Shown one piece after another: positions 1-62,702 of a stretch of 62,702 nucleotides of DNA. A program made the translations under genes and the position numbers. Under the pieces are notes generated by a model, which worked only from the letters and a program-made list of their open reading frames with translations, made no database searches and was not told the origin of the DNA. Within the stretch, counting starts at the first letter, position 1, and each line of letters begins with the position of its first letter. Where the stretch lies: contig JAFYDI010000109.1 in NCBI GenBank assembly GCA_017544835.1, positions 1 to 62,702 of the forward strand, read 5' to 3'. Source of the DNA: Lachnospiraceae bacterium (GTDB lineage: Bacteria > Bacillota > Clostridia > Lachnospirales > Lachnospiraceae).

Positions 1-1272
1 ATAAATGGTACCGAGAAGGTATGTGGGGAAGTAGCCGAAGCTTCCGTCGCTCCAGTGCATATCCTGTAAGATGCCTTCGGCGTCCGAGGGAGGAGTGATG
101 TGTAAGTATTCTTTCATTTTCTTGTTCCAAAGGGCGGGAAGCTCGGAAACGGGAGTGTTGTTTCTGAAGATTGCCTGCTCGATTTCATAACGTACTATAA
201 CGTGGAGGCAATAGGTAACCTCGTCGGCCTGGGTACGAATGAGAGAATTCTTAACGCTGTTAATGTAGCGGTAGAACTCATCGATTGTAATATCCTTAAA
301 GTCGGGGGCAAGCTCCTGAAGCTTAGAGTAGACAGGCTTCCAGAAGTTAATGTTACGACCGAGCACATTCTCATAAAAACGGGACTGGCTTTCGTGGAGA
401 CCTAAGTACTCACAGGAGCCTGCAACGGTATCATCGAGACGCTCTGCGACGTTTTGCTCAAAGATTGCGTGGCCGCCTTCGTGAATGGCGGAGAACATAG
501 GGTCAACCGCGTCATCGGTCCTAAAGTGGTTGGATACGCGCACGTCTTTGGAATTAAAGTTAAGCGTGAAGGGATGCTCCGTCTCACCTGTGCAGCCTTT
601 GTCAAAAGAAAATCCGATGTATTCAAGCAAGAACTTTTCAACTGCCTTCTGAGCAGAGATATCGTATTCTTTCTTAAACTTGGACTCGTCATAGGGCTTG
701 GCGGCAAGGATTTTGTTAAGAAGGGGAAGAAGTCCTTCTTTTAACTCGTTAAAGATTCTGTCGTAGGTGGCTGAGTCCATGCCTTCTTCGTAGGAGTCAA
801 GGAGTGCGTCGTAGACTTCCTTGTCGGGGTGCATATAGCCCATCATCTTTTTGGAGTAATCTATCATCTTTTCAAGGTGAGGAGCAAAGATTGAAAAGTC
901 CTTCTCCGCCTTAGCGTCCTGCCATGCTATGCCGGCTTCGTTCTGAGCTACGATGTAGTCGTGGTAGAATTCTGCGGGAACACGCTTGTTCTCGTCGTAG
1001 TTCTTCTTCATTTCTTTAACGATGTACTTCCAGTCTGAATCAAGAGCGTCAAATTCTTCGGGGGCGCTTAACTTATCGAGAAATTCGCCCATTTTGTCGG
1101 AAGTGTTTCTTTTGAAGCTTTCGGTGGAAAGATATGCGATGGCGTCGGAGTGGCCTTTGAAGCCTTCCTTGGGCATCGTGGTCTCCATATCCCAGTATAA
1201 AAGCGTGGAAGCGTGGCTTAAATTGCGGCCTTCTTCGAGGTATGCTTTAAAATTGTCAAGTAATTCACTCAT
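1..1272 (-). CDS. M32 family metallocarboxypeptidase (carboxypeptidase Taq type), C-terminus cut by window edge
   Basis: Reading the - strand from an ATG at 1272 gives an open frame of 424 codons that leaves the window without a stop. The protein starts MSELLDNFKAYLEEG and carries the zinc motif HEGGH within IHEGGHAIFEQN (about residues 263-268, nucleotides 463-485), followed by GLHESQSRFYENVLGR, which is typical of the M32 family. These cytoplasmic enzymes remove C-terminal residues from peptides and are about 500 residues long, so roughly 75 residues are missing. An AGAAAGG ribosome binding site precedes the ATG. It is transcribed divergently from the transporter at 1415. Family assignment is firm; the physiological substrate is not known. 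Confidence 0.92.
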   Translation of the reverse strand, partial: MSELLDNFKAYLEEGRNLSHASTLLYWDMETTMPKEGFKGHSDAIAYLSTESFKRNTSDKMGEFLDKLSAPEEFDALDSDWKYIVKEMKKNYDENKRVPAEFYHDYIVAQNEAGIAWQDAKAEKDFSIFAPHLEKMIDYSKKMMGYMHPDKEVYDALLDSYEEGMDSATYDRIFNELKEGLLPLLNKILAAKPYDESKFKKEYDISAQKAVEKFLLEYIGFSFDKGCTGETEHPFTLNFNSKDVRVSNHFRTDDAVDPMFSAIHEGGHAIFEQNVAERLDDTVAGSCEYLGLHESQSRFYENVLGRNINFWKPVYSKLQELAPDFKDITIDEFYRYINSVKNSLIRTQADEVTYCLHVIVRYEIEQAIFRNNTPVSELPALWNKKMKEYLHITPPSDAEGILQDMHWSDGSFGYFPTYLLGTIY

Positions 1273-1315
1273 TATGGTGATGTCCTTTCTCTAACTTCTT
1301 TCTTTGGCAGTTAAA

Positions 1316-1344
1316 AGTATAACATATCGGGTTTTTCGCGCAAA
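1316..1344 (-). promoter_or_regulatory. Promoter of the M32 peptidase gene
   Basis: On the - strand a TTTGCG -35 (1339-1344) and a perfect TATACT -10 (1316-1321) are separated by 17 bp. It lies back to back with the promoter at 1354-1382, so the 140-bp gap is a divergent promoter region. Confidence 0.5.
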
Positions 1345-1353
1345 CTGTTTTTC

Positions 1354-1382
1354 TCGACAGAAGAGGTTTTAGATGGTATACT
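1354..1382 (+). promoter_or_regulatory. Promoter of the NSS transporter gene
   Basis: TCGACA (1354-1359), a 17-bp spacer and TATACT (1377-1382) match the sigma-A consensus. The start codon at 1415 follows about 26 bases after the expected transcription start, leaving room only for the ribosome binding site AAAGGAG. Confidence 0.55.
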
Positions 1383-1414
1383 TTTTGAGGATTTTTGTTA
1401 AAAGGAGAAGTAAG

Positions 1415-2782
1415 ATGGAAAGAGAACATTTGGGGAGCAGACTGGGATTCATTCTGCTTAGTGCGGGTTGCGCAATCGGACTTGGCAATGTGTACAGATT
1501 CCCGATGAAGGTCGGACAATACGGCGGAGGCGCATTTGTGCTTGTGTATGTGCTTTGCCTGATTTTGCTGGGACTTCCGGTTATGGTTATGGAGTTTTCG
1601 CTCGGCCGTGCGGCACAGAAGAGTCCCGTTTATATTTATAAGACATTGACGCCTGAAAAGAAGGCGTGGAACATTCATGGATTTGTAACGCCTTTCGGTA
1701 ATATTTTGCTTATGATGTTCTATACGACTATCGCGGGCTGGATATTAAGATATTTCTTTAAGGCGGCTGCGGGCGTGTTTACGGGTATGGATTCCGACGC
1801 GGTTACGGGCGAGTTTGTAGGGATGCTTGGCAATCCCTGGAGTATGCTTGGATATACGGCGGTTATTGCTTTTCTTGCGTGCCTTGTGTGCTCGTTCAGC
1901 CTTCAGAAGGGTTTGGAGAGAATTACCAAGTACATGATGGTGGCACTTTTGGTGCTGATGGTGGCCTTGGCTATATATGGTCTTACGCTTGACGGGGCTA
2001 AGGAGGGTATTAAATTCTACCTTGAGCCCGACTTTAGCAAGATTAACGGAAATGTGGTGTCGGAGGCTATGAACCAGGCTTTCTTTACCCTCAGCCTCGG
2101 TATCGGCTCCATGGCGATTTTCGGAAGCTACTTAGGTAAGGAACGTTCACTTACGGGTGAGTCGGTAAGCATTATTTTGCTGGATACGTTTGTGGCACTT
2201 ACTGCGGGACTTATCGTGTTTCCTGCATGCTTCTCATACGGAATTGAGCCAAATGAAGGTGCGGGACTTTTGTTCCTTACACTTCCCAATGTATTTAACG
2301 GTATTCCCGGAGGAAGATTCTGGGGTGCGTTATTCTTTATTTTTATGACCTTTGCGGCGTTTTCGACGGTGCTTGCGGTGTATGAGAATATTATTGCGTG
2401 CGGTTCCGAAGTGTTTAAGTGGTCACGGAAGAAGACGGCTTGGATTGTGTGCGTGATGATGATTGTGCTTAACATTCCGTTTATCCTCGGTAACAACGTA
2501 TGGTCGGGCTTCCATGCTTTCGGTATCGAGGGCAAGGATGTGTCCGATCTTGAGGACTTCTTTGTATCGACTTTGATGCTGCCGCTCGGCTCGTTAACTT
2601 ATGTGTTGTATTGTACCCGTAAGTGGGGCTGGGGCTTTAAGAACTTTACGGATGAAGCCAATGCGGGCAAGGGCCTTAAGTTCCCCAAGTGGATGAAGGG
2701 CTATGTTACTTTCGTGCTTCCCGTAATCATTTTGATTGTATTTGTACTCGGTATCTTGTCATACTTTGGTATCGGTAAGTAA
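1415..2782 (+). CDS. Neurotransmitter:sodium symporter (NSS/SNF family) transporter
   Basis: A 455-residue, very hydrophobic protein with 11 to 12 predicted membrane helices. The first helix contains GLGNVYRFP followed by GGGAFVLVY, the hallmark of the NSS (LeuT/SNF) family, which couples sodium entry to uptake of amino acids or related amines across the cytoplasmic membrane. The start at 1415 is chosen because AAAGGAG sits 8 bases upstream; the frame is open to 1373 but that extension has no ribosome binding site and would add 14 basic residues. The gene ends 12 bases before the HAD gene start, so the two are probably cotranscribed. Substrate cannot be told from sequence. Confidence 0.93.
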   Translation: MEREHLGSRLGFILLSAGCAIGLGNVYRFPMKVGQYGGGAFVLVYVLCLILLGLPVMVMEFSLGRAAQKSPVYIYKTLTPEKKAWNIHGFVTPFGNILLMMFYTTIAGWILRYFFKAAAGVFTGMDSDAVTGEFVGMLGNPWSMLGYTAVIAFLACLVCSFSLQKGLERITKYMMVALLVLMVALAIYGLTLDGAKEGIKFYLEPDFSKINGNVVSEAMNQAFFTLSLGIGSMAIFGSYLGKERSLTGESVSIILLDTFVALTAGLIVFPACFSYGIEPNEGAGLLFLTLPNVFNGIPGGRFWGALFFIFMTFAAFSTVLAVYENIIACGSEVFKWSRKKTAWIVCVMMIVLNIPFILGNNVWSGFHAFGIEGKDVSDLEDFFVSTLMLPLGSLTYVLYCTRKWGWGFKNFTDEANAGKGLKFPKWMKGYVTFVLPVIILIVFVLGILSYFGIGK

Positions 2783-2794
2783 TTTGAGGTGTTG

Positions 2795-3430
2795 ATGAAG
2801 AATCTGATTTTTGATATTGACGGAACTTTGTGGAATACCACCGGAGTGGTGGCAGGCGCCTGGAACAAGGCTGTTCGCGAGATGGCGGTGCCTGAGCTTA
2901 CGCGGCTTAATGTGACGGCTGATATGCTTAAGAAGGAATTCGGCAAGCCCATGGACGTTATCGCAGACGATTTGTTTGGAGATATCGATGCCGGGGTTAA
3001 GGCAAGACTTCTTTCTTTGTGTTGCGAATATGAGCAGGAGGCGCTTGCGGAGTGTGAAGATGACCTTAGATATGAAGGTATGACCGAGACGCTTAAGAAG
3101 CTTTCGGAAGACCACAATCTTTTCATCGTCAGCAACTGCCAGGACGGATATATCGAGCTTGTCATTAAGAAGACGGGGCTTTCGGGTATTATCAAGGATT
3201 TTGAGTGCTTCGGTCGAACGGAACTTCAGAAGGATGAGAATATCAGGCTTGTGATGGAGCGTAATGGCTTGGCGCCGGCGGATACGGTATATATCGGCGA
3301 TACTATGGGCGATTTTGTGGCTACGCACAAGGCAGGCATTAAGTTTGTGTATGCTTCGTACGGATTCGGAGATGTTACGGAGCCGGATTACAGTATTGGG
3401 GCAATCGGAGAGCTTCTTTCTTTGGCATAA
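2795..3430 (+). CDS. HAD-superfamily phosphatase, phosphoglycolate-phosphatase-like
   Basis: The 211-residue product begins MKNLIFDIDGTLW, the HAD motif I with its two aspartates. Motif II is FIVSNCQDG, a lysine follows in ELQKDENIR, and motif IV is YIGDTMGDFVATHKAG. A variable cap domain lies between motifs I and II (about residues 16-85). This is the layout of Gph/PGP-type hydrolases that act on small phosphate esters. ATG 2795 is preferred over an in-frame GTG at 2789 because the GAGG at 2786-2789 is correctly spaced from the ATG only. It probably forms an operon with the transporter upstream. The substrate is unknown. Confidence 0.88.
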   Translation: MKNLIFDIDGTLWNTTGVVAGAWNKAVREMAVPELTRLNVTADMLKKEFGKPMDVIADDLFGDIDAGVKARLLSLCCEYEQEALAECEDDLRYEGMTETLKKLSEDHNLFIVSNCQDGYIELVIKKTGLSGIIKDFECFGRTELQKDENIRLVMERNGLAPADTVYIGDTMGDFVATHKAGIKFVYASYGFGDVTEPDYSIGAIGELLSLA

Positions 3431-3499
3431 GGCTTACTATCTGTTAATCGGGGTTGTGTAGAATAGTCTCGTTAGGGCAATATATGAAGGGAGACTAAT

Positions 3500-3823
3500 A
3501 TGGGCGATCTTGAAAACTTGGCAGCACTTAAGAAGATGCTTGAAAGAAAAGATGAGGAAGAAGCGGCTTCTAAGCTTGAGCAGGAGAAGCAGTTTATAGC
3601 GGATGCCACGAAGGCGTATCTCGGACACGGAACTCCGGTAACGGGTATTCAGGCGTACGATCCCGAAGAAATGATTGCGTTTCTTAATCTTCCGGCCAAG
3701 GAAGTTCAGCGGCGTATGGGAGGCTCCTGGGCCATGATGGATTTTGGTGAGTTCGATACTTTCTGCTATCACATGAAGCAGAAGATTCAAAAATCCGCAA
3801 CTCTTCTTGACTGGAAGTCATAA
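3500..3823 (+). CDS. Small protein of unknown function
   Basis: A 107-residue protein that I do not recognise. It has a GAAGGGAG ribosome binding site and typical local codon usage. Residues 5-33 (AALKKMLERKDEEEAASKLE and beyond) are highly charged and helical, probably a short coiled coil. The rest is a small soluble region with GTPVTGIQAYDPEEMIAF and a tryptophan-containing centre, RRMGGSWAMMDFGEFDTF. No signal peptide or membrane segment is visible. A promoter for the downstream riboswitch lies within its last codons. A small regulatory or adaptor protein is possible, but nothing in the sequence decides this. Confidence 0.75.
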   Translation: MGDLENLAALKKMLERKDEEEAASKLEQEKQFIADATKAYLGHGTPVTGIQAYDPEEMIAFLNLPAKEVQRRMGGSWAMMDFGEFDTFCYHMKQKIQKSATLLDWKS

Positions 3824-3835
3824 AAGATATAAACT
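3807..3835 (+). promoter_or_regulatory. Promoter for the riboswitch-permease transcript
   Basis: TTGACT (3807-3812), 17 bp, TAAACT (3830-3835). The expected transcription start near 3842 lies just before the riboswitch stem P1, which supports the assignment. The -35 element is inside the end of the preceding coding region. Confidence 0.6.
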
Positions 3836-3845
3836 TTATTTGTTT

Positions 3846-3929
3846 CATGAGGGAGTAGCAGGCGGGTAACCGTAGGAAGTCACCAGCACGATCGTAAGAT
3901 CTGGCATACTTTAAATTGCAAGACTCATG
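3846..3929 (+). promoter_or_regulatory. yybP-ykoY family riboswitch (manganese-sensing family)
   Basis: The segment has the layout of the yybP-ykoY RNA. The closing stem is CATGAG (3846-3851) with CTCATG (3924-3929). The conserved GGGAGTAGC follows P1 on the 5' side, then AGTCACCAGCACG, and on the 3' side GGCATACTTT and GCAAGAC. Known members of the family bind Mn2+ and switch on efflux or metal-handling genes. A hairpin of ATGTATAG with CTATACAT (3927-3948) overlaps the 3' strand of P1, and an intrinsic terminator follows at 3968-4004, so regulation is probably by transcription termination. Family assignment rests on conserved motifs seen by eye, not on a covariance search. Confidence 0.82.
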
Positions 3930-3967
3930 TATAGCGTTCACTATACATGGGATTATCATGAAGATTT

Positions 3968-4004
3968 ACCGGGTGTAGTGAGAGCTGTGCCCGGTTTTGT
4001 TTTG
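3968..4004 (+). terminator. Riboswitch expression-platform terminator
   Basis: ACCGGG (3968-3973) pairs with CCCGGT (3990-3995) and is followed by TTTGTTTTG. It lies between the riboswitch and the permease start at 4071, so it would decide whether the permease is transcribed. Confidence 0.65.
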
Positions 4005-4070
4005 CTTAAGGGGGTAGTCATGGCTTCTTTGGCAGGGACCGGAGTATTGTGATTAAGAGAGGATTGTAAC

Positions 4071-5342
4071 ATGATAACAGCACTGATTATTTTTGTACTG
4101 ATGTATATTGGAATGCTTGCTTTTTCCAAGTACAGAGTGTGGTTCGCCCTCGGCGGAGCGGTGGCCATGGTGGTGACCGGAGTATTGTCCGTAACAGCGG
4201 TTCCTACTGCCATTAACTGGAACGTAATCATGATGATTACGGGTACCATGGGACTGGTTACATTATTTATCGAGACAGGCATGCCCGCACGACTTGCGGA
4301 CCTTATGCTTAAGAAGATGCCCAATGCCTGCGCGGCGATTGTTGCGTTGTGCGTATTCTCGGGCGTTGTGTCGGCATTCGTTGATAACGTTGCGACCGTT
4401 TTGATGGTTGCGCCCGTGGGTCTTGCGATTTGTAAGAAGTTAAAGATTAATCCTGTGTCGGTAATTATTTCGATTGCCGTGTCTTCGAACTTGCAGGGAG
4501 CTGCAACATTGGTAGGTGATACCACATCGATTCTGCTCGGCGGATATGCGGGAATGAGCTTTATTGATTTCTTGTTCTGGCAGGGTAAGTTCTCTATATT
4601 CTGGGCGGTTGAGCTCGGCGCGCTTGGTACTGTAGTGATTCTTTATTTTATCTTCAGAAAGCAGAAGCAGCCCGTTACGGCAGAACGTCTCACACCCGTA
4701 ACCGACCATGTTCCCGGTATCATGCTGGTACTTGTGGTTGTGTGCCTCATTATTGCTTCTTTCTTTGAGATACCTGTAATCGATGAGATTAAGAACGGTC
4801 TTATTTGCATGACTTTATTTATCATTGAGCTTGTGCGCAATATGCTCTCACATAAGAGCACGGCGCCCCTTAAGCTGGTTCTTAAGGAAATGGACTACCA
4901 GACTCTGCTCATGCTCTGCGGACTTTTCACCGTAATCGCAGGTATTACCGAGGCAGGCATCATCGACAAGATTGCAGACTGGTTCTCGGGTCTTGGCGGC
5001 GGCAACTTGTTCGTGCTTTACACGATTATCGTATTCGGTTCCGTGCTTGTATCAGCTTTCGTGGACAACATTCCCTATGTGGCAGCCATGCTTCCGGTTG
5101 TGCAGAGTATCTCGCTTAAGCTTGGTATCAACCCTGTAGTACTGTACTTTGGACTTCTTACCGGCGCGACCCTTGGCGGTAACATCACACCTTTCGGCGC
5201 CTCCGCGAATGTTGCGGGTATCGGCATCCTTAAGAAGGAAGGTTATACTGTCAAGAATTCGGACTTCTTTAAGATAGGTATTCCTTTTACCTTTACGGCT
5301 GTGATAATCGGCTATGCGTTTATATGGCTGGTTTGGGCGTAA
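4071..5342 (+). CDS. Ion permease of the ArsB/NhaD (SLC13-like, ion transporter) superfamily
   Basis: A 423-residue integral membrane protein with about 10 to 12 helices. It shows the internal repeat of this superfamily: VSAFVDNVATVLMVAP near residue 104 and VSAFVDNIPYVAAMLPVV near residue 332, each holding the conserved asparagine of the half-helix (re-entrant) ion-binding region. NSGCs are not needed for this call; the two FVDN motifs and GATLGGNITPFGASANV are typical. GAGAGGA precedes the ATG. The superfamily exports arsenite, exchanges Na+/H+ or imports dicarboxylates. The riboswitch upstream suggests metal homeostasis, perhaps manganese export, but that is inference. Confidence 0.85.
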   Translation: MITALIIFVLMYIGMLAFSKYRVWFALGGAVAMVVTGVLSVTAVPTAINWNVIMMITGTMGLVTLFIETGMPARLADLMLKKMPNACAAIVALCVFSGVVSAFVDNVATVLMVAPVGLAICKKLKINPVSVIISIAVSSNLQGAATLVGDTTSILLGGYAGMSFIDFLFWQGKFSIFWAVELGALGTVVILYFIFRKQKQPVTAERLTPVTDHVPGIMLVLVVVCLIIASFFEIPVIDEIKNGLICMTLFIIELVRNMLSHKSTAPLKLVLKEMDYQTLLMLCGLFTVIAGITEAGIIDKIADWFSGLGGGNLFVLYTIIVFGSVLVSAFVDNIPYVAAMLPVVQSISLKLGINPVVLYFGLLTGATLGGNITPFGASANVAGIGILKKEGYTVKNSDFFKIGIPFTFTAVIIGYAFIWLVWA

Positions 5343-5370
5343 GATTTATAGTGGCTATTTGATTAATGTG

Positions 5371-5402
5371 GGCTCCGCTACGGCGGAGCTCATTTTTTCT
5401 TT
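5371..5402 (+). terminator. Intrinsic terminator after the permease gene
   Basis: GCTCCGC (5372-5378) and GCGGAGC form a stem with a very short loop, followed by TCATTTTTTCTTTT. It closes the riboswitch-permease transcript just before the repeat array begins at 5405. Confidence 0.8.
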
Positions 5403-5404
5403 TG

Positions 5405-5727
5405 CAATGCATAAAAAGAAGAATTGGCCGATTTTATCCATTGTTTTGCTCTCAACATTTTGCTAGGCAATGGATAAATTTCGGAAAAAGAAGAATTTAT
5501 GCATTGTATTATGGTATTAAATGGGACGAAATGGCTTTAAGAGAGGTGCAGAAGACTGATAACAATGCATAAAACAGCCAAAATCCTTTTTTTATCCGTT
5601 GTCACCATGAATACCGAGGAAAAAACAATGCATAAAAACCTGAAAATCGAAAATTTATCCATTGCACCCAAAAACATCTATGCGAAAACAATGGATAAAA
5701 TCCTAAAACCGACGATTTTATGCATTC
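5405..5727 (+). repeat. Array 1 of a 39-bp inverted-repeat unit (five units)
   Basis: Five units start at 5405, 5468, 5563, 5626 and 5689. Each is an 11-bp left arm (CAATGSATAAA), a 17-bp spacer and an 11-bp right arm (TTTATSCRTTG, last base C in unit 5). Unit starts are 63, 95, 63 and 63 bp apart, and 24 bp separate neighbours except for the 56-bp gap 5507-5562. Spacers and gaps show no similarity to each other, so these are not recent tandem duplications. Arms are nearly complementary but always carry the same base on both sides at the sixth position (C with C, or G with G). No gene of ordinary character occupies 5403-5820. Function unknown; no known repeat family is recognised. Confidence 0.93.
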
Positions 5728-5823
5728 CCTCGCAGCGGAGCAACGAGAAATCGGACCGGCGAGCAGGCCGGCCATGCGAAGCGACAGAAATTAAATATAA
5801 AAAAACAATAAAAAGCCAAAATA

Positions 5824-5853
5824 TTGCTTGCAATCCCCACGCGAGGGTATTAT
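5824..5853 (+). promoter_or_regulatory. Promoter of groESL
   Basis: TTGCTT (5824-5829), 18 bp and TATTAT (5848-5853) precede the CIRCE element by 20 bp. The transcription start would fall near 5860, placing CIRCE in the early transcribed region as in other HrcA-controlled operons. Confidence 0.6.
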
Positions 5854-5873
5854 AAATGTATATGTGATAAAAA

Positions 5874-5900
5874 TTAGCACTCGGACATACAGAGTGCTAA
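5874..5900 (+). promoter_or_regulatory. CIRCE operator (HrcA binding site)
   Basis: A perfect TTAGCACTC (5874-5882), 9-bp spacer, GAGTGCTAA (5892-5900). This is the exact consensus of the HrcA-bound heat-shock operator. It controls groES and groEL, which follow at 5925. Confidence 0.98.
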
Positions 5901-5924
5901 CAATATAAATCAGGAGGCGAAGTC

Positions 5925-7834
<1,910 letters not shown>

Positions 7835-7857
7835 TTCCATAAAGGCTTTAATTATGA

Positions 7858-7892
7858 GGCCGGTACGTGTATGCGTACCGGCCTGTTTTTTT
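7858..7892 (+). terminator. Intrinsic terminator after groEL
   Basis: GGCCGGTACG (7858-7867) and CGTACCGGCC (7874-7883) form a perfect 10-bp stem with a 6-base loop, followed by TGTTTTTTT. Confidence 0.95.
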
Positions 7893-7973
7893 GCTAGCAT
7901 ACAATTAATTGGTTTATGTTAACATGTAAAAAATATGTCGGTTAAAAAGGCCGGCACGATGTAGGAGGGAAAA

Positions 7974-9674
7974 ATGAAAGGATTATTAACTGTTTCAGCA
8001 GATCGAATCAAAGAGCTAAAAGTGGAGGATAAATTCAAATTTGTCTTTAATAAGATTCTTCGCTTTTTTGCAGTTACGGTAATAGTGCTGGTATTTACCA
8101 TTGCCATAAGCCTTACATCTATTTCTGCAATGCAGAAAAACTATGAAATCGGTAATGTGCAGGGCGAAATTCGTATCGATATTCAGGCCCTTTCAAAAGC
8201 CTTTCTTTGGGCAATGTCGGCGCCTGACCAGGCTATTAGGGATGAACAGCTTGGAAAGGCAATGGAGAAGTTTGACGAATTCGATGCCAATCTTAAAACT
8301 TTTTCGAAACTATATTCCAATCAGGCTAATCTTAACAAAGTAAGCGCCGATTTAAAAACGGTTAAGGCTAACGGTGTTAAGCTTGGAGAAATGTTTAAAG
8401 ACGGAAGCAGTAATGAGGAAGTATTCTATTTCTTTAACGATACGCTGTATCCTTCAATTGATGTTGTTGTTAAGGATTTAAAGGCGGTTTCGGCAGAAAC
8501 CGGCGCTTCGGCGGTATCGGTATATAAGACCAGTATGGTAGTGGTTATAGTGATGATGACCGTATCGGCACTGATTGTAGTCGGTATACTTATATTCATC
8601 GTAAATGCAAGACGCGTATTCAGCGGAGCTATCCTTGAACCTGTCAATGAGATATCCGAAGCGGCCGATTCCATGGCCAAGGGCAAGATGAAGATTTCCA
8701 TCAATTACGATGCCGATGATGAGCTTGGAAGACTTGCAAAAGACCTCGACCATTCAACCACAGTTATAGAAAAAGTTGTTAACGATATCAGTGAATCTCT
8801 TGACAGAGTGGCTTCCGGCGATTTTTCAAGAAGTACAAATCATCCCGAACTTTATGTTGAGGATTTTGCACCGATTAAAGAAGCGGTGGACAGAATCGTA
8901 TCACAGCTTTCGGGAACAATCAGAGACGTTAAAACAGCTTCATCAAAGGTTGCTCAGGATGCTTCAAATCTTGCCAGCGCAGCGTCGGATCTTGCCGAAG
9001 GCGCTACAGATCAGGCTGCAGCGGTTGAAGAACTTACCGCAAGCGTTGAAAGCGTTAACAACCAGACCAAGGATATGGCTGCTTCAGCCGAGAAGGGTGT
9101 AGACCTTGCCAAGCAGGTGCGCCACGAAGCGGAAGTCAGCGCCGAGAGAATGCAGGAAGTTACCAACGCCATGGAGCGAATCACCGATGCGTCACACCAA
9201 ATCGAGCAGGTTACAAATGCTATCGAAGGCATTGCAAAGCAGACCCAGCTTCTTGCGCTTAACGCATCAATCGAAGCCGCAAGAGCAGGTGAAATGGGTA
9301 AAGGATTCGCTGTTGTTGCCGACGAAATCAGTTCTCTTGCCAATGAAAGTTCAGAGGCTGTTAAGAATACTCACGAGCTTATCGCAGGCACCATTCAGGA
9401 AATTGAAAACGGTAACCATGTTGTTGAGATGACCACGGAAGCCCTCGGCAGAGTGCAGGATTCCGTTAACAGTATCGCTGAAATAGTTCAGGAGTCCGGC
9501 GAGCTTGCCAAGTCGCAGGCTCAGAACATGGACGAAATCAGCAAGGGTATCGAGCAGATTGCTGTGGTAGTACAGAACAATACCGCAACCGCTCAGGAGT
9601 CAAGCGCCGTATCCACCGAGCTTTCGACTCAGTCCGAAGAGCTCAATACGCTTGTAAGCCAGTTCGTTGTTTAA
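7974..9674 (+). CDS. Methyl-accepting chemotaxis protein
   Basis: A 566-residue transmembrane receptor. Order of parts: cytoplasmic N-terminus, first membrane helix (about residues 30-52), extracytoplasmic four-helix-bundle-like sensor (about 53-182), second helix (about 183-207), HAMP linker, then a long coiled-coil signalling domain. The hairpin tip that contacts CheA/CheW is at about residues 419-452 ([19 protein letters not shown], then GFAVVADEI). The start is supported by GTAGGAGGG. It stands alone, without che or flagellar genes in the window. The ligand cannot be deduced. Its presence implies a motile organism. Confidence 0.95.
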
Positions 9675-9686
9675 TTCAGTGCAATA

Positions 9687-9730
9687 CCCCCGCCTTTCGA
9701 GACATTGACTCCGAAGGGCGGGGCTTTATT
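9687..9730 (+). terminator. Intrinsic terminator after the chemotaxis receptor
   Basis: CCCCGCCTTTCG pairs with CGAAGGGCGGGG over 12 bp (one T-G pair) and is followed by CTTTATT. The U-tract is short but the stem is strong. Confidence 0.75.
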
Positions 9731-9734
9731 AGGA

Positions 9735-9837
9735 ATCATGAACCTGTGTTGTAGGTTCATGATGAAAAGCATTAGCTTTAAAATGCTTTTCACGCGAAGA
9801 GTTCCACACTCGTTTTGGTATTTCACAAAACGAGTGT
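9735..9837 (+). repeat. Three consecutive perfect hairpins in the gap before the sensor operon
   Basis: Three perfect inverted repeats abut one another: ATCATGAACCT/AGGTTCATGAT (9735-9763, 7-base loop), GAAAAGCATT/AATGCTTTTC (9764-9791, 8-base loop), and ACACTCGTTTTG/CAAAACGAGTGT (9806-9837, 8-base loop). The third can be extended by GAGTTCC (9799-9805) with GGAATTC (9844-9850) across a bulge. None has a T-run, so they are not ordinary terminators. The three stems differ in sequence. They fill the gap between the terminator at 9687 and the promoter at 9869. Confidence 0.85.
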
Positions 9838-9868
9838 ATTGGTGGAATTCGTAAACCCCAAGCTTTTG

Positions 9869-9877
9869 TGTTATAAT
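9869..9877 (+). promoter_or_regulatory. Extended -10 promoter of the sensor operon, directly before the start codon
   Basis: TG, one base, then a perfect TATAAT (9872-9877). Only six bases separate it from the ATG at 9884, so transcription would begin at or within a base or two of the start codon. No good -35 is present (TTCGTA at 9848-9853 is the best), which is usual for extended -10 promoters. Confidence 0.6.
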
Positions 9878-9883
9878 ACCCCC

Positions 9884-10936
9884 ATGAGTGTAAAGATTAG
9901 GGGATTTGTCAAAAGAATAAGCGTATTAATCTTAGGAGCAGCGATGCTCCTTCTTAGTGCATGCAGACAAACCGAACGAAACGCACTCATATCCGATATT
10001 TCCGAGAAATACAGCGTCCCTAACGACAAGCAGCTCATCGTCTATACTTCCCACAAAGAAGAAGTATATCTTCCCATCATAAGAGAATTTGAAAACCGCA
10101 CCGGCATATGGGTAGAGATTCATGCCGGCGGTACTACCGAGATGTTTAAGCAAGTACGTACGGCGGCTGAAGAAGGCGCCTGCGACATAATGTTCGGAGG
10201 CGGTATAGAGTCCTTCGAAGCGGGCAGAGACATGTTCCTTCCCTATGAAGTCTCGGACAAAGAAAGCCTTGATTCAAACTACTTATCCGACGGCAATTCC
10301 TGGACACCGTTCACGGAACTTCCCCTGGTATTTATATACAACAACAAACTGGTGCCCGAGTCCGAAGCGCCTGCCACATGGGCGGAGCTTATAGACTCTA
10401 AGTGGAGAGGGCAGATTGCTTTTGCCGACCTGCACAGTTCGGGTACGAGTTATACCATTCTTTCGACAATTTCACAGATGAGCAATAAGCCTTTAAAGGA
10501 CTCGATGGAAGCCTTTCTTAATAATCTTGACGGGCGCGTATTAACTTCGTCTGGGCAGATTATCGAGCAGGTTTCGGACGGTTCTTTCCTGATGGGTATT
10601 ACGCTTGAAGAGACTGCCAAGAAAGCGATTCAGGCAGGTTACGACATTTCAATGGTATATCCGGCAGACGGTACCAGCGCGGTGCCGGACGGAGTTGCCA
10701 TGGTTAAGAACGCGCCGCATAGCTACAATGCGGGCTTGTTCATAGATTTTGTTACAGGCTACGATACTCAGGCATATGCGATGGATGAGTTCTTAAGACG
10801 TCCCATTCGCACCGATATTATCCTGCCCGAAGGCTATTCGGCCATTGACCAGATTGAATTTGACATAGAGAAATCCGCCGCAGAGGAAGAAGAAATCTTT
10901 AACCTCTGGGACGAGATTTTCGGTAAGGAGGACTGA
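9884..10936 (+). CDS. Lipoprotein solute-binding protein of a three-component sensor (HptA/AfuA-like)
   Basis: A 350-residue protein with a basic N-terminus, a hydrophobic segment and lipobox LLSAC, giving a lipidated Cys27 on the outer face of the membrane. The mature part (QLIVYTSHKEEVYLPIIREF, then GGTTEMFKQVRTAAEEGACD) is a type-2 periplasmic-binding fold of the iron(III)/AfuA/HptA class. It sits 1 base before the kinase and response regulator genes. The same order occurs in HptA-HptS-HptR systems, where the binding protein detects extracellular hexose phosphate for the kinase. ATG 9884 has no ribosome binding site and lies at the predicted transcription start. Frame extension upstream to 9815 would lack a signal peptide at its N-terminus. 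Confidence 0.82.
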   Translation: MSVKIRGFVKRISVLILGAAMLLLSACRQTERNALISDISEKYSVPNDKQLIVYTSHKEEVYLPIIREFENRTGIWVEIHAGGTTEMFKQVRTAAEEGACDIMFGGGIESFEAGRDMFLPYEVSDKESLDSNYLSDGNSWTPFTELPLVFIYNNKLVPESEAPATWAELIDSKWRGQIAFADLHSSGTSYTILSTISQMSNKPLKDSMEAFLNNLDGRVLTSSGQIIEQVSDGSFLMGITLEETAKKAIQAGYDISMVYPADGTSAVPDGVAMVKNAPHSYNAGLFIDFVTGYDTQAYAMDEFLRRPIRTDIILPEGYSAIDQIEFDIEKSAAEEEEIFNLWDEIFGKED

Positions 10937-10937
10937 T

Positions 10938-12668
10938 ATGGGCTTTATCAGACACTCCTTCAAAAGAAGACTTTTCTTTATCATACTGTCAGTAACCCTG
11001 GTTCTTGTAATCTTCGGAGGAATACTTACAATTCAGGGATTCCAGGCAAGAATCCGCGCCGACCATGAGAGAGAAGACAGGGAGCAGGAAATTGCAATCG
11101 GTAACAAGATTGATGATGTTCTGACTCTTTCCGAGAGTGTTCTTGACAAGATAGCGGAGAGTGACGCGCTTAAGAAAGCTTTAATGCCGGGGCCGAAGAA
11201 CGACCTTGATACATATTCGGCGCTTTATGAAGTGACTGCCGATATCAGAGACTATGCCGTGGTGGATTTGTACCTTGGCGGCACCAGTAAGTTCAGCACC
11301 AGACGAGGTGTTGCATCGGAGGAGCTTCCCACCAATTATGCAGTGCTTAGGGAGGCGGATCAGGCAGCGGGCGAGACCGTATATGCTATGGATCCGTCTG
11401 ATGCCACAGAATCAGGGGCAACCCTTATAATCGCAAGAAAGATTACCGATGTAGGTGCCAAGGGCTATGCCGTAATAAGAATTACCCAAAACGAATTAAA
11501 ACGTATCCTTGCAGGTTCTTTTAACGCAAGAGACGGTTTTATGCTTACGGATAAATTCTTCCGACCTTTCTGCCTTATGGGAACGGCGGAGAGTAAGAAT
11601 AACCTTTCGGTAATACGTAAGAACCTATTTAAGAATGACCTGTACAACAAAGACATAGAAGAGAACGTATACATTTCGGAAGTGGGCGACAGCGGACTGA
11701 TAAGCATCTATATCACACCTCCCGCTTTTGAAAAATCTGCAGTGCGCGCGGGCTACCAGATTGTGCTTATGCAGGTTGTTATAAGTATACTTTTGTGCCT
11801 GCTTGTGGCCTCGAGACTCAGTTCTTCTTTTTCAAAGCCCATCAATACGTTAAGCGTTGCGATGAAGCAGTTTAGAAAGGGCGACTTTGATACCAAGATA
11901 GACCTTAACAGAGAGGATGAATTCGGGCAGTTAGCGTCGGGCTTTAATAAGATGACGGCGCGCCTTAAAGATACCATGCGAGAGCGCGTGGAAGCGGAGA
12001 GAAAGGTTAATGAAGCCCACATAGAGCTTATGCAGGCTCAGCTTAATCCGCACTTCCTCTACAACACTCTTGATACCATCAAGTGGGTTGCGAAGGCCAA
12101 TCAGGTGCCGGAGGTGGCGACTCTTTCTTCGTCACTGGCAACCATCTTAAGAACCGGCATTTCCGAGAATCAGTTCTGCCTGCTTGAAAGCGAGCTTGAC
12201 CTTGTGCGTAACTACTGCGATATTCAGAAGATAAGGTTTGACGACTGCTTTGACCTTGAAATAGAGGTCAAAGAAAGCATCGCCAAAGCATATGTTCCCA
12301 AGCTCATCCTTCAGCCGCTTGTGGAGAATTCAATCATTCACGGACTTGAAGGAAGAAGCGACGGCCGCATTAAGATTACCGCCGACAGACTTTCTTCCGA
12401 CAAGGACACAGATTCCGACACTCTCGTAATAACCGTAAGCGACAACGGTAAGGGTATAAGCGACGAAATGATTAAGCTTATTGAGACTGATGACCCCGAG
12501 GCGTTAAAAGGACACCTGGGGCTTAAGAACGTAAATACCATAATCCGCCTCTATTACGGAAGCGAGTATGGAGTAAGTGCCAAGCGCACTGAGACAGGTA
12601 CAGAGATGACTGTGCGTCTTCCTTTTTCCACGGAGACGCCGGTCAAAGAACGGGAGATAACACCATGA
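10938..12668 (+). CDS. Sensor histidine kinase, LytS/YesM type
   Basis: A 576-residue membrane kinase. Helix 1 is at about residues 12-33, an extracytoplasmic sensor follows to about 268, helix 2 is at about 270-290, then HAMP (about 291-345). The His_kinase domain has LMQAQLNPHFLYNTLDTIKW with His372 as the phosphorylation site. The C-terminal ATPase domain has LQPLVENSIIHG (N box) and DNGKGI (G1 box). This is the YesM/HptS subclass that pairs with AraC-type regulators. It follows the binding protein by 1 base and overlaps the regulator by 4 bases, so the three form one translationally linked unit. Confidence 0.94.
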   Translation: MGFIRHSFKRRLFFIILSVTLVLVIFGGILTIQGFQARIRADHEREDREQEIAIGNKIDDVLTLSESVLDKIAESDALKKALMPGPKNDLDTYSALYEVTADIRDYAVVDLYLGGTSKFSTRRGVASEELPTNYAVLREADQAAGETVYAMDPSDATESGATLIIARKITDVGAKGYAVIRITQNELKRILAGSFNARDGFMLTDKFFRPFCLMGTAESKNNLSVIRKNLFKNDLYNKDIEENVYISEVGDSGLISIYITPPAFEKSAVRAGYQIVLMQVVISILLCLLVASRLSSSFSKPINTLSVAMKQFRKGDFDTKIDLNREDEFGQLASGFNKMTARLKDTMRERVEAERKVNEAHIELMQAQLNPHFLYNTLDTIKWVAKANQVPEVATLSSSLATILRTGISENQFCLLESELDLVRNYCDIQKIRFDDCFDLEIEVKESIAKAYVPKLILQPLVENSIIHGLEGRSDGRIKITADRLSSDKDTDSDTLVITVSDNGKGISDEMIKLIETDDPEALKGHLGLKNVNTIIRLYYGSEYGVSAKRTETGTEMTVRLPFSTETPVKEREITP

Positions 12669-13429
12669 CATCCGTTATGATAGTGGACGATGAGAAATAT
12701 GTAAGAATGGGCATCAAGGAAGAAACCGACTGGGCACTTATAGGCTGCGAAGTGGTGGCTGAGGCGGCCAACGGAGAGGAAGCACTGGCCAAGGCTGAAG
12801 AGACCCGCCCGGACCTTGTAATATCCGATATCAGAATGCCTAAGATGGACGGAATAGAGCTTGCGGAGAAACTTATAGAGAAGTACCCGGCAATAAAGGT
12901 CATATTCCTGACTGCATACAATGAGTTTGAATATGCGCGCCAGGCAGTTCGTATAGGTGTAAGCGATTACCTCTTAAAGCCCTTTAAAGACGGTGAACTG
13001 GAGGCATCTGTTCAGAGACTTCTTCATCTTCATCCCAATACTCCGGCATCGGTTGTGGAGCTTGAGAATACACTTATTCCGCTTAAAGACAAGGCCGACA
13101 TAGCCAACAGATATGTGCAGACCGCGCTTACTTATATAGAAGAGCATTACGCCGACCTTGATTTCTCCATAGGTAAGCTTGCCGACTCCATGGGGGTGAG
13201 CGAAGGCCACATAAGCAGGCTTTTTAAGTCGGAGACGGACGTAGGCATTAACAACTACCTGACCCGCTATCGCATCAGAAAAGCCATGGATTACCTTAAG
13301 GATGTTCAGGTGAAAGTCTACGAAGTGGCCGAGAAAGTGGGTTATCAGGACATAGCATATTTTTCCAACACATTTAAAAAACTGGTCGGCAAGTCGCCCT
13401 CAGACTATCAGACCAAAGGCCTTGAATAA
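12665..13429 (+). CDS. Response regulator with AraC-type DNA-binding domain (YesN/HptR-like)
   Basis: A 254-residue protein. The N-terminal receiver (residues 1-120) has the acidic pair DD at 8-9, phospho-acceptor Asp55 in LVISDIRMPKMDG and the conserved Lys in YLLKPF. The C-terminal 100 residues form two helix-turn-helix units of the AraC family (FSIGKLADSMGVSEGHISRL, then VYEVAEKVGYQDIAYFSNTF). Its start overlaps the kinase stop (ATGA type). It most likely activates the binding-protein gene at 13594 and the transporter behind it. The regulator-binding site was not identified. Confidence 0.95.
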   Translation: MTSVMIVDDEKYVRMGIKEETDWALIGCEVVAEAANGEEALAKAEETRPDLVISDIRMPKMDGIELAEKLIEKYPAIKVIFLTAYNEFEYARQAVRIGVSDYLLKPFKDGELEASVQRLLHLHPNTPASVVELENTLIPLKDKADIANRYVQTALTYIEEHYADLDFSIGKLADSMGVSEGHISRLFKSETDVGINNYLTRYRIRKAMDYLKDVQVKVYEVAEKVGYQDIAYFSNTFKKLVGKSPSDYQTKGLE

Positions 13430-13492
13430 AGATGTGAATTTTTTACAAAAAATATCAGTTTTGTCCTCTGCAAATTATAAACATGCACAAGT

Positions 13493-13541
13493 AGAATGTA
13501 CTTATCAGGAAGCAATAACACAGATAAGTACATTCTTTTTA
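13493..13541 (+). terminator. Terminator between the regulator and the transporter operon
   Basis: AGAATGTACTTATC (13493-13506) and GATAAGTACATTCT (13523-13536) are a perfect 14-bp inverted repeat with a 16-base loop, followed by TTTTATT. It may end the sensor transcript. Because it lies only 53 bases before the next gene it may also attenuate read-through into the transporter genes. Confidence 0.75.
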
Positions 13542-13593
13542 TTGCCATAGTGGCATTATCTGTGCAAATTGCGTAAAGGAGGAAACACATACT

Positions 13594-14991
13594 ATGAAAA
13601 AGAAACTGTTGGCAACACTTTTGGCTTGCACACTGGTAGTTTCAAGCTTCGCTGCTTGCGGTAAGACCGAGACAAGCGCAGGCGGAGAGACACCTGCATC
13701 CAAGACAGAGACAACACAGACAGAAGTTAAGAACGATACCCCTGTAGAAGAACTTACAGGTATCGACTTAATCATCAAAGAAGCCGAAGGCATGACAATG
13801 GAAGAACTTGCCAAGAAGGCTATTGAAGAATCAAACGGAAAGACATTCTACGGCGTAGGTAACTCTAGCCGCGGTAAGTCAGCACTTCCCAAGTTCATCG
13901 AGTACTTACAGTCAATCGATGCTAACTACAGCATGGAATTTGAATGGCAGCAGCCCAAGAACAATAAGATCTTCGAGCAGCTTACCTCTGACTCTTTAAA
14001 GAGCACCGGTACATTCGCAATGACCCTTATCCAGGACGGTAACCAGATTCAGTCTAAGATGGTTGACACAGGTATTTTAAAGACCTTCGTTCCCAAGGAA
14101 TGGGCAGAAGCCAACGGCACAACCGCTGACGCTTTCACAGGTTTCTTACCTCTTCAGACACTTAACAAAGTATTCATGTTTAACTGCACAGGCGACGCTA
14201 AGTTCACCAACTGCTGGGATTTCGTATACGAAGGTTCACACCCCTTATTCATGGGCGTTGATTCTGAAATCGTAGGTAAGAACTTCCTCATGATGCTTAC
14301 AGAGGATAAGTACGCAGGATGGCTTAAAGACGCATACGATAAGCTGGATGCTACCAAGAAGGCTTACTTCGAGCCCACCATTCAGGCTATGCAGTCTGAT
14401 GCTCAGGATTTAGGCCTCGGCGCTAACGGCGCATACGCACTTGCATGGATTAAGCTTTGGGTTAACAACTACAACGAGCAGACCGATGACGGCCCTATCT
14501 GCAACACACTTGTAGATGCATCCGCTACCGATCAGTCAGGTCTCCTTGTTTATTCAAAACTTCGTTCCGTAGAAGAATCCGCATCCGTATCTGTTAACAA
14601 CATCAAGGTTGCAGCTTACGAAGACGGTTACACCGGTATCGGCGGTTACGGTTACTGCCACTACTTATTCCTTACCAAGAACAGTCCTCTTCCTTGGACA
14701 GCATGTGCATTCATCGCATACATGACCTGTACAGAATCAGGCTTCGAAGCATGGGGCAAGGACATGGGCGGTTACTCAGCTAACCCTAACGTTGCTAAGG
14801 AAATCGAAGATAAGTTCCAGCACTCTCAGGGCGGCGGCACAGAATTCCCCGCTAAGAACGACAGAGGTTACGACTGGTGGACAGGCGAAGGCAAAGGCGA
14901 ACTCGTACTTGAAGATCCCCTTTACTGCTCAGAAGTATCCTTCACAGTAGGAAGCTGGATCGACGTACTCGATCACTATAAGCCCGAATAA
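13594..14991 (+). CDS. ABC transporter solute-binding lipoprotein
   Basis: A 465-residue exported lipoprotein. The signal MKKKLLATLLACTLVVSSFA ends in a lipobox with Cys22 (FAACGK). A low-complexity Thr/Glu/Lys linker (residues 25-55) follows, then a large solute-binding domain with many aromatic residues. It is longer than typical AfuA/FbpA proteins (about 340 residues). Codon use is strongly biased, implying high expression. AAAGGAGG precedes the ATG. A hairpin with a short T-run after the stop would reduce transcription of the permease and ATPase genes, giving an excess of binding protein. The ligand is unproven; context suggests a phosphorylated sugar or similar anion. Confidence 0.88.
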   Translation: MKKKLLATLLACTLVVSSFAACGKTETSAGGETPASKTETTQTEVKNDTPVEELTGIDLIIKEAEGMTMEELAKKAIEESNGKTFYGVGNSSRGKSALPKFIEYLQSIDANYSMEFEWQQPKNNKIFEQLTSDSLKSTGTFAMTLIQDGNQIQSKMVDTGILKTFVPKEWAEANGTTADAFTGFLPLQTLNKVFMFNCTGDAKFTNCWDFVYEGSHPLFMGVDSEIVGKNFLMMLTEDKYAGWLKDAYDKLDATKKAYFEPTIQAMQSDAQDLGLGANGAYALAWIKLWVNNYNEQTDDGPICNTLVDASATDQSGLLVYSKLRSVEESASVSVNNIKVAAYEDGYTGIGGYGYCHYLFLTKNSPLPWTACAFIAYMTCTESGFEAWGKDMGGYSANPNVAKEIEDKFQHSQGGGTEFPAKNDRGYDWWTGEGKGELVLEDPLYCSEVSFTVGSWIDVLDHYKPE

Positions 14992-15008
14992 GTAATAAGC
15001 TGTTTAAG

Positions 15009-15044
15009 GGGGTGTCGCTTCCCGCAAGTGGCACCCCTGTTTTT
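15009..15044 (+). terminator. Partial terminator inside the ABC operon
   Basis: GGGGTGTCGCTT pairs with AAGTGGCACCCC over 12 bp (two G-T pairs), followed by TGTTTTT. The permease starts 20 bases later with no visible promoter, so some read-through must occur. Such intercistronic terminators commonly lower permease and ATPase levels relative to the binding protein. Confidence 0.75.
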
Positions 15045-15064
15045 AGAAAAAGAAGGAGCATCCT

Positions 15065-16891
15065 ATGCAGGAAAATATTAAACCTGACAGGGTGGCAATA
15101 TTTAAGAACAAGGTAAAGACATGGTTTTCCCAACCGCAAAATATCATTCTTTTGCTGTTCGGAATAGTACTTACCTTCAGCACGGTTGCCCCCATTGTCG
15201 CTATTGTCAAAGACACATTTTCGATACATCCGGGCACCATTGACCAGCACTTAACCAAGCGTGCATCGGGGTATACGATAGTCAATTATATCGATTTGTT
15301 TACGAGTAAGCTTGCGAAGACCAACCTCTGGAATCCGCTTGTAAATACCGTATTCTTATCGATACTTACATGTATCATATCCATTCTGTTCGGCGGACTT
15401 TTCGCTTTCTTGGTTACAAGAACGGATATGAAGTTCAAAAAATACTTAAGCTCGATATTCATTTTCCCTTATATCATGCCTCAGTGGACACTCGCAGTAG
15501 TATGGCAGCACATGTTCTACTCAAATAAGGTGACGGGCACATCGGACGGACTCTTAGCATCCTTGTTCCACGTGTACTTCCCTCACTGGTGGTGCCAGGG
15601 ATTATTCCCGAGTGCTATGGTATTGGGACTTCACTATGCACCTTTCGCATACATCTTAATCGGCGGAATATTTAAGAACATGGACGCTAACCTTGAAGAG
15701 GCAGCAACCATCTTAGATACGCCCAAGACCAAGATTATGTTTAAGGTAACGCTTCCCATGATTAAACCCGCAATCCTGTCAACCATTCTTTTGGTATTCG
15801 GCAGTGCGATGGGAAGTTATCCTGTTCCTCATTATTTGAACCTTACGACTCTTTCGACCAAGTACATTTCCATGAACAGTAAGTACACCGGCGAGGCAAG
15901 TATCCTTGCAATCATCATGATGATATTCGGTGTAATCATTCTCGGAATGAACCAGTTAAGCCTTAAGAGCCGCAAAAATTACACCACTGTAACCGGTAAG
16001 TCGGGTCAGCTTACTAAGCTTCGAATCGGTAAGATAGGAAAGTACCTTGTAGGTATCATCTTTATCCTTGTTACTTTCTTTACCAGTATCTGGCCGATAC
16101 TATTATTCGCACTTGAGACCTTCTTGCCTAACCCCGGTGACTACAGCTTCCTCTACACAGGAAACCTTGCTCACCTGACTACAAAGTGGTGGGTTACCAA
16201 CGAGAATATTACAGAAAACGGTATGTACGGCCAGCCCGGTATCCTTTACAACAACACAATCTGGCATGCGTTCTTAGGAACCTTGTTACTTGCTGTTGTA
16301 TGTGCGCTTATCGCAGGTACCATCGGAACCTTAATCGGTTATGCGGTTGCCAAGAAGAGAAGAAATAAGTGGGCCAATTACGTTAACAACGTAGCATTCT
16401 TACCCTACTTAATGCCTTCAATCGCAGTCGGCGCGGCTTTCTTTATACTGTTTTCGAATGAAAAGATTAACCTTTTCAATACATATACGCTTCTTATCAT
16501 CGCGGGTGTTGTCAAATACATACCCTTTGCATCAAGAAGCTCGCTTAACTCAATGCTTCAGATAAGCGGTGAGCTTGAAGAAGCCGCACTTATTCAGAAT
16601 GCATCGTGGTTTAAGCGAATGACGAAGATCATAATCCCGATTCAGAAATCTTCGATTATCAGCGGATATCTGCTTCCGTTTATGACCTGCTTAAGAGAAT
16701 TGTCACTGTTCTTACTTTTGTGTACTCAGGGCTTCATTCTTTCGACGACCCTTGATTACTTTGATGAGATGGGACTGTACGCATTCTCCAGTGCCATTAA
16801 CTTAATCCTCATTGTGACGATTCTTGTATTCAATACTTTAGTTAACAAACTCACCGGGGCGAGCCTGGACGACGGCATAGGAGGTAAGTAA
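15065..16891 (+). CDS. ABC transporter permease, two fused membrane domains (AfuB/FbpB type)
   Basis: A 608-residue protein with about 12 membrane helices, containing two binding-protein-dependent permease domains in one chain. Each has an EAA loop for contact with the ATPase: NLEEAATILDTPKTKI near residue 209 and LEEAALIQNASWFKRM near residue 503. The fused arrangement is typical of the iron(III)/AfuB/phosphoglycerate-type importers. AGAAGGAG precedes the ATG. The ATPase gene starts 1 base after the stop, so the two are translationally coupled. Confidence 0.93.
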   Translation: MQENIKPDRVAIFKNKVKTWFSQPQNIILLLFGIVLTFSTVAPIVAIVKDTFSIHPGTIDQHLTKRASGYTIVNYIDLFTSKLAKTNLWNPLVNTVFLSILTCIISILFGGLFAFLVTRTDMKFKKYLSSIFIFPYIMPQWTLAVVWQHMFYSNKVTGTSDGLLASLFHVYFPHWWCQGLFPSAMVLGLHYAPFAYILIGGIFKNMDANLEEAATILDTPKTKIMFKVTLPMIKPAILSTILLVFGSAMGSYPVPHYLNLTTLSTKYISMNSKYTGEASILAIIMMIFGVIILGMNQLSLKSRKNYTTVTGKSGQLTKLRIGKIGKYLVGIIFILVTFFTSIWPILLFALETFLPNPGDYSFLYTGNLAHLTTKWWVTNENITENGMYGQPGILYNNTIWHAFLGTLLLAVVCALIAGTIGTLIGYAVAKKRRNKWANYVNNVAFLPYLMPSIAVGAAFFILFSNEKINLFNTYTLLIIAGVVKYIPFASRSSLNSMLQISGELEEAALIQNASWFKRMTKIIIPIQKSSIISGYLLPFMTCLRELSLFLLLCTQGFILSTTLDYFDEMGLYAFSSAINLILIVTILVFNTLVNKLTGASLDDGIGGK

Positions 16892-16892
16892 G

Positions 16893-18539
16893 ATGCCTGA
16901 AATTAAACTTGAAAATATAACCAAGCGCTGGGGTAAATTTTTTGGTGTTGACAATGTAAGCCTTGATATCCCCAACAATTCATTCATAACACTTCTTGGT
17001 CCCTCCGGCTGCGGTAAGACCACAATCCTTCGTATGATTGCGGGTCTTGAGACTCCCACGGAAGGACGTATCACAATCGGCGACAAGGTAGTATTCGATT
17101 CCAATGCCGGAATTAACGTACCTGCCAACAAAAGAAAGGTCGGATTCTTATTCCAGAACTACGCTTTGTGGCCCAACATGACGGTTTATGAGAATATTTC
17201 TTTTGGCCTTAAGAACATCAATGAAGAGATGCCCGTAGTGGACGTTGAAGCCAAGCGTGCCGCTGACATGGTGAGAGCGTTAAGCAACGGCGCCAAGGTC
17301 AAAGAAGTCATCGAAGAGTGCCGAGACAAAAACGGCAAACTTGATGAAAAGAAAGCATATGTTAAGTTAATCGATAACTTTACACTTTCAATTTATACCG
17401 CGAAGGACCTCTTTAACTTAAAGGTGCATGAGGCTTCCGACCCGAATGCTTTTGCCAAGGGCAAGGCTGCTACATATGCAGAGAAGCTTGAGAGCATTAA
17501 GACCAAGTACCGCAGCGAAGGCAAGGATTTAAACGATGCTTTCGAAGTAACTAAGGACGGCGCTCCCGTTATTGAAAAAAGAAAGCTTACCAAGGAAGAG
17601 ATTGACTCGCAGGTAAGAGCATGCTCGAGAATCGTTAAAATCGGTATGTTCATGGACCGTTATCCCGCAGAGCTTTCGGGCGGTCAGCAGCAGAGAGTTG
17701 CCATTGCAAGAACTTTGGCTCCTAAGCCGCAGGTTCTTTTTATGGACGAGCCTTTGTCTAACCTTGATGCGAAGTTACGTCTTGAGATGAGATATGAGCT
17801 TCAGAGACTTCACGTAGAGACCGGAAGCACCTTCGTATACGTTACGCACGACCAGATGGAAGCTATGACGCTTGCTACAAGAATCTGTCTTGTAAACAAC
17901 GGCGTACTTCAGCAGTATGCGGCTCCTCTTGAAGTGTACAACAGACCCGCGAACCTTTTTGTAGCCGACTTCGTAGGCAATCCTTCCATGAACTTCGTGG
18001 ATGCAAAGGGTAAGCAGAATGAAGACGGCAGCGTTTCTCTTGATATTCTGGACGGAATCAAGGCACGTTTTGTACCGGGCAAGCCTTTAGGCATTTCCGA
18101 CTGGAAGGCCAATCGTGACAAAGAAGCACTTGAAAAGGCAGAGGAAGAGAAGAGGCGCCTAGCACGCAAGGGTGCCGTTGAAAAGACCAACAAGGACGAG
18201 GTATTTAAGTATCACGTACAAAAGGTCGAAGAGGAAGACGACAGCTTAATGGATGCTCCCGTTATCACTGAGGATGATTACGTAATCGGTATCCGTCCCG
18301 AGGCAATCGATATTGAACCGGACGGACACACCGAGGCTACCATCTACGGCGCGATGCCCACAGGTATGGAGTCAACTCTTAAGCTAAGAGTCGGCGAATA
18401 TCTCCTTACAAGCGTGGTATTCGGTAACAGCATCTACTCAATTGACCAGAAAGAGAAGATTAATATAAATGGCGAAGATATCCTGCTATTTGATCGCAAA
18501 TCAGGCAAGCTTATCACCGCCGGCAGGCTTGAAATTTAA
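16893..18539 (+). CDS. ABC transporter ATP-binding protein with a large helical-domain insert
   Basis: A 548-residue ATPase. Walker A is GPSGCGKTT (36-44), Q-loop Gln88 in FLFQNYALWP, signature LSGGQQQRVA (261-270), Walker B VLFMDEP (281-287) and H-loop THDQ follow in order. In MalK-like proteins the Q-loop and signature are about 50 residues apart; here they are 173 apart, so about 120 extra charged, helical residues (about 115-240) are inserted in the helical subdomain. A second charged insert (about 400-445, EKAEEEKRRLARKG) interrupts the C-terminal TOBE-like region. All catalytic motifs are intact, so it should be active. It pairs with the permease upstream. Confidence 0.93.
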   Translation: MPEIKLENITKRWGKFFGVDNVSLDIPNNSFITLLGPSGCGKTTILRMIAGLETPTEGRITIGDKVVFDSNAGINVPANKRKVGFLFQNYALWPNMTVYENISFGLKNINEEMPVVDVEAKRAADMVRALSNGAKVKEVIEECRDKNGKLDEKKAYVKLIDNFTLSIYTAKDLFNLKVHEASDPNAFAKGKAATYAEKLESIKTKYRSEGKDLNDAFEVTKDGAPVIEKRKLTKEEIDSQVRACSRIVKIGMFMDRYPAELSGGQQQRVAIARTLAPKPQVLFMDEPLSNLDAKLRLEMRYELQRLHVETGSTFVYVTHDQMEAMTLATRICLVNNGVLQQYAAPLEVYNRPANLFVADFVGNPSMNFVDAKGKQNEDGSVSLDILDGIKARFVPGKPLGISDWKANRDKEALEKAEEEKRRLARKGAVEKTNKDEVFKYHVQKVEEEDDSLMDAPVITEDDYVIGIRPEAIDIEPDGHTEATIYGAMPTGMESTLKLRVGEYLLTSVVFGNSIYSIDQKEKININGEDILLFDRKSGKLITAGRLEI

Positions 18540-18555
18540 GACTAATGCGCGAAAG

Positions 18556-18586
18556 GCGCCGCTCTCACACGAGGGTGGCGCTTTTT
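18556..18586 (+). terminator. Intrinsic terminator of the ABC operon
   Basis: GCGCCGCTCTC (18556-18566) and GAGGGTGGCGC (18571-18581) form an 11-bp stem with two G-T pairs and loop ACAC, followed by TTTTT. Confidence 0.9.
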
Positions 18587-18669
18587 GCGTTAAATTATGG
18601 CGGTGCGTATGCAGTGAGAGTCTGCCTTAACTGCGATTTTGTCGATATTCAAAGGTCAGAATAGGGTTG

Positions 18670-18928
18670 TAATGCATAAGTCATTGGTAATTCGCATCTT
18701 ATGCATTGGTTTTGGCTTGTCATTTTGGTACATAATGACTAAAAAACGGAAAAACGCAGATTTATGCATTGTTTTTACCAATATGTGTTCTTTTGCCGGA
18801 GAGATGCGAGGAGAAAAAAGAAATATTAATGCATAAGGGTAAAAAAAACTATATCTTATTCATCGTCCTATTTTTTTAGAACAGAATAATAATGCATAAA
18901 TGAGCCGAGAATAGAAATTTAGGCATTG
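18670..18928 (+). repeat. Array 2 of the 39-bp inverted-repeat unit (four units)
   Basis: Four units start at 18670, 18733, 18827 and 18890, with unit spacings of 63, 94 and 63 bp. Each is again 11 + 17 + 11 bp. Left arms are TAATGCATAAG, TAATGACTAAA, TAATGCATAAG and TAATGCATAAA. Right arms are CTTATGCATTG, TTTATGCATTG, CTTATTCATCG and TTTAGGCATTG. Divergent arms (18733-18743, 18855-18865) sit exactly where the grid predicts. The arm ends covary: where the left arm ends in G the right arm begins with C. Outside the array, 18587-19009 holds nothing else recognisable. The region lies between the ABC operon terminator and the promoter of the thioesterase gene. Confidence 0.9.
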
Positions 18929-19009
18929 CCTACCCCACAATGGGATACCTATAGGAAATGTGCTTAATAAATTTGTAAGAACTATTCGGAAAAATAAAGG
19001 AATCCCGGG

Positions 19010-19038
19010 TTGTAGGGCAAAGAATCACATGATAAAAT
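19010..19038 (+). promoter_or_regulatory. Promoter of the thioesterase gene
   Basis: TTGTAG (19010-19015), 17 bp, TAAAAT (19033-19038), 33 bases before the start codon at 19072. Confidence 0.6.
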
Positions 19039-19071
19039 GATTACGACAATCGGAAAACGAGGAAATTTGAC

Positions 19072-19476
19072 ATGACTAAACTTGAAGAAGCAAGAGAAAT
19101 GTTCAGTCAAGACCTATACGCCACCAAGCTTACCGGAGCGGTAATAGATGAGGTGGGCATAGACTCGGCTAAGTGCAGTTTAAAGATTACACCAGACCAC
19201 AGAAATGCATACGGTGGAGTGATGGGCGGTGCGATATATACTTTGGCGGATTTTGCTTTTGCCGTGGCATCTAATTTTGATAAGCCGGTGGCGGCGGTAA
19301 GCGTTGTAGGACAGGCAAGCTTCATGAGTGCTACGAAAGGCTCGATTTTATATGCGGAGGCGAAGCTTCTTAAGGACGGTCGCACCAATTGCTTTTACGA
19401 GGTGAGAGTGACGGACGACCTTGGCAAGCTTGTATCGGTTGTAAATTTCAATGGAGCACATGTGCCGAAGCATTAA
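19072..19476 (+). CDS. PaaI-family hotdog-fold thioesterase
   Basis: A 134-residue protein with the hotdog signature DHRNAYGGVMGGAIYTLADF (about residues 43-62), where the asparagine, the glycines and the following helix match PaaI/YbgC-like acyl-CoA thioesterases. These soluble enzymes hydrolyse aryl- or acyl-CoA thioesters. GAGGAA precedes the ATG. It is a single gene with its own promoter between repeat array 2 and rpsO. The substrate cannot be assigned. Confidence 0.88.
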   Translation: MTKLEEAREMFSQDLYATKLTGAVIDEVGIDSAKCSLKITPDHRNAYGGVMGGAIYTLADFAFAVASNFDKPVAAVSVVGQASFMSATKGSILYAEAKLLKDGRTNCFYEVRVTDDLGKLVSVVNFNGAHVPKH

Positions 19477-19539
19477 TCGGGCACCATAGGTTAAATATGG
19501 GGGTATGCCATAAAGAAGCGTAAAGAAATATATAAATGC

Positions 19540-19568
19540 TTGCATTTCTTACGCTCTTATGGTAAGAT
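19540..19568 (+). promoter_or_regulatory. Promoter of rpsO
   Basis: TTGCAT (19540-19545), 17 bp, TAAGAT (19563-19568). The -35 lies inside an imperfect 37-bp palindrome (about 19518-19554, GCGTAAAGAAAT with ATTTCTTACGC) that may be a weak terminator or operator. Confidence 0.6.
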
Positions 19569-19574
19569 ACCTAA

Positions 19575-19682
19575 GGTCTGTGAATATGCACAGATGTAAC
19601 CATTAACCCTTTTCAAGGTTTTAAGACACTCCGACTTAGGACTTTGGAAACGGCGATTTTAGAAACATAGGAGGATTAAGAA
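19575..19682 (+). promoter_or_regulatory. rpsO 5' leader, probable S15 autoregulatory region
   Basis: About 108 untranslated bases lie between the predicted start and the rpsO ATG. They contain a hairpin (TCTGTG with CACAGA, 19577-19594), and a longer region including AAGGTTTTAAGACACTCC and GACTTTGGAAACGGCG. Long structured leaders that bind S15 are known upstream of rpsO in many bacteria. I infer the same role here; the exact S15-binding fold was not derived. Confidence 0.45.
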
Positions 19683-19949
19683 ATGATTTCTAAAGAGAAG
19701 AAGCAGGCAATTATCAAAGAGTATGCAAGAACCGAAGGCGACACAGGTTCACCCGAAGTTCAGGTAGCTGTTCTTACAGCTCGTATCCAGGAGCTTACAG
19801 AGCACTTAAAGGCTAACCCTAAGGATAACCACTCTGCAAGAGGTATGTACATGATGATCGGTCAGAGACGTGGATTACTTGACTACCTCAAGAAGAAAGA
19901 TATCGAAAGATATCGTGAATTAATCGCTAAGCTTGGTCTTAGAAAGTAA
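19683..19949 (+). CDS. rpsO: Ribosomal protein S15
   Basis: An 88-residue protein of standard length. It starts [20 protein letters not shown], followed by [15 protein letters not shown] and the rRNA-binding segment [21 protein letters not shown]15 binds 16S rRNA early in assembly of the small subunit. A strong AGGAGG precedes the ATG. It ends in its own terminator and is followed by pnp, the usual rpsO-pnp neighbourhood. Confidence 0.98.
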
Positions 19950-19962
19950 TAACACATATAAG

Positions 19963-19990
19963 GGGTGGGTATTTATATCCACCCTTTTGT
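19963..19990 (+). terminator. Intrinsic terminator after rpsO
   Basis: GGGTGGGTA (19963-19971) pairs with TATCCACCC (19976-19984), with one G-T pair, followed by TTTTGTTG. Confidence 0.85.
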
Positions 19991-20039
19991 TGTTATACTG
20001 AAGGATTTTTAGCGATTAATTTGCAAGAAACCCGGTAAC

Positions 20040-20124
20040 GAGTAGAAGAAGCTTCCGAGACCACTTATAGTCTCACAAGGGTTTTCTTTTGCGAAGCTAT
20101 AAGTAGTTTCGGCATCTTCTACTC
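20040..20124 (+). promoter_or_regulatory. Long double-stranded hairpin in the pnp leader
   Basis: GAGTAGAAGA (20040-20049) pairs with TCTTCTACTC (20115-20124). After a small internal loop, CCGAGACCACTTATAG (20055-20070) pairs with CTATAAGTAGTTTCGG (20097-20112), allowing G-T pairs. The stem is about 26 bp long and ends 26 bases before the pnp ATG. In E. coli a comparable pnp leader stem is cut by RNase III and lets PNPase control its own mRNA. A similar role here is inference. Confidence 0.7.
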
Positions 20125-20150
20125 CCAATAAATTATAAGGAGAATGTAAA

Positions 20151-22235
20151 ATGTTCGACACTTTTACAATGGACCTCGCAGGTCGTACCTTACGCGTTGA
20201 CATCAACCGCGTAGGTAAGCAGGCTAACGGTTGTGCATTCATGCACTACGGCGATACCACCGTACTTAGTACTGCAACAGCATCAGATGCTCCCAGAGAG
20301 GGCATCGATTTCTTCCCTCTTTCAGTTGAATACGAGGAGAAGTTATACGCCGTTGGTAAGATTCCCGGCGGTTTCAATAAGAGAGAAGGCAAGGCATCCG
20401 AGAACGCTATTCTTACAAGCCGCGTTATCGACCGTCCTATGCGTCCCTTATTCCCCAAGGATTATCGTAACGATGTAACCCTTAACAACATGGTAATGTC
20501 AGTTGATCCCGATTGCCGTCCCGAGCTTGTAGCAATGCTTGGTTCCGCTATCGCAACCTGCATTTCTGATATTCCTTTCGACGGCCCTTGCGCTATGACT
20601 CAGGTAGGACTTATTAATGGTGAGTTCATCATCAACCCTACTCAGGAGCAGTGGAAGAACGGCGATCTTCAGATGACAGTTGCTTCTACCAAGCAGAAAG
20701 TTATCATGATTGAAGCAGGCGCTAAGATCGTTCCCGAAGACAAGATCATCGAGGCTATTTACAAGGCTCACGATGTTAACCAGACAGTTATCGCTTTCAT
20801 CGAGGAAATCGTTGCCAAGGTTGGCAAGAAGAAGCACGAATACGAAAGCTGCGCTATTCCCGCAGAAATGTTCGATGCAATGAAGGCAATCGTAACTCCC
20901 GAAGAAATGGAAGTTGCGGTATTTACCGACGAGAAGCAGGTTAGAGAAGAGAACATCCGCGTAATCACCGAGAAGTTCAAAGAAGCTTTCGCTGAGAACG
21001 AAGAGTGGCTTGCTATCCTTGGTGAAGCAGTTTACCAGTACGAGAAGAAGACAGTTCGTAAGATGATCCTTAAGGACCACAAGCGTCCCGACGGTCGTGA
21101 GATCACTCAGATCAGACCTCTTGCAGCTGAAGTTGATATTATCCCCAGAGTTCATGGTTCTTCCATGTTCACCAGAGGACAGACACAGATTTGTGACGTA
21201 TGTACTCTTGCTCCTCTTTCAGAGGTTCAGAAGGTTGACGGTCTTGACGAGAACGTTGTAGCCAAGAGATACATGCACCACTACAACTTCCCCGCTTACT
21301 CCGTAGGTGAGACCAAGGTAAGCCGCGGACCCGGACGTCGTGAAATCGGTCACGGTGCACTTGCAGAAAGAGCACTTCTTCCCGTACTTCCTTCAGAAGA
21401 AGAGTTCCCTTACGCAATCCGTTGCGTATCCGAAACCTTTGAATCCAACGGTTCTACTTCAATGGGTTCCACCTGTGCATCCTGTATGTCCCTTATGGCT
21501 GCAGGTGTTCCGATTAAGGCTATGGTAGCAGGTATTTCCTGTGGTCTTGTTACAGGCGATACAGATGATGACTTCGTACTTCTTACCGATATCCAGGGCT
21601 TAGAGGACTTCTTCGGAGACATGGACTTCAAGGTAACCGGTACTACAGAAGGTATCACCGCTATCCAGATGGATATTAAGATTCACGGTCTTACAAGACC
21701 CATCGTTGAAGGCGCTATCGCACGTTGCCGTGAAGCTCGTCTCTTTATCATGGACAACTGCATGAAGCCCGCCATCGCTGAGCCCAGACCTACCGTTAAT
21801 GAATACGCACCCAAGATTGTTTCCATACAGATCGATCCCGAGAAGATCGGTGATGTTGTGGGACAGAAGGGTAAGACCATTAACGCTATCATCGCTCAGA
21901 CCGGCGTTAAGATTGATATTACCGATGACGGTATGGTAAGCGTATGCGGTACCGACATCGAAATGATAAATAAAGCCGTTGAGCTCATCAACATTATCGT
22001 ATCCGACTTCGTTGAAGGCGAGATTTACAAGGGTAAGGTTGTAAGCATCAAGGAATTTGGCGCATTTATCGAATTCGCACCTGGAAAAGAAGGCATGGTT
22101 CACATTTCCAAGATTGCCAAGGAAAGAATTGACCATGTAGAAGACGTTCTTACACTCGGCGACAAGGTTACCGTTAAGTGCCTTGGCAAAGACAAGATGG
22201 GTCGCATCAGCTTCTCCATCAAGGACGCTCAGTAA
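20151..22235 (+). CDS. pnp: Polynucleotide phosphorylase (PNPase)
   Basis: A 694-residue enzyme of normal length. Two RNase PH-like domains (about residues 1-215 and 310-540) flank a helical domain. They are followed by a KH domain (about 553-612, IDPEKIGDVVGQKGKTINAI) and an S1 domain (about 620-690, GEIYKGKVVSIKEFGAFIEF). It degrades RNA from the 3' end by phosphorolysis in the degradosome. TAAGGAGAA precedes the ATG. It is probably autoregulated through the leader hairpin at 20040-20124. Confidence 0.98.
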   Translation: MFDTFTMDLAGRTLRVDINRVGKQANGCAFMHYGDTTVLSTATASDAPREGIDFFPLSVEYEEKLYAVGKIPGGFNKREGKASENAILTSRVIDRPMRPLFPKDYRNDVTLNNMVMSVDPDCRPELVAMLGSAIATCISDIPFDGPCAMTQVGLINGEFIINPTQEQWKNGDLQMTVASTKQKVIMIEAGAKIVPEDKIIEAIYKAHDVNQTVIAFIEEIVAKVGKKKHEYESCAIPAEMFDAMKAIVTPEEMEVAVFTDEKQVREENIRVITEKFKEAFAENEEWLAILGEAVYQYEKKTVRKMILKDHKRPDGREITQIRPLAAEVDIIPRVHGSSMFTRGQTQICDVCTLAPLSEVQKVDGLDENVVAKRYMHHYNFPAYSVGETKVSRGPGRREIGHGALAERALLPVLPSEEEFPYAIRCVSETFESNGSTSMGSTCASCMSLMAAGVPIKAMVAGISCGLVTGDTDDDFVLLTDIQGLEDFFGDMDFKVTGTTEGITAIQMDIKIHGLTRPIVEGAIARCREARLFIMDNCMKPAIAEPRPTVNEYAPKIVSIQIDPEKIGDVVGQKGKTINAIIAQTGVKIDITDDGMVSVCGTDIEMINKAVELINIIVSDFVEGEIYKGKVVSIKEFGAFIEFAPGKEGMVHISKIAKERIDHVEDVLTLGDKVTVKCLGKDKMGRISFSIKDAQ

Positions 22236-22249
22236 GATTTGATTTTTGG

Positions 22250-22284
22250 GCAGGTGCACTTAAACGTGCACCTGCTTATTTTTT
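22250..22284 (+). terminator. Intrinsic terminator after pnp
   Basis: GCAGGTGCAC (22250-22259) and GTGCACCTGC (22266-22275) form a perfect 10-bp stem with a 6-base loop, followed by TTATTTTTT. Confidence 0.93.
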
Positions 22285-22305
22285 ACCGAAAGGAAGATAG
22301 ATTAC

Positions 22306-22812
22306 ATGAAAAAATCAGTAAGATATGTCATTTATCTTGCCATCTGTGCGATACTTGTCGCACTCGACCAGATTACCAAGAACCTTGCGGTGGCAGCCCT
22401 TAAGGGTAAGGACAACGCCGTATGGATTAAAAATGTTTTTGAACTTGAATATTGTGAGAATACGGGGGCTGCTTTTTCAAGCTTTACCGGCAAGCAGGGA
22501 TTTTTACTTGCAATTACAAGCATCGTACTTGTACTTATCCTTGTAGAATTCGTAAGAATTCCCGAAGGCAAGAGATATGCGGGCTTACGTATCGACTTTT
22601 TACTCATAGTGGCAGGCGCCATCGGCAACATGATTGACAGAGTTAAGCAGGGCTATGTGGTCGATTTCTTTTACTTCGTACCCATTAACTTCCCGAGGTT
22701 CAATGTTGCGGATGTTTATGTGACTGTCGGTATGGTTATGCTTGTCATTCTTTTGTTCATTGTATACAAGGATGATGAAACTGAATTTTTATTCAAATTT
22801 AAGAAGAAATAA
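22306..22812 (+). CDS. lspA: Prolipoprotein signal peptidase (signal peptidase II)
   Basis: A 168-residue membrane protein with four helices. It has LDQITKNLAV near the N-terminus, the ENTGAAFSSF motif, GAIGNMIDRVKQGYVVDFF and NVADVYVTVG; the Asp of VVDF and of NVADV are the catalytic pair. It removes signal peptides from lipoproteins such as the two binding proteins in this window. AAAGGAAG precedes the ATG. It is a single gene following the pnp terminator. Confidence 0.96.
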   Translation: MKKSVRYVIYLAICAILVALDQITKNLAVAALKGKDNAVWIKNVFELEYCENTGAAFSSFTGKQGFLLAITSIVLVLILVEFVRIPEGKRYAGLRIDFLLIVAGAIGNMIDRVKQGYVVDFFYFVPINFPRFNVADVYVTVGMVMLVILLFIVYKDDETEFLFKFKKK

Positions 22813-22820
22813 GTTATAAT
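22792..22820 (+). promoter_or_regulatory. Possible promoter of deoB
   Basis: A perfect TATAAT (22815-22820) with a weak TTCAAA -35 (22792-22797) at 17 bp, overlapping the end of lspA. The predicted leader of about 58 bases shows no known riboswitch. Confidence 0.4.
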
Positions 22821-22885
22821 AAAATGATGGGGTGGCAGTATATCAATTAGGGATTTTTAAGTCCGACTAACAGGAGGTATATTCC

Positions 22886-24037
22886 ATGAAGAGAGTTTTT
22901 TTAATCGTTCTCGACAGCTACGGTTGCGGTGAGATGCCCGATGCGGCTGACTTTGGCGACAAGGGCGCAAGCACCATCAAAAGCGTAGCCTCAAGTAAGT
23001 TTTTTAATGCACCGAACATGCGTAAGTTCGGCCTTTACAATATCGATGGTGTGGATTTACAGCCCAAGGAGCCGGATCCTTCCGCAGTTTATTGCAGACT
23101 CGCTGAGGTTTCCAAGGGTAAGGACACCACTATCGGACACTGGGAGATTGCAGGTATTCAGTCTAAGAACCCGCTTCCCACATATCCTGACGGCTTCCCG
23201 CAGGAAGTGCTTGATGAGTTTTCTAAGGCTGTAGGCCGCGGAGTGCTCTGCAACAAGCCCTATTCAGGTACCGTAGTTATCAATGAGTATGGTGATGAGC
23301 ACGTTAAGACAGGCGACTTAATCGTCTATACATCAGCCGATTCCGTATTCCAGATTGCGGCTCATGAAGATGTGGTTCCGCTCGAGGAGCTTTACGATAT
23401 CTGCCGCAAGGCCCGTAAGATTTTACAGGGCAAGCACGGCGTAGGAAGAGTTATAGCTCGTCCTTTCATCGGCTCTAACGGCAATTACACCAGAACCGCT
23501 CACAGACACGACTTTTCACTCGAGCCTACCGATGTTACAATGCTCGATCAGCTTATCGAGAACGGCAAGAGTGTTCTTGCAATCGGTAAGATAAATGATA
23601 TCTTCGCAGGCAAGTCTATTTCGGAGTTTACTTACACTTCAGGCAATCCCGAAGGTATTGAGCGTACCATCGAGTGGATGGACAGAGACTTCGAGGGACT
23701 TTGCTTTGTTAACCTTGTAGATACGGATATGATTTACGGCCACAGACGCGATATTGACGGTTACGCCAAGGCCATTTCATACTTCGATGATAATCTTAAG
23801 ACAATAATCGGTAAGATGCGTGACGATGACATCCTCATGATTACCGCCGACCACGGCTGCGATCCCGGATACACCGCCACCACCGACCACACAAGAGAAT
23901 ACATTCCGCTTCTTATGTACGGAAAGAATGTGAAGCCCGGCAATATGGGCACCAGAGATTCTTTTACGGATATCGGTGCAACTGTGCTTGATTACTTCGG
24001 CATCACTCCCAAATTCCCCGGCAAGAGTTTGCTCTGA
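22886..24037 (+). CDS. deoB: Phosphopentomutase
   Basis: A 383-residue enzyme starting MKRVFLIVLDSYGCGEMPDA, with metal-binding Asp10, DTTIGHWEIAG with the active-site threonine, and the metal-binding ITADHGCDPGY and TTDHTREYIPLL segments near the C-terminus. It interconverts ribose 1-phosphate and ribose 5-phosphate (and deoxy forms) in nucleoside catabolism. CAGGAGG precedes the ATG. No other deo genes are beside it. Confidence 0.97.
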   Translation: MKRVFLIVLDSYGCGEMPDAADFGDKGASTIKSVASSKFFNAPNMRKFGLYNIDGVDLQPKEPDPSAVYCRLAEVSKGKDTTIGHWEIAGIQSKNPLPTYPDGFPQEVLDEFSKAVGRGVLCNKPYSGTVVINEYGDEHVKTGDLIVYTSADSVFQIAAHEDVVPLEELYDICRKARKILQGKHGVGRVIARPFIGSNGNYTRTAHRHDFSLEPTDVTMLDQLIENGKSVLAIGKINDIFAGKSISEFTYTSGNPEGIERTIEWMDRDFEGLCFVNLVDTDMIYGHRRDIDGYAKAISYFDDNLKTIIGKMRDDDILMITADHGCDPGYTATTDHTREYIPLLMYGKNVKPGNMGTRDSFTDIGATVLDYFGITPKFPGKSLL

Positions 24038-24041
24038 CGGA

Positions 24042-24078
24042 CTTTCGTGCGATAAGGAATGGTACATTTACACGAAAG
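24042..24078 (+). promoter_or_regulatory. Inverted repeat overlapping the prfC ribosome binding site
   Basis: CTTTCGTG (24042-24049) can pair with CACGAAAG (24071-24078) across 21 bases. The second arm contains most of the AAAGGA (24075-24080) that precedes the prfC ATG. It could limit translation initiation; no T-run follows, so it is not a terminator. Confidence 0.4.
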
Positions 24079-24093
24079 GATTTTCAAGTAACA

Positions 24094-25686
24094 ATGGGTA
24101 GTTTTGATTCAGAAATAAACAGAAGACGAACCTTTGCCATCATTTCCCACCCCGATGCAGGTAAGACGACTCTTACGGAGAAGTTCTTATTATACGGCGG
24201 AGCCATCAATCTGGCAGGTTCGGTTAAAGGAAAGGCAACCGCCCGCCATGCGGTTTCCGACTGGATGGAAATAGAGAAGGAACGTGGTATTTCCGTTACA
24301 TCTTCGGTACTCCAGTTTAACTATGACGGATATTGCATTAATATTCTTGATACCCCGGGTCACCAGGATTTCTCTGAGGATACATATCGTACCCTTATGG
24401 CAGCCGACTCCGCGGTAATGGTAATAGACGGTGCTAAGGGCGTTGAGCCCCAGACACGTAAGCTTTTCAAGGTCTGCGCCATGAGAGGCATCCCAATTTT
24501 TACATTTGTCAACAAGATGGACCGTGATGCCAAGGACACTTTCGAACTGTTAGATGACGTTGAGACAGAGCTTGGTATCGCGACCTGTCCTTGCAACTGG
24601 CCTATAGGCTCCGGTAAGGGATTCAAGGGAGTATACGACAGACAGACTCAGAAGATTGTGACTTTCTTTGACACTCAAAAGGGTACCAAGGAAGGTACCA
24701 CTGATGTAGTAGATTTGTCCGATACCGAAGGCGTGATTAAAGAAATCGGTCAGGACGCTTATGACAAGCTTACTGAGGAGATTGAACTTTTAGACGGTGC
24801 CAGCGCAGAGTTTGATATCGAAGCCGTAAGAAGCGGAAAGCTTACACCCGTTTTCTTTGGCTCGGCGCTTACAAACTTTGGCGTGGAGATATTCTTAAAG
24901 AACTTCCTTAAGATGGCCACAACCCCTCTTGCAAGACACGCGGAAGAGGGCGATATCGAGCCTACAAGCGATGATTTCAGTGCATTTGTCTTCAAGATTC
25001 AGGCCAATATGAACAAGGCTCACAGAGACCGTATCGCTTTCATGCGTATCTGCTCGGGTAAGTTTGATGCGGACAATGAAGTTAAGCACGTTCAGGGCGG
25101 CAAGGTAATGAGACTTTCGCAGCCCCAGCAGATTATGGCTGACGAGCGTAAGATTCTAAGTGAGGCGTATGCCGGCGACATTATCGGTGTATTCGACCCC
25201 GGTATGTTCTCAATCGGCGACACCGTATGTGCTCCTAAGAGAAATATTAAGTACGAGGGTATTCCTACTTTTGCTCCCGAACATTTTGCAAGAGTGCGTC
25301 AGATTGATACCATGAAGCGTAAGCAGTTCGTTAAAGGTATCACTCAGATTGCTCAGGAAGGTGCCATTCAGATATTCCAGGAGCTTAATTCGGGTCTTGA
25401 AGAGATTATCGTGGGCGTTGTGGGTGTGCTTCAGTTTGATGTGCTTAAGTACAGACTTGAGAACGAATACAACGTTGAGATAAGACTTGAGCCTCTTCCT
25501 TACGAGCATATCAGATGGATAGAGAATACGGACATTGATGTAGCTAAGCTTACGGGAACCTCCGATATGAAGAAGGTTACCGACTTAAAGGGTCGTCCGC
25601 TGCTCCTCTTTGTTAACCCCTGGAGCATTCAGATGACCATAGACAGAAACAAAGGCTTGGAGCTTTCCGAGTTTGCAAGAAACTAA
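24094..25686 (+). CDS. prfC: Peptide chain release factor 3
   Basis: A 530-residue translational GTPase. It has G1 SHPDAGKTTLTEKFL, G3 LDTPGHQDFSEDTYR and G4 FVNKMDRD, followed by EF-G-like domains. It matches RF3, which recycles RF1 and RF2 from the ribosome after termination. The ribosome binding site AAAGGA is 13 bases from the ATG, a long spacing, and is partly inside an inverted repeat. The Gls24-nusB cluster follows 21 bases later. Confidence 0.97.
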   Translation: MGSFDSEINRRRTFAIISHPDAGKTTLTEKFLLYGGAINLAGSVKGKATARHAVSDWMEIEKERGISVTSSVLQFNYDGYCINILDTPGHQDFSEDTYRTLMAADSAVMVIDGAKGVEPQTRKLFKVCAMRGIPIFTFVNKMDRDAKDTFELLDDVETELGIATCPCNWPIGSGKGFKGVYDRQTQKIVTFFDTQKGTKEGTTDVVDLSDTEGVIKEIGQDAYDKLTEEIELLDGASAEFDIEAVRSGKLTPVFFGSALTNFGVEIFLKNFLKMATTPLARHAEEGDIEPTSDDFSAFVFKIQANMNKAHRDRIAFMRICSGKFDADNEVKHVQGGKVMRLSQPQQIMADERKILSEAYAGDIIGVFDPGMFSIGDTVCAPKRNIKYEGIPTFAPEHFARVRQIDTMKRKQFVKGITQIAQEGAIQIFQELNSGLEEIIVGVVGVLQFDVLKYRLENEYNVEIRLEPLPYEHIRWIENTDIDVAKLTGTSDMKKVTDLKGRPLLLFVNPWSIQMTIDRNKGLELSEFARN

Positions 25687-25707
25687 TTTAGAAACCGGAG
25701 GATAACG

Positions 25708-26073
25708 ATGGGTAACGAATTAATGGATGTTAAATGCGAAAGACACGTTAAAATTGCCAACGACGTAGTAGGCAAGATTGCCGCTATCGCCGCTTTGGAG
25801 GTTGAGGGTGTATCCGCTATGGGTAACAACATCACCACAGAGATTATGGGTAAGGTCGGCATGAAGAACCTTATGAAGAACGTTAAGGTTGAAATCTTAA
25901 ACGGACAGGTTAATGTGGAACTTGCCATTACGGTTGATTACGGAATGAACATTCCCGGTCTTAGCCAGAACGTTCAGACTCGTGTCAAGCAGGCAATAGA
26001 GAACATGACAAGCCTTGAAGTGGGCGACGTTAACGTACGCATCGCCGGCATCAATCTTGTTAAAGAGGATTAA
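25708..26073 (+). CDS. Asp23/Gls24 family protein (YqhY-like)
   Basis: A 121-residue Asp23/Gls24 protein (VVGKIAAIAALEVEGVSAMG, then VNVELAITVDYGMNIPGLS and VQTRVKQAIENMTSLEVGDV). In Bacillus and relatives the YqhY-type member lies directly before nusB, as here, and has been linked to the acetyl-CoA carboxylase region and lipid synthesis. The stop is 2 bases from the nusB ATG, so they are cotranscribed. GGAGGATA precedes the ATG. The precise role is uncertain. Confidence 0.92.
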   Translation: MGNELMDVKCERHVKIANDVVGKIAAIAALEVEGVSAMGNNITTEIMGKVGMKNLMKNVKVEILNGQVNVELAITVDYGMNIPGLSQNVQTRVKQAIENMTSLEVGDVNVRIAGINLVKED

Positions 26074-26075
26074 GA

Positions 26076-26483
26076 ATGAAGAGAAGTGAATTACGCGAAG
26101 TTTTGTTTAAGCTTTTGTTCAGGGCTGAGTTTAATGATGTGACTGAGATGCCCGAGCAGATGCAGCTTTACTTTAACACAGACGCGGACAATCTTAAGAT
26201 AAAAGACGAAGATCGCGAGTATATTATCAAGCGCGAGGAAGATATTTTAAGCAAGCTTACCGAAATTGACAAGGAAATCTCCGAAAAGGCCGTAGGCTGG
26301 ACCATCGACAGAATGGGTAAGGTTGACCTTGCAATCATCAGACTTGCGGTATATGAGATTATGTTTGATGCGGATATTCCCCTTGGCGTATCCATCAACG
26401 AAGCGGTGGAACTTGCCAAGAAATACGGCCGCGACGAATCAAAAAGCTTTGTAAACGGGGTGCTTGCTAAATTTGGCAAATAG
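26076..26483 (+). CDS. nusB: Transcription antitermination factor NusB
   Basis: A 135-residue all-helical RNA-binding protein. It starts MKRSELREVLFKLLFRAEF and has LAIIRLAVYEIMFDADIPLG with INEAVELAKKYG at the C-terminal side, the conserved NusB motifs. It acts in rRNA antitermination with NusE (S10). It lies between the Gls24-type gene and xseA and overlaps the start of xseA. Confidence 0.96.
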   Translation: MKRSELREVLFKLLFRAEFNDVTEMPEQMQLYFNTDADNLKIKDEDREYIIKREEDILSKLTEIDKEISEKAVGWTIDRMGKVDLAIIRLAVYEIMFDADIPLGVSINEAVELAKKYGRDESKSFVNGVLAKFGK

Positions 26484-27675
26484 TGTATATTCTGTTTCCC
26501 AGATTAACAAATACATAAAGAATATGTTCGCAAGTGATTACCTGCTTAGTAACCTTTCGGTTAAAGGCGAGATAAGCAACCTTAAGTATCACTCTTCGGG
26601 ACATATTTACTTTACCTTGAAGGATGAGAAGGGCGCCATTAAGGCTGTCATGTTCTCTTCCTACAGACAAGGTCTTAAATTCACGCTCAAAGAAGGCATG
26701 CAGGTAACCGTCACAGGTTCCATAGAAGTCTACGAGCGCGACGGCACCTATCAGATTTACGCCCGTTCCATCAAGGAAGAGGGTGTGGGCAATCTATTCG
26801 AGCAGTTTGAAAAGCTCAAAGAAAAGTTAGAAGACCTGGGAATGTTCGACCCTTCCTACAAGCGACCCATTCCTAAGTTTGTTAAAAGACTCGGGGTTAT
26901 CACCGCACCGACCGGCGCGGCAGTAAGAGACATCATTGATGTATCCAAGCGCAGGAACCCCGGCATAGAGATTATTCTTTATCCTGCGATTGTGCAGGGA
27001 GACGATGCTCCCGCAAGCATTATTGAGGGCTTACATGAGCTTTCAGAGTACGGCGTAGACGTTATCATCTGCGGACGAGGCGGCGGCTCCATGGAAGACC
27101 TTTGGGGCTTTAACGACGAAGGCGTTGCGGAAGCCATATTTAACTGCAGTGTCCCCGTAATCTCTGCGGTGGGACATGAGACAGACTTTACAATAGCCGA
27201 TTTTGTGGCTGATTTACGCGCACCGACACCGTCTGCGGCAGCTGAACTTGCCGTATGCGACATGGCGGCAATGGCTGCGGATTTAAGAAATAAAAAGGAA
27301 ATCCTTAACAGGGACATAAGGCGCAGGATTAATAATCTACGTAAAGAAAGCGCTCACTTTACCGAGAAGCTTTCGCTCCTTAACCCTAAGACCAAACTTG
27401 AAAAGCGTAAGGAAAAGCTTCTTTTGCTGAAAGAATCCTTAAACAGGGGCATGGAAGCGGTCCTTAGGGATAGAAAGCACAGTATGGCGCTTTATGCCGA
27501 AAGGCTACACGGACTTTCACCGCTCCTTAAATTATCGGGCGGATATTCATACGTGGAAGGGCCGAAGGGCGGCGCGATTAAGAGCGTTAAGGATGTTTCG
27601 GTTAACGACAATTTGAAGATTAACGTGACGGACGGTTACATTACCGCCACGGTTACAGATAAGCGGGAGGCTTAA
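26473..27675 (+). CDS. xseA: Exodeoxyribonuclease VII large subunit
   Basis: A protein of 400 residues with an N-terminal OB fold (VYSVSQINKYIKNMF, then GEISNLKYHSSGHIYFTLKD) and the catalytic domain with GVITAPTGAAVRDI, CGRGGGSMEDLWGFNDE and SAVGHETDFTIAD. It degrades single-stranded DNA with XseB. The start is a TTG overlapping nusB. I place it at 26473 because GGGG (26457-26460) is acceptably spaced; TTG 26464 would add three residues. No ATG is available nearby. Confidence 0.95.
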   Translation: MANSVYSVSQINKYIKNMFASDYLLSNLSVKGEISNLKYHSSGHIYFTLKDEKGAIKAVMFSSYRQGLKFTLKEGMQVTVTGSIEVYERDGTYQIYARSIKEEGVGNLFEQFEKLKEKLEDLGMFDPSYKRPIPKFVKRLGVITAPTGAAVRDIIDVSKRRNPGIEIILYPAIVQGDDAPASIIEGLHELSEYGVDVIICGRGGGSMEDLWGFNDEGVAEAIFNCSVPVISAVGHETDFTIADFVADLRAPTPSAAAELAVCDMAAMAADLRNKKEILNRDIRRRINNLRKESAHFTEKLSLLNPKTKLEKRKEKLLLLKESLNRGMEAVLRDRKHSMALYAERLHGLSPLLKLSGGYSYVEGPKGGAIKSVKDVSVNDNLKINVTDGYITATVTDKREA

Positions 27676-27678
27676 GCG

Positions 27679-27891
27679 ATGGCCGAAGAAAGCAAACAGA
27701 CAATCGAAGAAATGTTTGAAACCATAGAAGGTACCATAGCCGAACTTGAGAAGGACGACCTTCCTCTCGAGAAAGCTTTTTCCTGCTATGAAGAAGGTAT
27801 TAAGTTGGTTAAAAAGTGCGAAGAGGAAATCGACGCGGTAGAGAAGAAAGTTATGGTGTTAAGCGGAGGTGAGGTTCATGAGTTTTCATGA
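27679..27891 (+). CDS. xseB: Exodeoxyribonuclease VII small subunit
   Basis: A 70-residue acidic helical protein, MAEESKQTIEEMFETIEGTI, with the LEKDDLPLEKAFSCYEEGIK motif of XseB. It is 3 bases from xseA and overlaps ispA, so the three are tightly coupled. It binds and stabilises the large subunit. Confidence 0.96.
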   Translation: MAEESKQTIEEMFETIEGTIAELEKDDLPLEKAFSCYEEGIKLVKKCEEEIDAVEKKVMVLSGGEVHEFS

Positions 27892-28771
27892 AGATTTAAG
27901 CTTGCGTGTTGAGAAGGTTAACAACCTTCTTGAGAGTGTCATGAAGGTCGACACAGGCCTTTCCGAGTACCTTATGGAGGCCATGCGTTACAGCGTATAC
28001 GGAACCGGCAAGAGACTTCGCCCGATTCTTATGGAGGCATCGGCCGAGCTTTTCAGAGGTGATGCGCCCGAGCTTCCTTACTTTATGGCAGCCATTGAGC
28101 TTATTCACTCATATTCGCTGGTGCATGACGATATGCCTTGCATCGACAATGATGAGTACAGAAGAGGCCGTAAGACCACACATGCGGTGTATGGCGAGAC
28201 TACAGCGCTTCTTGCGGGCGACGGACTTTTAAACTTCGCTTATGAGACTGCTGCGGCTGCTTTTAACGATACCAAGGACCCGGTTAAGACGGCTACGGCA
28301 CTTAAGATACTGGCTCGCAAGGCCGGAATCTTCGGAATGGTGGGCGGTCAGGCAGTTGACGTACACTGCGAGAAGAACAACGACCCGCTTACTCAGGAGA
28401 AGCTTTTATACATTCACGAGAATAAGACGGCGGCACTTATCGAGGCTGCCATGATGATAGGCGCAGTGTTAGGCGGCGCAGGTAAAGACGACGTTAAGAA
28501 GATGGAGGAAGCGGCATCCGCTATCGGTATTGCCTTCCAGATTCGCGACGACATCTTAGACGTTGTGGGTACTTTCGAGGAACTCGGTAAGCCCATCGGC
28601 TCTGACGCCGACAACGACAAGGACACATACGTAACGCTCTTTGGCTTCGATAAGGCCAAGGAAGACGTTCAGATGTACTCAGACAAAGCCTTAAGCATTA
28701 TCGAAGGCTTTAAGGGCGACAAGGAATTCCTGCTTGAACTTGTGGAAAGCCTCGTATCCCGCAATAAATAA
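27878..28771 (+). CDS. ispA: Polyprenyl (farnesyl) diphosphate synthase
   Basis: A 297-residue trans-prenyltransferase with both aspartate-rich motifs: first VHDDMPCIDND, second IRDDILDVVG. KRLRP and GGQAVDV are also present. It condenses isopentenyl and dimethylallyl diphosphates to farnesyl diphosphate. ATG 27878 is chosen because GGAGGTGAG precedes it; an upstream GTG at 27869 lies within that site. It overlaps xseB and is followed by dxs, which supplies its precursors. Confidence 0.95.
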   Translation: MSFHEDLSLRVEKVNNLLESVMKVDTGLSEYLMEAMRYSVYGTGKRLRPILMEASAELFRGDAPELPYFMAAIELIHSYSLVHDDMPCIDNDEYRRGRKTTHAVYGETTALLAGDGLLNFAYETAAAAFNDTKDPVKTATALKILARKAGIFGMVGGQAVDVHCEKNNDPLTQEKLLYIHENKTAALIEAAMMIGAVLGGAGKDDVKKMEEAASAIGIAFQIRDDILDVVGTFEELGKPIGSDADNDKDTYVTLFGFDKAKEDVQMYSDKALSIIEGFKGDKEFLLELVESLVSRNK

Positions 28772-28794
28772 CTGTTTCTTTTGAAGGACTAAAC

Positions 28795-30657
28795 ATGGTA
28801 CTTGAGAAGATATTAAAAGAAAACGATATCAAAAAAATCCCCGAATCCGAATGGCCGCTTCTTGCAGGCGAGATAAGGGATTTCCTCATAGATAAAATCA
28901 GTGTGACCGGCGGACATTTAGGCTCCAACCTCGGTACGGTTGAGCTTACGATGGCGCTTCACTTATTCTGCAATCTTCCCGATGACAAGATTGTGTGGGA
29001 CGTTGGACATCAGTCTTATACCCATAAGCTTTTGACGGGAAGAAGAGAAGGCTTTGACACACTTCGCAAATACGGCGGAATGGCAGGCTTCCCCAAGACC
29101 AAGGAAAGCCCCTGTGATTCTTTCAACACAGGCCACAGTTCCACCTCTATTTCCGCGGGATTAGGCCTTGTGAAGGCGCGCGATCTTCGCGGTGAGCATC
29201 ACACTATCGTGTCGGTAATCGGCGACGGCTCTTTAACCGGCGGAATGGCTTACGAAGCACTTAACAACGCTTCCAAGCTTAACTCCAACTTTATAATCGT
29301 ACTTAATGACAATAACATGTCTATTTCCGAGAACGTGGGCGGCGTGTCCAAGTATTTAAATTCCATCAGAACCGCCGACACTTATTTAGGACTCAAAGAA
29401 AACGTTCTTAACACGCTTCTTAAGGTTCCGGGCGGCGAGGGCATTGCCAATCGCATCAGAAAGGCCAAGAGCACCGTTAAGAGTATGGTGGTGCCCGGTA
29501 TGTTCTTTGAAGACATGGGCATTACATATTTGGGCCCCGTAGACGGTCACAACGTTAAGGCTGTTCTTAAGGTACTTGAAGAAGCCAAGCACGTTAAAGG
29601 TCCGGTACTTGTACATGTCAACACCAAGAAAGGTAAGGGCTATCTTCCCGCCGAGAGACATCCTTCGAGATTCCACGGCACAGAGCCTTTTGACGTAGCA
29701 ACGGGTCTTCCCACTCATCCTCACAATAAGGCCAATTATACGGATGTTTTCTCTACCGTAATGGTTAAGCTCGGTGAGAGAAACGAGAAGGTGGTAGCCA
29801 TTACGGCCGCCATGGCAGACGGCACCGGCCTTAAGAGATTCAGAAACGCTTATCCCGACAGATTCTTTGACGTAGGTATTGCGGAGGAGCACGCGGTTAC
29901 TTTTGCCGCAGGACTCGCAGCCGGCGGAATGAGACCTGTTGTGGCTATATATTCATCCTTCTTACAAAGAGCATACGATCAGATTATTCATGACGTATGT
30001 ATCCAGAACCTTCCCGTTACATTTGCCATCGACAGAGCAGGTGTGGTAGGAAGCGACGGCGAGACTCACCAGGGAATATTCGACATTTCTTACCTGTCAT
30101 CCATTCCCGGCATTACCGTTATGGCTCCCAAGAATAAGTGGGAACTATCCGACATGCTTAAGTTTGCGGTTAACTTTAACGGCCCGACCGCCATCAGATA
30201 TCCCAGGGGCGAGGCCTATGACGGACTTGAAAGCGTCAGAGCACCCATCGAGCTTGGCAAGAGTGAAATGATTTATGAAGAGTCCGACATCGCTATCGTG
30301 GCACTTGGCTCCATGGTCAAGACCGCCGAGAAGGTACGCGACATGTTAAAGGCCGATGGACTTAACTGCACGCTTGTCAATGCAAGATTTGTTAAGCCTC
30401 TTGATGAGGGAATGATTCTTTCTTTGACTGCCGGCCACAGAGTAATCGTTACCCTTGAAGAGAACGTCGCAAGCGGCGGCTTCGGCGAGAGAGTACGCGA
30501 ATTTGTGGACAAAGAAGGCTCGAAAGTTAACCTCATTACCGTATCCATCCCCGATGAGTACGTGGAGCACGGCAACGTGGATATCTTAAAGCAGGAAATC
30601 GGTATCGACGCCGACACTATTTATAACAGAATCAAGACAGTTTATAACCGTATTTAG
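28795..30657 (+). CDS. dxs: 1-deoxy-D-xylulose-5-phosphate synthase
   Basis: A 620-residue thiamine-diphosphate enzyme. GDGSLTGGMAYEALNN and NDNNMSISENVGG form the cofactor site, and DRAGVVGSDGETHQG is in the second domain. It makes DXP from pyruvate and glyceraldehyde 3-phosphate, the entry step of the MEP isoprenoid pathway. It lies next to ispA as in many Firmicutes. Length is normal for the family. Confidence 0.98.
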   Translation: MVLEKILKENDIKKIPESEWPLLAGEIRDFLIDKISVTGGHLGSNLGTVELTMALHLFCNLPDDKIVWDVGHQSYTHKLLTGRREGFDTLRKYGGMAGFPKTKESPCDSFNTGHSSTSISAGLGLVKARDLRGEHHTIVSVIGDGSLTGGMAYEALNNASKLNSNFIIVLNDNNMSISENVGGVSKYLNSIRTADTYLGLKENVLNTLLKVPGGEGIANRIRKAKSTVKSMVVPGMFFEDMGITYLGPVDGHNVKAVLKVLEEAKHVKGPVLVHVNTKKGKGYLPAERHPSRFHGTEPFDVATGLPTHPHNKANYTDVFSTVMVKLGERNEKVVAITAAMADGTGLKRFRNAYPDRFFDVGIAEEHAVTFAAGLAAGGMRPVVAIYSSFLQRAYDQIIHDVCIQNLPVTFAIDRAGVVGSDGETHQGIFDISYLSSIPGITVMAPKNKWELSDMLKFAVNFNGPTAIRYPRGEAYDGLESVRAPIELGKSEMIYEESDIAIVALGSMVKTAEKVRDMLKADGLNCTLVNARFVKPLDEGMILSLTAGHRVIVTLEENVASGGFGERVREFVDKEGSKVNLITVSIPDEYVEHGNVDILKQEIGIDADTIYNRIKTVYNRI

Positions 30658-30668
30658 GAATAGAATTT

Positions 30669-31472
30669 ATGAAAGAAAGACTTGACGTATTATTAGTGGA
30701 ACAGGGACTGTCCCCGTCAAGAGAGAAAGCAAAAACCGTTATCATGAGCGGAGACGTATTCGTGAACGGTCAGAGAGAAGACAAAGCAGGCACTATGTTT
30801 GACCCCGAGAAGGTTAAGATAGAGGTACGCGGCGAGAAGCTTAAGTATGTAAGCCGCGGAGGCCTAAAGCTTGAGAAGGCACTTCAGGTATTTCCCATTA
30901 ACCTTGAAGGCGCTGTGTGTATGGATATCGGAGCTTCTACCGGAGGATTTACCGACTGCATGCTTCAAAACGGAGCGATTAAGGTTTATTCTATAGATGT
31001 GGGTCACGGTCAGCTGGCATGGAGTCTTCGTAACGACGAGCGCGTGGTCTGCATGGAGAAGACGAACTTTAGATATGTGGAGCCCACAGACCTTGCGGAT
31101 GTGCCGGATTTTGCGTCTTGCGACGTATCCTTTATTTCGCTTACCAAGATACTTGAGCCGGCGGTTAAGATACTTAAGGACGGAGGCTACATGGTATGCC
31201 TCATCAAGCCTCAGTTTGAAGCAGGCAGAGACGAAGTCGGCAAGAAAGGCGTCGTGAGAGACAAGAAGATTCACGAAGCCGTCATAAGCAAGGTTATAGA
31301 TTATGCGATGTCCGTAGGCTTTACCATATGCGGCCTCGATTATTCACCCGTCAAGGGCCCCGAGGGTAACATCGAATATCTTTTATACATGAAGAAAGCA
31401 ACCGGTGAAGACAGCATAACACCGGATATAGAATTAACAGTAAATAATGCTCATGATTCACTTGATAAGTGA
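30669..31472 (+). CDS. tlyA: TlyA-family rRNA 2'-O-methyltransferase (S4-FtsJ)
   Basis: A 267-residue protein. An S4 RNA-binding domain is at residues 1-62 (RLDVLLVEQGLSPSREKAKT) and an FtsJ/Rossmann methyltransferase follows, with SAM motif MDIGASTGGFTDCMLQNGA near residue 81. TlyA proteins methylate cytidines in 16S and 23S rRNA in some bacteria; the Bacillus homologue YqxC lies in the same gene order. It follows dxs by 11 bases. Confidence 0.93.
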   Translation: MKERLDVLLVEQGLSPSREKAKTVIMSGDVFVNGQREDKAGTMFDPEKVKIEVRGEKLKYVSRGGLKLEKALQVFPINLEGAVCMDIGASTGGFTDCMLQNGAIKVYSIDVGHGQLAWSLRNDERVVCMEKTNFRYVEPTDLADVPDFASCDVSFISLTKILEPAVKILKDGGYMVCLIKPQFEAGRDEVGKKGVVRDKKIHEAVISKVIDYAMSVGFTICGLDYSPVKGPEGNIEYLLYMKKATGEDSITPDIELTVNNAHDSLDK

Positions 31473-31488
31473 TCGGAATGGAGAAGTT

Positions 31489-32346
31489 ATGAATCGCTTT
31501 TTGGTACGCACCAATGAATCTAAAGACGAAGGATTCAAGATTACAAACACGATTAAGGATTACCTTGAGAAGCACGGCAAGATTGTAGGAATCGAGGTAA
31601 TGGACGATAAGAAGATTTACGGCAAGGAAGAGGCCGCTTTCTTTGACAAAGATAACCGCCCCGATGCCGTAATCGTACTCGGCGGAGACGGCACCATGCT
31701 CAGAGCCGCAAGAGATTTCGTGGAGGAAGAAGTTCCGATTCTCGGCGTGAACTTAGGAAGCCTCGGATACCTTGCCGAAGTTGAGCAGTCTCACATCATT
31801 GAAGCACTTGAAAAGCTCATTGCGGGCGATTATTTTCTCGAAGAGCGTATGATGCTTGAAGGCAGCATTTTAAGAGACGGCCAGTCGGTTGCACATACCA
31901 TAGCGCTTAACGATATTGCAGTGCTTAAGTCGCTTCCTTTCAGAGCCATTAACTTTGATGTGTATGTGAACGGACAGTTCTTAAAGAGCTACGGCGCCGA
32001 CGGTGTAATCGTATCCACCCCCACAGGTTCCACAGGCTACAACCTTTCCGCAGGCGGCCCTATCGTAGAGCCTTGCGCAGATTTGCTTGTTATGACTCCC
32101 GTATGTCCTCATACCATGAATTCAAGAAGCATCATCTTAGCGGGCGAGGACGAGGTATACATAGAGATTAAAGAAGCCAAGAACGGCGGCGAGCAGGGTG
32201 CTTTTGCCATGAGCGACGGAGCAGCGCACTTCGACCTTAAGACCGGAGATTCTTTTGTCTTAAGAAGAAGCGAGAGACGCACCAGAATCATCAAGCTTAA
32301 GAAAGAAAGCTTCCTTGAAATTCTGCAAAAGAAAATGAACGACTAA
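31489..32346 (+). CDS. nadK: NAD kinase
   Basis: A 285-residue enzyme with the GGDGTML motif (residues 65-71), NLGSLGYLAEVE and TPTGSTGYNLSAGGPI, all conserved in ATP-NAD kinases. It makes NADP from NAD. ATG 31489 is chosen over an ATG at 31447, which lies inside tlyA and has no ribosome binding site, whereas GGAGAA precedes 31489. It sits between tlyA and argR as in related clusters. Confidence 0.96.
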   Translation: MNRFLVRTNESKDEGFKITNTIKDYLEKHGKIVGIEVMDDKKIYGKEEAAFFDKDNRPDAVIVLGGDGTMLRAARDFVEEEVPILGVNLGSLGYLAEVEQSHIIEALEKLIAGDYFLEERMMLEGSILRDGQSVAHTIALNDIAVLKSLPFRAINFDVYVNGQFLKSYGADGVIVSTPTGSTGYNLSAGGPIVEPCADLLVMTPVCPHTMNSRSIILAGEDEVYIEIKEAKNGGEQGAFAMSDGAAHFDLKTGDSFVLRRSERRTRIIKLKKESFLEILQKKMND

Positions 32347-32371
32347 GTCGCATGTACAAAAGGGGATTACA

Positions 32372-32824
32372 GTGAAGAACAACAGACACAAGAAGATTTT
32401 GGAACTTATTGAAAAGTTCGACATAGATACTCAGGACGAACTTTGCAAGAAGCTCGAAGAAGCGGGTTTCTCGGTTACACAGGCCACCGTTTCAAGGGAC
32501 ATTAACACTTTACACCTTTATAAGAAGAACCTTGGTAACGGGCGTCAGAAGTACGCCATTGACACCGACAATGACCACGAACTTGATGAGAAGTACAGGA
32601 GAGTCTTAACCGACGGATTTGTGTCCATTGACATGGCACAGAACATTCTGGTAATTAAGACCGTATCCGGTATGGCCATGGCGGTTGCCGCGGCAGTGGA
32701 TTCGCTTAAGTTCTCAGAAATAGTGGGTACAATTGCGGGCGATGATACCATCATGATGGCGATAAGAACAGTCGAAGATACCAAGGCTGTTATGAAGAAG
32801 ATACAAAGTATCATAGGGGTTTAA
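32372..32824 (+). CDS. argR: Arginine repressor ArgR
   Basis: A 150-residue regulator. The N-terminal winged helix (residues 1-75) has TQDELCKKLEEAGFSVTQAT, and the C-terminal hexamerisation and arginine-binding domain has GTIAGDDTIMMAIR. It controls arginine metabolism genes in response to arginine. Position between nadK and recN matches the AhrC locus of other Firmicutes. No ARG box was found nearby. Confidence 0.96.
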   Translation: MKNNRHKKILELIEKFDIDTQDELCKKLEEAGFSVTQATVSRDINTLHLYKKNLGNGRQKYAIDTDNDHELDEKYRRVLTDGFVSIDMAQNILVIKTVSGMAMAVAAAVDSLKFSEIVGTIAGDDTIMMAIRTVEDTKAVMKKIQSIIGV

Positions 32825-32873
32825 TCCTTTGAGATAGATAAAGCCATACTCCGGGAGAGAAAAGGCAGAAAAT

Positions 32874-34559
32874 ATGTTAGAGTATATGCATGTAAGAAAC
32901 CTTGCACTTATCAAGGATTGTGAGATTTCTTTCACTAAGGGGCTTAACATTTTAACCGGCGAGACAGGTGCCGGTAAATCAGTGTTGCTTGGTTCCGTGA
33001 ATTTAGCCCTTGGAGCCAAGGCGGATAAGGAGATAATACGTACGGGGGAGGAAGAAGCTTATGTGGAGCTTGTTTTTTCTCTTAACGAATCTGCCCGCAA
33101 GACCCTTGAATCTATGGAGATTACGGCCGATGAAGGAACGGCTGTCGTATCCAGAAAAATCACCCCCACCAAAAATGTATTCAAGATTAACGGAGAGATA
33201 GTGCCGGCCAAGCAGGTTAAGGAACTTGCGGGCGGTCTTCTTGACATACACGGACAGCACGAGCATCAGTCGCTTCTTAATAATCTTAAGCAGCGTGACA
33301 TGATAGATGCTTTCGGCGGGGATAAGATTAAAGATGCATTAAGAGAAGTAGCTTTGGCAAGCGAACGTTTCTACGCGGTTAAAGAAGAACTTGAGAACGC
33401 CTCTTCTAAGTCCGAAGGCAGAGAACGTGAGATAAGCCTTCTTAAGTATGAGTGTGATGAGATAGAAGCGGCCGAGCTTGTAATCGGCGAAGACGAAGAA
33501 CTTGAAGAAGCATACAAGAAGATGCAGTCTGCCGAGAAATTGCTTGGATACGTCAATGAATCCATGGCACTTGTATCAGGCGGGGCTGAAGGTGATGCGG
33601 GAAGCCTTGTATCAAGAGCTTTAGGTCTTATGAGAAAGGCATCGGGACTTGACGAAGGTGCCGGAAAGATGGCGGATGTTCTTTCGAACGTTGAAGATAT
33701 GCTCGGAGACTTTTCACTTGAGGCATCACGCTATGCCGAGAGCCTTGAATTTTCAGAGGAAGACTTCGTTAAGACTGAAGAGCGCCTTAATACCATTAAC
33801 AGTCTTAAACTTAAATTTGGTTCCACAATTCAAAAGATACTTGATTATTACGAAGAAAAGTCGGCAGAGCTTGAAAAGCTTGAGAATCTGACCGAATACA
33901 TAGAGAAACTTAAAAAGGATACCGACGCGGCACTTGGAGATTATGTGGCAAAGGCTCATACTTTGAGTGAACTTCGTAAGCGCGCGGCAGAAGATTTTTC
34001 CAAGCTTTTGACGGGCGAACTTTTATCGCTTAGCTTCCTTGATGCAAGATTTAATGTTCTTATCGAAAGCGGTGAGAATGTTGTGAATAAGAGCGGCTTT
34101 GACAAGGTTGAGTTCATGATTTCAACTAACCCCGGCGAGCCTATGAAGCCTATTAAGAACGTGGCCAGCGGCGGTGAACTTTCAAGAATCATGCTTGCGA
34201 TTAAGACAATACTTGCAAAGCGAGACGAAGTCGACGCACTTATTTTTGATGAAATCGATGCGGGTATCAGCGGTCGTACCGCGTGGGAAGTATCCGGAAG
34301 ACTCTCTAAGCTTGCGAGGGAGCATCAGGTTATTGCCATCACTCACCTTGCACAGATTGCGGCATCCGCAGACTCACACTTTGAAATCGTTAAGAGTGTC
34401 GAGGATGGAAGTACCGTTACCAATATTGAGCGTCTTGACGGTGACGGCGAGATAAGAGAACTTGCAAGAATGCTTGGCTCCGATTCTCTCGACGAGGCAA
34501 CTTTATCCAATGCAAGAGAATTAAAGGCGAAAGCCGACGAGCGAAAGGAAACACTGTAA
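32874..34559 (+). CDS. recN: DNA repair protein RecN
   Basis: A 561-residue SMC-like ATPase with Walker A GETGAGKSVLLG (residues 29-40), a long central coiled coil (about 150-375), ABC signature ASGGELSRIMLAIK and Walker B LIFDEIDAGISG. It acts early in double-strand-break repair. No LexA box was recognised upstream. The stop overlaps the start of the next gene (TAATG). Confidence 0.97.
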   Translation: MLEYMHVRNLALIKDCEISFTKGLNILTGETGAGKSVLLGSVNLALGAKADKEIIRTGEEEAYVELVFSLNESARKTLESMEITADEGTAVVSRKITPTKNVFKINGEIVPAKQVKELAGGLLDIHGQHEHQSLLNNLKQRDMIDAFGGDKIKDALREVALASERFYAVKEELENASSKSEGREREISLLKYECDEIEAAELVIGEDEELEEAYKKMQSAEKLLGYVNESMALVSGGAEGDAGSLVSRALGLMRKASGLDEGAGKMADVLSNVEDMLGDFSLEASRYAESLEFSEEDFVKTEERLNTINSLKLKFGSTIQKILDYYEEKSAELEKLENLTEYIEKLKKDTDAALGDYVAKAHTLSELRKRAAEDFSKLLTGELLSLSFLDARFNVLIESGENVVNKSGFDKVEFMISTNPGEPMKPIKNVASGGELSRIMLAIKTILAKRDEVDALIFDEIDAGISGRTAWEVSGRLSKLAREHQVIAITHLAQIAASADSHFEIVKSVEDGSTVTNIERLDGDGEIRELARMLGSDSLDEATLSNARELKAKADERKETL

Positions 34560-35752
34560 TGAGCGAAGCTCGTAATAACAGGGATAAAGTTTTTAAAATT
34601 ATATATATAGCACTTCTTGCGGTATATGCAGGCTTTTTGGTGTATTTGTACTACAATCAGGTGGCTGCATTGCTTGACGATTCGGGGCGCTTTGAATCCG
34701 ATACGGTGGTTCATATAAGAATGGCTGTATGGGACGGGTATTATCACAGCCTTGCTGCATTTGTGTATTTGTTCTTTACCAAGATATTCAATCTCGGGTG
34801 GGGCCTTATATTAAGCGTTATTCTTCTTGCGGCCCTTACGGTAGGCGCGATTCCGCTTACTGCGAAGCTTGTAAGAGAGGCTCTTAACCGAAGCGGGGTT
34901 TCGTTACCCGATTACTTGGTTTGGATTATTTCTTTTGCCGGGAATATATTGATAGCCTTTTATGTAAAGGCAGCCAATCGTGCGCATTATATCGGCTATC
35001 AGAGTCCTAACATGTGGCACAATTCCACCTATATTTTCATGAGATTTTTTGCGATTCTTACGCTTCTTTCATTCCTTAAACTGTATGATGATTATAAGAG
35101 CGGAGTTTCTTTAAAAAACTGGCTTGTGTTTACACTGCTTTTAACCGTAACCACAGGCTTTAAGGCTAGCTTTCTTACGGTATTTGCGCCGGTATTGGCA
35201 ATTGTTTTGTTAAGAGATTTGTGCCGAAAGACTAAGTTTATAAATGTGTTTGTGATGGCGCTTTCCGTTATTCCGCCTATGGCTGTTATGGTGCTTCAGA
35301 GCATCGTAATGTCGGGCACCGACGGTTCTAACGGCTATGCCATCAAGCCTTTTGCCGCACTTAGCATGAGAGGTGATCACCCGAAGGCTACGGTGATTTT
35401 GTCGGTGCTGTTTCCGCTTGTTCTTTTGCTTGCTCATATTAAAGACTTTTATAAAGACAAGTACTATTTCTGGTCGCTTGTTATGTGGGCGATAGGCTTT
35501 CTTGAAGTATTCCTGTTTATAGAGACGGGCGAGCGTGCGCTTGACAGCAATTTCATGTGGGGATATTCGATAGCTTTGTTTTTCCTCTTTGTATCCTCAA
35601 TGGTACGGCTGTTTAAAGATATATTTGTTGAGAAAACAAGTCTGATACAAAAGATTATCTGCTATGTTGCAGCGGCTGTGCTTGTGTGGCATGTAATCAG
35701 CGGTATCAATTATTTCTGTATACTTCTTTCGGGGGTAACGTATTTTGCCTGA
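34559..35752 (+). CDS. Polytopic membrane protein of unknown function, possibly GT-C-like
   Basis: A 397-residue protein with about 10 to 11 membrane helices. The first extracytoplasmic loop contains FESDTVVHIRMAVWDGYYHS, an acidic and histidine-rich segment like the acceptor-site loop of GT-C glycosyltransferases, which would use lipid-linked sugars. I do not recognise a named family. It overlaps recN at its start and tcdA at its end, so it is translated as part of this operon, although it is not part of the usual recN neighbourhood. Confidence 0.7.
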   Translation: MSEARNNRDKVFKIIYIALLAVYAGFLVYLYYNQVAALLDDSGRFESDTVVHIRMAVWDGYYHSLAAFVYLFFTKIFNLGWGLILSVILLAALTVGAIPLTAKLVREALNRSGVSLPDYLVWIISFAGNILIAFYVKAANRAHYIGYQSPNMWHNSTYIFMRFFAILTLLSFLKLYDDYKSGVSLKNWLVFTLLLTVTTGFKASFLTVFAPVLAIVLLRDLCRKTKFINVFVMALSVIPPMAVMVLQSIVMSGTDGSNGYAIKPFAALSMRGDHPKATVILSVLFPLVLLLAHIKDFYKDKYYFWSLVMWAIGFLEVFLFIETGERALDSNFMWGYSIALFFLFVSSMVRLFKDIFVEKTSLIQKIICYVAAAVLVWHVISGINYFCILLSGVTYFA

Positions 35753-36431
35753 GTCGATTTTTGACAGGACCGAAAAGTTAATAGGTGAAGATAAAGTTGC
35801 AAGTTTACATAACAAGACTGTGGCTGTGTTCGGACTGGGTGGAGTCGGTGGCTATGTATGCGAGGCATTGGCGCGCGCAGGCGTAGGACATCTTGTGCTT
35901 GTAGATCATGATATGGTTAACATAACTAATATCAACAGGCAGGTAATAGCTCTTCATTCCACTGTAGGCATGAAGAAGACAGATGCTTTTTACAGGCGTC
36001 TTAAAGATATTAATCCCGAGATTGAAGTTACTCTTCATGACTGCTTTTTTTTACCTGAGAACAGTAGTATTATAGATTTTAAGAAGTTAGATTACGTGGC
36101 CGACTGTGTGGACACCGTTACGGCCAAGATTGAAATTATACTTAAGTGCAAGGAAGCGGGGACTCCCATGATTTCGTCCATGGGAACGGGCAACAAGCTT
36201 GACCCGGGGCAGTTTCAGATTGCCGATATCAGTAAGACGGAGGTGTGCCCCCTTGCCAAGGTAATGCGTAAAGAGCTTAAGGACCGAGGTATTAAGAAGG
36301 TAAAGGTTCTTTTTTCCAAGGAACTGCCTGTTAAGACGGGCTTAAGGACTCCCGCAAGTATTTCTTTTGTGCCTCCCGTGGCGGGGCTTATGATTGCGGG
36401 CGAGATAGTAAGAGATTTGATTAAGGATTAA
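35745..36431 (+). CDS. tcdA: tRNA threonylcarbamoyladenosine dehydratase (TcdA/CsdL-like, ThiF family)
   Basis: A 228-residue E1-like enzyme with nucleotide-binding GLGGVGGYVCEALARAGVGH near residue 30 and the downstream DHDMVNITNINRQ. Length and lack of an extra C-terminal domain fit TcdA, which cyclises t6A at position 37 of ANN-decoding tRNAs. MoeB/ThiF proteins are an alternative but normally sit beside thiamine or molybdopterin genes. The start is TTG 35745, overlapping the upstream stop, with GGGGG before it. Confidence 0.85.
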   Translation: MPESIFDRTEKLIGEDKVASLHNKTVAVFGLGGVGGYVCEALARAGVGHLVLVDHDMVNITNINRQVIALHSTVGMKKTDAFYRRLKDINPEIEVTLHDCFFLPENSSIIDFKKLDYVADCVDTVTAKIEIILKCKEAGTPMISSMGTGNKLDPGQFQIADISKTEVCPLAKVMRKELKDRGIKKVKVLFSKELPVKTGLRTPASISFVPPVAGLMIAGEIVRDLIKD

Positions 36432-36469
36432 AGTAATTGTTCGAATAAAAATTTTGATTGGAGAATACC

Positions 36470-37915
36470 ATGAAAAAGATTTTGTTTGTTGCAAGTGAGG
36501 GTGTACCTTTTATCAAGACGGGAGGTCTTGCCGATGTAGTCGGGTCGTTACCTAAGTGTATCGACAAGAGATACTTCGACGTTCGTGTATTCATGCCCAA
36601 GTACGCATGCATGCGCGAGGAAGTTAAGGCCAAGATGCAGTATCTGACCCACTTCTATATGGATTATAACTGGAAGAATGAGTATGTGGGTGTGCTTACG
36701 GCGGTTGAAGAAGGTATCACTTATTACTTTATCGACAGCGAATATTACTTTAACGGACTTAAGCCTTACGGCAACGATCCGCTTTTTGAAATAGAGAAAT
36801 ATGCATACTTTTCGAAGGCCGTTCTTTCGGCACTTCCTTTAATCGATTTTCAGCCTGATGTAATACATTGCCATGACTGGCAGACCGGTCTTGTGCCCGT
36901 ATACCTTAAGGAACGTTTTATGGGTAATGAGTTCTATCGCGGCATCAAGAGCGTTATGACCATTCACAACCTTAAGTTCCAGGGCAAATGGGACGTTAAG
37001 GCGGTTAAGAACATTACAGGTCTTTCGGACTATTTCTTTACCTCGGACAAGCTTGAGGCATATAAGGACGCTAACCTCTTAAAGGGCGGACTTGTATATG
37101 CAGACGCTATCACCACCGTAAGTGCTACCTACGCGCAGGAGATTATGACAGACTTCTACGGCGAAGGCTTAAACGGATTATTGAGTGCGCGTGTGAATGA
37201 TTTGCGCGGTATCGTCAACGGTATCGACTACGAGGAGTTTAACCCCGCTACAGACAAGGCACTTAAATATCCTTACGACGCAATTACCTTCAGAAAAGAA
37301 AAAACCAAGAACAAGACCGCTTTACAGGCAGAACTTGGTCTTGCGGTTAACGCCAAGACCATGATGATAGGCATTATCTCACGTCTTACCGACCAGAAAG
37401 GTCTTGATCTTATCGCATACATGATGGACGAACTCTGTCAGGACAACGTTCAGATTGTAGTGGTAGGTACCGGCGAGGAGCGTTACGAGAACATGTTCCG
37501 TCACTTCGACTGGAAGTACGGTGACAAGGTATCCGCCAATATCTATTATTCGGACGAGCTTGCTCACAGAGTATATGCTTCCTGTGATGCATTTTTAATG
37601 CCTTCGTTGTTCGAGCCTTGCGGCCTTTCACAGCTTATAGCACTTCGCTACGGTACTATTCCCATCGTACGTGAGACAGGCGGCTTAAAGGACACCGTAG
37701 AGCCTTACAACGAGTATGAGAGCAAGGGCACGGGATTTTCTTTTACCAACTACAATGCTCACGAGATGCTTGCCTGCATCAGAAACGCAGAGCGCATCTA
37801 CTACGACAAGAAGCGTGAGTGGAACAAGCTCATCGACCGCGCCATGGCCTGCGATTTCTCTTGGCACAAGAGCGCGCTTAAATATCAGGAGATGTATGAC
37901 TGGTTGATTGGCTGA
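36470..37915 (+). CDS. glgA: Glycogen synthase (ADP-glucose type)
   Basis: A 481-residue GT5 glycosyltransferase. KTGGLADVVGSLPK near residue 15 binds ADP-glucose, and EPCGLSQLIALRYGTIPIVR and ETGGLKDTV complete the C-terminal Rossmann domain. It elongates alpha-1,4-glucan. ATG 36470 follows TTGGAGAATACC; a TTG 12 bases upstream overlaps that site. The usual partners glgB, glgC, glgD and glgP are not in the window. Confidence 0.96.
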   Translation: MKKILFVASEGVPFIKTGGLADVVGSLPKCIDKRYFDVRVFMPKYACMREEVKAKMQYLTHFYMDYNWKNEYVGVLTAVEEGITYYFIDSEYYFNGLKPYGNDPLFEIEKYAYFSKAVLSALPLIDFQPDVIHCHDWQTGLVPVYLKERFMGNEFYRGIKSVMTIHNLKFQGKWDVKAVKNITGLSDYFFTSDKLEAYKDANLLKGGLVYADAITTVSATYAQEIMTDFYGEGLNGLLSARVNDLRGIVNGIDYEEFNPATDKALKYPYDAITFRKEKTKNKTALQAELGLAVNAKTMMIGIISRLTDQKGLDLIAYMMDELCQDNVQIVVVGTGEERYENMFRHFDWKYGDKVSANIYYSDELAHRVYASCDAFLMPSLFEPCGLSQLIALRYGTIPIVRETGGLKDTVEPYNEYESKGTGFSFTNYNAHEMLACIRNAERIYYDKKREWNKLIDRAMACDFSWHKSALKYQEMYDWLIG

Positions 37916-37945
37916 TAGGCTAGGAGCGATGCAAAAGAAAAAAGA

Positions 37946-37990
37946 CCGCAGAACCCAGACGTTTACGTCTGAGGGACTGTGGTTTTTTAT
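37946..37990 (+). terminator. Intrinsic terminator after glgA
   Basis: CCGCAG...CTGTGG, CCC...GGG and AGACG...CGTCT stack into one hairpin with loop TTTA (37946-37982), followed by TTTTTTATT. Confidence 0.88.
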
Positions 37991-38090
37991 TCTTTTATAC
38001 CGCGACAGCGGGACGATTATTGAGCCTGCTTTTTGGGGTCAATAATAGGCAGCGCGGTGTGGAGGCAGTCAACTGATTATGCGAATCTCA

Positions 38091-38133
38091 TATAGCAAAT
38101 TTGTTATTGACTTACGATAACAAATTTGCTATA
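38091..38133 (+). promoter_or_regulatory. Promoter and palindromic operator of the toxin-antitoxin operon
   Basis: A perfect inverted repeat, TATAGCAAATTTGTTAT (38091-38107), 9 bp, then its complement (38117-38133). TTGACT (38107-38112) and TATATT (38130-38135) at 17-bp spacing form the promoter, so a repressor bound to the arms would cover both promoter elements. Each arm is itself a near-palindrome around AAATTT, suggesting two dimer sites 25 bp apart. The natural candidate for the repressor is the antitoxin at 38524. An 8-bp hairpin (38016-38046) of unknown role lies upstream. Confidence 0.85.
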
Positions 38134-38162
38134 TTTTTATTGGGAGATACAGAGTTATATAT

Positions 38163-38531
38163 ATGTTTGAAATTCGTTTCTATGAGGATGAGCGAGGATT
38201 CAGTGATGTTAAATCGTTTATTAAAGAATTAAAAGAGAAGTCCGCTACAAGTAAGGATGCCAAGATAAATTTTAATAAAATAGTTGCTTATATAGATGTT
38301 TTGGAAGAGCTAGGGACAAGAATAGGGGAACCGGTCACAAAGCATTTGGACGGAGAAATATGGGAGTTGAGACCTTTAGCAAACAGGATTATGTATGCGT
38401 TTTATAAGGATAATACATTTATTCTGCTCCATCATTTTGAGAAGAAGACCAAGAAGACTCCCAGAAGAGAAATAGAAAAGGCAAAAAGAGAATTTGAAGA
38501 TTATAAGCGGAGGTTAGGTGAACATGAGTGA
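38163..38531 (+). CDS. HigB/Gp49-type toxin (RelE-ParE superfamily)
   Basis: A 122-residue basic protein starting MFEIRFYEDERGFSDVKSFI, with EIWELRPLANRIMYAFYKDNTFILLHHFEKKTKK split over its second half (arginine in RPLANRI, then the conserved HHFEKKT). This is the phage Gp49-like/HigB pattern of ribosome-dependent mRNA interferases. The toxin-first gene order, with an HTH antitoxin directly behind, is typical for HigBA. The start follows a gap with a strong autoregulatory operator. Function is inferred from family. Confidence 0.85.
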   Translation: MFEIRFYEDERGFSDVKSFIKELKEKSATSKDAKINFNKIVAYIDVLEELGTRIGEPVTKHLDGEIWELRPLANRIMYAFYKDNTFILLHHFEKKTKKTPRREIEKAKREFEDYKRRLGEHE

Positions 38532-38796
38532 TTGGAAACAGTTCAGAGAAGAACTTAATATTTCGCCTGAAGAGGAGAGTGTTATAGAACTTGAGAAAGA
38601 ACTCATCCGAACCATGGTACGTTTGCGTGAAGAACAGGGTTTGTCACAGATGGACCTTGCAGTGAAGTGTAATCTTAAACAACCGGTCATAGCACGTTTG
38701 GAGAAGGCTGTTCATTCTCCGCAGATAGACAGTTTATTGAAAGTGCTTGTGCCTCTGGGATATAAGTTACAGATAGTTCCCATGGACAAGAATTAA
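38524..38796 (+). CDS. HigA-type antitoxin with XRE helix-turn-helix
   Basis: A 90-residue protein. An XRE-type HTH spans about residues 32-85 (RLREEQGLSQMDLAVKCNLK, then QPVIARLEKAVHSPQIDSLL). It should neutralise the toxin encoded upstream and repress the operon through the palindrome at 38091-38133. ATG 38524 follows GGAGG by 10 bases and overlaps the toxin stop by 8; a GTG at 38518 is an alternative. Base composition is close to its neighbours. Confidence 0.87.
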   Translation: MSDWKQFREELNISPEEESVIELEKELIRTMVRLREEQGLSQMDLAVKCNLKQPVIARLEKAVHSPQIDSLLKVLVPLGYKLQIVPMDKN

Positions 38797-38945
38797 GAAC
38801 AGTGCTAAATAATCGTTAATTCCCACATACTATTATTTTCAGTGTATAGTACACCCAATGGAAGTTTTTGCAAAGGTGGCGAGGAAGATTTTCTTTAAAG
38901 CTACGCTTGAGGAAATTGTCTGGCACACTATTTGGAAGGGGAAAT

Positions 38946-40334
38946 ATGGACTACCTGAAGATGATTGACTCCGTGCAGGGAGTTGCATGTATAGTATCTG
39001 TTAGAAAGGGCGCTGACGACGCGGCAATCACTATTGTTGCGGCCAATAAAAGGTATCTTGCGTCCGTTAATAAGCTTGATGAGGAGTTTGTGCCGGGAAG
39101 GCCTTATTCGTATTACATAGCGCAGGATCCGAATTTCGATGCGCTTGCAAGAGGCTGCGTAACTACGCATAAGATTGCCCATCAATATGTCAATGCCGAG
39201 CTTTATAATTCATGGCTCGATCTTTATATGATTCCCTTGGAAGATGATGATGACGGTAACGGGTATTGTCTGTTCACCTATGAGATGAACCCTAAGTCCG
39301 ATTCGGAGAAGATGGTCGATATTTCTGCTGCGACTGCTTTTTCCGTGCTTAAAACCTGTATTAAGTTCAGGGAAAATGAAGACTTTAAGACAACCCTTGA
39401 CTCCATAGTCAAGGATATCAGAAAGCAGTGCGAGTCCGACGGCTGTGCCCTTATACTTACGGATACGGTCAAAAGAAAGATAGATTTGCTTAGCTTTGAC
39501 AGTCAGAACATCTACGCCCCGGTCGACGAGGATGTGTTCTTTAAGCCGGAATTCTATAATATTGTGGAGACCTGGCACGATTTCATGGCAGGAAGCAACT
39601 GCATTATTATTTCCAATGAAAAGGAATTAAAGTCGATAGAGGAAAAGTCTCCGGACTGGTATAAATCCCTTACATATTCGGGCGTAAAGACCATGGTGCT
39701 TTACCCGTTACGTATTAAAGACAATCTTTACGGATACATTTTTGCCACCAATTTTAACGCTGACAAGACGCCTTTCATAAGAGAAGTTATGGAGCTTAAT
39801 TCCTATGTGCTTTCGGCCGAGACAGAAAATTACAGAATGCGTCAGCAGCTTGAGATGCTTAGTAAGACCGACCTTTTAACCGGTGTGCTTAATCGTAACG
39901 CAATGAACAATCGAGTTTATGCGCTTGCAGCCGATGAAGAGGCAAGAGGATGCGGCGTCGGTGCCATATTTGTGGATGTAAACGGTCTTAAGACTGTTAA
40001 CGATACCAAAGGCCATCAGGAAGGCGACAAATTGATTATGAAGGTTGCCGCCAATGTCGGTGCCATTTGTAAGGGCAAGGAGGTATACCGTGCGGGTGGT
40101 GACGAATTTGTGGTAATTGCGGCCGACACGACAGGCGAAGAATTCAATTCTATGTTTGATAAGCTTAAATCGATTTCAAATGTTGAAGGAGGTCCTTCTT
40201 TTGCCCTGGGCGGATGCTATCAGGATAAAGATATAAATATGCGAAAGATAATGAAAGCCGCAGACGCCAACATGTACAAGGACAAAGCCGAGTACTACAA
40301 GGCTCATCCGGATGCCGAGCAGAGAAAAAAATAG
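38946..40334 (+). CDS. GGDEF-domain protein, probable diguanylate cyclase, with PAS-like and GAF-like sensors
   Basis: A 462-residue soluble protein. An N-terminal PAS-like region (about 1-130) and a GAF-like region (about 150-295) precede the GGDEF domain (about 305-455), with FVDVNGLKTVNDTKGHQEGD and active site RAGGDEFV intact. It should make cyclic di-GMP. The product-inhibition site RxxD is not present at its usual place (KGKE instead). ATG 38946 follows AAGGGG; the longer frame from 38868 has no ribosome binding site. No membrane segment is seen. Confidence 0.9.
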   Translation: MDYLKMIDSVQGVACIVSVRKGADDAAITIVAANKRYLASVNKLDEEFVPGRPYSYYIAQDPNFDALARGCVTTHKIAHQYVNAELYNSWLDLYMIPLEDDDDGNGYCLFTYEMNPKSDSEKMVDISAATAFSVLKTCIKFRENEDFKTTLDSIVKDIRKQCESDGCALILTDTVKRKIDLLSFDSQNIYAPVDEDVFFKPEFYNIVETWHDFMAGSNCIIISNEKELKSIEEKSPDWYKSLTYSGVKTMVLYPLRIKDNLYGYIFATNFNADKTPFIREVMELNSYVLSAETENYRMRQQLEMLSKTDLLTGVLNRNAMNNRVYALAADEEARGCGVGAIFVDVNGLKTVNDTKGHQEGDKLIMKVAANVGAICKGKEVYRAGGDEFVVIAADTTGEEFNSMFDKLKSISNVEGGPSFALGGCYQDKDINMRKIMKAADANMYKDKAEYYKAHPDAEQRKK

Positions 40335-40343
40335 AACCGATAT

Positions 40344-40370
40344 AGCCTCGCACAAAACGCGGGGCTATTA
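40344..40370 (+). terminator. Weak terminator-like hairpin after the GGDEF gene
   Basis: AGCCTCGC (40344-40351) pairs with GCGGGGCT (40359-40366), followed only by ATTATTAT, so termination may be partial. Confidence 0.45.
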
Positions 40371-40417
40371 TTATGCCGTGCGTTTGTGGTATTATGTTTA
40401 TGGGGAGGATAACCATC

Positions 40418-41092
40418 ATGGACAAGAAGAAAAGAAAACTTATTACATACATAGCAATCAATTCTGTTCTTGTGATTGCAATTATAGTTTTTGTGGTAAT
40501 GATTTTCTCGGGTAAGGGCAAGGAATCGGACGTTATGTCTAAGATTGATGCGCCTATGCAGACTGAGAAGCTTTATGCCGGCGAAGAGGTTGAGAAGGTC
40601 GTAACCATCAATACGAAGGTTATCGAAGACGGACTTCGCGATATGGGTACGCTTATTACGCAGGAATACTATTTTACGCAGGTGCAGGAATATACCAATA
40701 CCGAGAAACTTTGGATATTTGACTCGACGGCTTCTTTTACCTACAGTTACGACGGAGTTGTGGCTGCGGGAATCGACTGCAGTAAGATTACCGTTGTGAA
40801 GGATGATGACAAGAAAGTCATCACAATAACCATACCGAAGGCGGAGATTACTTCGGTAACGATTGATAACGACAGTTTTAAAAAGTACGAAGAGAAGAAC
40901 GGTTTGTGGAACAAGGTGACCACGGACAAGTTTAACGATTCCATGGCGGCATTTAAGGAAACGGCCAAGAACAACGCTATTTCAAGAGGCGTGCTTGACA
41001 ATGCCGATAAGAACGCGGAGCAGATGATAGTTTCTTTTGCCAAGTCCGTGTCTACGGATGAAGAGTATAAGATTGAAACCGTTAGAAAGTAG
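40418..41092 (+). CDS. DUF4230 family membrane-anchored protein
   Basis: A 224-residue protein with a basic N-terminus (MDKKKRKLITYIAINS), one membrane helix (about residues 8-30) and an extracytoplasmic domain. YYFTQVQEYTNTEKLWIF, followed by a strand-rich region with VKDDDKKVITITIPKAEI, matches the DUF4230 pattern. ATG 40418 follows GGGGAGGATAACC. An upstream frame from 40373 has no signal. It begins a run of envelope-type genes (40418-43355). Function of the family is unknown. Confidence 0.8.
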   Translation: MDKKKRKLITYIAINSVLVIAIIVFVVMIFSGKGKESDVMSKIDAPMQTEKLYAGEEVEKVVTINTKVIEDGLRDMGTLITQEYYFTQVQEYTNTEKLWIFDSTASFTYSYDGVVAAGIDCSKITVVKDDDKKVITITIPKAEITSVTIDNDSFKKYEEKNGLWNKVTTDKFNDSMAAFKETAKNNAISRGVLDNADKNAEQMIVSFAKSVSTDEEYKIETVRK

Positions 41093-41103
41093 GGGGTGAC
41101 GTT

Positions 41104-41904
41104 ATGGAGATACTTAAGAAGTCGGCAATAGGATTGTTGCTTGCGGCGGTGGCGCTGTTTTCCATAGCGGTTATTACGCCCGCGGCGGTAAAGCAGAGCA
41201 ATCATATGCATACTTATGAGCAACTGGACAAAGAAATAAGTAATACGCTTAAGCTTACGGCGGGTGCGACGGCGGTTTCCGCGGTAATTACGCTTTTGCC
41301 CGATGATACCTGTACGCCTATTGCGGAGCAGTTTGCGGAGCTTGGAACGTATTTTGTGGTTGTGTTAAGTGCGCTGTATCTTGAGAAATATTTGATTACG
41401 ATTCTCGGATTTGTGGCGTTTTCGATACTTATTCCGCTTGTGTGTCTGATATTTGGAATCGGAATTATCGGCAAGAAAGAGAAAGCCAATCTGTTTGCGC
41501 TTAAGCTCGGCATATTTGCGATTCTGATTTACTTTTTGATTCCTATAAGTGTTAAGACTTCGGAAGCGATTTATAACACTTACGAGAGCACTTTGGAGGA
41601 TACACTTACTACGGCAACCGAGATTACGGTTACCGACGAGGATGCAGGAGCGGTAGAGAAGTTCTTAAGCTGGATTAAGAATGCGGCTGTTACGGTGGTT
41701 GACTATGTTACCGACCTTCTCAGCAGGTTCGTGGAAGCGGTTGCGGTTATGATGGTTACATCGTGCCTGATACCTATACTGGTGGTATTGCTGTTCTCAT
41801 GGCTTATGAGGTTATTATTTAAGATCGATATTTCGTTTATCGATATCAAGCTTCTTCCCGGTAAGAAGAGACACATGGTTCCCAAAATCGGGGATGATGA
41901 ATAA
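41104..41904 (+). CDS. Membrane protein of unknown function
   Basis: A 266-residue protein with helices at about residues 8-26, 50-65, 75-95, 100-125 and 137-157, an acidic loop (about 160-190) and a final helix pair (about 195-245). It ends with a basic tail, KKRHMVPKIGDDE. I recognise no family. It is 11 bases behind the DUF4230 gene with GGGGGTGA before the ATG, so the two are cotranscribed and may work together at the membrane. Confidence 0.75.
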   Translation: MEILKKSAIGLLLAAVALFSIAVITPAAVKQSNHMHTYEQLDKEISNTLKLTAGATAVSAVITLLPDDTCTPIAEQFAELGTYFVVVLSALYLEKYLITILGFVAFSILIPLVCLIFGIGIIGKKEKANLFALKLGIFAILIYFLIPISVKTSEAIYNTYESTLEDTLTTATEITVTDEDAGAVEKFLSWIKNAAVTVVDYVTDLLSRFVEAVAVMMVTSCLIPILVVLLFSWLMRLLFKIDISFIDIKLLPGKKRHMVPKIGDDE

Positions 41905-41930
41905 AAATGTAAGCGGGCAGGGGTTAGTAT

Positions 41931-43355
41931 ATGTCTTTAATAAATGTATATTATATGGCGCGGGAATACCTCTTTATAGGAGGTATTCTTGCGGTTTTGA
42001 TTATTGTCTCATTTCTGGTGATTCGCCACTTTCATGCCAAACGTAACGGTACCACACATAGGAAAATAAACGGTAAGCGCCTGTTTTGGTGGCTTGTTTT
42101 TTTGTGTTACATATTTGTGGTAATCGGCGCAACGATGCTTAGCCGCGGCAGTAATTATGAATATGAGACCATTTCGCCTTTGTTTTTTTCCTACAAAAAT
42201 GCCTGGAACAGCTGGTCGGTAACAGAGTGGCGCAATATCATACTGAACATATGCATGTTTGTGCCCTTCGGGTTGCTCCTTCCCATGGGGATTAAATGGT
42301 TTCGTAAGTTTTATAAGACTTATGCGGCGGGATTTCTTTTTTCGCTGTTGATTGAGCTTTCCCAAAGGATTTTCAAAGTGGGAATTTTTGAGCCGGACGA
42401 TTTGCTGGACAATACTCTTGGCGCCGCAATCGGTTTCGGACTGTTTATAGTGTTATTTAAATTGTATGCCAAAGAAAAAGCGAATTTGAGAAAAGGTGCG
42501 ACATTTGCAAGCAATATTCCGCTTATTTTGACCGTTGCAATTTTTGTGTCGATATATGTTTCCTACTCCTGCAAGGAACTCGGCAATAATAACAACCGTT
42601 ATGTAAAACAATATGGTATAAATCGCATCAATGTATACGGAGAGAAGTTTACAGACGATTCGCAGAGAAGACTCATGGTATACGAATCTGAGGCACTCAC
42701 GGAGAAAGAAGCCTATAAGCGCGCGGAAGAACTTTTTAAGAAATTTGACGGTGAGGCAGATATTTATTACGCCGGATATTACGATGACGAAGCGTGGATA
42801 CGCGCCCGTGTCGGTGACGAGGGCTCCAAAGAGATAAGGATTAAGTATGCGGGCGGAACCTATGAATATTGCGACATGGATTATGGATATTCCGCCACGG
42901 ATTATTATTCAAAAGCTGCAACTTCATATGATGAGCAAGAAGTGCGGGAGGTGCTTAAGGAGCACGGCTGCGACATATGTTCCGAGGCTGTATTTACGGC
43001 TGAAGACGATATGCGGTTTCGCTTTGAAGTGGACAGGTGTGAAGAGAATGGGGATATAGTGGACGGAAGTCTTGAAGTTAAACTTTCCAAAGATAAGAGG
43101 ATAATACTGCTAAAGGATAATTTAATTACCCTTAAGCCGTACAAAGAATACGATGTTATCAGCGAGGCTGAGGCATATAAGCAGCTTACCGAGGGTAAGT
43201 TTAAACGCTACGGCAACGACTATCTGAACATAGAAGTGATTGATTGCAGGATAGCCTACAGTATAGACACTAAAGGCTTTTATCAGCCCAATTACCGCTT
43301 TGATGTTAATATTAACGGCAAGGAAGCGTGGATCATGATACCGGCACTTAAGTAG
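41931..43355 (+). CDS. VanZ-like membrane protein with a long extracytoplasmic C-terminal region
   Basis: A 474-residue protein. The first 200 residues are VanZ-like, with LSRGSNYEYETISP, NIILNICMFVPFGLLLP and LLIELSQRIFKVGIFEPDDL followed by NTLGAAIGF. The remaining 270 residues are soluble and charged, with two similar segments, TEKEAYKRAEELFKKF and SEAEAYKQLTEGKFKRY, suggesting repeated domains outside the cell. VanZ itself gives low-level teicoplanin resistance by an unknown mechanism. The tail is not a domain I know. It follows the membrane protein by 26 bases. Confidence 0.82.
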   Translation: MSLINVYYMAREYLFIGGILAVLIIVSFLVIRHFHAKRNGTTHRKINGKRLFWWLVFLCYIFVVIGATMLSRGSNYEYETISPLFFSYKNAWNSWSVTEWRNIILNICMFVPFGLLLPMGIKWFRKFYKTYAAGFLFSLLIELSQRIFKVGIFEPDDLLDNTLGAAIGFGLFIVLFKLYAKEKANLRKGATFASNIPLILTVAIFVSIYVSYSCKELGNNNNRYVKQYGINRINVYGEKFTDDSQRRLMVYESEALTEKEAYKRAEELFKKFDGEADIYYAGYYDDEAWIRARVGDEGSKEIRIKYAGGTYEYCDMDYGYSATDYYSKAATSYDEQEVREVLKEHGCDICSEAVFTAEDDMRFRFEVDRCEENGDIVDGSLEVKLSKDKRIILLKDNLITLKPYKEYDVISEAEAYKQLTEGKFKRYGNDYLNIEVIDCRIAYSIDTKGFYQPNYRFDVNINGKEAWIMIPALK

Positions 43356-43451
43356 CGCGAGAAATTCACATTATCGCGGGATAGGATTGTAGACAATCAG
43401 GGTAAATAAAAGTACAATTTACATAAATGATAAGGGTATTTCGGAGGGTTT

Positions 43452-44381
43452 ATGATTAATAGGATTAATAATGCGATTACGGAATGTTTTGTCGGCAAGG
43501 ATGAGGTGGTTAAGTCACTTCTTACCTGTTTGCTTGCGGGTGGACACGTGCTTCTTGAGGATGTGCCGGGAGTCGGAAAGACTACGCTTGCGAAGACTTT
43601 GTCGAGGGTTATCGGAGCCGACTTCGGCCGTATTCAGTTTACACCGGACACTATGCCCTCAGATGTAACGGGAGTGTCCGTTTATAATGCCAAAACCGGT
43701 GAATTTGAAGTAAAGCCCGGCGCCATCATGCATGAAATTGTGCTTGCGGATGAGATTAACCGCACCACACCCAAGACTCAGTCTGCGCTTCTTGAAGCCA
43801 TGTCCGAGGGGCATGTGACGGTTGATGCGACAGAGCTTCTTTTGCCTGACGTATTCATGGTGATTGCGACGCAAAACCCTATTGAGTTCATGGGCACGTA
43901 TCCTCTTGCAGAGGCTTTCACGGACCGCTTCATGATGCGCTTAAGCATAGGCTATCCTGACAAGGAATCAGAGATTAAGTTAACCGGTCTTCATTTAAAG
44001 GGCATGAGTGCGGAGAGTGCCATGAATGTGTGCTCACCGGCCGATATTATCGCTATGCGTAAGGAAGTTGATATGGTTACGGTTTCAAAGGCCGTTATTG
44101 AGTATGCGGAGAATATCGTGACATTGACGCGTGAATCCAAGGACTTTACCGTGGGAGCAAGCCCTCGTGCGATGTTATCCCTCATTAAGGCAGCGCAGGC
44201 TACGGCTTTCCTTGACGGAAGAGACTTCGTAAAGCCCGACGATATTAAGGCGTGTGCGGTTAATGTATTTCATCACAGACTTACGCTTACTTCGGAAGCG
44301 CGTATTCGCAAGGAAAGTATCGATAAACTAATTACGGCGCTTGTGCTTTCCGCCAAGATTCCCATGGAGAGAGAATCATGA
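43452..44381 (+). CDS. MoxR-family AAA ATPase
   Basis: A 309-residue AAA+ ATPase with Walker A EDVPGVGKTTLAK (about residue 35), Walker B VLADEINRTTPKTQSALLEA and sensor 1 VIATQNPIEFMGTYPL. MoxR proteins act as chaperone-like ATPases together with a DUF58 protein and a transglutaminase, encoded directly downstream here. TCGGAGGG precedes the ATG. Its stop overlaps the next start (ATGA). Confidence 0.95.
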   Translation: MINRINNAITECFVGKDEVVKSLLTCLLAGGHVLLEDVPGVGKTTLAKTLSRVIGADFGRIQFTPDTMPSDVTGVSVYNAKTGEFEVKPGAIMHEIVLADEINRTTPKTQSALLEAMSEGHVTVDATELLLPDVFMVIATQNPIEFMGTYPLAEAFTDRFMMRLSIGYPDKESEIKLTGLHLKGMSAESAMNVCSPADIIAMRKEVDMVTVSKAVIEYAENIVTLTRESKDFTVGASPRAMLSLIKAAQATAFLDGRDFVKPDDIKACAVNVFHHRLTLTSEARIRKESIDKLITALVLSAKIPMERES

Positions 44382-45526
44382 TAAGAAACAGGTTTATCTG
44401 GCTTTTCTTATTTGCTGCTTCCCTTGTGGGAATCAGCTTTTACGGTGGGGCGGTAAGTTACGGCTTCTTTTTCGTGATGCTTTTTATTCCGATAGTATCG
44501 CTAATTTATCTGCTCGTTGTGTACCTTACATTTAAGATTTATGAGAGGGTGGACAAGGGCAATATTATGGCGGGGGAGACCACGCCTTATTATTTCACGC
44601 TGCAGAATGAAGGCTTTACGGGCTTTTCGAGCATCAGAGTCATTTTCTTTTCCACTTTTTCCAAGGTATTATCCATCGATGACAAGAGAGAATATGAGTT
44701 ATACCCGGGCGAAGGTATCCGCAAGGACACCTTTTTGGTGTGCAAATATCGCGGGGAGTACGAGGTAGGAATTAAGAGGGTTGAAATAACCGATTTTTTC
44801 AGGCTGTTTCTTTTTTCGTACAAGAATAAGGAGACGGTGAGGCTTCAGATTAAGCCCGCGATTGTGCATCTAAACGACTTAAGCGGCATTGACATTGACG
44901 TGCTTTCTTACAGGGATTCAACTGTTAATGTGTCGGAGCCGGATCTGCCGGTAAGAGAATATGTGGCGGGCGACGATGTGAGACGGATTCACTGGAAGAA
45001 GACTGCAAGCACCGGTTCGCTAATGGTTCGTACGATTACCGGCGAGGAGAAGCAGGGTATCAGCATAGTAATTCCGGGCAGGAGAATCTCGGAAGATGAA
45101 TTTGTGTACATACCGTGCGAAAACAGAGTGCTTGAGGCGGCGGTGGCGGTGACGCTTCTTTTTGCGGGGAGGAATATTCCTTCAGACATATATCTGACTG
45201 AAGGCGAACCCGTAAATGTAAGGAATCTTGAGGGATTTAATTACGCTTACGAACAGATTGCGAATGTCAGTTTCGATGCGGACTTTAATGAAGACTTGTA
45301 CTATGACAGATTGTTATATTCGGGCAATATTGCACGCAGCAAGCTTGCTTTTTTCTTTGTAAGTTCAGTGCCTGAAAGCCTGCAGGTTCTTTTTGAAAGA
45401 CTGAAAAAAGAAAACGTGGCGGTGGTGTGCTACGTAGTAGGCGACTTTGTTGATAAGAGGCCCGATTCGCAGGGCATAAGATACATAAATCTGCCGCTTG
45501 AAGATAAGCTTACGGAGGTGATGTGA
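44378..45526 (+). CDS. DUF58 domain protein
   Basis: A 382-residue protein with two N-terminal helices (about residues 5-50) and a C-terminal von Willebrand-like DUF58 domain. The hallmark REYVAGDDVRRIHWKKTAS is at about residues 193-211. It is the standard partner of MoxR ATPases. It overlaps moxR by 4 bases and the transglutaminase gene by 1 base. Confidence 0.94.
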   Translation: MIRNRFIWLFLFAASLVGISFYGGAVSYGFFFVMLFIPIVSLIYLLVVYLTFKIYERVDKGNIMAGETTPYYFTLQNEGFTGFSSIRVIFFSTFSKVLSIDDKREYELYPGEGIRKDTFLVCKYRGEYEVGIKRVEITDFFRLFLFSYKNKETVRLQIKPAIVHLNDLSGIDIDVLSYRDSTVNVSEPDLPVREYVAGDDVRRIHWKKTASTGSLMVRTITGEEKQGISIVIPGRRISEDEFVYIPCENRVLEAAVAVTLLFAGRNIPSDIYLTEGEPVNVRNLEGFNYAYEQIANVSFDADFNEDLYYDRLLYSGNIARSKLAFFFVSSVPESLQVLFERLKKENVAVVCYVVGDFVDKRPDSQGIRYINLPLEDKLTEVM

Positions 45527-47769
45527 TGGTTAAACTATTCTATCGCCTCATCATGATATTCCCGCTTGCAATTCTCGGAACAGGCATGATACTCGGGCTT
45601 ATCTACGGGGACGAGCTGACGGCGGGTGAGCTGCTGCTTACGGCACTTTTTGCGGCATTTCTGCCGGTTATCAGCAGAATCGGCAATCAATTCAAAGTGA
45701 TTGTAATAGGCGGTGTGCTGGTGGTGTCGGCTACCGTGCTGTTTGTGACCATGAGGTTTGGCAGCGCCGAATCGCAGGAAGTGGTTATAAGGCGTTTCAT
45801 TATGATGGGCATTGCAATCGGCATGTCGGCTTTGTGCTTTATCATTGTGAAAAGTCGCGTGATGAAGATTGTGGCGGCATTTGCCGTAGTGGTGTTCCTG
45901 ATTGTCTCTACGCTTTTGGGTTATTCCGCTTCCAAGATTGAGATGGCTCTGTGTTCGCTTTTTGTCATCACGGTTTTATTTGAAGAGGCGCAGCGGTATT
46001 TCAGGCGCGGTGAGACTTTTGACCATGAGAAATACGTGGTATTTACCTGGCCGTTTGCTTTTGCTTTCTTCTTAATCATTATGTTATGCAAAGCTCCGGA
46101 CAGACCCTATGACTGGGCTATATTCGTAAAGATTTACGAGCGCACCAAAGAGGTTACGATTGAACTTAGGGAAAAGTTCTTTTCAAGTCACTCTGAGGAT
46201 TACGACGCCGCAATGTTAGGCTTTTCGGGCGATGCAAGAATTGCCGGTGAAGTGGGCGGCAAGGGTGAAGAAATCTTAAAGATAGTCACAAGCAAAAGAA
46301 AGAGCGAGTCGATTTACTTAACGGGTAAGATATTTGCGGACTTTGACGGACACGAGTGGAAGAGCATTCCTCCCTATATTGAAGGTGAGCGTGTGCTTGA
46401 TTCAATGATTGCGTTAAGTAATGCTCTTTTGTACGGTGAAGACAGTGCAAATGACTTTATCAGGCTTGAAAACATTGATATAACGTTTCTTCCTTTTTCC
46501 AGCAAATATGTTTTTGCACCTTCGAAGTATGTGCAGTTAAACAGCGGATTGTCGGCATTTGAGCCTGAGGAAAGAGACGGGGCGATTTTCTTTGACGAGA
46601 CTAAGATAATCAATGCGGATTATAAGATTTTAAGCCTTTCCGTCAATTACAATCCCACAGCCGTTAATCTTATAACTTCGGGTGAAGAAAAGTTTACGGA
46701 AAGCGCATGGGACAAGATGCGCTCAAATTTCAGACTTTACGATGTTTCGGGAATAACTTTTGAGGACGCGCTTGTATACGAAGATTATGTACGAAAGAAC
46801 TATTTAAGCGACGTGACCGTAACGGATGATGTGGCCGAAACGCTTAACAAAATTAAAGAGGCAGGAGCCACTGATTATGAGCGATTAAAGCTTCTTGAGG
46901 GAGCGCTTAAGAATATGTCGTACAGTAACCGCCCGGGTAAGCTCCCTGACAAAGTTACGGATGCGGGAAGTTTTCTTGATTACTTCTTAACCGAGTCACA
47001 GACAGGTTATTGCGTGCATTATGCCACTGCTTTTTGCCTTATGGCGAGGGCGATGGGCTACCCTTCAAGGTATGTTCAGGGCTACATGGTGCCGGTTACC
47101 GACAGCAGCGATACGCGTGTTGATACATCGATGGCGCATGCCTGGCCGGAGGTGTGGCTTGAGGGTATCGGCTGGGTCGTATTTGAACCGACTCCCGGAA
47201 ATTACACGGTAGGTAAGGGCTGGGCTACCAGGGAAGAAATCGCAGCCGAGGCCGCCGGCAAGGAATACTCGCAGAATCAGTATGATTACTCTTATGTCGG
47301 GCAGGAAAGCGTAATCGAATTTGAAAAAGAAGATACCGTCGAAGAAGAGGAACACGCAAAGATCAGCTGGTATTTATTCGTGATACCGATTGCCGCATTC
47401 CTGGTATTTGCGGGATTGTTTATCCTGGTTGAAGTACTTATAAGCCGACATCGATTTAAGAAAGCCTCCGACGAAGAGAAGGCAAATATCCTGTGCTTAA
47501 GAATCATGAATATGTTATTATTTTGTGGTAAGAAGCCGATGCGGGGTGAAACGCTTGATGAGTTTGGAAAGAGGCTTAAGGCTGAGGGCGTTGAGTATGG
47601 TCTTGGATTCATTCCGTATTATGAGCGGATACTCTATTCCGAAAAAGGTGTCGGTGCGGATTCTTTGACTGATATAATAAAGAGCGAAGAGTCGATAAAC
47701 AGACTTCTTAAGGAAGAAAGAAAGTGGCTGTATTTTATCTACAGAGTGCGTAGTCTTTACAAGAAATAA
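45526..47769 (+). CDS. Transglutaminase-like membrane protein (TgpA type)
   Basis: A 747-residue protein. Several helices (about residues 5-185), a large extracytoplasmic domain, a final helix (about 622-645) and a short cytoplasmic tail. The transglutaminase core has the catalytic cysteine near residue 496 in GYCVHYATAFCLMARAMGYP, the histidine in AHAWPEVW and FEPTPG after it. Such proteins process or modify envelope proteins or peptides. ATG 45526 overlaps the DUF58 stop (TGATG) and follows GGAGGTG; GTG 45523 is less well spaced. Confidence 0.93.
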   Translation: MVKLFYRLIMIFPLAILGTGMILGLIYGDELTAGELLLTALFAAFLPVISRIGNQFKVIVIGGVLVVSATVLFVTMRFGSAESQEVVIRRFIMMGIAIGMSALCFIIVKSRVMKIVAAFAVVVFLIVSTLLGYSASKIEMALCSLFVITVLFEEAQRYFRRGETFDHEKYVVFTWPFAFAFFLIIMLCKAPDRPYDWAIFVKIYERTKEVTIELREKFFSSHSEDYDAAMLGFSGDARIAGEVGGKGEEILKIVTSKRKSESIYLTGKIFADFDGHEWKSIPPYIEGERVLDSMIALSNALLYGEDSANDFIRLENIDITFLPFSSKYVFAPSKYVQLNSGLSAFEPEERDGAIFFDETKIINADYKILSLSVNYNPTAVNLITSGEEKFTESAWDKMRSNFRLYDVSGITFEDALVYEDYVRKNYLSDVTVTDDVAETLNKIKEAGATDYERLKLLEGALKNMSYSNRPGKLPDKVTDAGSFLDYFLTESQTGYCVHYATAFCLMARAMGYPSRYVQGYMVPVTDSSDTRVDTSMAHAWPEVWLEGIGWVVFEPTPGNYTVGKGWATREEIAAEAAGKEYSQNQYDYSYVGQESVIEFEKEDTVEEEEHAKISWYLFVIPIAAFLVFAGLFILVEVLISRHRFKKASDEEKANILCLRIMNMLLFCGKKPMRGETLDEFGKRLKAEGVEYGLGFIPYYERILYSEKGVGADSLTDIIKSEESINRLLKEERKWLYFIYRVRSLYKK

Positions 47770-47791
47770 ATGTTAAAAGAGGAATTAAACG

Positions 47792-49090
47792 TTGGAAAAA
47801 TATTACATCACGGGACACAAAAACCCCGACCTTGACACTATCTGCAGTGCCATGGCGTATGCGAAACTAAAATCGATTCTGGATTCTGACAACGAATATG
47901 TTGCGGTCAGATGCGGACATCTCGGCGAGAGCTGTAAGAATATCCTTGCGGCACTTGATATTACACCGCCTCCGTATATGCCTGACGTATATCCGAAGGT
48001 TAAGGATGTAATGTTAAGTCCTAATTTAATGGTGGAGAAAAAGGCCAGCATGACCGAAATTGCAAAGTCCTATAAGGACAGTAATCCTTCGGTTACGCCT
48101 ATTTTCGACGGCGGTAAGTTCATAGGCCTTTTGTCAATTGACGATATTACCGCGTGGTATATGTCGAGGATGAATAAGGGCGATGATTTAAGTCAGATCC
48201 CCACTGTGGGCGAGGTGATGCGCGACCAGGCCGAGCCTTTGCTTGCGGGTGATTTGTTTGAAGATGCCAAGAAAGCCTTGTCGGCATCTCCCAAGCGTGG
48301 ACTTGCGGTATTTGAGGACGATGAATTCATCGGATACGTTACCCGTCGCTGCTTCTTAAAAGCTCCCAAGTATAATGTAATCCTGATGGACCATAACGAG
48401 CCCCGCCAGAGCATCAAGGGCATCGAGACGGCGAATGTGGCTGAGATTATCGACCACCACAGACTCGATACCATGAAGACCAATACACCTATATTTATTG
48501 ATGCGGAGCCTCTGGGAAGTACTTGTACCATCGTGTACGAGCTTTTTGTGCGTAACAAACTAATGCCTGACAAGGAAACCGCGAAACTCCTGCTTACCGG
48601 TATGATGTCCGATACATTGATTCTTAAGTCCCCCACCACCACACCCGTGGATGTTGAGGCGGCACATGCTTTGGCCGAGATAGTGGGAGAGAGCGTTCAG
48701 GACTTCGGCATCAAGATATTCAGCCACGTGGAGAGCTTATCAGCTATCAAGCCCGAGAAAGCAATCCTCACCGACTTCAAGCGCTACACCGAGAAAGGCG
48801 TCATGCTCGGCATCGGCCAGTGCGAAGCAACTACGCTTAATGACCTTGACGAGTACAAGGACAAGTTCCTCAAAGCCCTCGAAGACGTGCGTCTTAAGAA
48901 CGGTCTTGACTGGGCGGTAGTAATGATAACGGATGTTATGAAAGAAAACAGTGTGCTTCTTTCCACCGACTTTAAGTCCGCCAAGAACCTTCCTTACGCG
49001 CTTCTTGAAGAAGGTATCTACGATATGCCGGGTGTTATGAGCCGTAAGAAGCAGCTGTTGCCGGAGATGCTGTTTGCACTGGGAATGTAA
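47792..49090 (+). CDS. ppaC: Manganese-dependent inorganic pyrophosphatase with CBS domains (family II)
   Basis: A 432-residue protein. The DHH catalytic domain is split: it begins GHKNPDLDTICSAMAYAKL, is interrupted by a regulatory insert of two CBS domains (about residues 72-185, KVKDVMLSPNLMVEKKASM and VGEVMRDQAEPL), and resumes with DHNEPRQS and EIIDHHRLDT, then a DHHA2 domain. CBS-pyrophosphatases are controlled by adenine nucleotides. No DRTGG domain is present, unlike some clostridial members. The start is TTG 47792, 8 bases after AGAGGA. Confidence 0.94.
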   Translation: MEKYYITGHKNPDLDTICSAMAYAKLKSILDSDNEYVAVRCGHLGESCKNILAALDITPPPYMPDVYPKVKDVMLSPNLMVEKKASMTEIAKSYKDSNPSVTPIFDGGKFIGLLSIDDITAWYMSRMNKGDDLSQIPTVGEVMRDQAEPLLAGDLFEDAKKALSASPKRGLAVFEDDEFIGYVTRRCFLKAPKYNVILMDHNEPRQSIKGIETANVAEIIDHHRLDTMKTNTPIFIDAEPLGSTCTIVYELFVRNKLMPDKETAKLLLTGMMSDTLILKSPTTTPVDVEAAHALAEIVGESVQDFGIKIFSHVESLSAIKPEKAILTDFKRYTEKGVMLGIGQCEATTLNDLDEYKDKFLKALEDVRLKNGLDWAVVMITDVMKENSVLLSTDFKSAKNLPYALLEEGIYDMPGVMSRKKQLLPEMLFALGM

Positions 49091-49110
49091 TTATATATGG
49101 ACAAAGAAAG

Positions 49111-49148
49111 AGCAGGTGGACCGCAATCAGTCCACCTGCTTTATTTTT
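49111..49148 (+). terminator. Terminator after ppaC, overlapping the 3' end of rqcH
   Basis: AGCAGGTGGAC (49111-49121) and GTCCACCTGCT (49130-49140) form a perfect 11-bp stem with an 8-base loop, followed by TTATTTTT. The second arm encodes the last codons of the convergent rqcH gene. Confidence 0.9.
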
Positions 49149-50863
49149 GAGATATCATCGTCAATCACCATTGAGTAATTGGTGTAGTATACTACGAAGC
49201 CGGGCTTGGCTTTCGCGGGTTTCTTGACGTTCTTTTTAAGTAAGTAGTCGATTTCCACTCTGTCGGTGCCGCGGCCTTTGGAGAAGTGAGCGGCAAGGCG
49301 TGCGGCTTCTTCGAAGGTGCGGTCGGGAACTTCGCGGCCTTCGGTCCTGACGATTACGTGGGAGCCGGGCATTTTCTTGGCGTGGAACCACCAGTCGCCG
49401 CCGTTGGCAAACTCGAAGGTTAAGCGGTCGTTCTGAAGATTGTTGCGTCCTACATAGATGTCGAAACCGTCGGAGCTTACGAAGTGGAAGGGCTTGGACG
49501 TGATTTTTTGTTTCTTGGTGCCGGATTTATAACGGATGTAGCCGGACTGGGTGAGCTCTTCTTTGATTTCAGCAAGGTCAGCCTCATCTACAGCAATATC
49601 AAGGGAAGTGAGAATGGACTCAAGCTGAGCCACTTCGTCGGATACTTCCTCGATGATACCGGTGAGAGATTCGGCTGTACGCTTAAGCTTCGAATATTTC
49701 TCAAAATATTTCTTGCCGTTCTCGAGAGCCGTCATATCGGGATCGAGGGGTATCGTAATAGTTTCATTGGTATAGTAATTAAGCGCTTCGAAGGACTTGG
49801 CGCCTTCTGGAACGGTGTAGCCGTAGGTGTTGATGAGCTCCCCGTAGATGCGAAACTTATCCTTTTTTTCGGTGTCTTCTAATTGTTTCTTTTGCAGGTC
49901 TAACTTCTTAACGTTACGCTCGAGAGCAGTAGTAACAATCTTGCGAAGGTCGGCAGATTTCTGGCGGATGCGCACGACCACGCTTTTCTCGCGGTAGAAG
50001 TCCTCGATAAGCGACGATATGGAATCGTACGCTTTGACGGTCTTGTCGTGGTACAGAGTGAGCGGAACGGCCGCGTATTCTAACGGTGCCGAGCCGTCAT
50101 AGATAATCTCGGGAGCGAAGCGACCTTCACGCACGTCAGTCACCAGCGCGGCAAAAGCATTATACAAAGCCGTAACATCCGCCTCCGACAGTGACGAAGT
50201 CGACGCGTCCGCATCCACACCCGCGCGATAACATACCTCGGTGGCGAGGATAGGCGAGAAGCCCGTATAGTTCATGTAAATCGCCTTACCCGCAGGCTCA
50301 TGCGCACCGGCAACAGTAGTGGCAAAAGAACCTGCATCGACAGAAAACGGGTCCTGCTTGTCCTGCGTATGCGGTATGAAATACTTACGACCGGGCAATA
50401 CTTCACGAACGGAACTTACGTTGTGAGATACATGCTTAATCGAATCGATAATATTGTCCTCGGCATCCGTAAAAATAATGTTCGAATGCTTGCCCATAAG
50501 CTCCACCACAAGGTTCTTACGGCACAAATCGCCCATTTCGTCGAGGTGTTCAAGCTCGATACGGATAATGCGCTCAAGCCCGGGCTGGGTCACGGATATA
50601 ATCTTGGCGTTGGATAAGTGCTTGCGAAGAAGCATGCAGAAATTGGGCGCGGTAAGAGGAGCGGGCTTGTTCTCACTCGTTAAATACATAAGCGGGAGAG
50701 AAGCGTCCGCGGAGATTAAAAGCCTGTACTGGGAAGAATTACCCTTGATGGTAAGGATAAGTTCGTTCTGATCGGGCTCTGAAATTTTATATATTCTTGT
50801 ATTCTGAAAGGTGTCGCTGAGTTCATGCGTCAAAGCGGCAACCGTAATTGCATCGAAAGCCAT
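49127..50863 (-). CDS. rqcH: Ribosome quality control factor RqcH (NFACT family, FbpA/Rqc2 homologue)
   Basis: A 578-residue protein starting MAFDAITVAALTHELSDTFQ. NFACT-N (about residues 1-220) is followed by HhH and coiled-coil regions (about 290-430) and NFACT-R (about 450-560) with GFDIYVGRNNLQNDRLTFEF, WWFHAKKMPGSHVIVR. RqcH binds obstructed 50S subunits and adds alanine tails to stalled chains. Start 50863 is chosen because AAGGA precedes it and the sequence matches the family start; the frame is open to 50920 without a ribosome binding site. It is the only complete - strand gene in the window. Confidence 0.95.
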   Translation of the reverse strand: MAFDAITVAALTHELSDTFQNTRIYKISEPDQNELILTIKGNSSQYRLLISADASLPLMYLTSENKPAPLTAPNFCMLLRKHLSNAKIISVTQPGLERIIRIELEHLDEMGDLCRKNLVVELMGKHSNIIFTDAEDNIIDSIKHVSHNVSSVREVLPGRKYFIPHTQDKQDPFSVDAGSFATTVAGAHEPAGKAIYMNYTGFSPILATEVCYRAGVDADASTSSLSEADVTALYNAFAALVTDVREGRFAPEIIYDGSAPLEYAAVPLTLYHDKTVKAYDSISSLIEDFYREKSVVVRIRQKSADLRKIVTTALERNVKKLDLQKKQLEDTEKKDKFRIYGELINTYGYTVPEGAKSFEALNYYTNETITIPLDPDMTALENGKKYFEKYSKLKRTAESLTGIIEEVSDEVAQLESILTSLDIAVDEADLAEIKEELTQSGYIRYKSGTKKQKITSKPFHFVSSDGFDIYVGRNNLQNDRLTFEFANGGDWWFHAKKMPGSHVIVRTEGREVPDRTFEEAARLAAHFSKGRGTDRVEIDYLLKKNVKKPAKAKPGFVVYYTNYSMVIDDDISKIKQVD

Positions 50864-51040
50864 AATGGTAGTCCTTATCGTAAATTTTTTCTTTTGCCGA
50901 TACAAAAGAAATAATAACATAAGCGGGAGAGGTGCTCAAGTGTTGACTATTGCATAAAAGTTACCTATAATACAAAAGGGCATACAATGATGAGCGAATA
51001 TCGGATGATTGTATACCACACTAGACGCAGAGGTATATAT

Positions 51041-51919
51041 ATGATTAAAAGCATGACAGGCTTTGGTCGCGCCGAGTACGCCGACGAGCATCGTAAATTT
51101 ACGGTGGAGATTAAGTCGGTTAACCATCGTTATCTCGACATGGCCATTAAGATGCCTAAGAAGCTTAACTTCTTTGAAGCAGCTATCCGCAATGAGCTTA
51201 AGAACAGCATTCAGCGCGGTAAGGTAGATGTGTTTATCACCTACGAAGACTATACCGAGAATAATGTCGGTATTAAGTACAACAAGGACGTGGCTGAAGA
51301 GTATTTTAAGTACTTAAAGCAGATGTCCGAGGAATTTGAACTTGATCTTGACGTAAGAGTTTCCACTCTTTCAAGATATCCGGAAGTCTTCACCATGGAA
51401 GAAATCGACGTGGATGAGGAGGAGATTTGGGCAGGCTTAAGAACCGCTATCCAGGGCGCAGCCGACAAGTTTGTCGAAGCCCGCATCAAGGAAGGTGAGA
51501 ATCTTAAGAAAGACCTTATCATGAAGCTTGACGATATGCTTACTCATGTGGCATATATTAAGGAACGTGCTCCCGAGATTATCGCCGAGTACAAGAAGAG
51601 CTTAGAGGATAAGGTTAAAGAGCTTCTCGGCGACGTTAAGGTTGACGAGGGCAGACTTCTTACCGAAGTTACCATCTTTGCCGACAAGGTATGTATCGAT
51701 GAGGAAATCGTAAGACTCTTAAGCCACATCGAGACCACCAAGAAAGCACTTATCGAAGGTGGCAGCATCGGACGTAAGCTTGATTTCATCGCTCAGGAGA
51801 TGAACCGTGAGGCCAACACCATTTTATCTAAGGCTAATGATTTACAGACCGGCAATCACGCCATCGAGCTTAAGACCGAAATTGAGAAGGTACGTGAGCA
51901 GATACAAAACATTGAGTAA
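51041..51919 (+). CDS. YicC family endoribonuclease-like protein
   Basis: A 292-residue protein starting MIKSMTGFGRAEY, with EIKSVNHRYLDMAIKMP and the C-terminal DUF1732 motif GRKLDFIAQEMNREANTILSK. YicC proteins are reported as endoribonucleases or RNase adaptors. It lies 10 bases before gmk. In many Firmicutes remA stands between these two genes; it is absent here. ATG 51041 with AGAGGT upstream is preferred to ATG 50987. Confidence 0.93.
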   Translation: MIKSMTGFGRAEYADEHRKFTVEIKSVNHRYLDMAIKMPKKLNFFEAAIRNELKNSIQRGKVDVFITYEDYTENNVGIKYNKDVAEEYFKYLKQMSEEFELDLDVRVSTLSRYPEVFTMEEIDVDEEEIWAGLRTAIQGAADKFVEARIKEGENLKKDLIMKLDDMLTHVAYIKERAPEIIAEYKKSLEDKVKELLGDVKVDEGRLLTEVTIFADKVCIDEEIVRLLSHIETTKKALIEGGSIGRKLDFIAQEMNREANTILSKANDLQTGNHAIELKTEIEKVREQIQNIE

Positions 51920-51929
51920 GGAAATATAA

Positions 51930-52544
51930 ATGGACGGTTTATTGATTGTTATGTCCGGTTTTTCCGGCGCCGGTAAAGGCACTCTCATGAAAAGGCTCAT
52001 GGCCGATTACGATGATTTTGCTTTTTCCGTATCCATGACTACCAGAGCACCGAGAGAGGGCGAGGTAGACGGCAAGGACTACTTCTTTGTAACTAAGGAA
52101 GAGTTCGAGAAAGCCATTGAGGAAGACGGCTTCGTAGAGTACGCTCAGTATGTGGGCAATTACTACGGAACCCCCAAGGCATACGTTTTTGAACAGCTTA
52201 AGAAGGGTAAGAACGTTATCCTCGATATCGAAGTTCAGGGCGCCATGCAGATTAAAGAGAAGTTTCCCGATGCGCTTATGCTTTTTGTAATTCCTCCGTC
52301 AATCGAGGTGTTACTTAAGCGTCTTCGTGCCAGAGGTACAGAGTCCGAGGAAGTGATTATGAGACGTATCACTCAGGCCAAGACCGAATGCACCTACATG
52401 GACAGATACGAATACATTGTTATCAATGACGATTTAGACACCGCGGTTAAGGAAATGTACGCTATGGTACAGTCCGCGAAATTCACGGTTTCCCGCCGCA
52501 GAGAATTTATCGACACAGTAATAGACGAACTTAAAAGTATTTAA
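51930..52544 (+). CDS. gmk: Guanylate kinase
   Basis: A 204-residue enzyme with P-loop SGFSGAGKGTLMKRL (residues 9-23), the GMP-binding TTRAPREGEVDGKDYFFV and the family's VEYAQYVGNYYGTP. It converts GMP to GDP with ATP. It sits between yicC and rpoZ, the usual place in Firmicutes. Confidence 0.97.
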   Translation: MDGLLIVMSGFSGAGKGTLMKRLMADYDDFAFSVSMTTRAPREGEVDGKDYFFVTKEEFEKAIEEDGFVEYAQYVGNYYGTPKAYVFEQLKKGKNVILDIEVQGAMQIKEKFPDALMLFVIPPSIEVLLKRLRARGTESEEVIMRRITQAKTECTYMDRYEYIVINDDLDTAVKEMYAMVQSAKFTVSRRREFIDTVIDELKSI

Positions 52545-52555
52545 AGGAGAAGAAA

Positions 52556-52795
52556 ATGTTACATCCCTCATATTCAGATTTGATGAAAGTAGTTAACAGT
52601 GAGGTTGAGCCCGGCGAGGCTAAGGTAGTTAACAGCCGTTACTCAATCGTTATGGCAACAAGCCGTCGCGCACGCCAGATTATCGGAGGTGACGAGCCCT
52701 ACGTTGAGGGCAGCACCGACAGAAAGCCCTTAAGCATTGCAGTAGATGAACTTAATCAGGCCAAGATCAAAATCATCAGCGACGAAGAAGATTAA
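52556..52795 (+). CDS. rpoZ: RNA polymerase omega subunit
   Basis: A 79-residue protein, MLHPSYSDLMKVVNSEVEPG, with SRYSIVMATSRRARQII and KPLSIAVDELNQAKIKI, the conserved omega motifs. It helps fold beta-prime. AAAGGAGAA precedes the ATG. It ends the yicC-gmk-rpoZ group at a terminator. Confidence 0.94.
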   Translation: MLHPSYSDLMKVVNSEVEPGEAKVVNSRYSIVMATSRRARQIIGGDEPYVEGSTDRKPLSIAVDELNQAKIKIISDEED

Positions 52796-52813
52796 TAATC
52801 TCTTGTATTAACC

Positions 52814-52847
52814 GGGGAAACGCCGTAAGGTGTTTCCCCTATTTTAT
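52814..52847 (+). terminator. Intrinsic terminator after rpoZ
   Basis: GGGGAAACGCC (52814-52824) pairs with GGTGTTTCCCC (52829-52839) around loop GTAA, followed by TATTTTAT. Confidence 0.88.
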
Positions 52848-52874
52848 GTATAGGTAAAGAAAGCAGGATTTTTA

Positions 52875-54209
52875 GTGAAAATATTTTTTGTATCCCTCGG
52901 CTGTGACAAGAACCTTGTGGACACCGAAATGATGTTAGGCGAGCTTGTGGATGCGGGACACGCGATTGTGGATGATGAGAATTTGGCGGATATCGCGGTC
53001 ATCAACACATGTTCTTTTATCCACGATGCCAAGGAAGAAAGCATCAACACCATTATCGAACTCGGTGAGCTTAAGGAAAAGGGACAGCTTAAGGCAGTTA
53101 TTGTGTGCGGATGTCTGGCACAGCGTTATGCGGACCAGATTCGTACGGAATTACCGGAAGTAGACGTTATTGTAGGCACCATGGCTATCGACGAGATAGT
53201 GGCTGCGGTGGCCAAGGTTGAAGCCGGAGAAAAGGCAGAGTTTTTAAAATCTGTAGACGGACCTTTGGTATACGGCAAGCGCCGCGTAGTTACTACCGGC
53301 GGACATTATGCATACCTTAAGATAGCGGAAGGGTGTGACAAGCACTGTACTTATTGTGCCATCCCCAAGATGAGAGGCACTTTCAGAAGTGTTCCAATGG
53401 ATGTACTGGTCAAGGAAGCCCGCGAACTTGCGTCGCAGGGAGTTAAAGAACTTATCCTTGTGGCCCAGGAGACTACTCTTTACGGCACAGATCTGTATCA
53501 TGAGAAATCGCTTCCCAAATTGTTACGCGCATTAAGCGGTATAGAGGAACTTTATTATATCCGCATATTATATTGTTATCCCGAAGAGATTACTGATGAA
53601 CTTATTGATGAAATAAGTTATAATAAAAAGGTGATTAAATATCTCGACATTCCGATTCAAAGCGGAGCCGACAGAGTTTTAAAGCGTATGGGCAGACGTA
53701 CGACGAGAGAGGAACTGGAAACGCTTGTAAATAAGCTTAGGGCGAAGGTTCCGGACATTTGCCTTCGCACCACTTTAATCTCGGGATTCCCGGGAGAAAG
53801 CGGTCGCGACTTTAAAGAGACATATGACTTTGTTAAGAGAATGCGTTTTGACAGACTCGGGGTATTCACCTATTCAAGGGAGGAAGATACGGCGGCGGCA
53901 CGAATGAGCGGCCACCTTCCCGAATTTATCAAGAACCGTCGCAAGAACAAGCTTATGAAGCTTCAGCAGACCATTGCTTTTGAAAAGGCCCGCGAGGAAG
54001 TAGGCAAGACCATGACGGTCTTCGTGGAAGGCAAGATGCCCGAAGATGGCGTATACGTATGCCGTACCTACAAAGACGCGCCCGGAGTGGACGGATATTT
54101 GTTCTTGGAAACAAGTAAAGACCTTATGACAGGCGATTTGATTCGTGCAAGAGTCACAAGCGCCAGAGAATATGACTTAGTGGGGGTACCTGAAGATGAA
54201 CTTACCTAA
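52875..54209 (+). CDS. rimO: Ribosomal protein S12 methylthiotransferase RimO
   Basis: A 444-residue radical SAM methylthiotransferase. The N-terminal UPF0004 domain begins MKIFFVSLGCDKNLVDTEMM, the radical SAM cysteines are C154, C158 and C161 in GCDKHCTYCAIPKMRG, and a TRAM domain forms the C-terminus. CDKNLVDTE and IPKMRG distinguish RimO from MiaB. It modifies an aspartate of S12. The start is GTG 52875. It overlaps pgsA by 14 bases. Confidence 0.95.
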   Translation: MKIFFVSLGCDKNLVDTEMMLGELVDAGHAIVDDENLADIAVINTCSFIHDAKEESINTIIELGELKEKGQLKAVIVCGCLAQRYADQIRTELPEVDVIVGTMAIDEIVAAVAKVEAGEKAEFLKSVDGPLVYGKRRVVTTGGHYAYLKIAEGCDKHCTYCAIPKMRGTFRSVPMDVLVKEARELASQGVKELILVAQETTLYGTDLYHEKSLPKLLRALSGIEELYYIRILYCYPEEITDELIDEISYNKKVIKYLDIPIQSGADRVLKRMGRRTTREELETLVNKLRAKVPDICLRTTLISGFPGESGRDFKETYDFVKRMRFDRLGVFTYSREEDTAAARMSGHLPEFIKNRRKNKLMKLQQTIAFEKAREEVGKTMTVFVEGKMPEDGVYVCRTYKDAPGVDGYLFLETSKDLMTGDLIRARVTSAREYDLVGVPEDELT

Positions 54210-54840
54210 CAAACTTACGGTTTTAAGAGTTATTTTGATTCCTGTATTCGTTTTCTTTTTACTTGCGAGCTTTGTGCCTTATAACGCATACATTGCGCTC
54301 GGCGTATTCATAGTTGCAAGTGTTACGGATTTCCTCGACGGAGCAATCGCCAGGAAGAAGAATCTTGTCACTAACTTTGGCAAGTTCATGGATCCCCTTG
54401 CAGATAAGCTCCTTGTGGTAAGTGCACTTATGTGCCTTCTTATCATCGACGGCGGCGAGAGAATGTGCGTAAGCCAGACACTCGGACTTATTGCGGTGCT
54501 TGTAATTGTGGCACGTGAATTCATTATCAGCGGCTTCAGACTTGTGGCAAGCGATGCGGGTATCGTAATCGCAGCTTCCATGTGGGGCAAGTTTAAGACC
54601 GCCACCACCATGATTGCAATCTGCTTAATGATTGTTGTTAAGGAGCTTCCTTTCCTTAAGGACGTTACAATGGTGCTTTTCTGGGTGGCAGTTACGCTTA
54701 CGATTGTATCTTTGGTAGATTACATTGTTAAGAATATACATGTACTCAGCGACGCTTTTACTAAGACTAAGAAAGAAGAGCCCGTTGCAGCTGCTCCTAC
54801 AGAGATGACTGACAATAACGAGCAAAACGAAAATGTTTAG
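54196..54840 (+). CDS. pgsA: CDP-diacylglycerol-glycerol-3-phosphate 3-phosphatidyltransferase
   Basis: A 214-residue membrane enzyme starting MNLPNKLTVLRVILIPVFVF, with the CDP-alcohol phosphotransferase motif spread over DFLDGAIARKKN and FGKFMDPLADKLL. It makes phosphatidylglycerol phosphate. It overlaps rimO upstream and cinA downstream. The last 30 residues are a polar acidic tail. Confidence 0.96.
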   Translation: MNLPNKLTVLRVILIPVFVFFLLASFVPYNAYIALGVFIVASVTDFLDGAIARKKNLVTNFGKFMDPLADKLLVVSALMCLLIIDGGERMCVSQTLGLIAVLVIVAREFIISGFRLVASDAGIVIAASMWGKFKTATTMIAICLMIVVKELPFLKDVTMVLFWVAVTLTIVSLVDYIVKNIHVLSDAFTKTKKEEPVAAAPTEMTDNNEQNENV

Positions 54841-56089
54841 TAAAAATAACACAGTGGAACTTTTGTGTGTCGGCACAGAATTGCTGCTTGGCAATATTGT
54901 GAACACAAATGCAGCCTTTCTTGCCGAGGAATTGGCTAAGATGGGGCTTGCGTCTTACTATCAGACCGTAGTCGGCGACAATGCCGAAAGACTTGAGGCT
55001 TCGCTTAAGCTTGCGTTGTCGAGATCCGACATTGTTATCCTTGTGGGCGGACTTGGGCCCACAGAGGACGATTTAACCAAGGAAGTCGCAAGCAAAGTTG
55101 CAGGGAAAAAGCTTTTTCTTCACGAAGAGAGTAAGAATCGCATAGAAGATTACTTTAAAAAGCGCGGAATTACTCTTACCGACAATAACTTTAAACAGGC
55201 TTTAATACCCGAAGGGGCAACGGTTCTTACCAATAATAACGGTACCGCTCCGGGAGTCATTATTCCTTACGAAGATAAGTTTATGATTCTTTTGCCGGGA
55301 CCGCCGGTGGAACTTAAACCTATGTTTAACGAAAGCGTGGTGCCCTTCTTACAAAAGATTTCGCCTGTTATCTTTAAATCAAGGACAGTTAAAGTGGTGT
55401 CTGTGGGAGAAAGTACCGCAGAAACCATGATTAAAGATATGATAGATTCCCAGACCAATCCGACGATTGCAACCTATGCCAAGACCGGAGAGGTTCATAT
55501 AAGGGTAACCGCGTCCGGTAAGGACGAGGAAGAGTGCGAATCTTTAATTAAGCCCGTAATTCGTGAGCTTAAGAAGAGATTTGGCAATAATATTTATACC
55601 ACCCATGATGAGGTGTCTCTTGAAAAAGCTGTGGTCGATCTGCTCCTTAGCGGAGGCTTAAAGATTACTACGGTTGAAAGCTGCACCGCCGGTATGGTGG
55701 CGTCAAGAATCGTCAATGTATCGGGTGCTTCAGATGTATTTAAGTATAGTTTTGTTACTTACTGTGACGAGGCCAAGCATAAACTGGTCGGAGTTAAGAA
55801 TAGTACTCTTGAAAAGCATACTGCCGTAAGCCGCGAGACTGCGGAGGAAATGGTTAAAAGCCTTGACGGGCCTTTAAAATCCGACGTATGCGTGGGTGTT
55901 ACCGGCTATGCCGATGGGGAAGATGCGGGACATGTATTTATTGCATGCAATGTTCGAGGTAAGATTGAAGTAAGAGAGTTTCATTTTGTGGGCAACAGAC
56001 TTAAAGTGAGGGAGTCCGCCACCACACAGGCTCTTGTGCTTGCAAGGGATATGGTACTTAAGTTTTTGAGCGAAATTGCATTTTCATAA
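54833..56089 (+). CDS. cinA: CinA family protein (competence/damage-inducible)
   Basis: A 418-residue protein. The N-terminal MoCF-like domain begins LCVGTELLLGNIVNTNAAFL and has VGGLGPTEDDLTKEV. The C-terminal CinA domain has TTVESCTAGMVASRIVNVSG and is related to nicotinamide-mononucleotide deamidases. It overlaps pgsA by 8 bases. In many Firmicutes recA follows directly; here about 3.5 kb with three other genes intervene. Confidence 0.95.
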   Translation: MFSKNNTVELLCVGTELLLGNIVNTNAAFLAEELAKMGLASYYQTVVGDNAERLEASLKLALSRSDIVILVGGLGPTEDDLTKEVASKVAGKKLFLHEESKNRIEDYFKKRGITLTDNNFKQALIPEGATVLTNNNGTAPGVIIPYEDKFMILLPGPPVELKPMFNESVVPFLQKISPVIFKSRTVKVVSVGESTAETMIKDMIDSQTNPTIATYAKTGEVHIRVTASGKDEEECESLIKPVIRELKKRFGNNIYTTHDEVSLEKAVVDLLLSGGLKITTVESCTAGMVASRIVNVSGASDVFKYSFVTYCDEAKHKLVGVKNSTLEKHTAVSRETAEEMVKSLDGPLKSDVCVGVTGYADGEDAGHVFIACNVRGKIEVREFHFVGNRLKVRESATTQALVLARDMVLKFLSEIAFS

Positions 56090-56176
56090 AGGGTAATACT
56101 ATCCAATTGGATATCGACAAGGCTTTTTTTACTTGATATACTACTATACATACAATCTTTAGGGGAATGATAGGTA

Positions 56177-57577
56177 ATGAACAGGACTAATGTTGGGGCC
56201 AACACCAATATAGGCAAGATGTTTGTTGATATTCTTGCCATCATTTTGGGGTACGGTGTCGTCTTCGCAATCAATTTTTTCCGTAACAAAACAGACGTAT
56301 TGGAAGTATCCGGCAGCATAGCGCTCCTTGTTGTAATCTTTGGAGCGGTTTACTGCATATCCAACTATGCGCAGAGCGTATATGACGTTACGTTGTTCTT
56401 TTATCTTGACAGAATTTATCGAAAGATAACATTTTCTTTTGCTTTCGCATTCTTTGTTACATTCGCGGAACTTTATATGTCGGACGAGGTAGTGGTTGAC
56501 AAGGCCTCTTACTATGAGTTTCTTTTTGCTACATTGGCGTCCATTTATATTATTACCTACCTGTACCGTAAGCTCGGTGAGCGCTTTTCTTACAAAGGCA
56601 TTCCGAGAGTTGTCTTCATGGGTAAGAGAGGTGAGTTTAACAAGTTTACCTACTTCCTTGAGAAGACAAATATCAGGTACGAGCTTGTGGGCTTTGTGGC
56701 TTACAGTGAGGAGCAGTGTGACGGCACATATCTTGGTTACGTAGACAATCTTGAGGATATTATCAGAGATTATCAGATAGATCAGGTTTATATCATGGAC
56801 AGTCATGACGTAGACCTTAAGCTTGTTCAGAACAGTATCGACCTGTGTATCAGAATGGGTGTAACCGCGAGAGCCATTGTAAATATTTACAAGAGGCGTC
56901 GTGCCAATTCTTTTGTAAGTACCGTTGGTACTTATCCCATCGTTACGTATCATACCGTTACGCTTAACCGTTCCGCCGAGATTATCAAGAGAATTATGGA
57001 TATTGCGGGAAGCTTTGTGGGAATTGTGCTTTCATCGCCTATTATGCTTATTACGGCGATAGCGATTAAGCTTGATTCTCCGGGACCCGTTTTCTTTAAA
57101 CAGACGCGTGTGGGTAAGAACGGAAGACATTTTAAGATGTATAAGTTCCGAAGCATGTGCGATGGCGCCGATGCCATGAAGAAGGACCTTATGAATCAGA
57201 ACGAGGTCGAAGGCGGCGCAATGTTTAAGATGAAAGAAGACCCCCGTATTACGAAGGTGGGTAAGTTTATTAGAAAGACAAGTATCGACGAACTGCCTCA
57301 GTTTTTCAATATTCTGGGCGGTACCATGAGCCTTGTGGGCACGCGTCCCCCCACACTTGACGAGGTTGAGAAGTACGACGCAAGCCAGTGGAGACGTATC
57401 AGTATCAAGCCCGGACTTACGGGTATGTGGCAGGTAAGCGGCAGAAGCTCGATTACGGATTTTGACGAAGTAGTTAAATTAGATACAGAATATATTGACA
57501 ATTGGTCAATTTTTCTTGATATATCAATTTTGGTCAAAACAGTCCTTTCTGTATTCAAAAAAGACGGTGCTTACTAA
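56177..57577 (+). CDS. Exopolysaccharide polyprenyl glycosylphosphotransferase
   Basis: A 466-residue membrane protein. Four N-terminal helices (about residues 10-130), a nucleotide-binding-like middle domain (about 145-250) and a C-terminal bacterial sugar transferase (about 275-466) with helix IVLSSPIMLITAIAIKLDSP, then GPVFFKQTRVGKNGRHFKMY and DELPQFFNILGGTMSLVGTR. It should transfer a sugar phosphate to undecaprenyl phosphate to start a surface polysaccharide. No other polysaccharide genes are near. Sugar specificity is unknown. Confidence 0.92.
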   Translation: MNRTNVGANTNIGKMFVDILAIILGYGVVFAINFFRNKTDVLEVSGSIALLVVIFGAVYCISNYAQSVYDVTLFFYLDRIYRKITFSFAFAFFVTFAELYMSDEVVVDKASYYEFLFATLASIYIITYLYRKLGERFSYKGIPRVVFMGKRGEFNKFTYFLEKTNIRYELVGFVAYSEEQCDGTYLGYVDNLEDIIRDYQIDQVYIMDSHDVDLKLVQNSIDLCIRMGVTARAIVNIYKRRRANSFVSTVGTYPIVTYHTVTLNRSAEIIKRIMDIAGSFVGIVLSSPIMLITAIAIKLDSPGPVFFKQTRVGKNGRHFKMYKFRSMCDGADAMKKDLMNQNEVEGGAMFKMKEDPRITKVGKFIRKTSIDELPQFFNILGGTMSLVGTRPPTLDEVEKYDASQWRRISIKPGLTGMWQVSGRSSITDFDEVVKLDTEYIDNWSIFLDISILVKTVLSVFKKDGAY

Positions 57578-57661
57578 ATATTGTGGTTTGAATTTAAAGC
57601 CGAATGACAAATTTGACAGTCATTTGGCTTTTTCATGAAAAAAATTGGTAAAATTAACAAG

Positions 57662-57690
57662 TTGACTTTTGTTAATAAAATGTTAATAAT
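57662..57690 (+). promoter_or_regulatory. Promoter of the structured leader RNA
   Basis: TTGACT (57662-57667), 17 bp, AATAAT (57685-57690) in an AT-rich stretch. Transcription would start near 57697, at the beginning of the GC-rich structured segment. Confidence 0.6.
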
Positions 57691-57696
57691 AAAAGA

Positions 57697-57852
57697 GGTC
57701 GGATGAGGGTACCCCAAGTTCGATCTGTGTCAGGTTTTAACAATCTGATGAAGCCGAGGGGAAACCGATGTTGGGGAATGTCGGTGGCTTTATCGATGGA
57801 ATAATAAAGTCTGAAAATTTTTTACAAAAAGGTGAACCTTTTTGATTTTTTC
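57697..57852 (+). promoter_or_regulatory. Structured leader RNA with terminator, riboswitch-like, family not recognised
   Basis: A GC-rich segment (57697-57800) in an AT-rich gap. Possible helices: TCAGG (57730-57734) with TCTGA (57744-57748); GATGAAGCC (57747-57755) with GGCTTTATC (57786-57794); ACCGA (57764-57768) with TCGGT (57781-57785). The loop of the last contains TTGGGG (57771-57776), complementary to CCCCAA (57712-57717), giving a 6-bp pseudoknot. CTTTAT (57788-57793) can instead pair with ATAAAG (57804-57809). A terminator follows at 57823-57850. The layout resembles a transcription-terminating riboswitch, but it matched none of the classes I know. Confidence 0.6.
57823..57850 (+). 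terminator. Terminator at the end of the leader RNA
   Basis: CAAAAAGG and CCTTTTTG form an 8-bp stem with loop TGAA, followed by ATTTTTT. It lies 63 bases before the next start codon, so it either ends a small RNA or controls the gene at 57913. Confidence 0.75.
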
Positions 57853-57912
57853 GGAGTCTTTATTAACAGATAGTTAAAAACCAGTTAACAAGGGATTTTG
57901 TCGGAGGAAGAA

Positions 57913-58128
57913 ATGGAAAGAGAAAAGAGTTGTGCATTAGTTAAGATTATGTTTGAGTTAGGCGCCGGCTTGTTGCTTATTGCCCTCGTAACATTGCTTG
58001 GCGGTAAAGTGTTCGACTTACCCATCGTGGTTCTTATGACAATTATCATTGCGTCTGTTACCATGATGTTTGTTAAGCAGGACAGAGAAATCTTGAACGC
58101 CGATATGGCTAACAGCACCCAGGAATAA
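57913..58128 (+). CDS. Small membrane protein of unknown function
   Basis: A 71-residue protein with two membrane helices (about residues 8-30 and 34-53) and a polar C-terminus. ATG 57913 follows GGAGGAAG; a TTG at 57898 in the same frame lies before that site. I recognise no family. Its expression is probably controlled by the structured leader and terminator upstream, and it ends at its own terminator. Confidence 0.75.
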   Translation: MEREKSCALVKIMFELGAGLLLIALVTLLGGKVFDLPIVVLMTIIIASVTMMFVKQDREILNADMANSTQE

Positions 58129-58141
58129 GTAGTAATTTGGC

Positions 58142-58171
58142 GGCGGTGGCTTGGTCCACCGCCATTTTTTT
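58142..58171 (+). terminator. Intrinsic terminator after the small membrane protein gene
   Basis: GGCGGTGG (58142-58149) and CCACCGCC (58156-58163) form a perfect stem with a 6-base loop, followed by ATTTTTTT. Confidence 0.93.
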
Positions 58172-58205
58172 GTCTATATTTACTTTTAAGAGTTAGGAGA
58201 TATCA

Positions 58206-59402
58206 ATGAGTCAATACCAAGGATACAATTTTTGCCCCAATTGCGGAGCCGTGACCAAGGAAGGCGTTTGTACCGCATGCGGCCATAAGAGTAAGGGTGC
58301 CGTTTTTAATAAGCCTGCGGAACCTGCTGCAAAATCGGATACTACTGTTTTCGATTATACTCAGACCGGTGTAACGACTTCTTTTGCAGGTGGAAGAGCT
58401 GTACTTAACGGTGGCGGAACCGGGAAAAAGGGTAACAGTGCCTTGGTTCTTGCGATTGTTTCTTTTGCACTTATAGTAGCTTTTGTGGGAATCATATACG
58501 CTTATTTCAACATAAGATTCACAAGCGGAGAGAATACTGCCGCCAAGGTTTCGGTAAGCGCTGAACCCCAAGCGTCCGTATCCGCTTCGGAAGCCACGCC
58601 GGAAACTGAGCCCGATGTAATTACCGATGGCGAGCCCGGAGATTTTAAGGCAATGGTGCTTAATAATTTTGCTTTCTCATACTTGGAAGAGGAAGAAGCA
58701 GTGGCCGAAGAGGACGCATACGATTACACCGACGTTACGTATTATGTGTACGATGATTACATCAGAACAGACCTTGATTACAAGATTTTAAATACTGCAT
58801 GGGAATACAACGGATATAACGCGAGCGCTTACGGCGTAAATGCGCCCGAGAATGTATACATTTATTGCACCTATCCTCAGATTATGGAAGCTCCGGAACT
58901 TGAGGAGGTTATCAATGATGCGATTCTTGAGAGAACGATGTACATCTGCAGTATGTACGATGCTGATTGCGAATATCTTTCTGAAGATCAGGTATATTAC
59001 GGAGACGAGCATGTATATATCACTTACATGGATGAGAATGTGTTAAGTCTTTTGTTCTATTATGACGGGTACTTTGCATCGGATTCGGAGGAGAAGCCCA
59101 GGCTTGTGTCATCTACTGTAGATACGCTTAATTATGACATGAAGACCGGGAAGGAACTTAAGATGCCCGGGATAACTATTTCGGACGATGTTTTCTTGGA
59201 AAAGTTTATCAAAGAGGTTGATGCGCAGAATCAGTCAGATATACTTGCGGATGTTTCCAAAGCCGATCTTTTGCTTGACTATAAGAGCGGAAACTTTAAA
59301 TGGTTCTACAATCCTTTCGGCGTGGAAATCGCCTACTGTGTTCCGCAGAACTACGGGTTCTACAGCTGCACCATGGACCCTGATGAGATATTTGAGAAAT
59401 AA
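58206..59402 (+). CDS. Zinc-ribbon membrane protein of unknown function
   Basis: A 398-residue protein. An N-terminal zinc ribbon has cysteines in FCPNCG and CTACGHK (about residues 9-28), followed by a linker, one membrane helix (about residues 79-101) and a large acidic extracytoplasmic domain rich in Asp, Glu and Tyr. Cytoplasmic zinc ribbon plus single helix plus outside domain is a common Firmicutes layout (double zinc-ribbon or DUF-type envelope proteins). AGGAGATATCA precedes the ATG. The extracytoplasmic domain is not recognised. Confidence 0.8.
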   Translation: MSQYQGYNFCPNCGAVTKEGVCTACGHKSKGAVFNKPAEPAAKSDTTVFDYTQTGVTTSFAGGRAVLNGGGTGKKGNSALVLAIVSFALIVAFVGIIYAYFNIRFTSGENTAAKVSVSAEPQASVSASEATPETEPDVITDGEPGDFKAMVLNNFAFSYLEEEEAVAEEDAYDYTDVTYYVYDDYIRTDLDYKILNTAWEYNGYNASAYGVNAPENVYIYCTYPQIMEAPELEEVINDAILERTMYICSMYDADCEYLSEDQVYYGDEHVYITYMDENVLSLLFYYDGYFASDSEEKPRLVSSTVDTLNYDMKTGKELKMPGITISDDVFLEKFIKEVDAQNQSDILADVSKADLLLDYKSGNFKWFYNPFGVEIAYCVPQNYGFYSCTMDPDEIFEK

Positions 59403-59614
59403 TCGTATTGACATTTTGATTATTACGGATAGAATAGAAGCGTGACTTTTGTCATGCTTCTTTTTCATATAAACGGAGATGTTCTCCGATGTTAAGAAGC
59501 CCTGCCGATATCCGGCAATTTTCCGTATGCTTATAAAATTTTTTGAAAAGTAAGGGTGTGGGACGTTTATCGGACACCCAAATGTGGTACAGTAATACTG
59601 TAAGAAAAAAGTAA
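59403..59614 (+). other. Gap before recA with nothing recognised
   Basis: About 210 bases. It holds a GAAGC...GCTTC type short hairpin followed by TTTTTC near 59438-59466, which may end the upstream transcript, and an imperfect ACAGTAATACTGT palindrome (59590-59602). No open frame with a ribosome binding site is seen. Confidence 0.4.
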
Positions 59615-59643
59615 TTGACAAAAACGAACAGATGTTTTATTCT
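59615..59643 (+). promoter_or_regulatory. recA promoter
   Basis: A perfect TTGACA (59615-59620), 17 bp, TATTCT (59638-59643). The spacer contains a LexA-box-like sequence and a second, perfect box lies just downstream. Confidence 0.8.
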
Positions 59644-59662
59644 TTATTTAGAACACTTGTTC
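59626..59662 (+). promoter_or_regulatory. Two LexA (DinR) SOS boxes at recA
   Basis: GAACAGATGTTT (59626-59637) lies between -35 and -10, with one mismatch to GAAC-N4-GTTC. GAACACTTGTTC (59651-59662) is a perfect match at the transcription start. Both fit the Gram-positive SOS box. Confidence 0.88.
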
Positions 59663-59683
59663 TTGCGAGAGGAGCATTTATTT

Positions 59684-60706
59684 ATGGAAAAAGACGACAA
59701 GCTTCGTGCCCTTGATGCGGCAATAGGACAGATTGAGAAGCAATTCGGTAAGGGCGCGGTCATGAGACTGGGCGACCCTGCCGCTCAGATGAATATTGAG
59801 ACCATTCCCACAGGCTCATTAAGCCTTGATATAGCGTTGGGCCTCGGCGGAATTCCCAAGGGACGTATTATAGAGATTTACGGACCCGAATCAAGTGGTA
59901 AGACCACAGTTACACTTCACATGATAGCCGAAGTACAGAAGAGAGGCGGTATTGCCGGATTTATCGACGCCGAGCATGCACTCGACCCCGTATATGCGGC
60001 CAATATCGGTGTTAACATTAATGATTTGTACATTTCACAGCCCGATGACGGTGAGCAGGCTCTTGAGATTACAGAGGCCATGGTGCGTTCCGGCGCTATG
60101 GACATTGTAGTAATCGACTCGGTTGCAGCTCTTGTTCCCAAGGCAGAGATTGAAGGCGATATGGGTGATTCTCACGTAGGTCTTCAGGCCCGCCTTATGT
60201 CACAGGCTTTAAGAAAGCTTACCGGTATTGTCAGCAAGACCAATTGTACGGTTGTATTTATTAACCAGCTTCGTGAGAAGGTCGGCGTAATGTTTGGTAA
60301 CCCCGAGACCACTACCGGCGGTCGCGCTCTTAAGTTCTACGCTTCCGTAAGACTTGATGTACGCCGTATCGAGGCACTCAAGCAAAACGGTGAGGTTATC
60401 GGTAACCGTACCAGAGTTAAAGTTGTTAAGAATAAGGTTTCACCTCCTTTCAAGGAAGCTGAATTTGATATCATGTTTGGTGAGGGAATTTCCCATGCCG
60501 GCGATGTACTCGACCTTGCTGTTGAGGAGGACATTGTAGCCAAGAGTGGCGCATGGTTTGCTTATGAAGGCAACAAGATTGGTCAGGGACGTGAGAATGC
60601 CCGCCAGTACCTTAAGGATAACCCTCAGGTACTCGATGAAATCGAGATGAAGGTTCGTGCCGCACACGGACTTTCCGCCGAAGGAGTAGCAGCCGATGCT
60701 GATTGA
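59684..60706 (+). CDS. recA: Recombinase RecA
   Basis: A 340-residue protein starting [20 protein letters not shown], with Walker [10 protein letters not shown] (residues 67-75), [20 protein letters not shown] (L2 region) and the C-terminal VRAAHG. It carries out strand exchange and activates LexA self-cleavage. ATG 59684 follows GAGGAG; the frame is open to 59615 but that is inside the promoter. It overlaps recX by 11 bases. Confidence 0.98.
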
Positions 60707-61328
60707 GTCCATTGAGCCTGTAAGTAAGGACAGAAGTCGTGTTAAGCTTGAGGGCGGACATGAATTTGTTCTCTACAAAGGCGAGCTTCGTATCCTTAAG
60801 CTCAAGGAAGGTGCAGATTTAAGCGACGAAGTCTACAGGAACATAATGGAAACCGTTCTTCCGAAGCGTGCCAAGTTACGTGCTCTTAATCTTCTTAAGG
60901 CTCGTGCTTACACTGAATACGGACTTAAGAAGAAGCTTGCCGAAGGCGGTTATCCCGATTCCGTGTCCGATATAGCTATAGCCTATGTTAAGTCCTACGG
61001 GTACATTAATGACAGGCAATTTGCTCTCGACTATCTTAGCGATCAGTCTGCCAAGCGCAGTAAGAAGGAATTATACCAAAAGCTTTCATCAAAAGGTATT
61101 TCCAAGGAAATCCTCGACGGTGCATTTGCTGAAGTATACGGGTCCTACAAAGACGCAAGAGAAGAATCTTCTTTTGACGAAACAGATGTTATTGTAAAGA
61201 CTCTTAAGAAGCGCGGCTTCACCGGTAACGAGTCTTACGAGGAGAGACAAAAGCTTCTTGCTTACTTCTACAGGAGAGGCTTTGAGATGGATTCGGTATA
61301 TAAGGCAATGGATTCACTTAAAGAATAA
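60696..61328 (+). CDS. recX: Regulatory protein RecX
   Basis: A 210-residue helical-repeat protein with [37 protein letters not shown] and [18 protein letters not shown], matching the three-helix RecX repeats. It modulates RecA filaments. ATG 60696 overlaps recA, so the pair is translationally coupled and SOS-controlled. Confidence 0.95.
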
Positions 61329-61332
61329 CAGG

Positions 61333-61360
61333 GCGCTCCGATATTCTCGGAGCGCTTTTA
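61333..61360 (+). terminator. Intrinsic terminator after recX
   Basis: GCGCTCCGA (61333-61341) and TCGGAGCGC (61347-61355) form a perfect 9-bp stem with a 5-base loop, followed by TTTTAAATT. Confidence 0.9.
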
Positions 61361-61399
61361 AATTCTTAAATATTTCTAAAGGGGATAGGGTACATTTAC

Positions 61400-61428
61400 T
61401 TGACATAACTTGTTTTTTTGGTTAAAAT
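61400..61428 (+). promoter_or_regulatory. rny promoter
   Basis: TTGACA (61400-61405), 17 bp, TAAAAT (61423-61428), about 80 bases before the rny start. Confidence 0.7.
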
Positions 61429-61510
61429 TTCTTTGTTGTGAACATGTTTGTTAGGATTAGTCTATCCTTACCTATATACTCGCAATAATTAAATAAGGAG
61501 GTACTCCTGT

Positions 61511-62702
61511 ATGGAATACGCTTGTATAGCCATAGCAGTAGTAGCCGTCCTTGCAGCTTCGTTGGTTGTTTTCTTAAACACCAAGCGCATCAAAGAGCAG
61601 AATGCCAAGATTGGTAATGCGGATGCCAAGGCCAGAGAGATAATTGATGAAGCCCTTCGTGAAGCTGAAGCCAAAAAGCGTGAAAGTCTTCTTGAAATCA
61701 AGGAAGAGTCCATTCGTACCAAGAACGATCTTGATAGAGAGATTAAGGAACGCCGCGCAGAGATACAGCGCAATGAACGTCGTATTCAGCAGAAGGAAGA
61801 GAATATCGACCGCAAGACAGAAGCGATTGAACGCAAGGAACAGAGCTTAGCTGCCAAGGAAGAAAGCTTAGCAAAGGAGAAAGAAAAGATTGCCAAGCTT
61901 AACGAGGAACGTATACAGGAACTGGAAAGAATCTCAGGATTGACCTCCGACCAGGCAAAAGAATATCTACTGAAAATTGTTGAAGATGAAGTAAAACACG
62001 AAACGGCTGTCATGGTAAAAGAGCTTGAGAGCCGTGCTAAGGAAGAAGCAGACAAAAAGGCCAAGGAATATGTGGTCAGTGCCATCCAGCGGTGCGCGGC
62101 GGATCACGTTTCCGAGGCAACGATTTCCGTCGTGCAGCTTCCCAGTGATGAAATGAAGGGGAGAATCATCGGTCGTGAGGGTAGAAATATCCGTACGCTC
62201 GAGACAATGACAGGCGTAGATCTTATTATCGACGACACGCCTGAAGCTGTCGTAATTTCCGGATTCGATCCTATCCGCCGCGAAGTCGCCAGGATCGCTC
62301 TCGAAAAGCTGATCGTGGATGGAAGAATCCATCCCGCCAGGATCGAAGAGATGGTCGGCAAGGCCCAGCGGGAAGTGGAAGCGAAGATTAAGGAGGAAGG
62401 TGAAGCCGCGACCCTGGAGGTCGGCGTGCACGGAATTCATCCGGAGCTTGTAAGGCTTCTCGGAAAGATGCGTTTCCGTACCAGCTACGGGCAGAACGCG
62501 CTCAAGCATTCAATCGAAGTGGCACAGCTGTCAGGGCTGCTGGCAGGGGAGCTGGGTCTGGACATTCGTCTGGCCAAGCGGGCCGGTCTGCTGCATGACA
62601 TCGGCAAGGCTGTCGACCATGAGATGGAAGGATCTCATGTACAGCTCGGCGCTGAATTGTGCCGCAAGTATAAGGAATCTCAGGTTGTCATCAATGCAGT
62701 GG
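61511..62702 (+). CDS. rny: Ribonuclease Y, C-terminus cut by window edge
   Basis: The first 397 codons of RNase Y (normally about 515-520 residues). One N-terminal membrane helix (residues 2-22), a long coiled coil (about 25-185), a KH domain (about 205-270, [20 protein letters not shown]) and the start of the HD domain ([14 protein letters not shown]) are present. It starts mRNA decay at the inner membrane face. AGGAGG precedes the ATG. From about 62080 codon usage changes sharply: CTG/CTC leucine and CGG arginine replace CTT/TTA and CGT/AGA, although the reading frame and protein family continue. Confidence 0.96.

Follow-up and report, generated by a model that had tools for sequence, protein, structure and literature searches.

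Helix-phased arrays of inverted-repeat units and a linked family of PD-(D/E)XK-type nucleases in Lachnospiraceae

The window analysed here, which is the whole of a 62,702-nucleotide contig (C86) from a 2.87-Mb draft Lachnospiraceae genome (G000), contains two arrays of inverted-repeat units, and arrays of the same geometry built on several different arm words occur in this genome and its relatives. We consider it probable, by a modest measure, that the arrays are duplex docking platforms for a cognate nuclease, and that they are dispersed and overwritten copy by copy in the manner of REPIN/RAYT populations, with an unrelated enzyme.

We found that the five units of the first array, A1, begin exactly where a sequence-only reading had placed them, with the arm lengths, spacer length and steps that it had reported (Table 1). 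A search of the window with the unit pattern (up to three mismatches) returned eight matches, compared with none in each of 100 dinucleotide shuffles; three of the eight lie outside A1 and form a second array, A2. In the G000 genome as a whole, a looser pattern, again with up to three mismatches, gave 14 forward matches, compared with three for a reversed control pattern: five in A1, four in A2, four in a third array, A3, on contig C121, and a lone match on contig C16. A3 repeats the 63, 94 and 63 bp steps of A2 and ends in a decayed fifth unit 62 bp further on. Matches beyond A1 thus cluster at the same spacings rather than falling at random at a chance rate. Both A1 and A2 are solo arrays; the home array of their word (ATGSATAA) and its gene, which encodes a protein of 275 aa, are on C121. 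Judging gene names by eye, A1 is flanked by a transporter-like gene and groES, and A2 by an ABC-transporter-like and a thioesterase-like gene. Between A1 and groES there is also an inverted repeat (window 5874-5900; TTAGCACTC, 9 bp, GAGTGCTAA), which we take to be CIRCE-like. We rejected a CRISPR array as an account of A1 and A2, since the arms are inverted in pairs and the spacers have an A-tract in common.

Table 1. Units of the two ATGSATAA arrays in the window.
Array	Unit	Position	Strand	Remarks
A1	1	5405..5443	.	11-bp arm, 17-bp spacer, inverted 11-bp arm
A1	2	5468..5506	.	63 bp after unit 1
A1	3	5563..5601	.	95 bp after unit 2; one mismatch
A1	4	5626..5664	.	63 bp after unit 3
A1	5	5689..5727	.	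63 bp after unit 4; one mismatch
A2	1	18670..18708	.	
A2	2	18733..18771	.	63 bp after unit 1; left arm ATGACTAAA
A2	3	18827..18865	.	94 bp after unit 2; found with the looser pattern
A2	4	18890..18928	.	63 bp after unit 3

That A-tract corrects part of the sequence-only reading, which had described the spacers as unrelated: in 18 units of the ATGSATAA word, spacer position 7 is A in 89% and position 8 in 94%. Over spacer positions 6-10 of these units, 65 of 90 bases are A, compared with 42.7 on average and at most 55 in 2000 shuffles, where every unit, real or shuffled, was oriented to maximise A. Within a unit the arms are not exact copies of each other, and all five A1 units combine one ATGCAT-type with one ATGGAT-type arm at the variable base.

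The lengths of the steps between units revealed a helical period. After 10 of 38 arrays were dropped as orthologous duplicates, the steps of the remaining 28 arrays, which carry different words, gave a best period of 10.6 bp in a scan of 7-16 bp. The resultant of 0.83 was matched by none of 20,000 random-offset null sets, the observed value being the maximum over 10.2-10.85 bp and the null being evaluated at 10.3, 10.5 and 10.7 bp; an earlier phase test with seven step classes had given p 4e-4. Orthologous or sister arrays likewise differ by about one turn: the long step is 94 bp in A2 of G000 and 84 bp in its G013 counterpart, 149 bp in array B22 of G001 and 138 bp in that of G000; in copies of another word, a step measures 61 bp in one and 71 bp in the other. 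As 10.6 bp is the helical repeat, the arrays appear to act as duplex DNA. Of the roles offered by the sequence-only reading, phased sites for a DNA-binding protein is therefore the one that gains support, and a function of the arrays as duplex sites for a protein is in our view well supported.

The same period bears on another of those roles. If the arrays worked as single strands, whether as RNA or single-stranded DNA hairpins or as cruciforms, there would be no reason for a 10.6-bp step period, and none of the five A1 units pairs at the variable base within the unit. We also rejected a known structured RNA, as no Rfam match was found in the window at gathering thresholds. A1 nonetheless folds far better than its shuffles (z of -8.4 and -6.1 on the two strands); across the array, pairing is possible between units 1 and 5 and between units 2 and 4, and among related units pairing is kept across different words. 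Good folding on both strands, however, is expected of any inverted repeat. The hairpin option is disfavoured, and we consider a single-stranded function improbable.

Comparison with related genomes showed which parts of the arrays are maintained. At one mismatch, the ATGSATAA word was present in 4 of 144 genomes, namely G000 itself, G001, G013 and G073, the last with a single match and no array. In G001 and G013, A1 and A3 have counterparts, and two more arrays, B18 and B22, are present. In pooled pairs of species (the G001-G013 pair of A1 being left out), 26 of 506 arm sites differed, compared with 60 of 394 in spacers (Fisher p 5e-7) and 132 of 641 in gaps (p 4e-15); alignment gap columns were few within arrays and absent from arms. 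This constraint on the arms was seen at loci with and without a gene. The earlier claim that arms and distances are maintained therefore stands, and the central A-tract is a further kept part. In a collection of 84,980 species (genome_contigs), from which G000 itself may be absent, the word was found in 28 stretches, six of which have clustered units and come from two Lachnospiraceae records; the other 22 hold at most one unit each. Two viral stretches match the word with single units.

Counterpart loci and searches with a unit model yielded arrays with the words GCATATAAA, ACTGATAA, TTATCGCAAT, TGACTAAR, ACCGGTAAA and, later, TTATCCCAAT, and several arm words coexist in one genome. Five single unit-model matches (loci L150, L153, L156, L157 and L158) are not arrays. 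Arrays of the TTATCSCAAT family mostly have four units with steps of about 71, 51 and 71 bp, and their spacers are mirrored: across 12 copies, an A-run occupies 17 of 24 spacers in units 1 and 2 and a T-run 21 of 24 in units 3 and 4. A recurrent motif, GTTATGTAAAC or a slight variant of it, is found both in TTATCSCAAT gaps and in the long B22 gap, despite the differing arm words (L032 at about 350, and the long gaps of L148, L149, L035 and L102). The ACTGATAA array on contig C7 of G011 is flanked by two direct repeats of about 34 bp, AGGCCACCAACCCCGTCCCCTAGGTCCACTTT (L115, about 6118-6151 and 6472-6505). In G004 a second array, with the word GCTACGTA and a 62-bp step, adjoins a ACCGGTAAA array (L154, about 3148-3240).

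A family of nuclease genes accompanies these arrays. A search of the genus gave 38 matches in 11 of 18 genomes, four of which were left out as short or domain-only. An array of at least three units was present in the adjoining 900 bp of 23 of the remaining 34 genes, compared with a largest count of two units in 408 printed shuffles of gene flanks, which were printed for the better flank only, some gene ends being set from search coordinates. The other 11 genes lacked such an array by scan, and some of them show weaker arrays by eye. More widely in the family, among genomes at least 90% complete, 46 of 150 had a match; in 30 loci, one per genome (G000 included), drawn from these 46, an array of at least three units, with up to 15 units, lay beside the gene in 16. 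Random 1-kb windows, taken from 12 stretches of G011 and the window, contained an array in 0 of 120 cases. With shuffles, control pattern, shuffled flanks and random windows all against it, we rejected a chance origin of the arrays.

Related nuclease proteins carry the same or related words, if not always in one clade, in a tree of 31 proteins built by a quick method. Together with the linkage of gene and array, this strongly suggests that the linked nuclease is the protein for which the arrays are sites. The ATGSATAA word has one gene in each of three genomes; TTATCSCAAT has one gene in two genomes and two in G001. Words for which no gene was found also exist, such as TCCCACCT, whose five-unit array on contig C9 of G000 (6589-6879; steps of 64, 64, 63 and 64 bp) is on a contig where no gene of the nuclease family was found. 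That arrays with different words adjoin the same gene family across many genera, and that related words occur beside related genes, also argues against the arrays being miniature elements of some other transposase that lie near the nuclease gene incidentally. Within a word family the copies are scattered and about 69-86% alike, as such elements might be, yet we hold this origin to be very improbable. A separate feature, the leader TCTCGGAATCCCGTGTCGGGAATCCG, is common to L180, L149 and L191, where it lies just upstream of a 256-aa gene, between promoter-like sequence and the start codon; it is perhaps a regulatory hairpin or operator.

The residues that are invariant in 26 aligned family members include RSK.E, PDF and EH.G, and the conserved acidic residues follow the order E, (P)D, E of PD-(D/E)XK enzymes. 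The predicted C-terminal fold is confident and resembles known PD-(D/E)XK members, with modest scores. None of the 26 members matched Pfam at E 0.01 or fitted the REP-associated tyrosine (Y1/HUH) transposases, and all 26 matched the nuclease end of PADLOC model PDC-S68 (best E 5.5e-32). This C-terminal nuclease domain is what the two have in common: only about model positions 1080-1250 were matched, the PDC-S68 models span 1202-1273 residues whereas the proteins described here mostly have about 250-300, and the family has another N-terminal half as well as an array. The EDxHD/Vsr-like homing endonuclease I-Bth0305I, Bax1, Vsr and TnsA are among the closest known systems.

The two halves of the protein differ in how they vary. 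One pair of proteins with different words is 99% alike in the C-terminal part and 52% in the N-terminal part, and a second such pair is 98% and 77% identical, respectively; a pair of TTATCSCAAT proteins lacks this contrast (68% and 65%). Nine viral loci and five plasmids have the nuclease part in common, within longer proteins as far as seen, and a 4.2-kb phage record without annotation spans 87% of the nuclease query. Scans of the nine viral loci and the phage record found no arrays.

Within G000, arrays are dispersed well beyond the genes. For the TGACCC word, the home array is on C99; arrays also occur elsewhere on that contig and on C9, C34, C87 and C16, and C25 has a single unit (20 forward matches, compared with two for the control pattern). 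Eight arrays carry TTATCSCAAT, one of them beside the gene, and TCACACCT has only its home array, the related TCCCACCT array being that on C9. At one locus, where the flanks are common to both genomes, G000 has the gene as well as an array and G013 has a solo array.

Arrays at fixed loci also change their words. Locus B22 (L102, contig C61) reads TGACTAAR in G000 and ATGSATAA in G001 and G013; although the word differs between G000 and G001, some gap sequence is in common. TGACTAAR is the word of the gene in G011, G013 and G016, and the related G000 gene has a TGACCC array. Outside the arms, three G001 arrays with a changed word are alike to their G013 counterparts at 0.71, 0.66 and 0.70, compared with 0.88 and 0.96 for two unchanged arrays. 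Array bodies differ more than their flanks, which are 92-97% alike at four of five compared loci; the fifth, the C7 home locus, is 80% alike with the gene included. We read these comparisons as pointing to replacement of the whole array in at least two cases. Another explanation, genome-wide switching of arm words in situ (TTATCGCAAT in many G001 arrays, compared with TTATCCCAAT at sister loci), was rejected: 2 of the 11 G001 arrays retain the other word, and because changed arrays resemble their orthologue scarcely more than they resemble other copies, we prefer replacement. Single T or A bases apart, the variable base is always C or always G within each of 28 of 29 arrays. Against replacement, the changed G001 array on C18, at 0.66 to G013, reaches 0.77 with its G000 orthologue (rank 2 of 28), and G001 C14 and G000 C11, a pair with no change of word, are alike at 0.66 only. 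In the A1 counterpart of G001, some arm changes look in situ. Since some arrays look replaced whole, a role as recombination sites, also raised by the sequence-only reading, may apply.

The appearance of replacement weighs against a rival possibility, namely that the same arrays and protein serve the host in transcription control, DNA architecture or defence, with copies spread by ordinary recombination rather than by the nuclease. Many home arrays are placed immediately upstream of the gene, as operators would be, although some are downstream (TTATCSCAAT), and the solo arrays listed have no common kind of neighbour gene. Service to the host would suit the constraint on arms at solo loci kept over species, the resemblance of the nuclease domain to parts of candidate defence proteins, and the two loci at which G001 has an array that G000 and G013 lack, where alignment showed larger rearrangements and neither clean insertion nor target-site duplication. 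We regard this explanation as rather unlikely, though more likely than the single-stranded and other-transposase rivals.

We favour instead a mechanism in which the nuclease itself would spread the arrays. The cognate protein would most likely be the PD-(D/E)XK nuclease encoded beside one home array per word. A dimer would read the two inverted arms of one unit, with the A-tract between them bent or contacted, and as units lie whole turns apart, successive dimers would align on one helix face. The more variable N-terminal half may set the arm word, the conserved C-terminal half acting as the putative nuclease, and the nuclease may drive array-to-array spread and overwriting. Each word would then form a small population of one or two genes and several solo arrays. 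Spread by cutting is our proposal; it fits the dispersal and replacement of arrays, although the two loci aligned showed no clean insertion.

Partition centromeres such as sopC of plasmid F also line up units in tandem, in each of which a dimer binds a short inverted repeat; here, in contrast, there are many dispersed chromosomal copies and a nuclease-like gene. Two reports on REPIN/RAYT systems describe inverted pairs of short intergenic repeats that form several populations per genome, every population being tied to a DNA-processing enzyme gene beside one copy, with solo copies dispersed (PMC3116915, PMC8049555). The arrays described here share the intergenic inverted doublets and the solo copies dispersed from the gene. 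They differ in that RAYT is a tyrosine transposase, whereas the protein here has a PD-(D/E)XK-type end with no Pfam match; in having several dimer-like units per array on a helical grid; and in copy number, about 3-11 per word rather than tens to hundreds. The nuclease-array logic resembles that of REPIN/RAYT, but the system is not a member of that group.

More broadly, and tentatively, we propose a generalisation that we find plausible but just short of probable: that Lachnospiraceae carry several orthogonal nuclease-array pairs per genome, a new class in which every nuclease has a word of its own, about 7-11 bp long, that it reads at helix-phased dimer sites, a fast-evolving N-terminal reader is coupled to a conserved cutter, and homing-like overwriting of one array by another is driven by cutting. 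A limited search of the open-access literature, with most subscription papers outside its reach, returned no published counterpart. Were this correct, a large bacterial family of the gut and rumen would harbour an unnamed nuclease family with easily recognised arrays, often of several specificities per genome. These would supply natural protein-word pairs for deriving a recognition code, show how selection for helical phase appears in raw sequence, provide a clear test of the joint evolution of a nuclease and its sites, and offer an independent parallel to REPIN/RAYT populations that is built on an unrelated enzyme.
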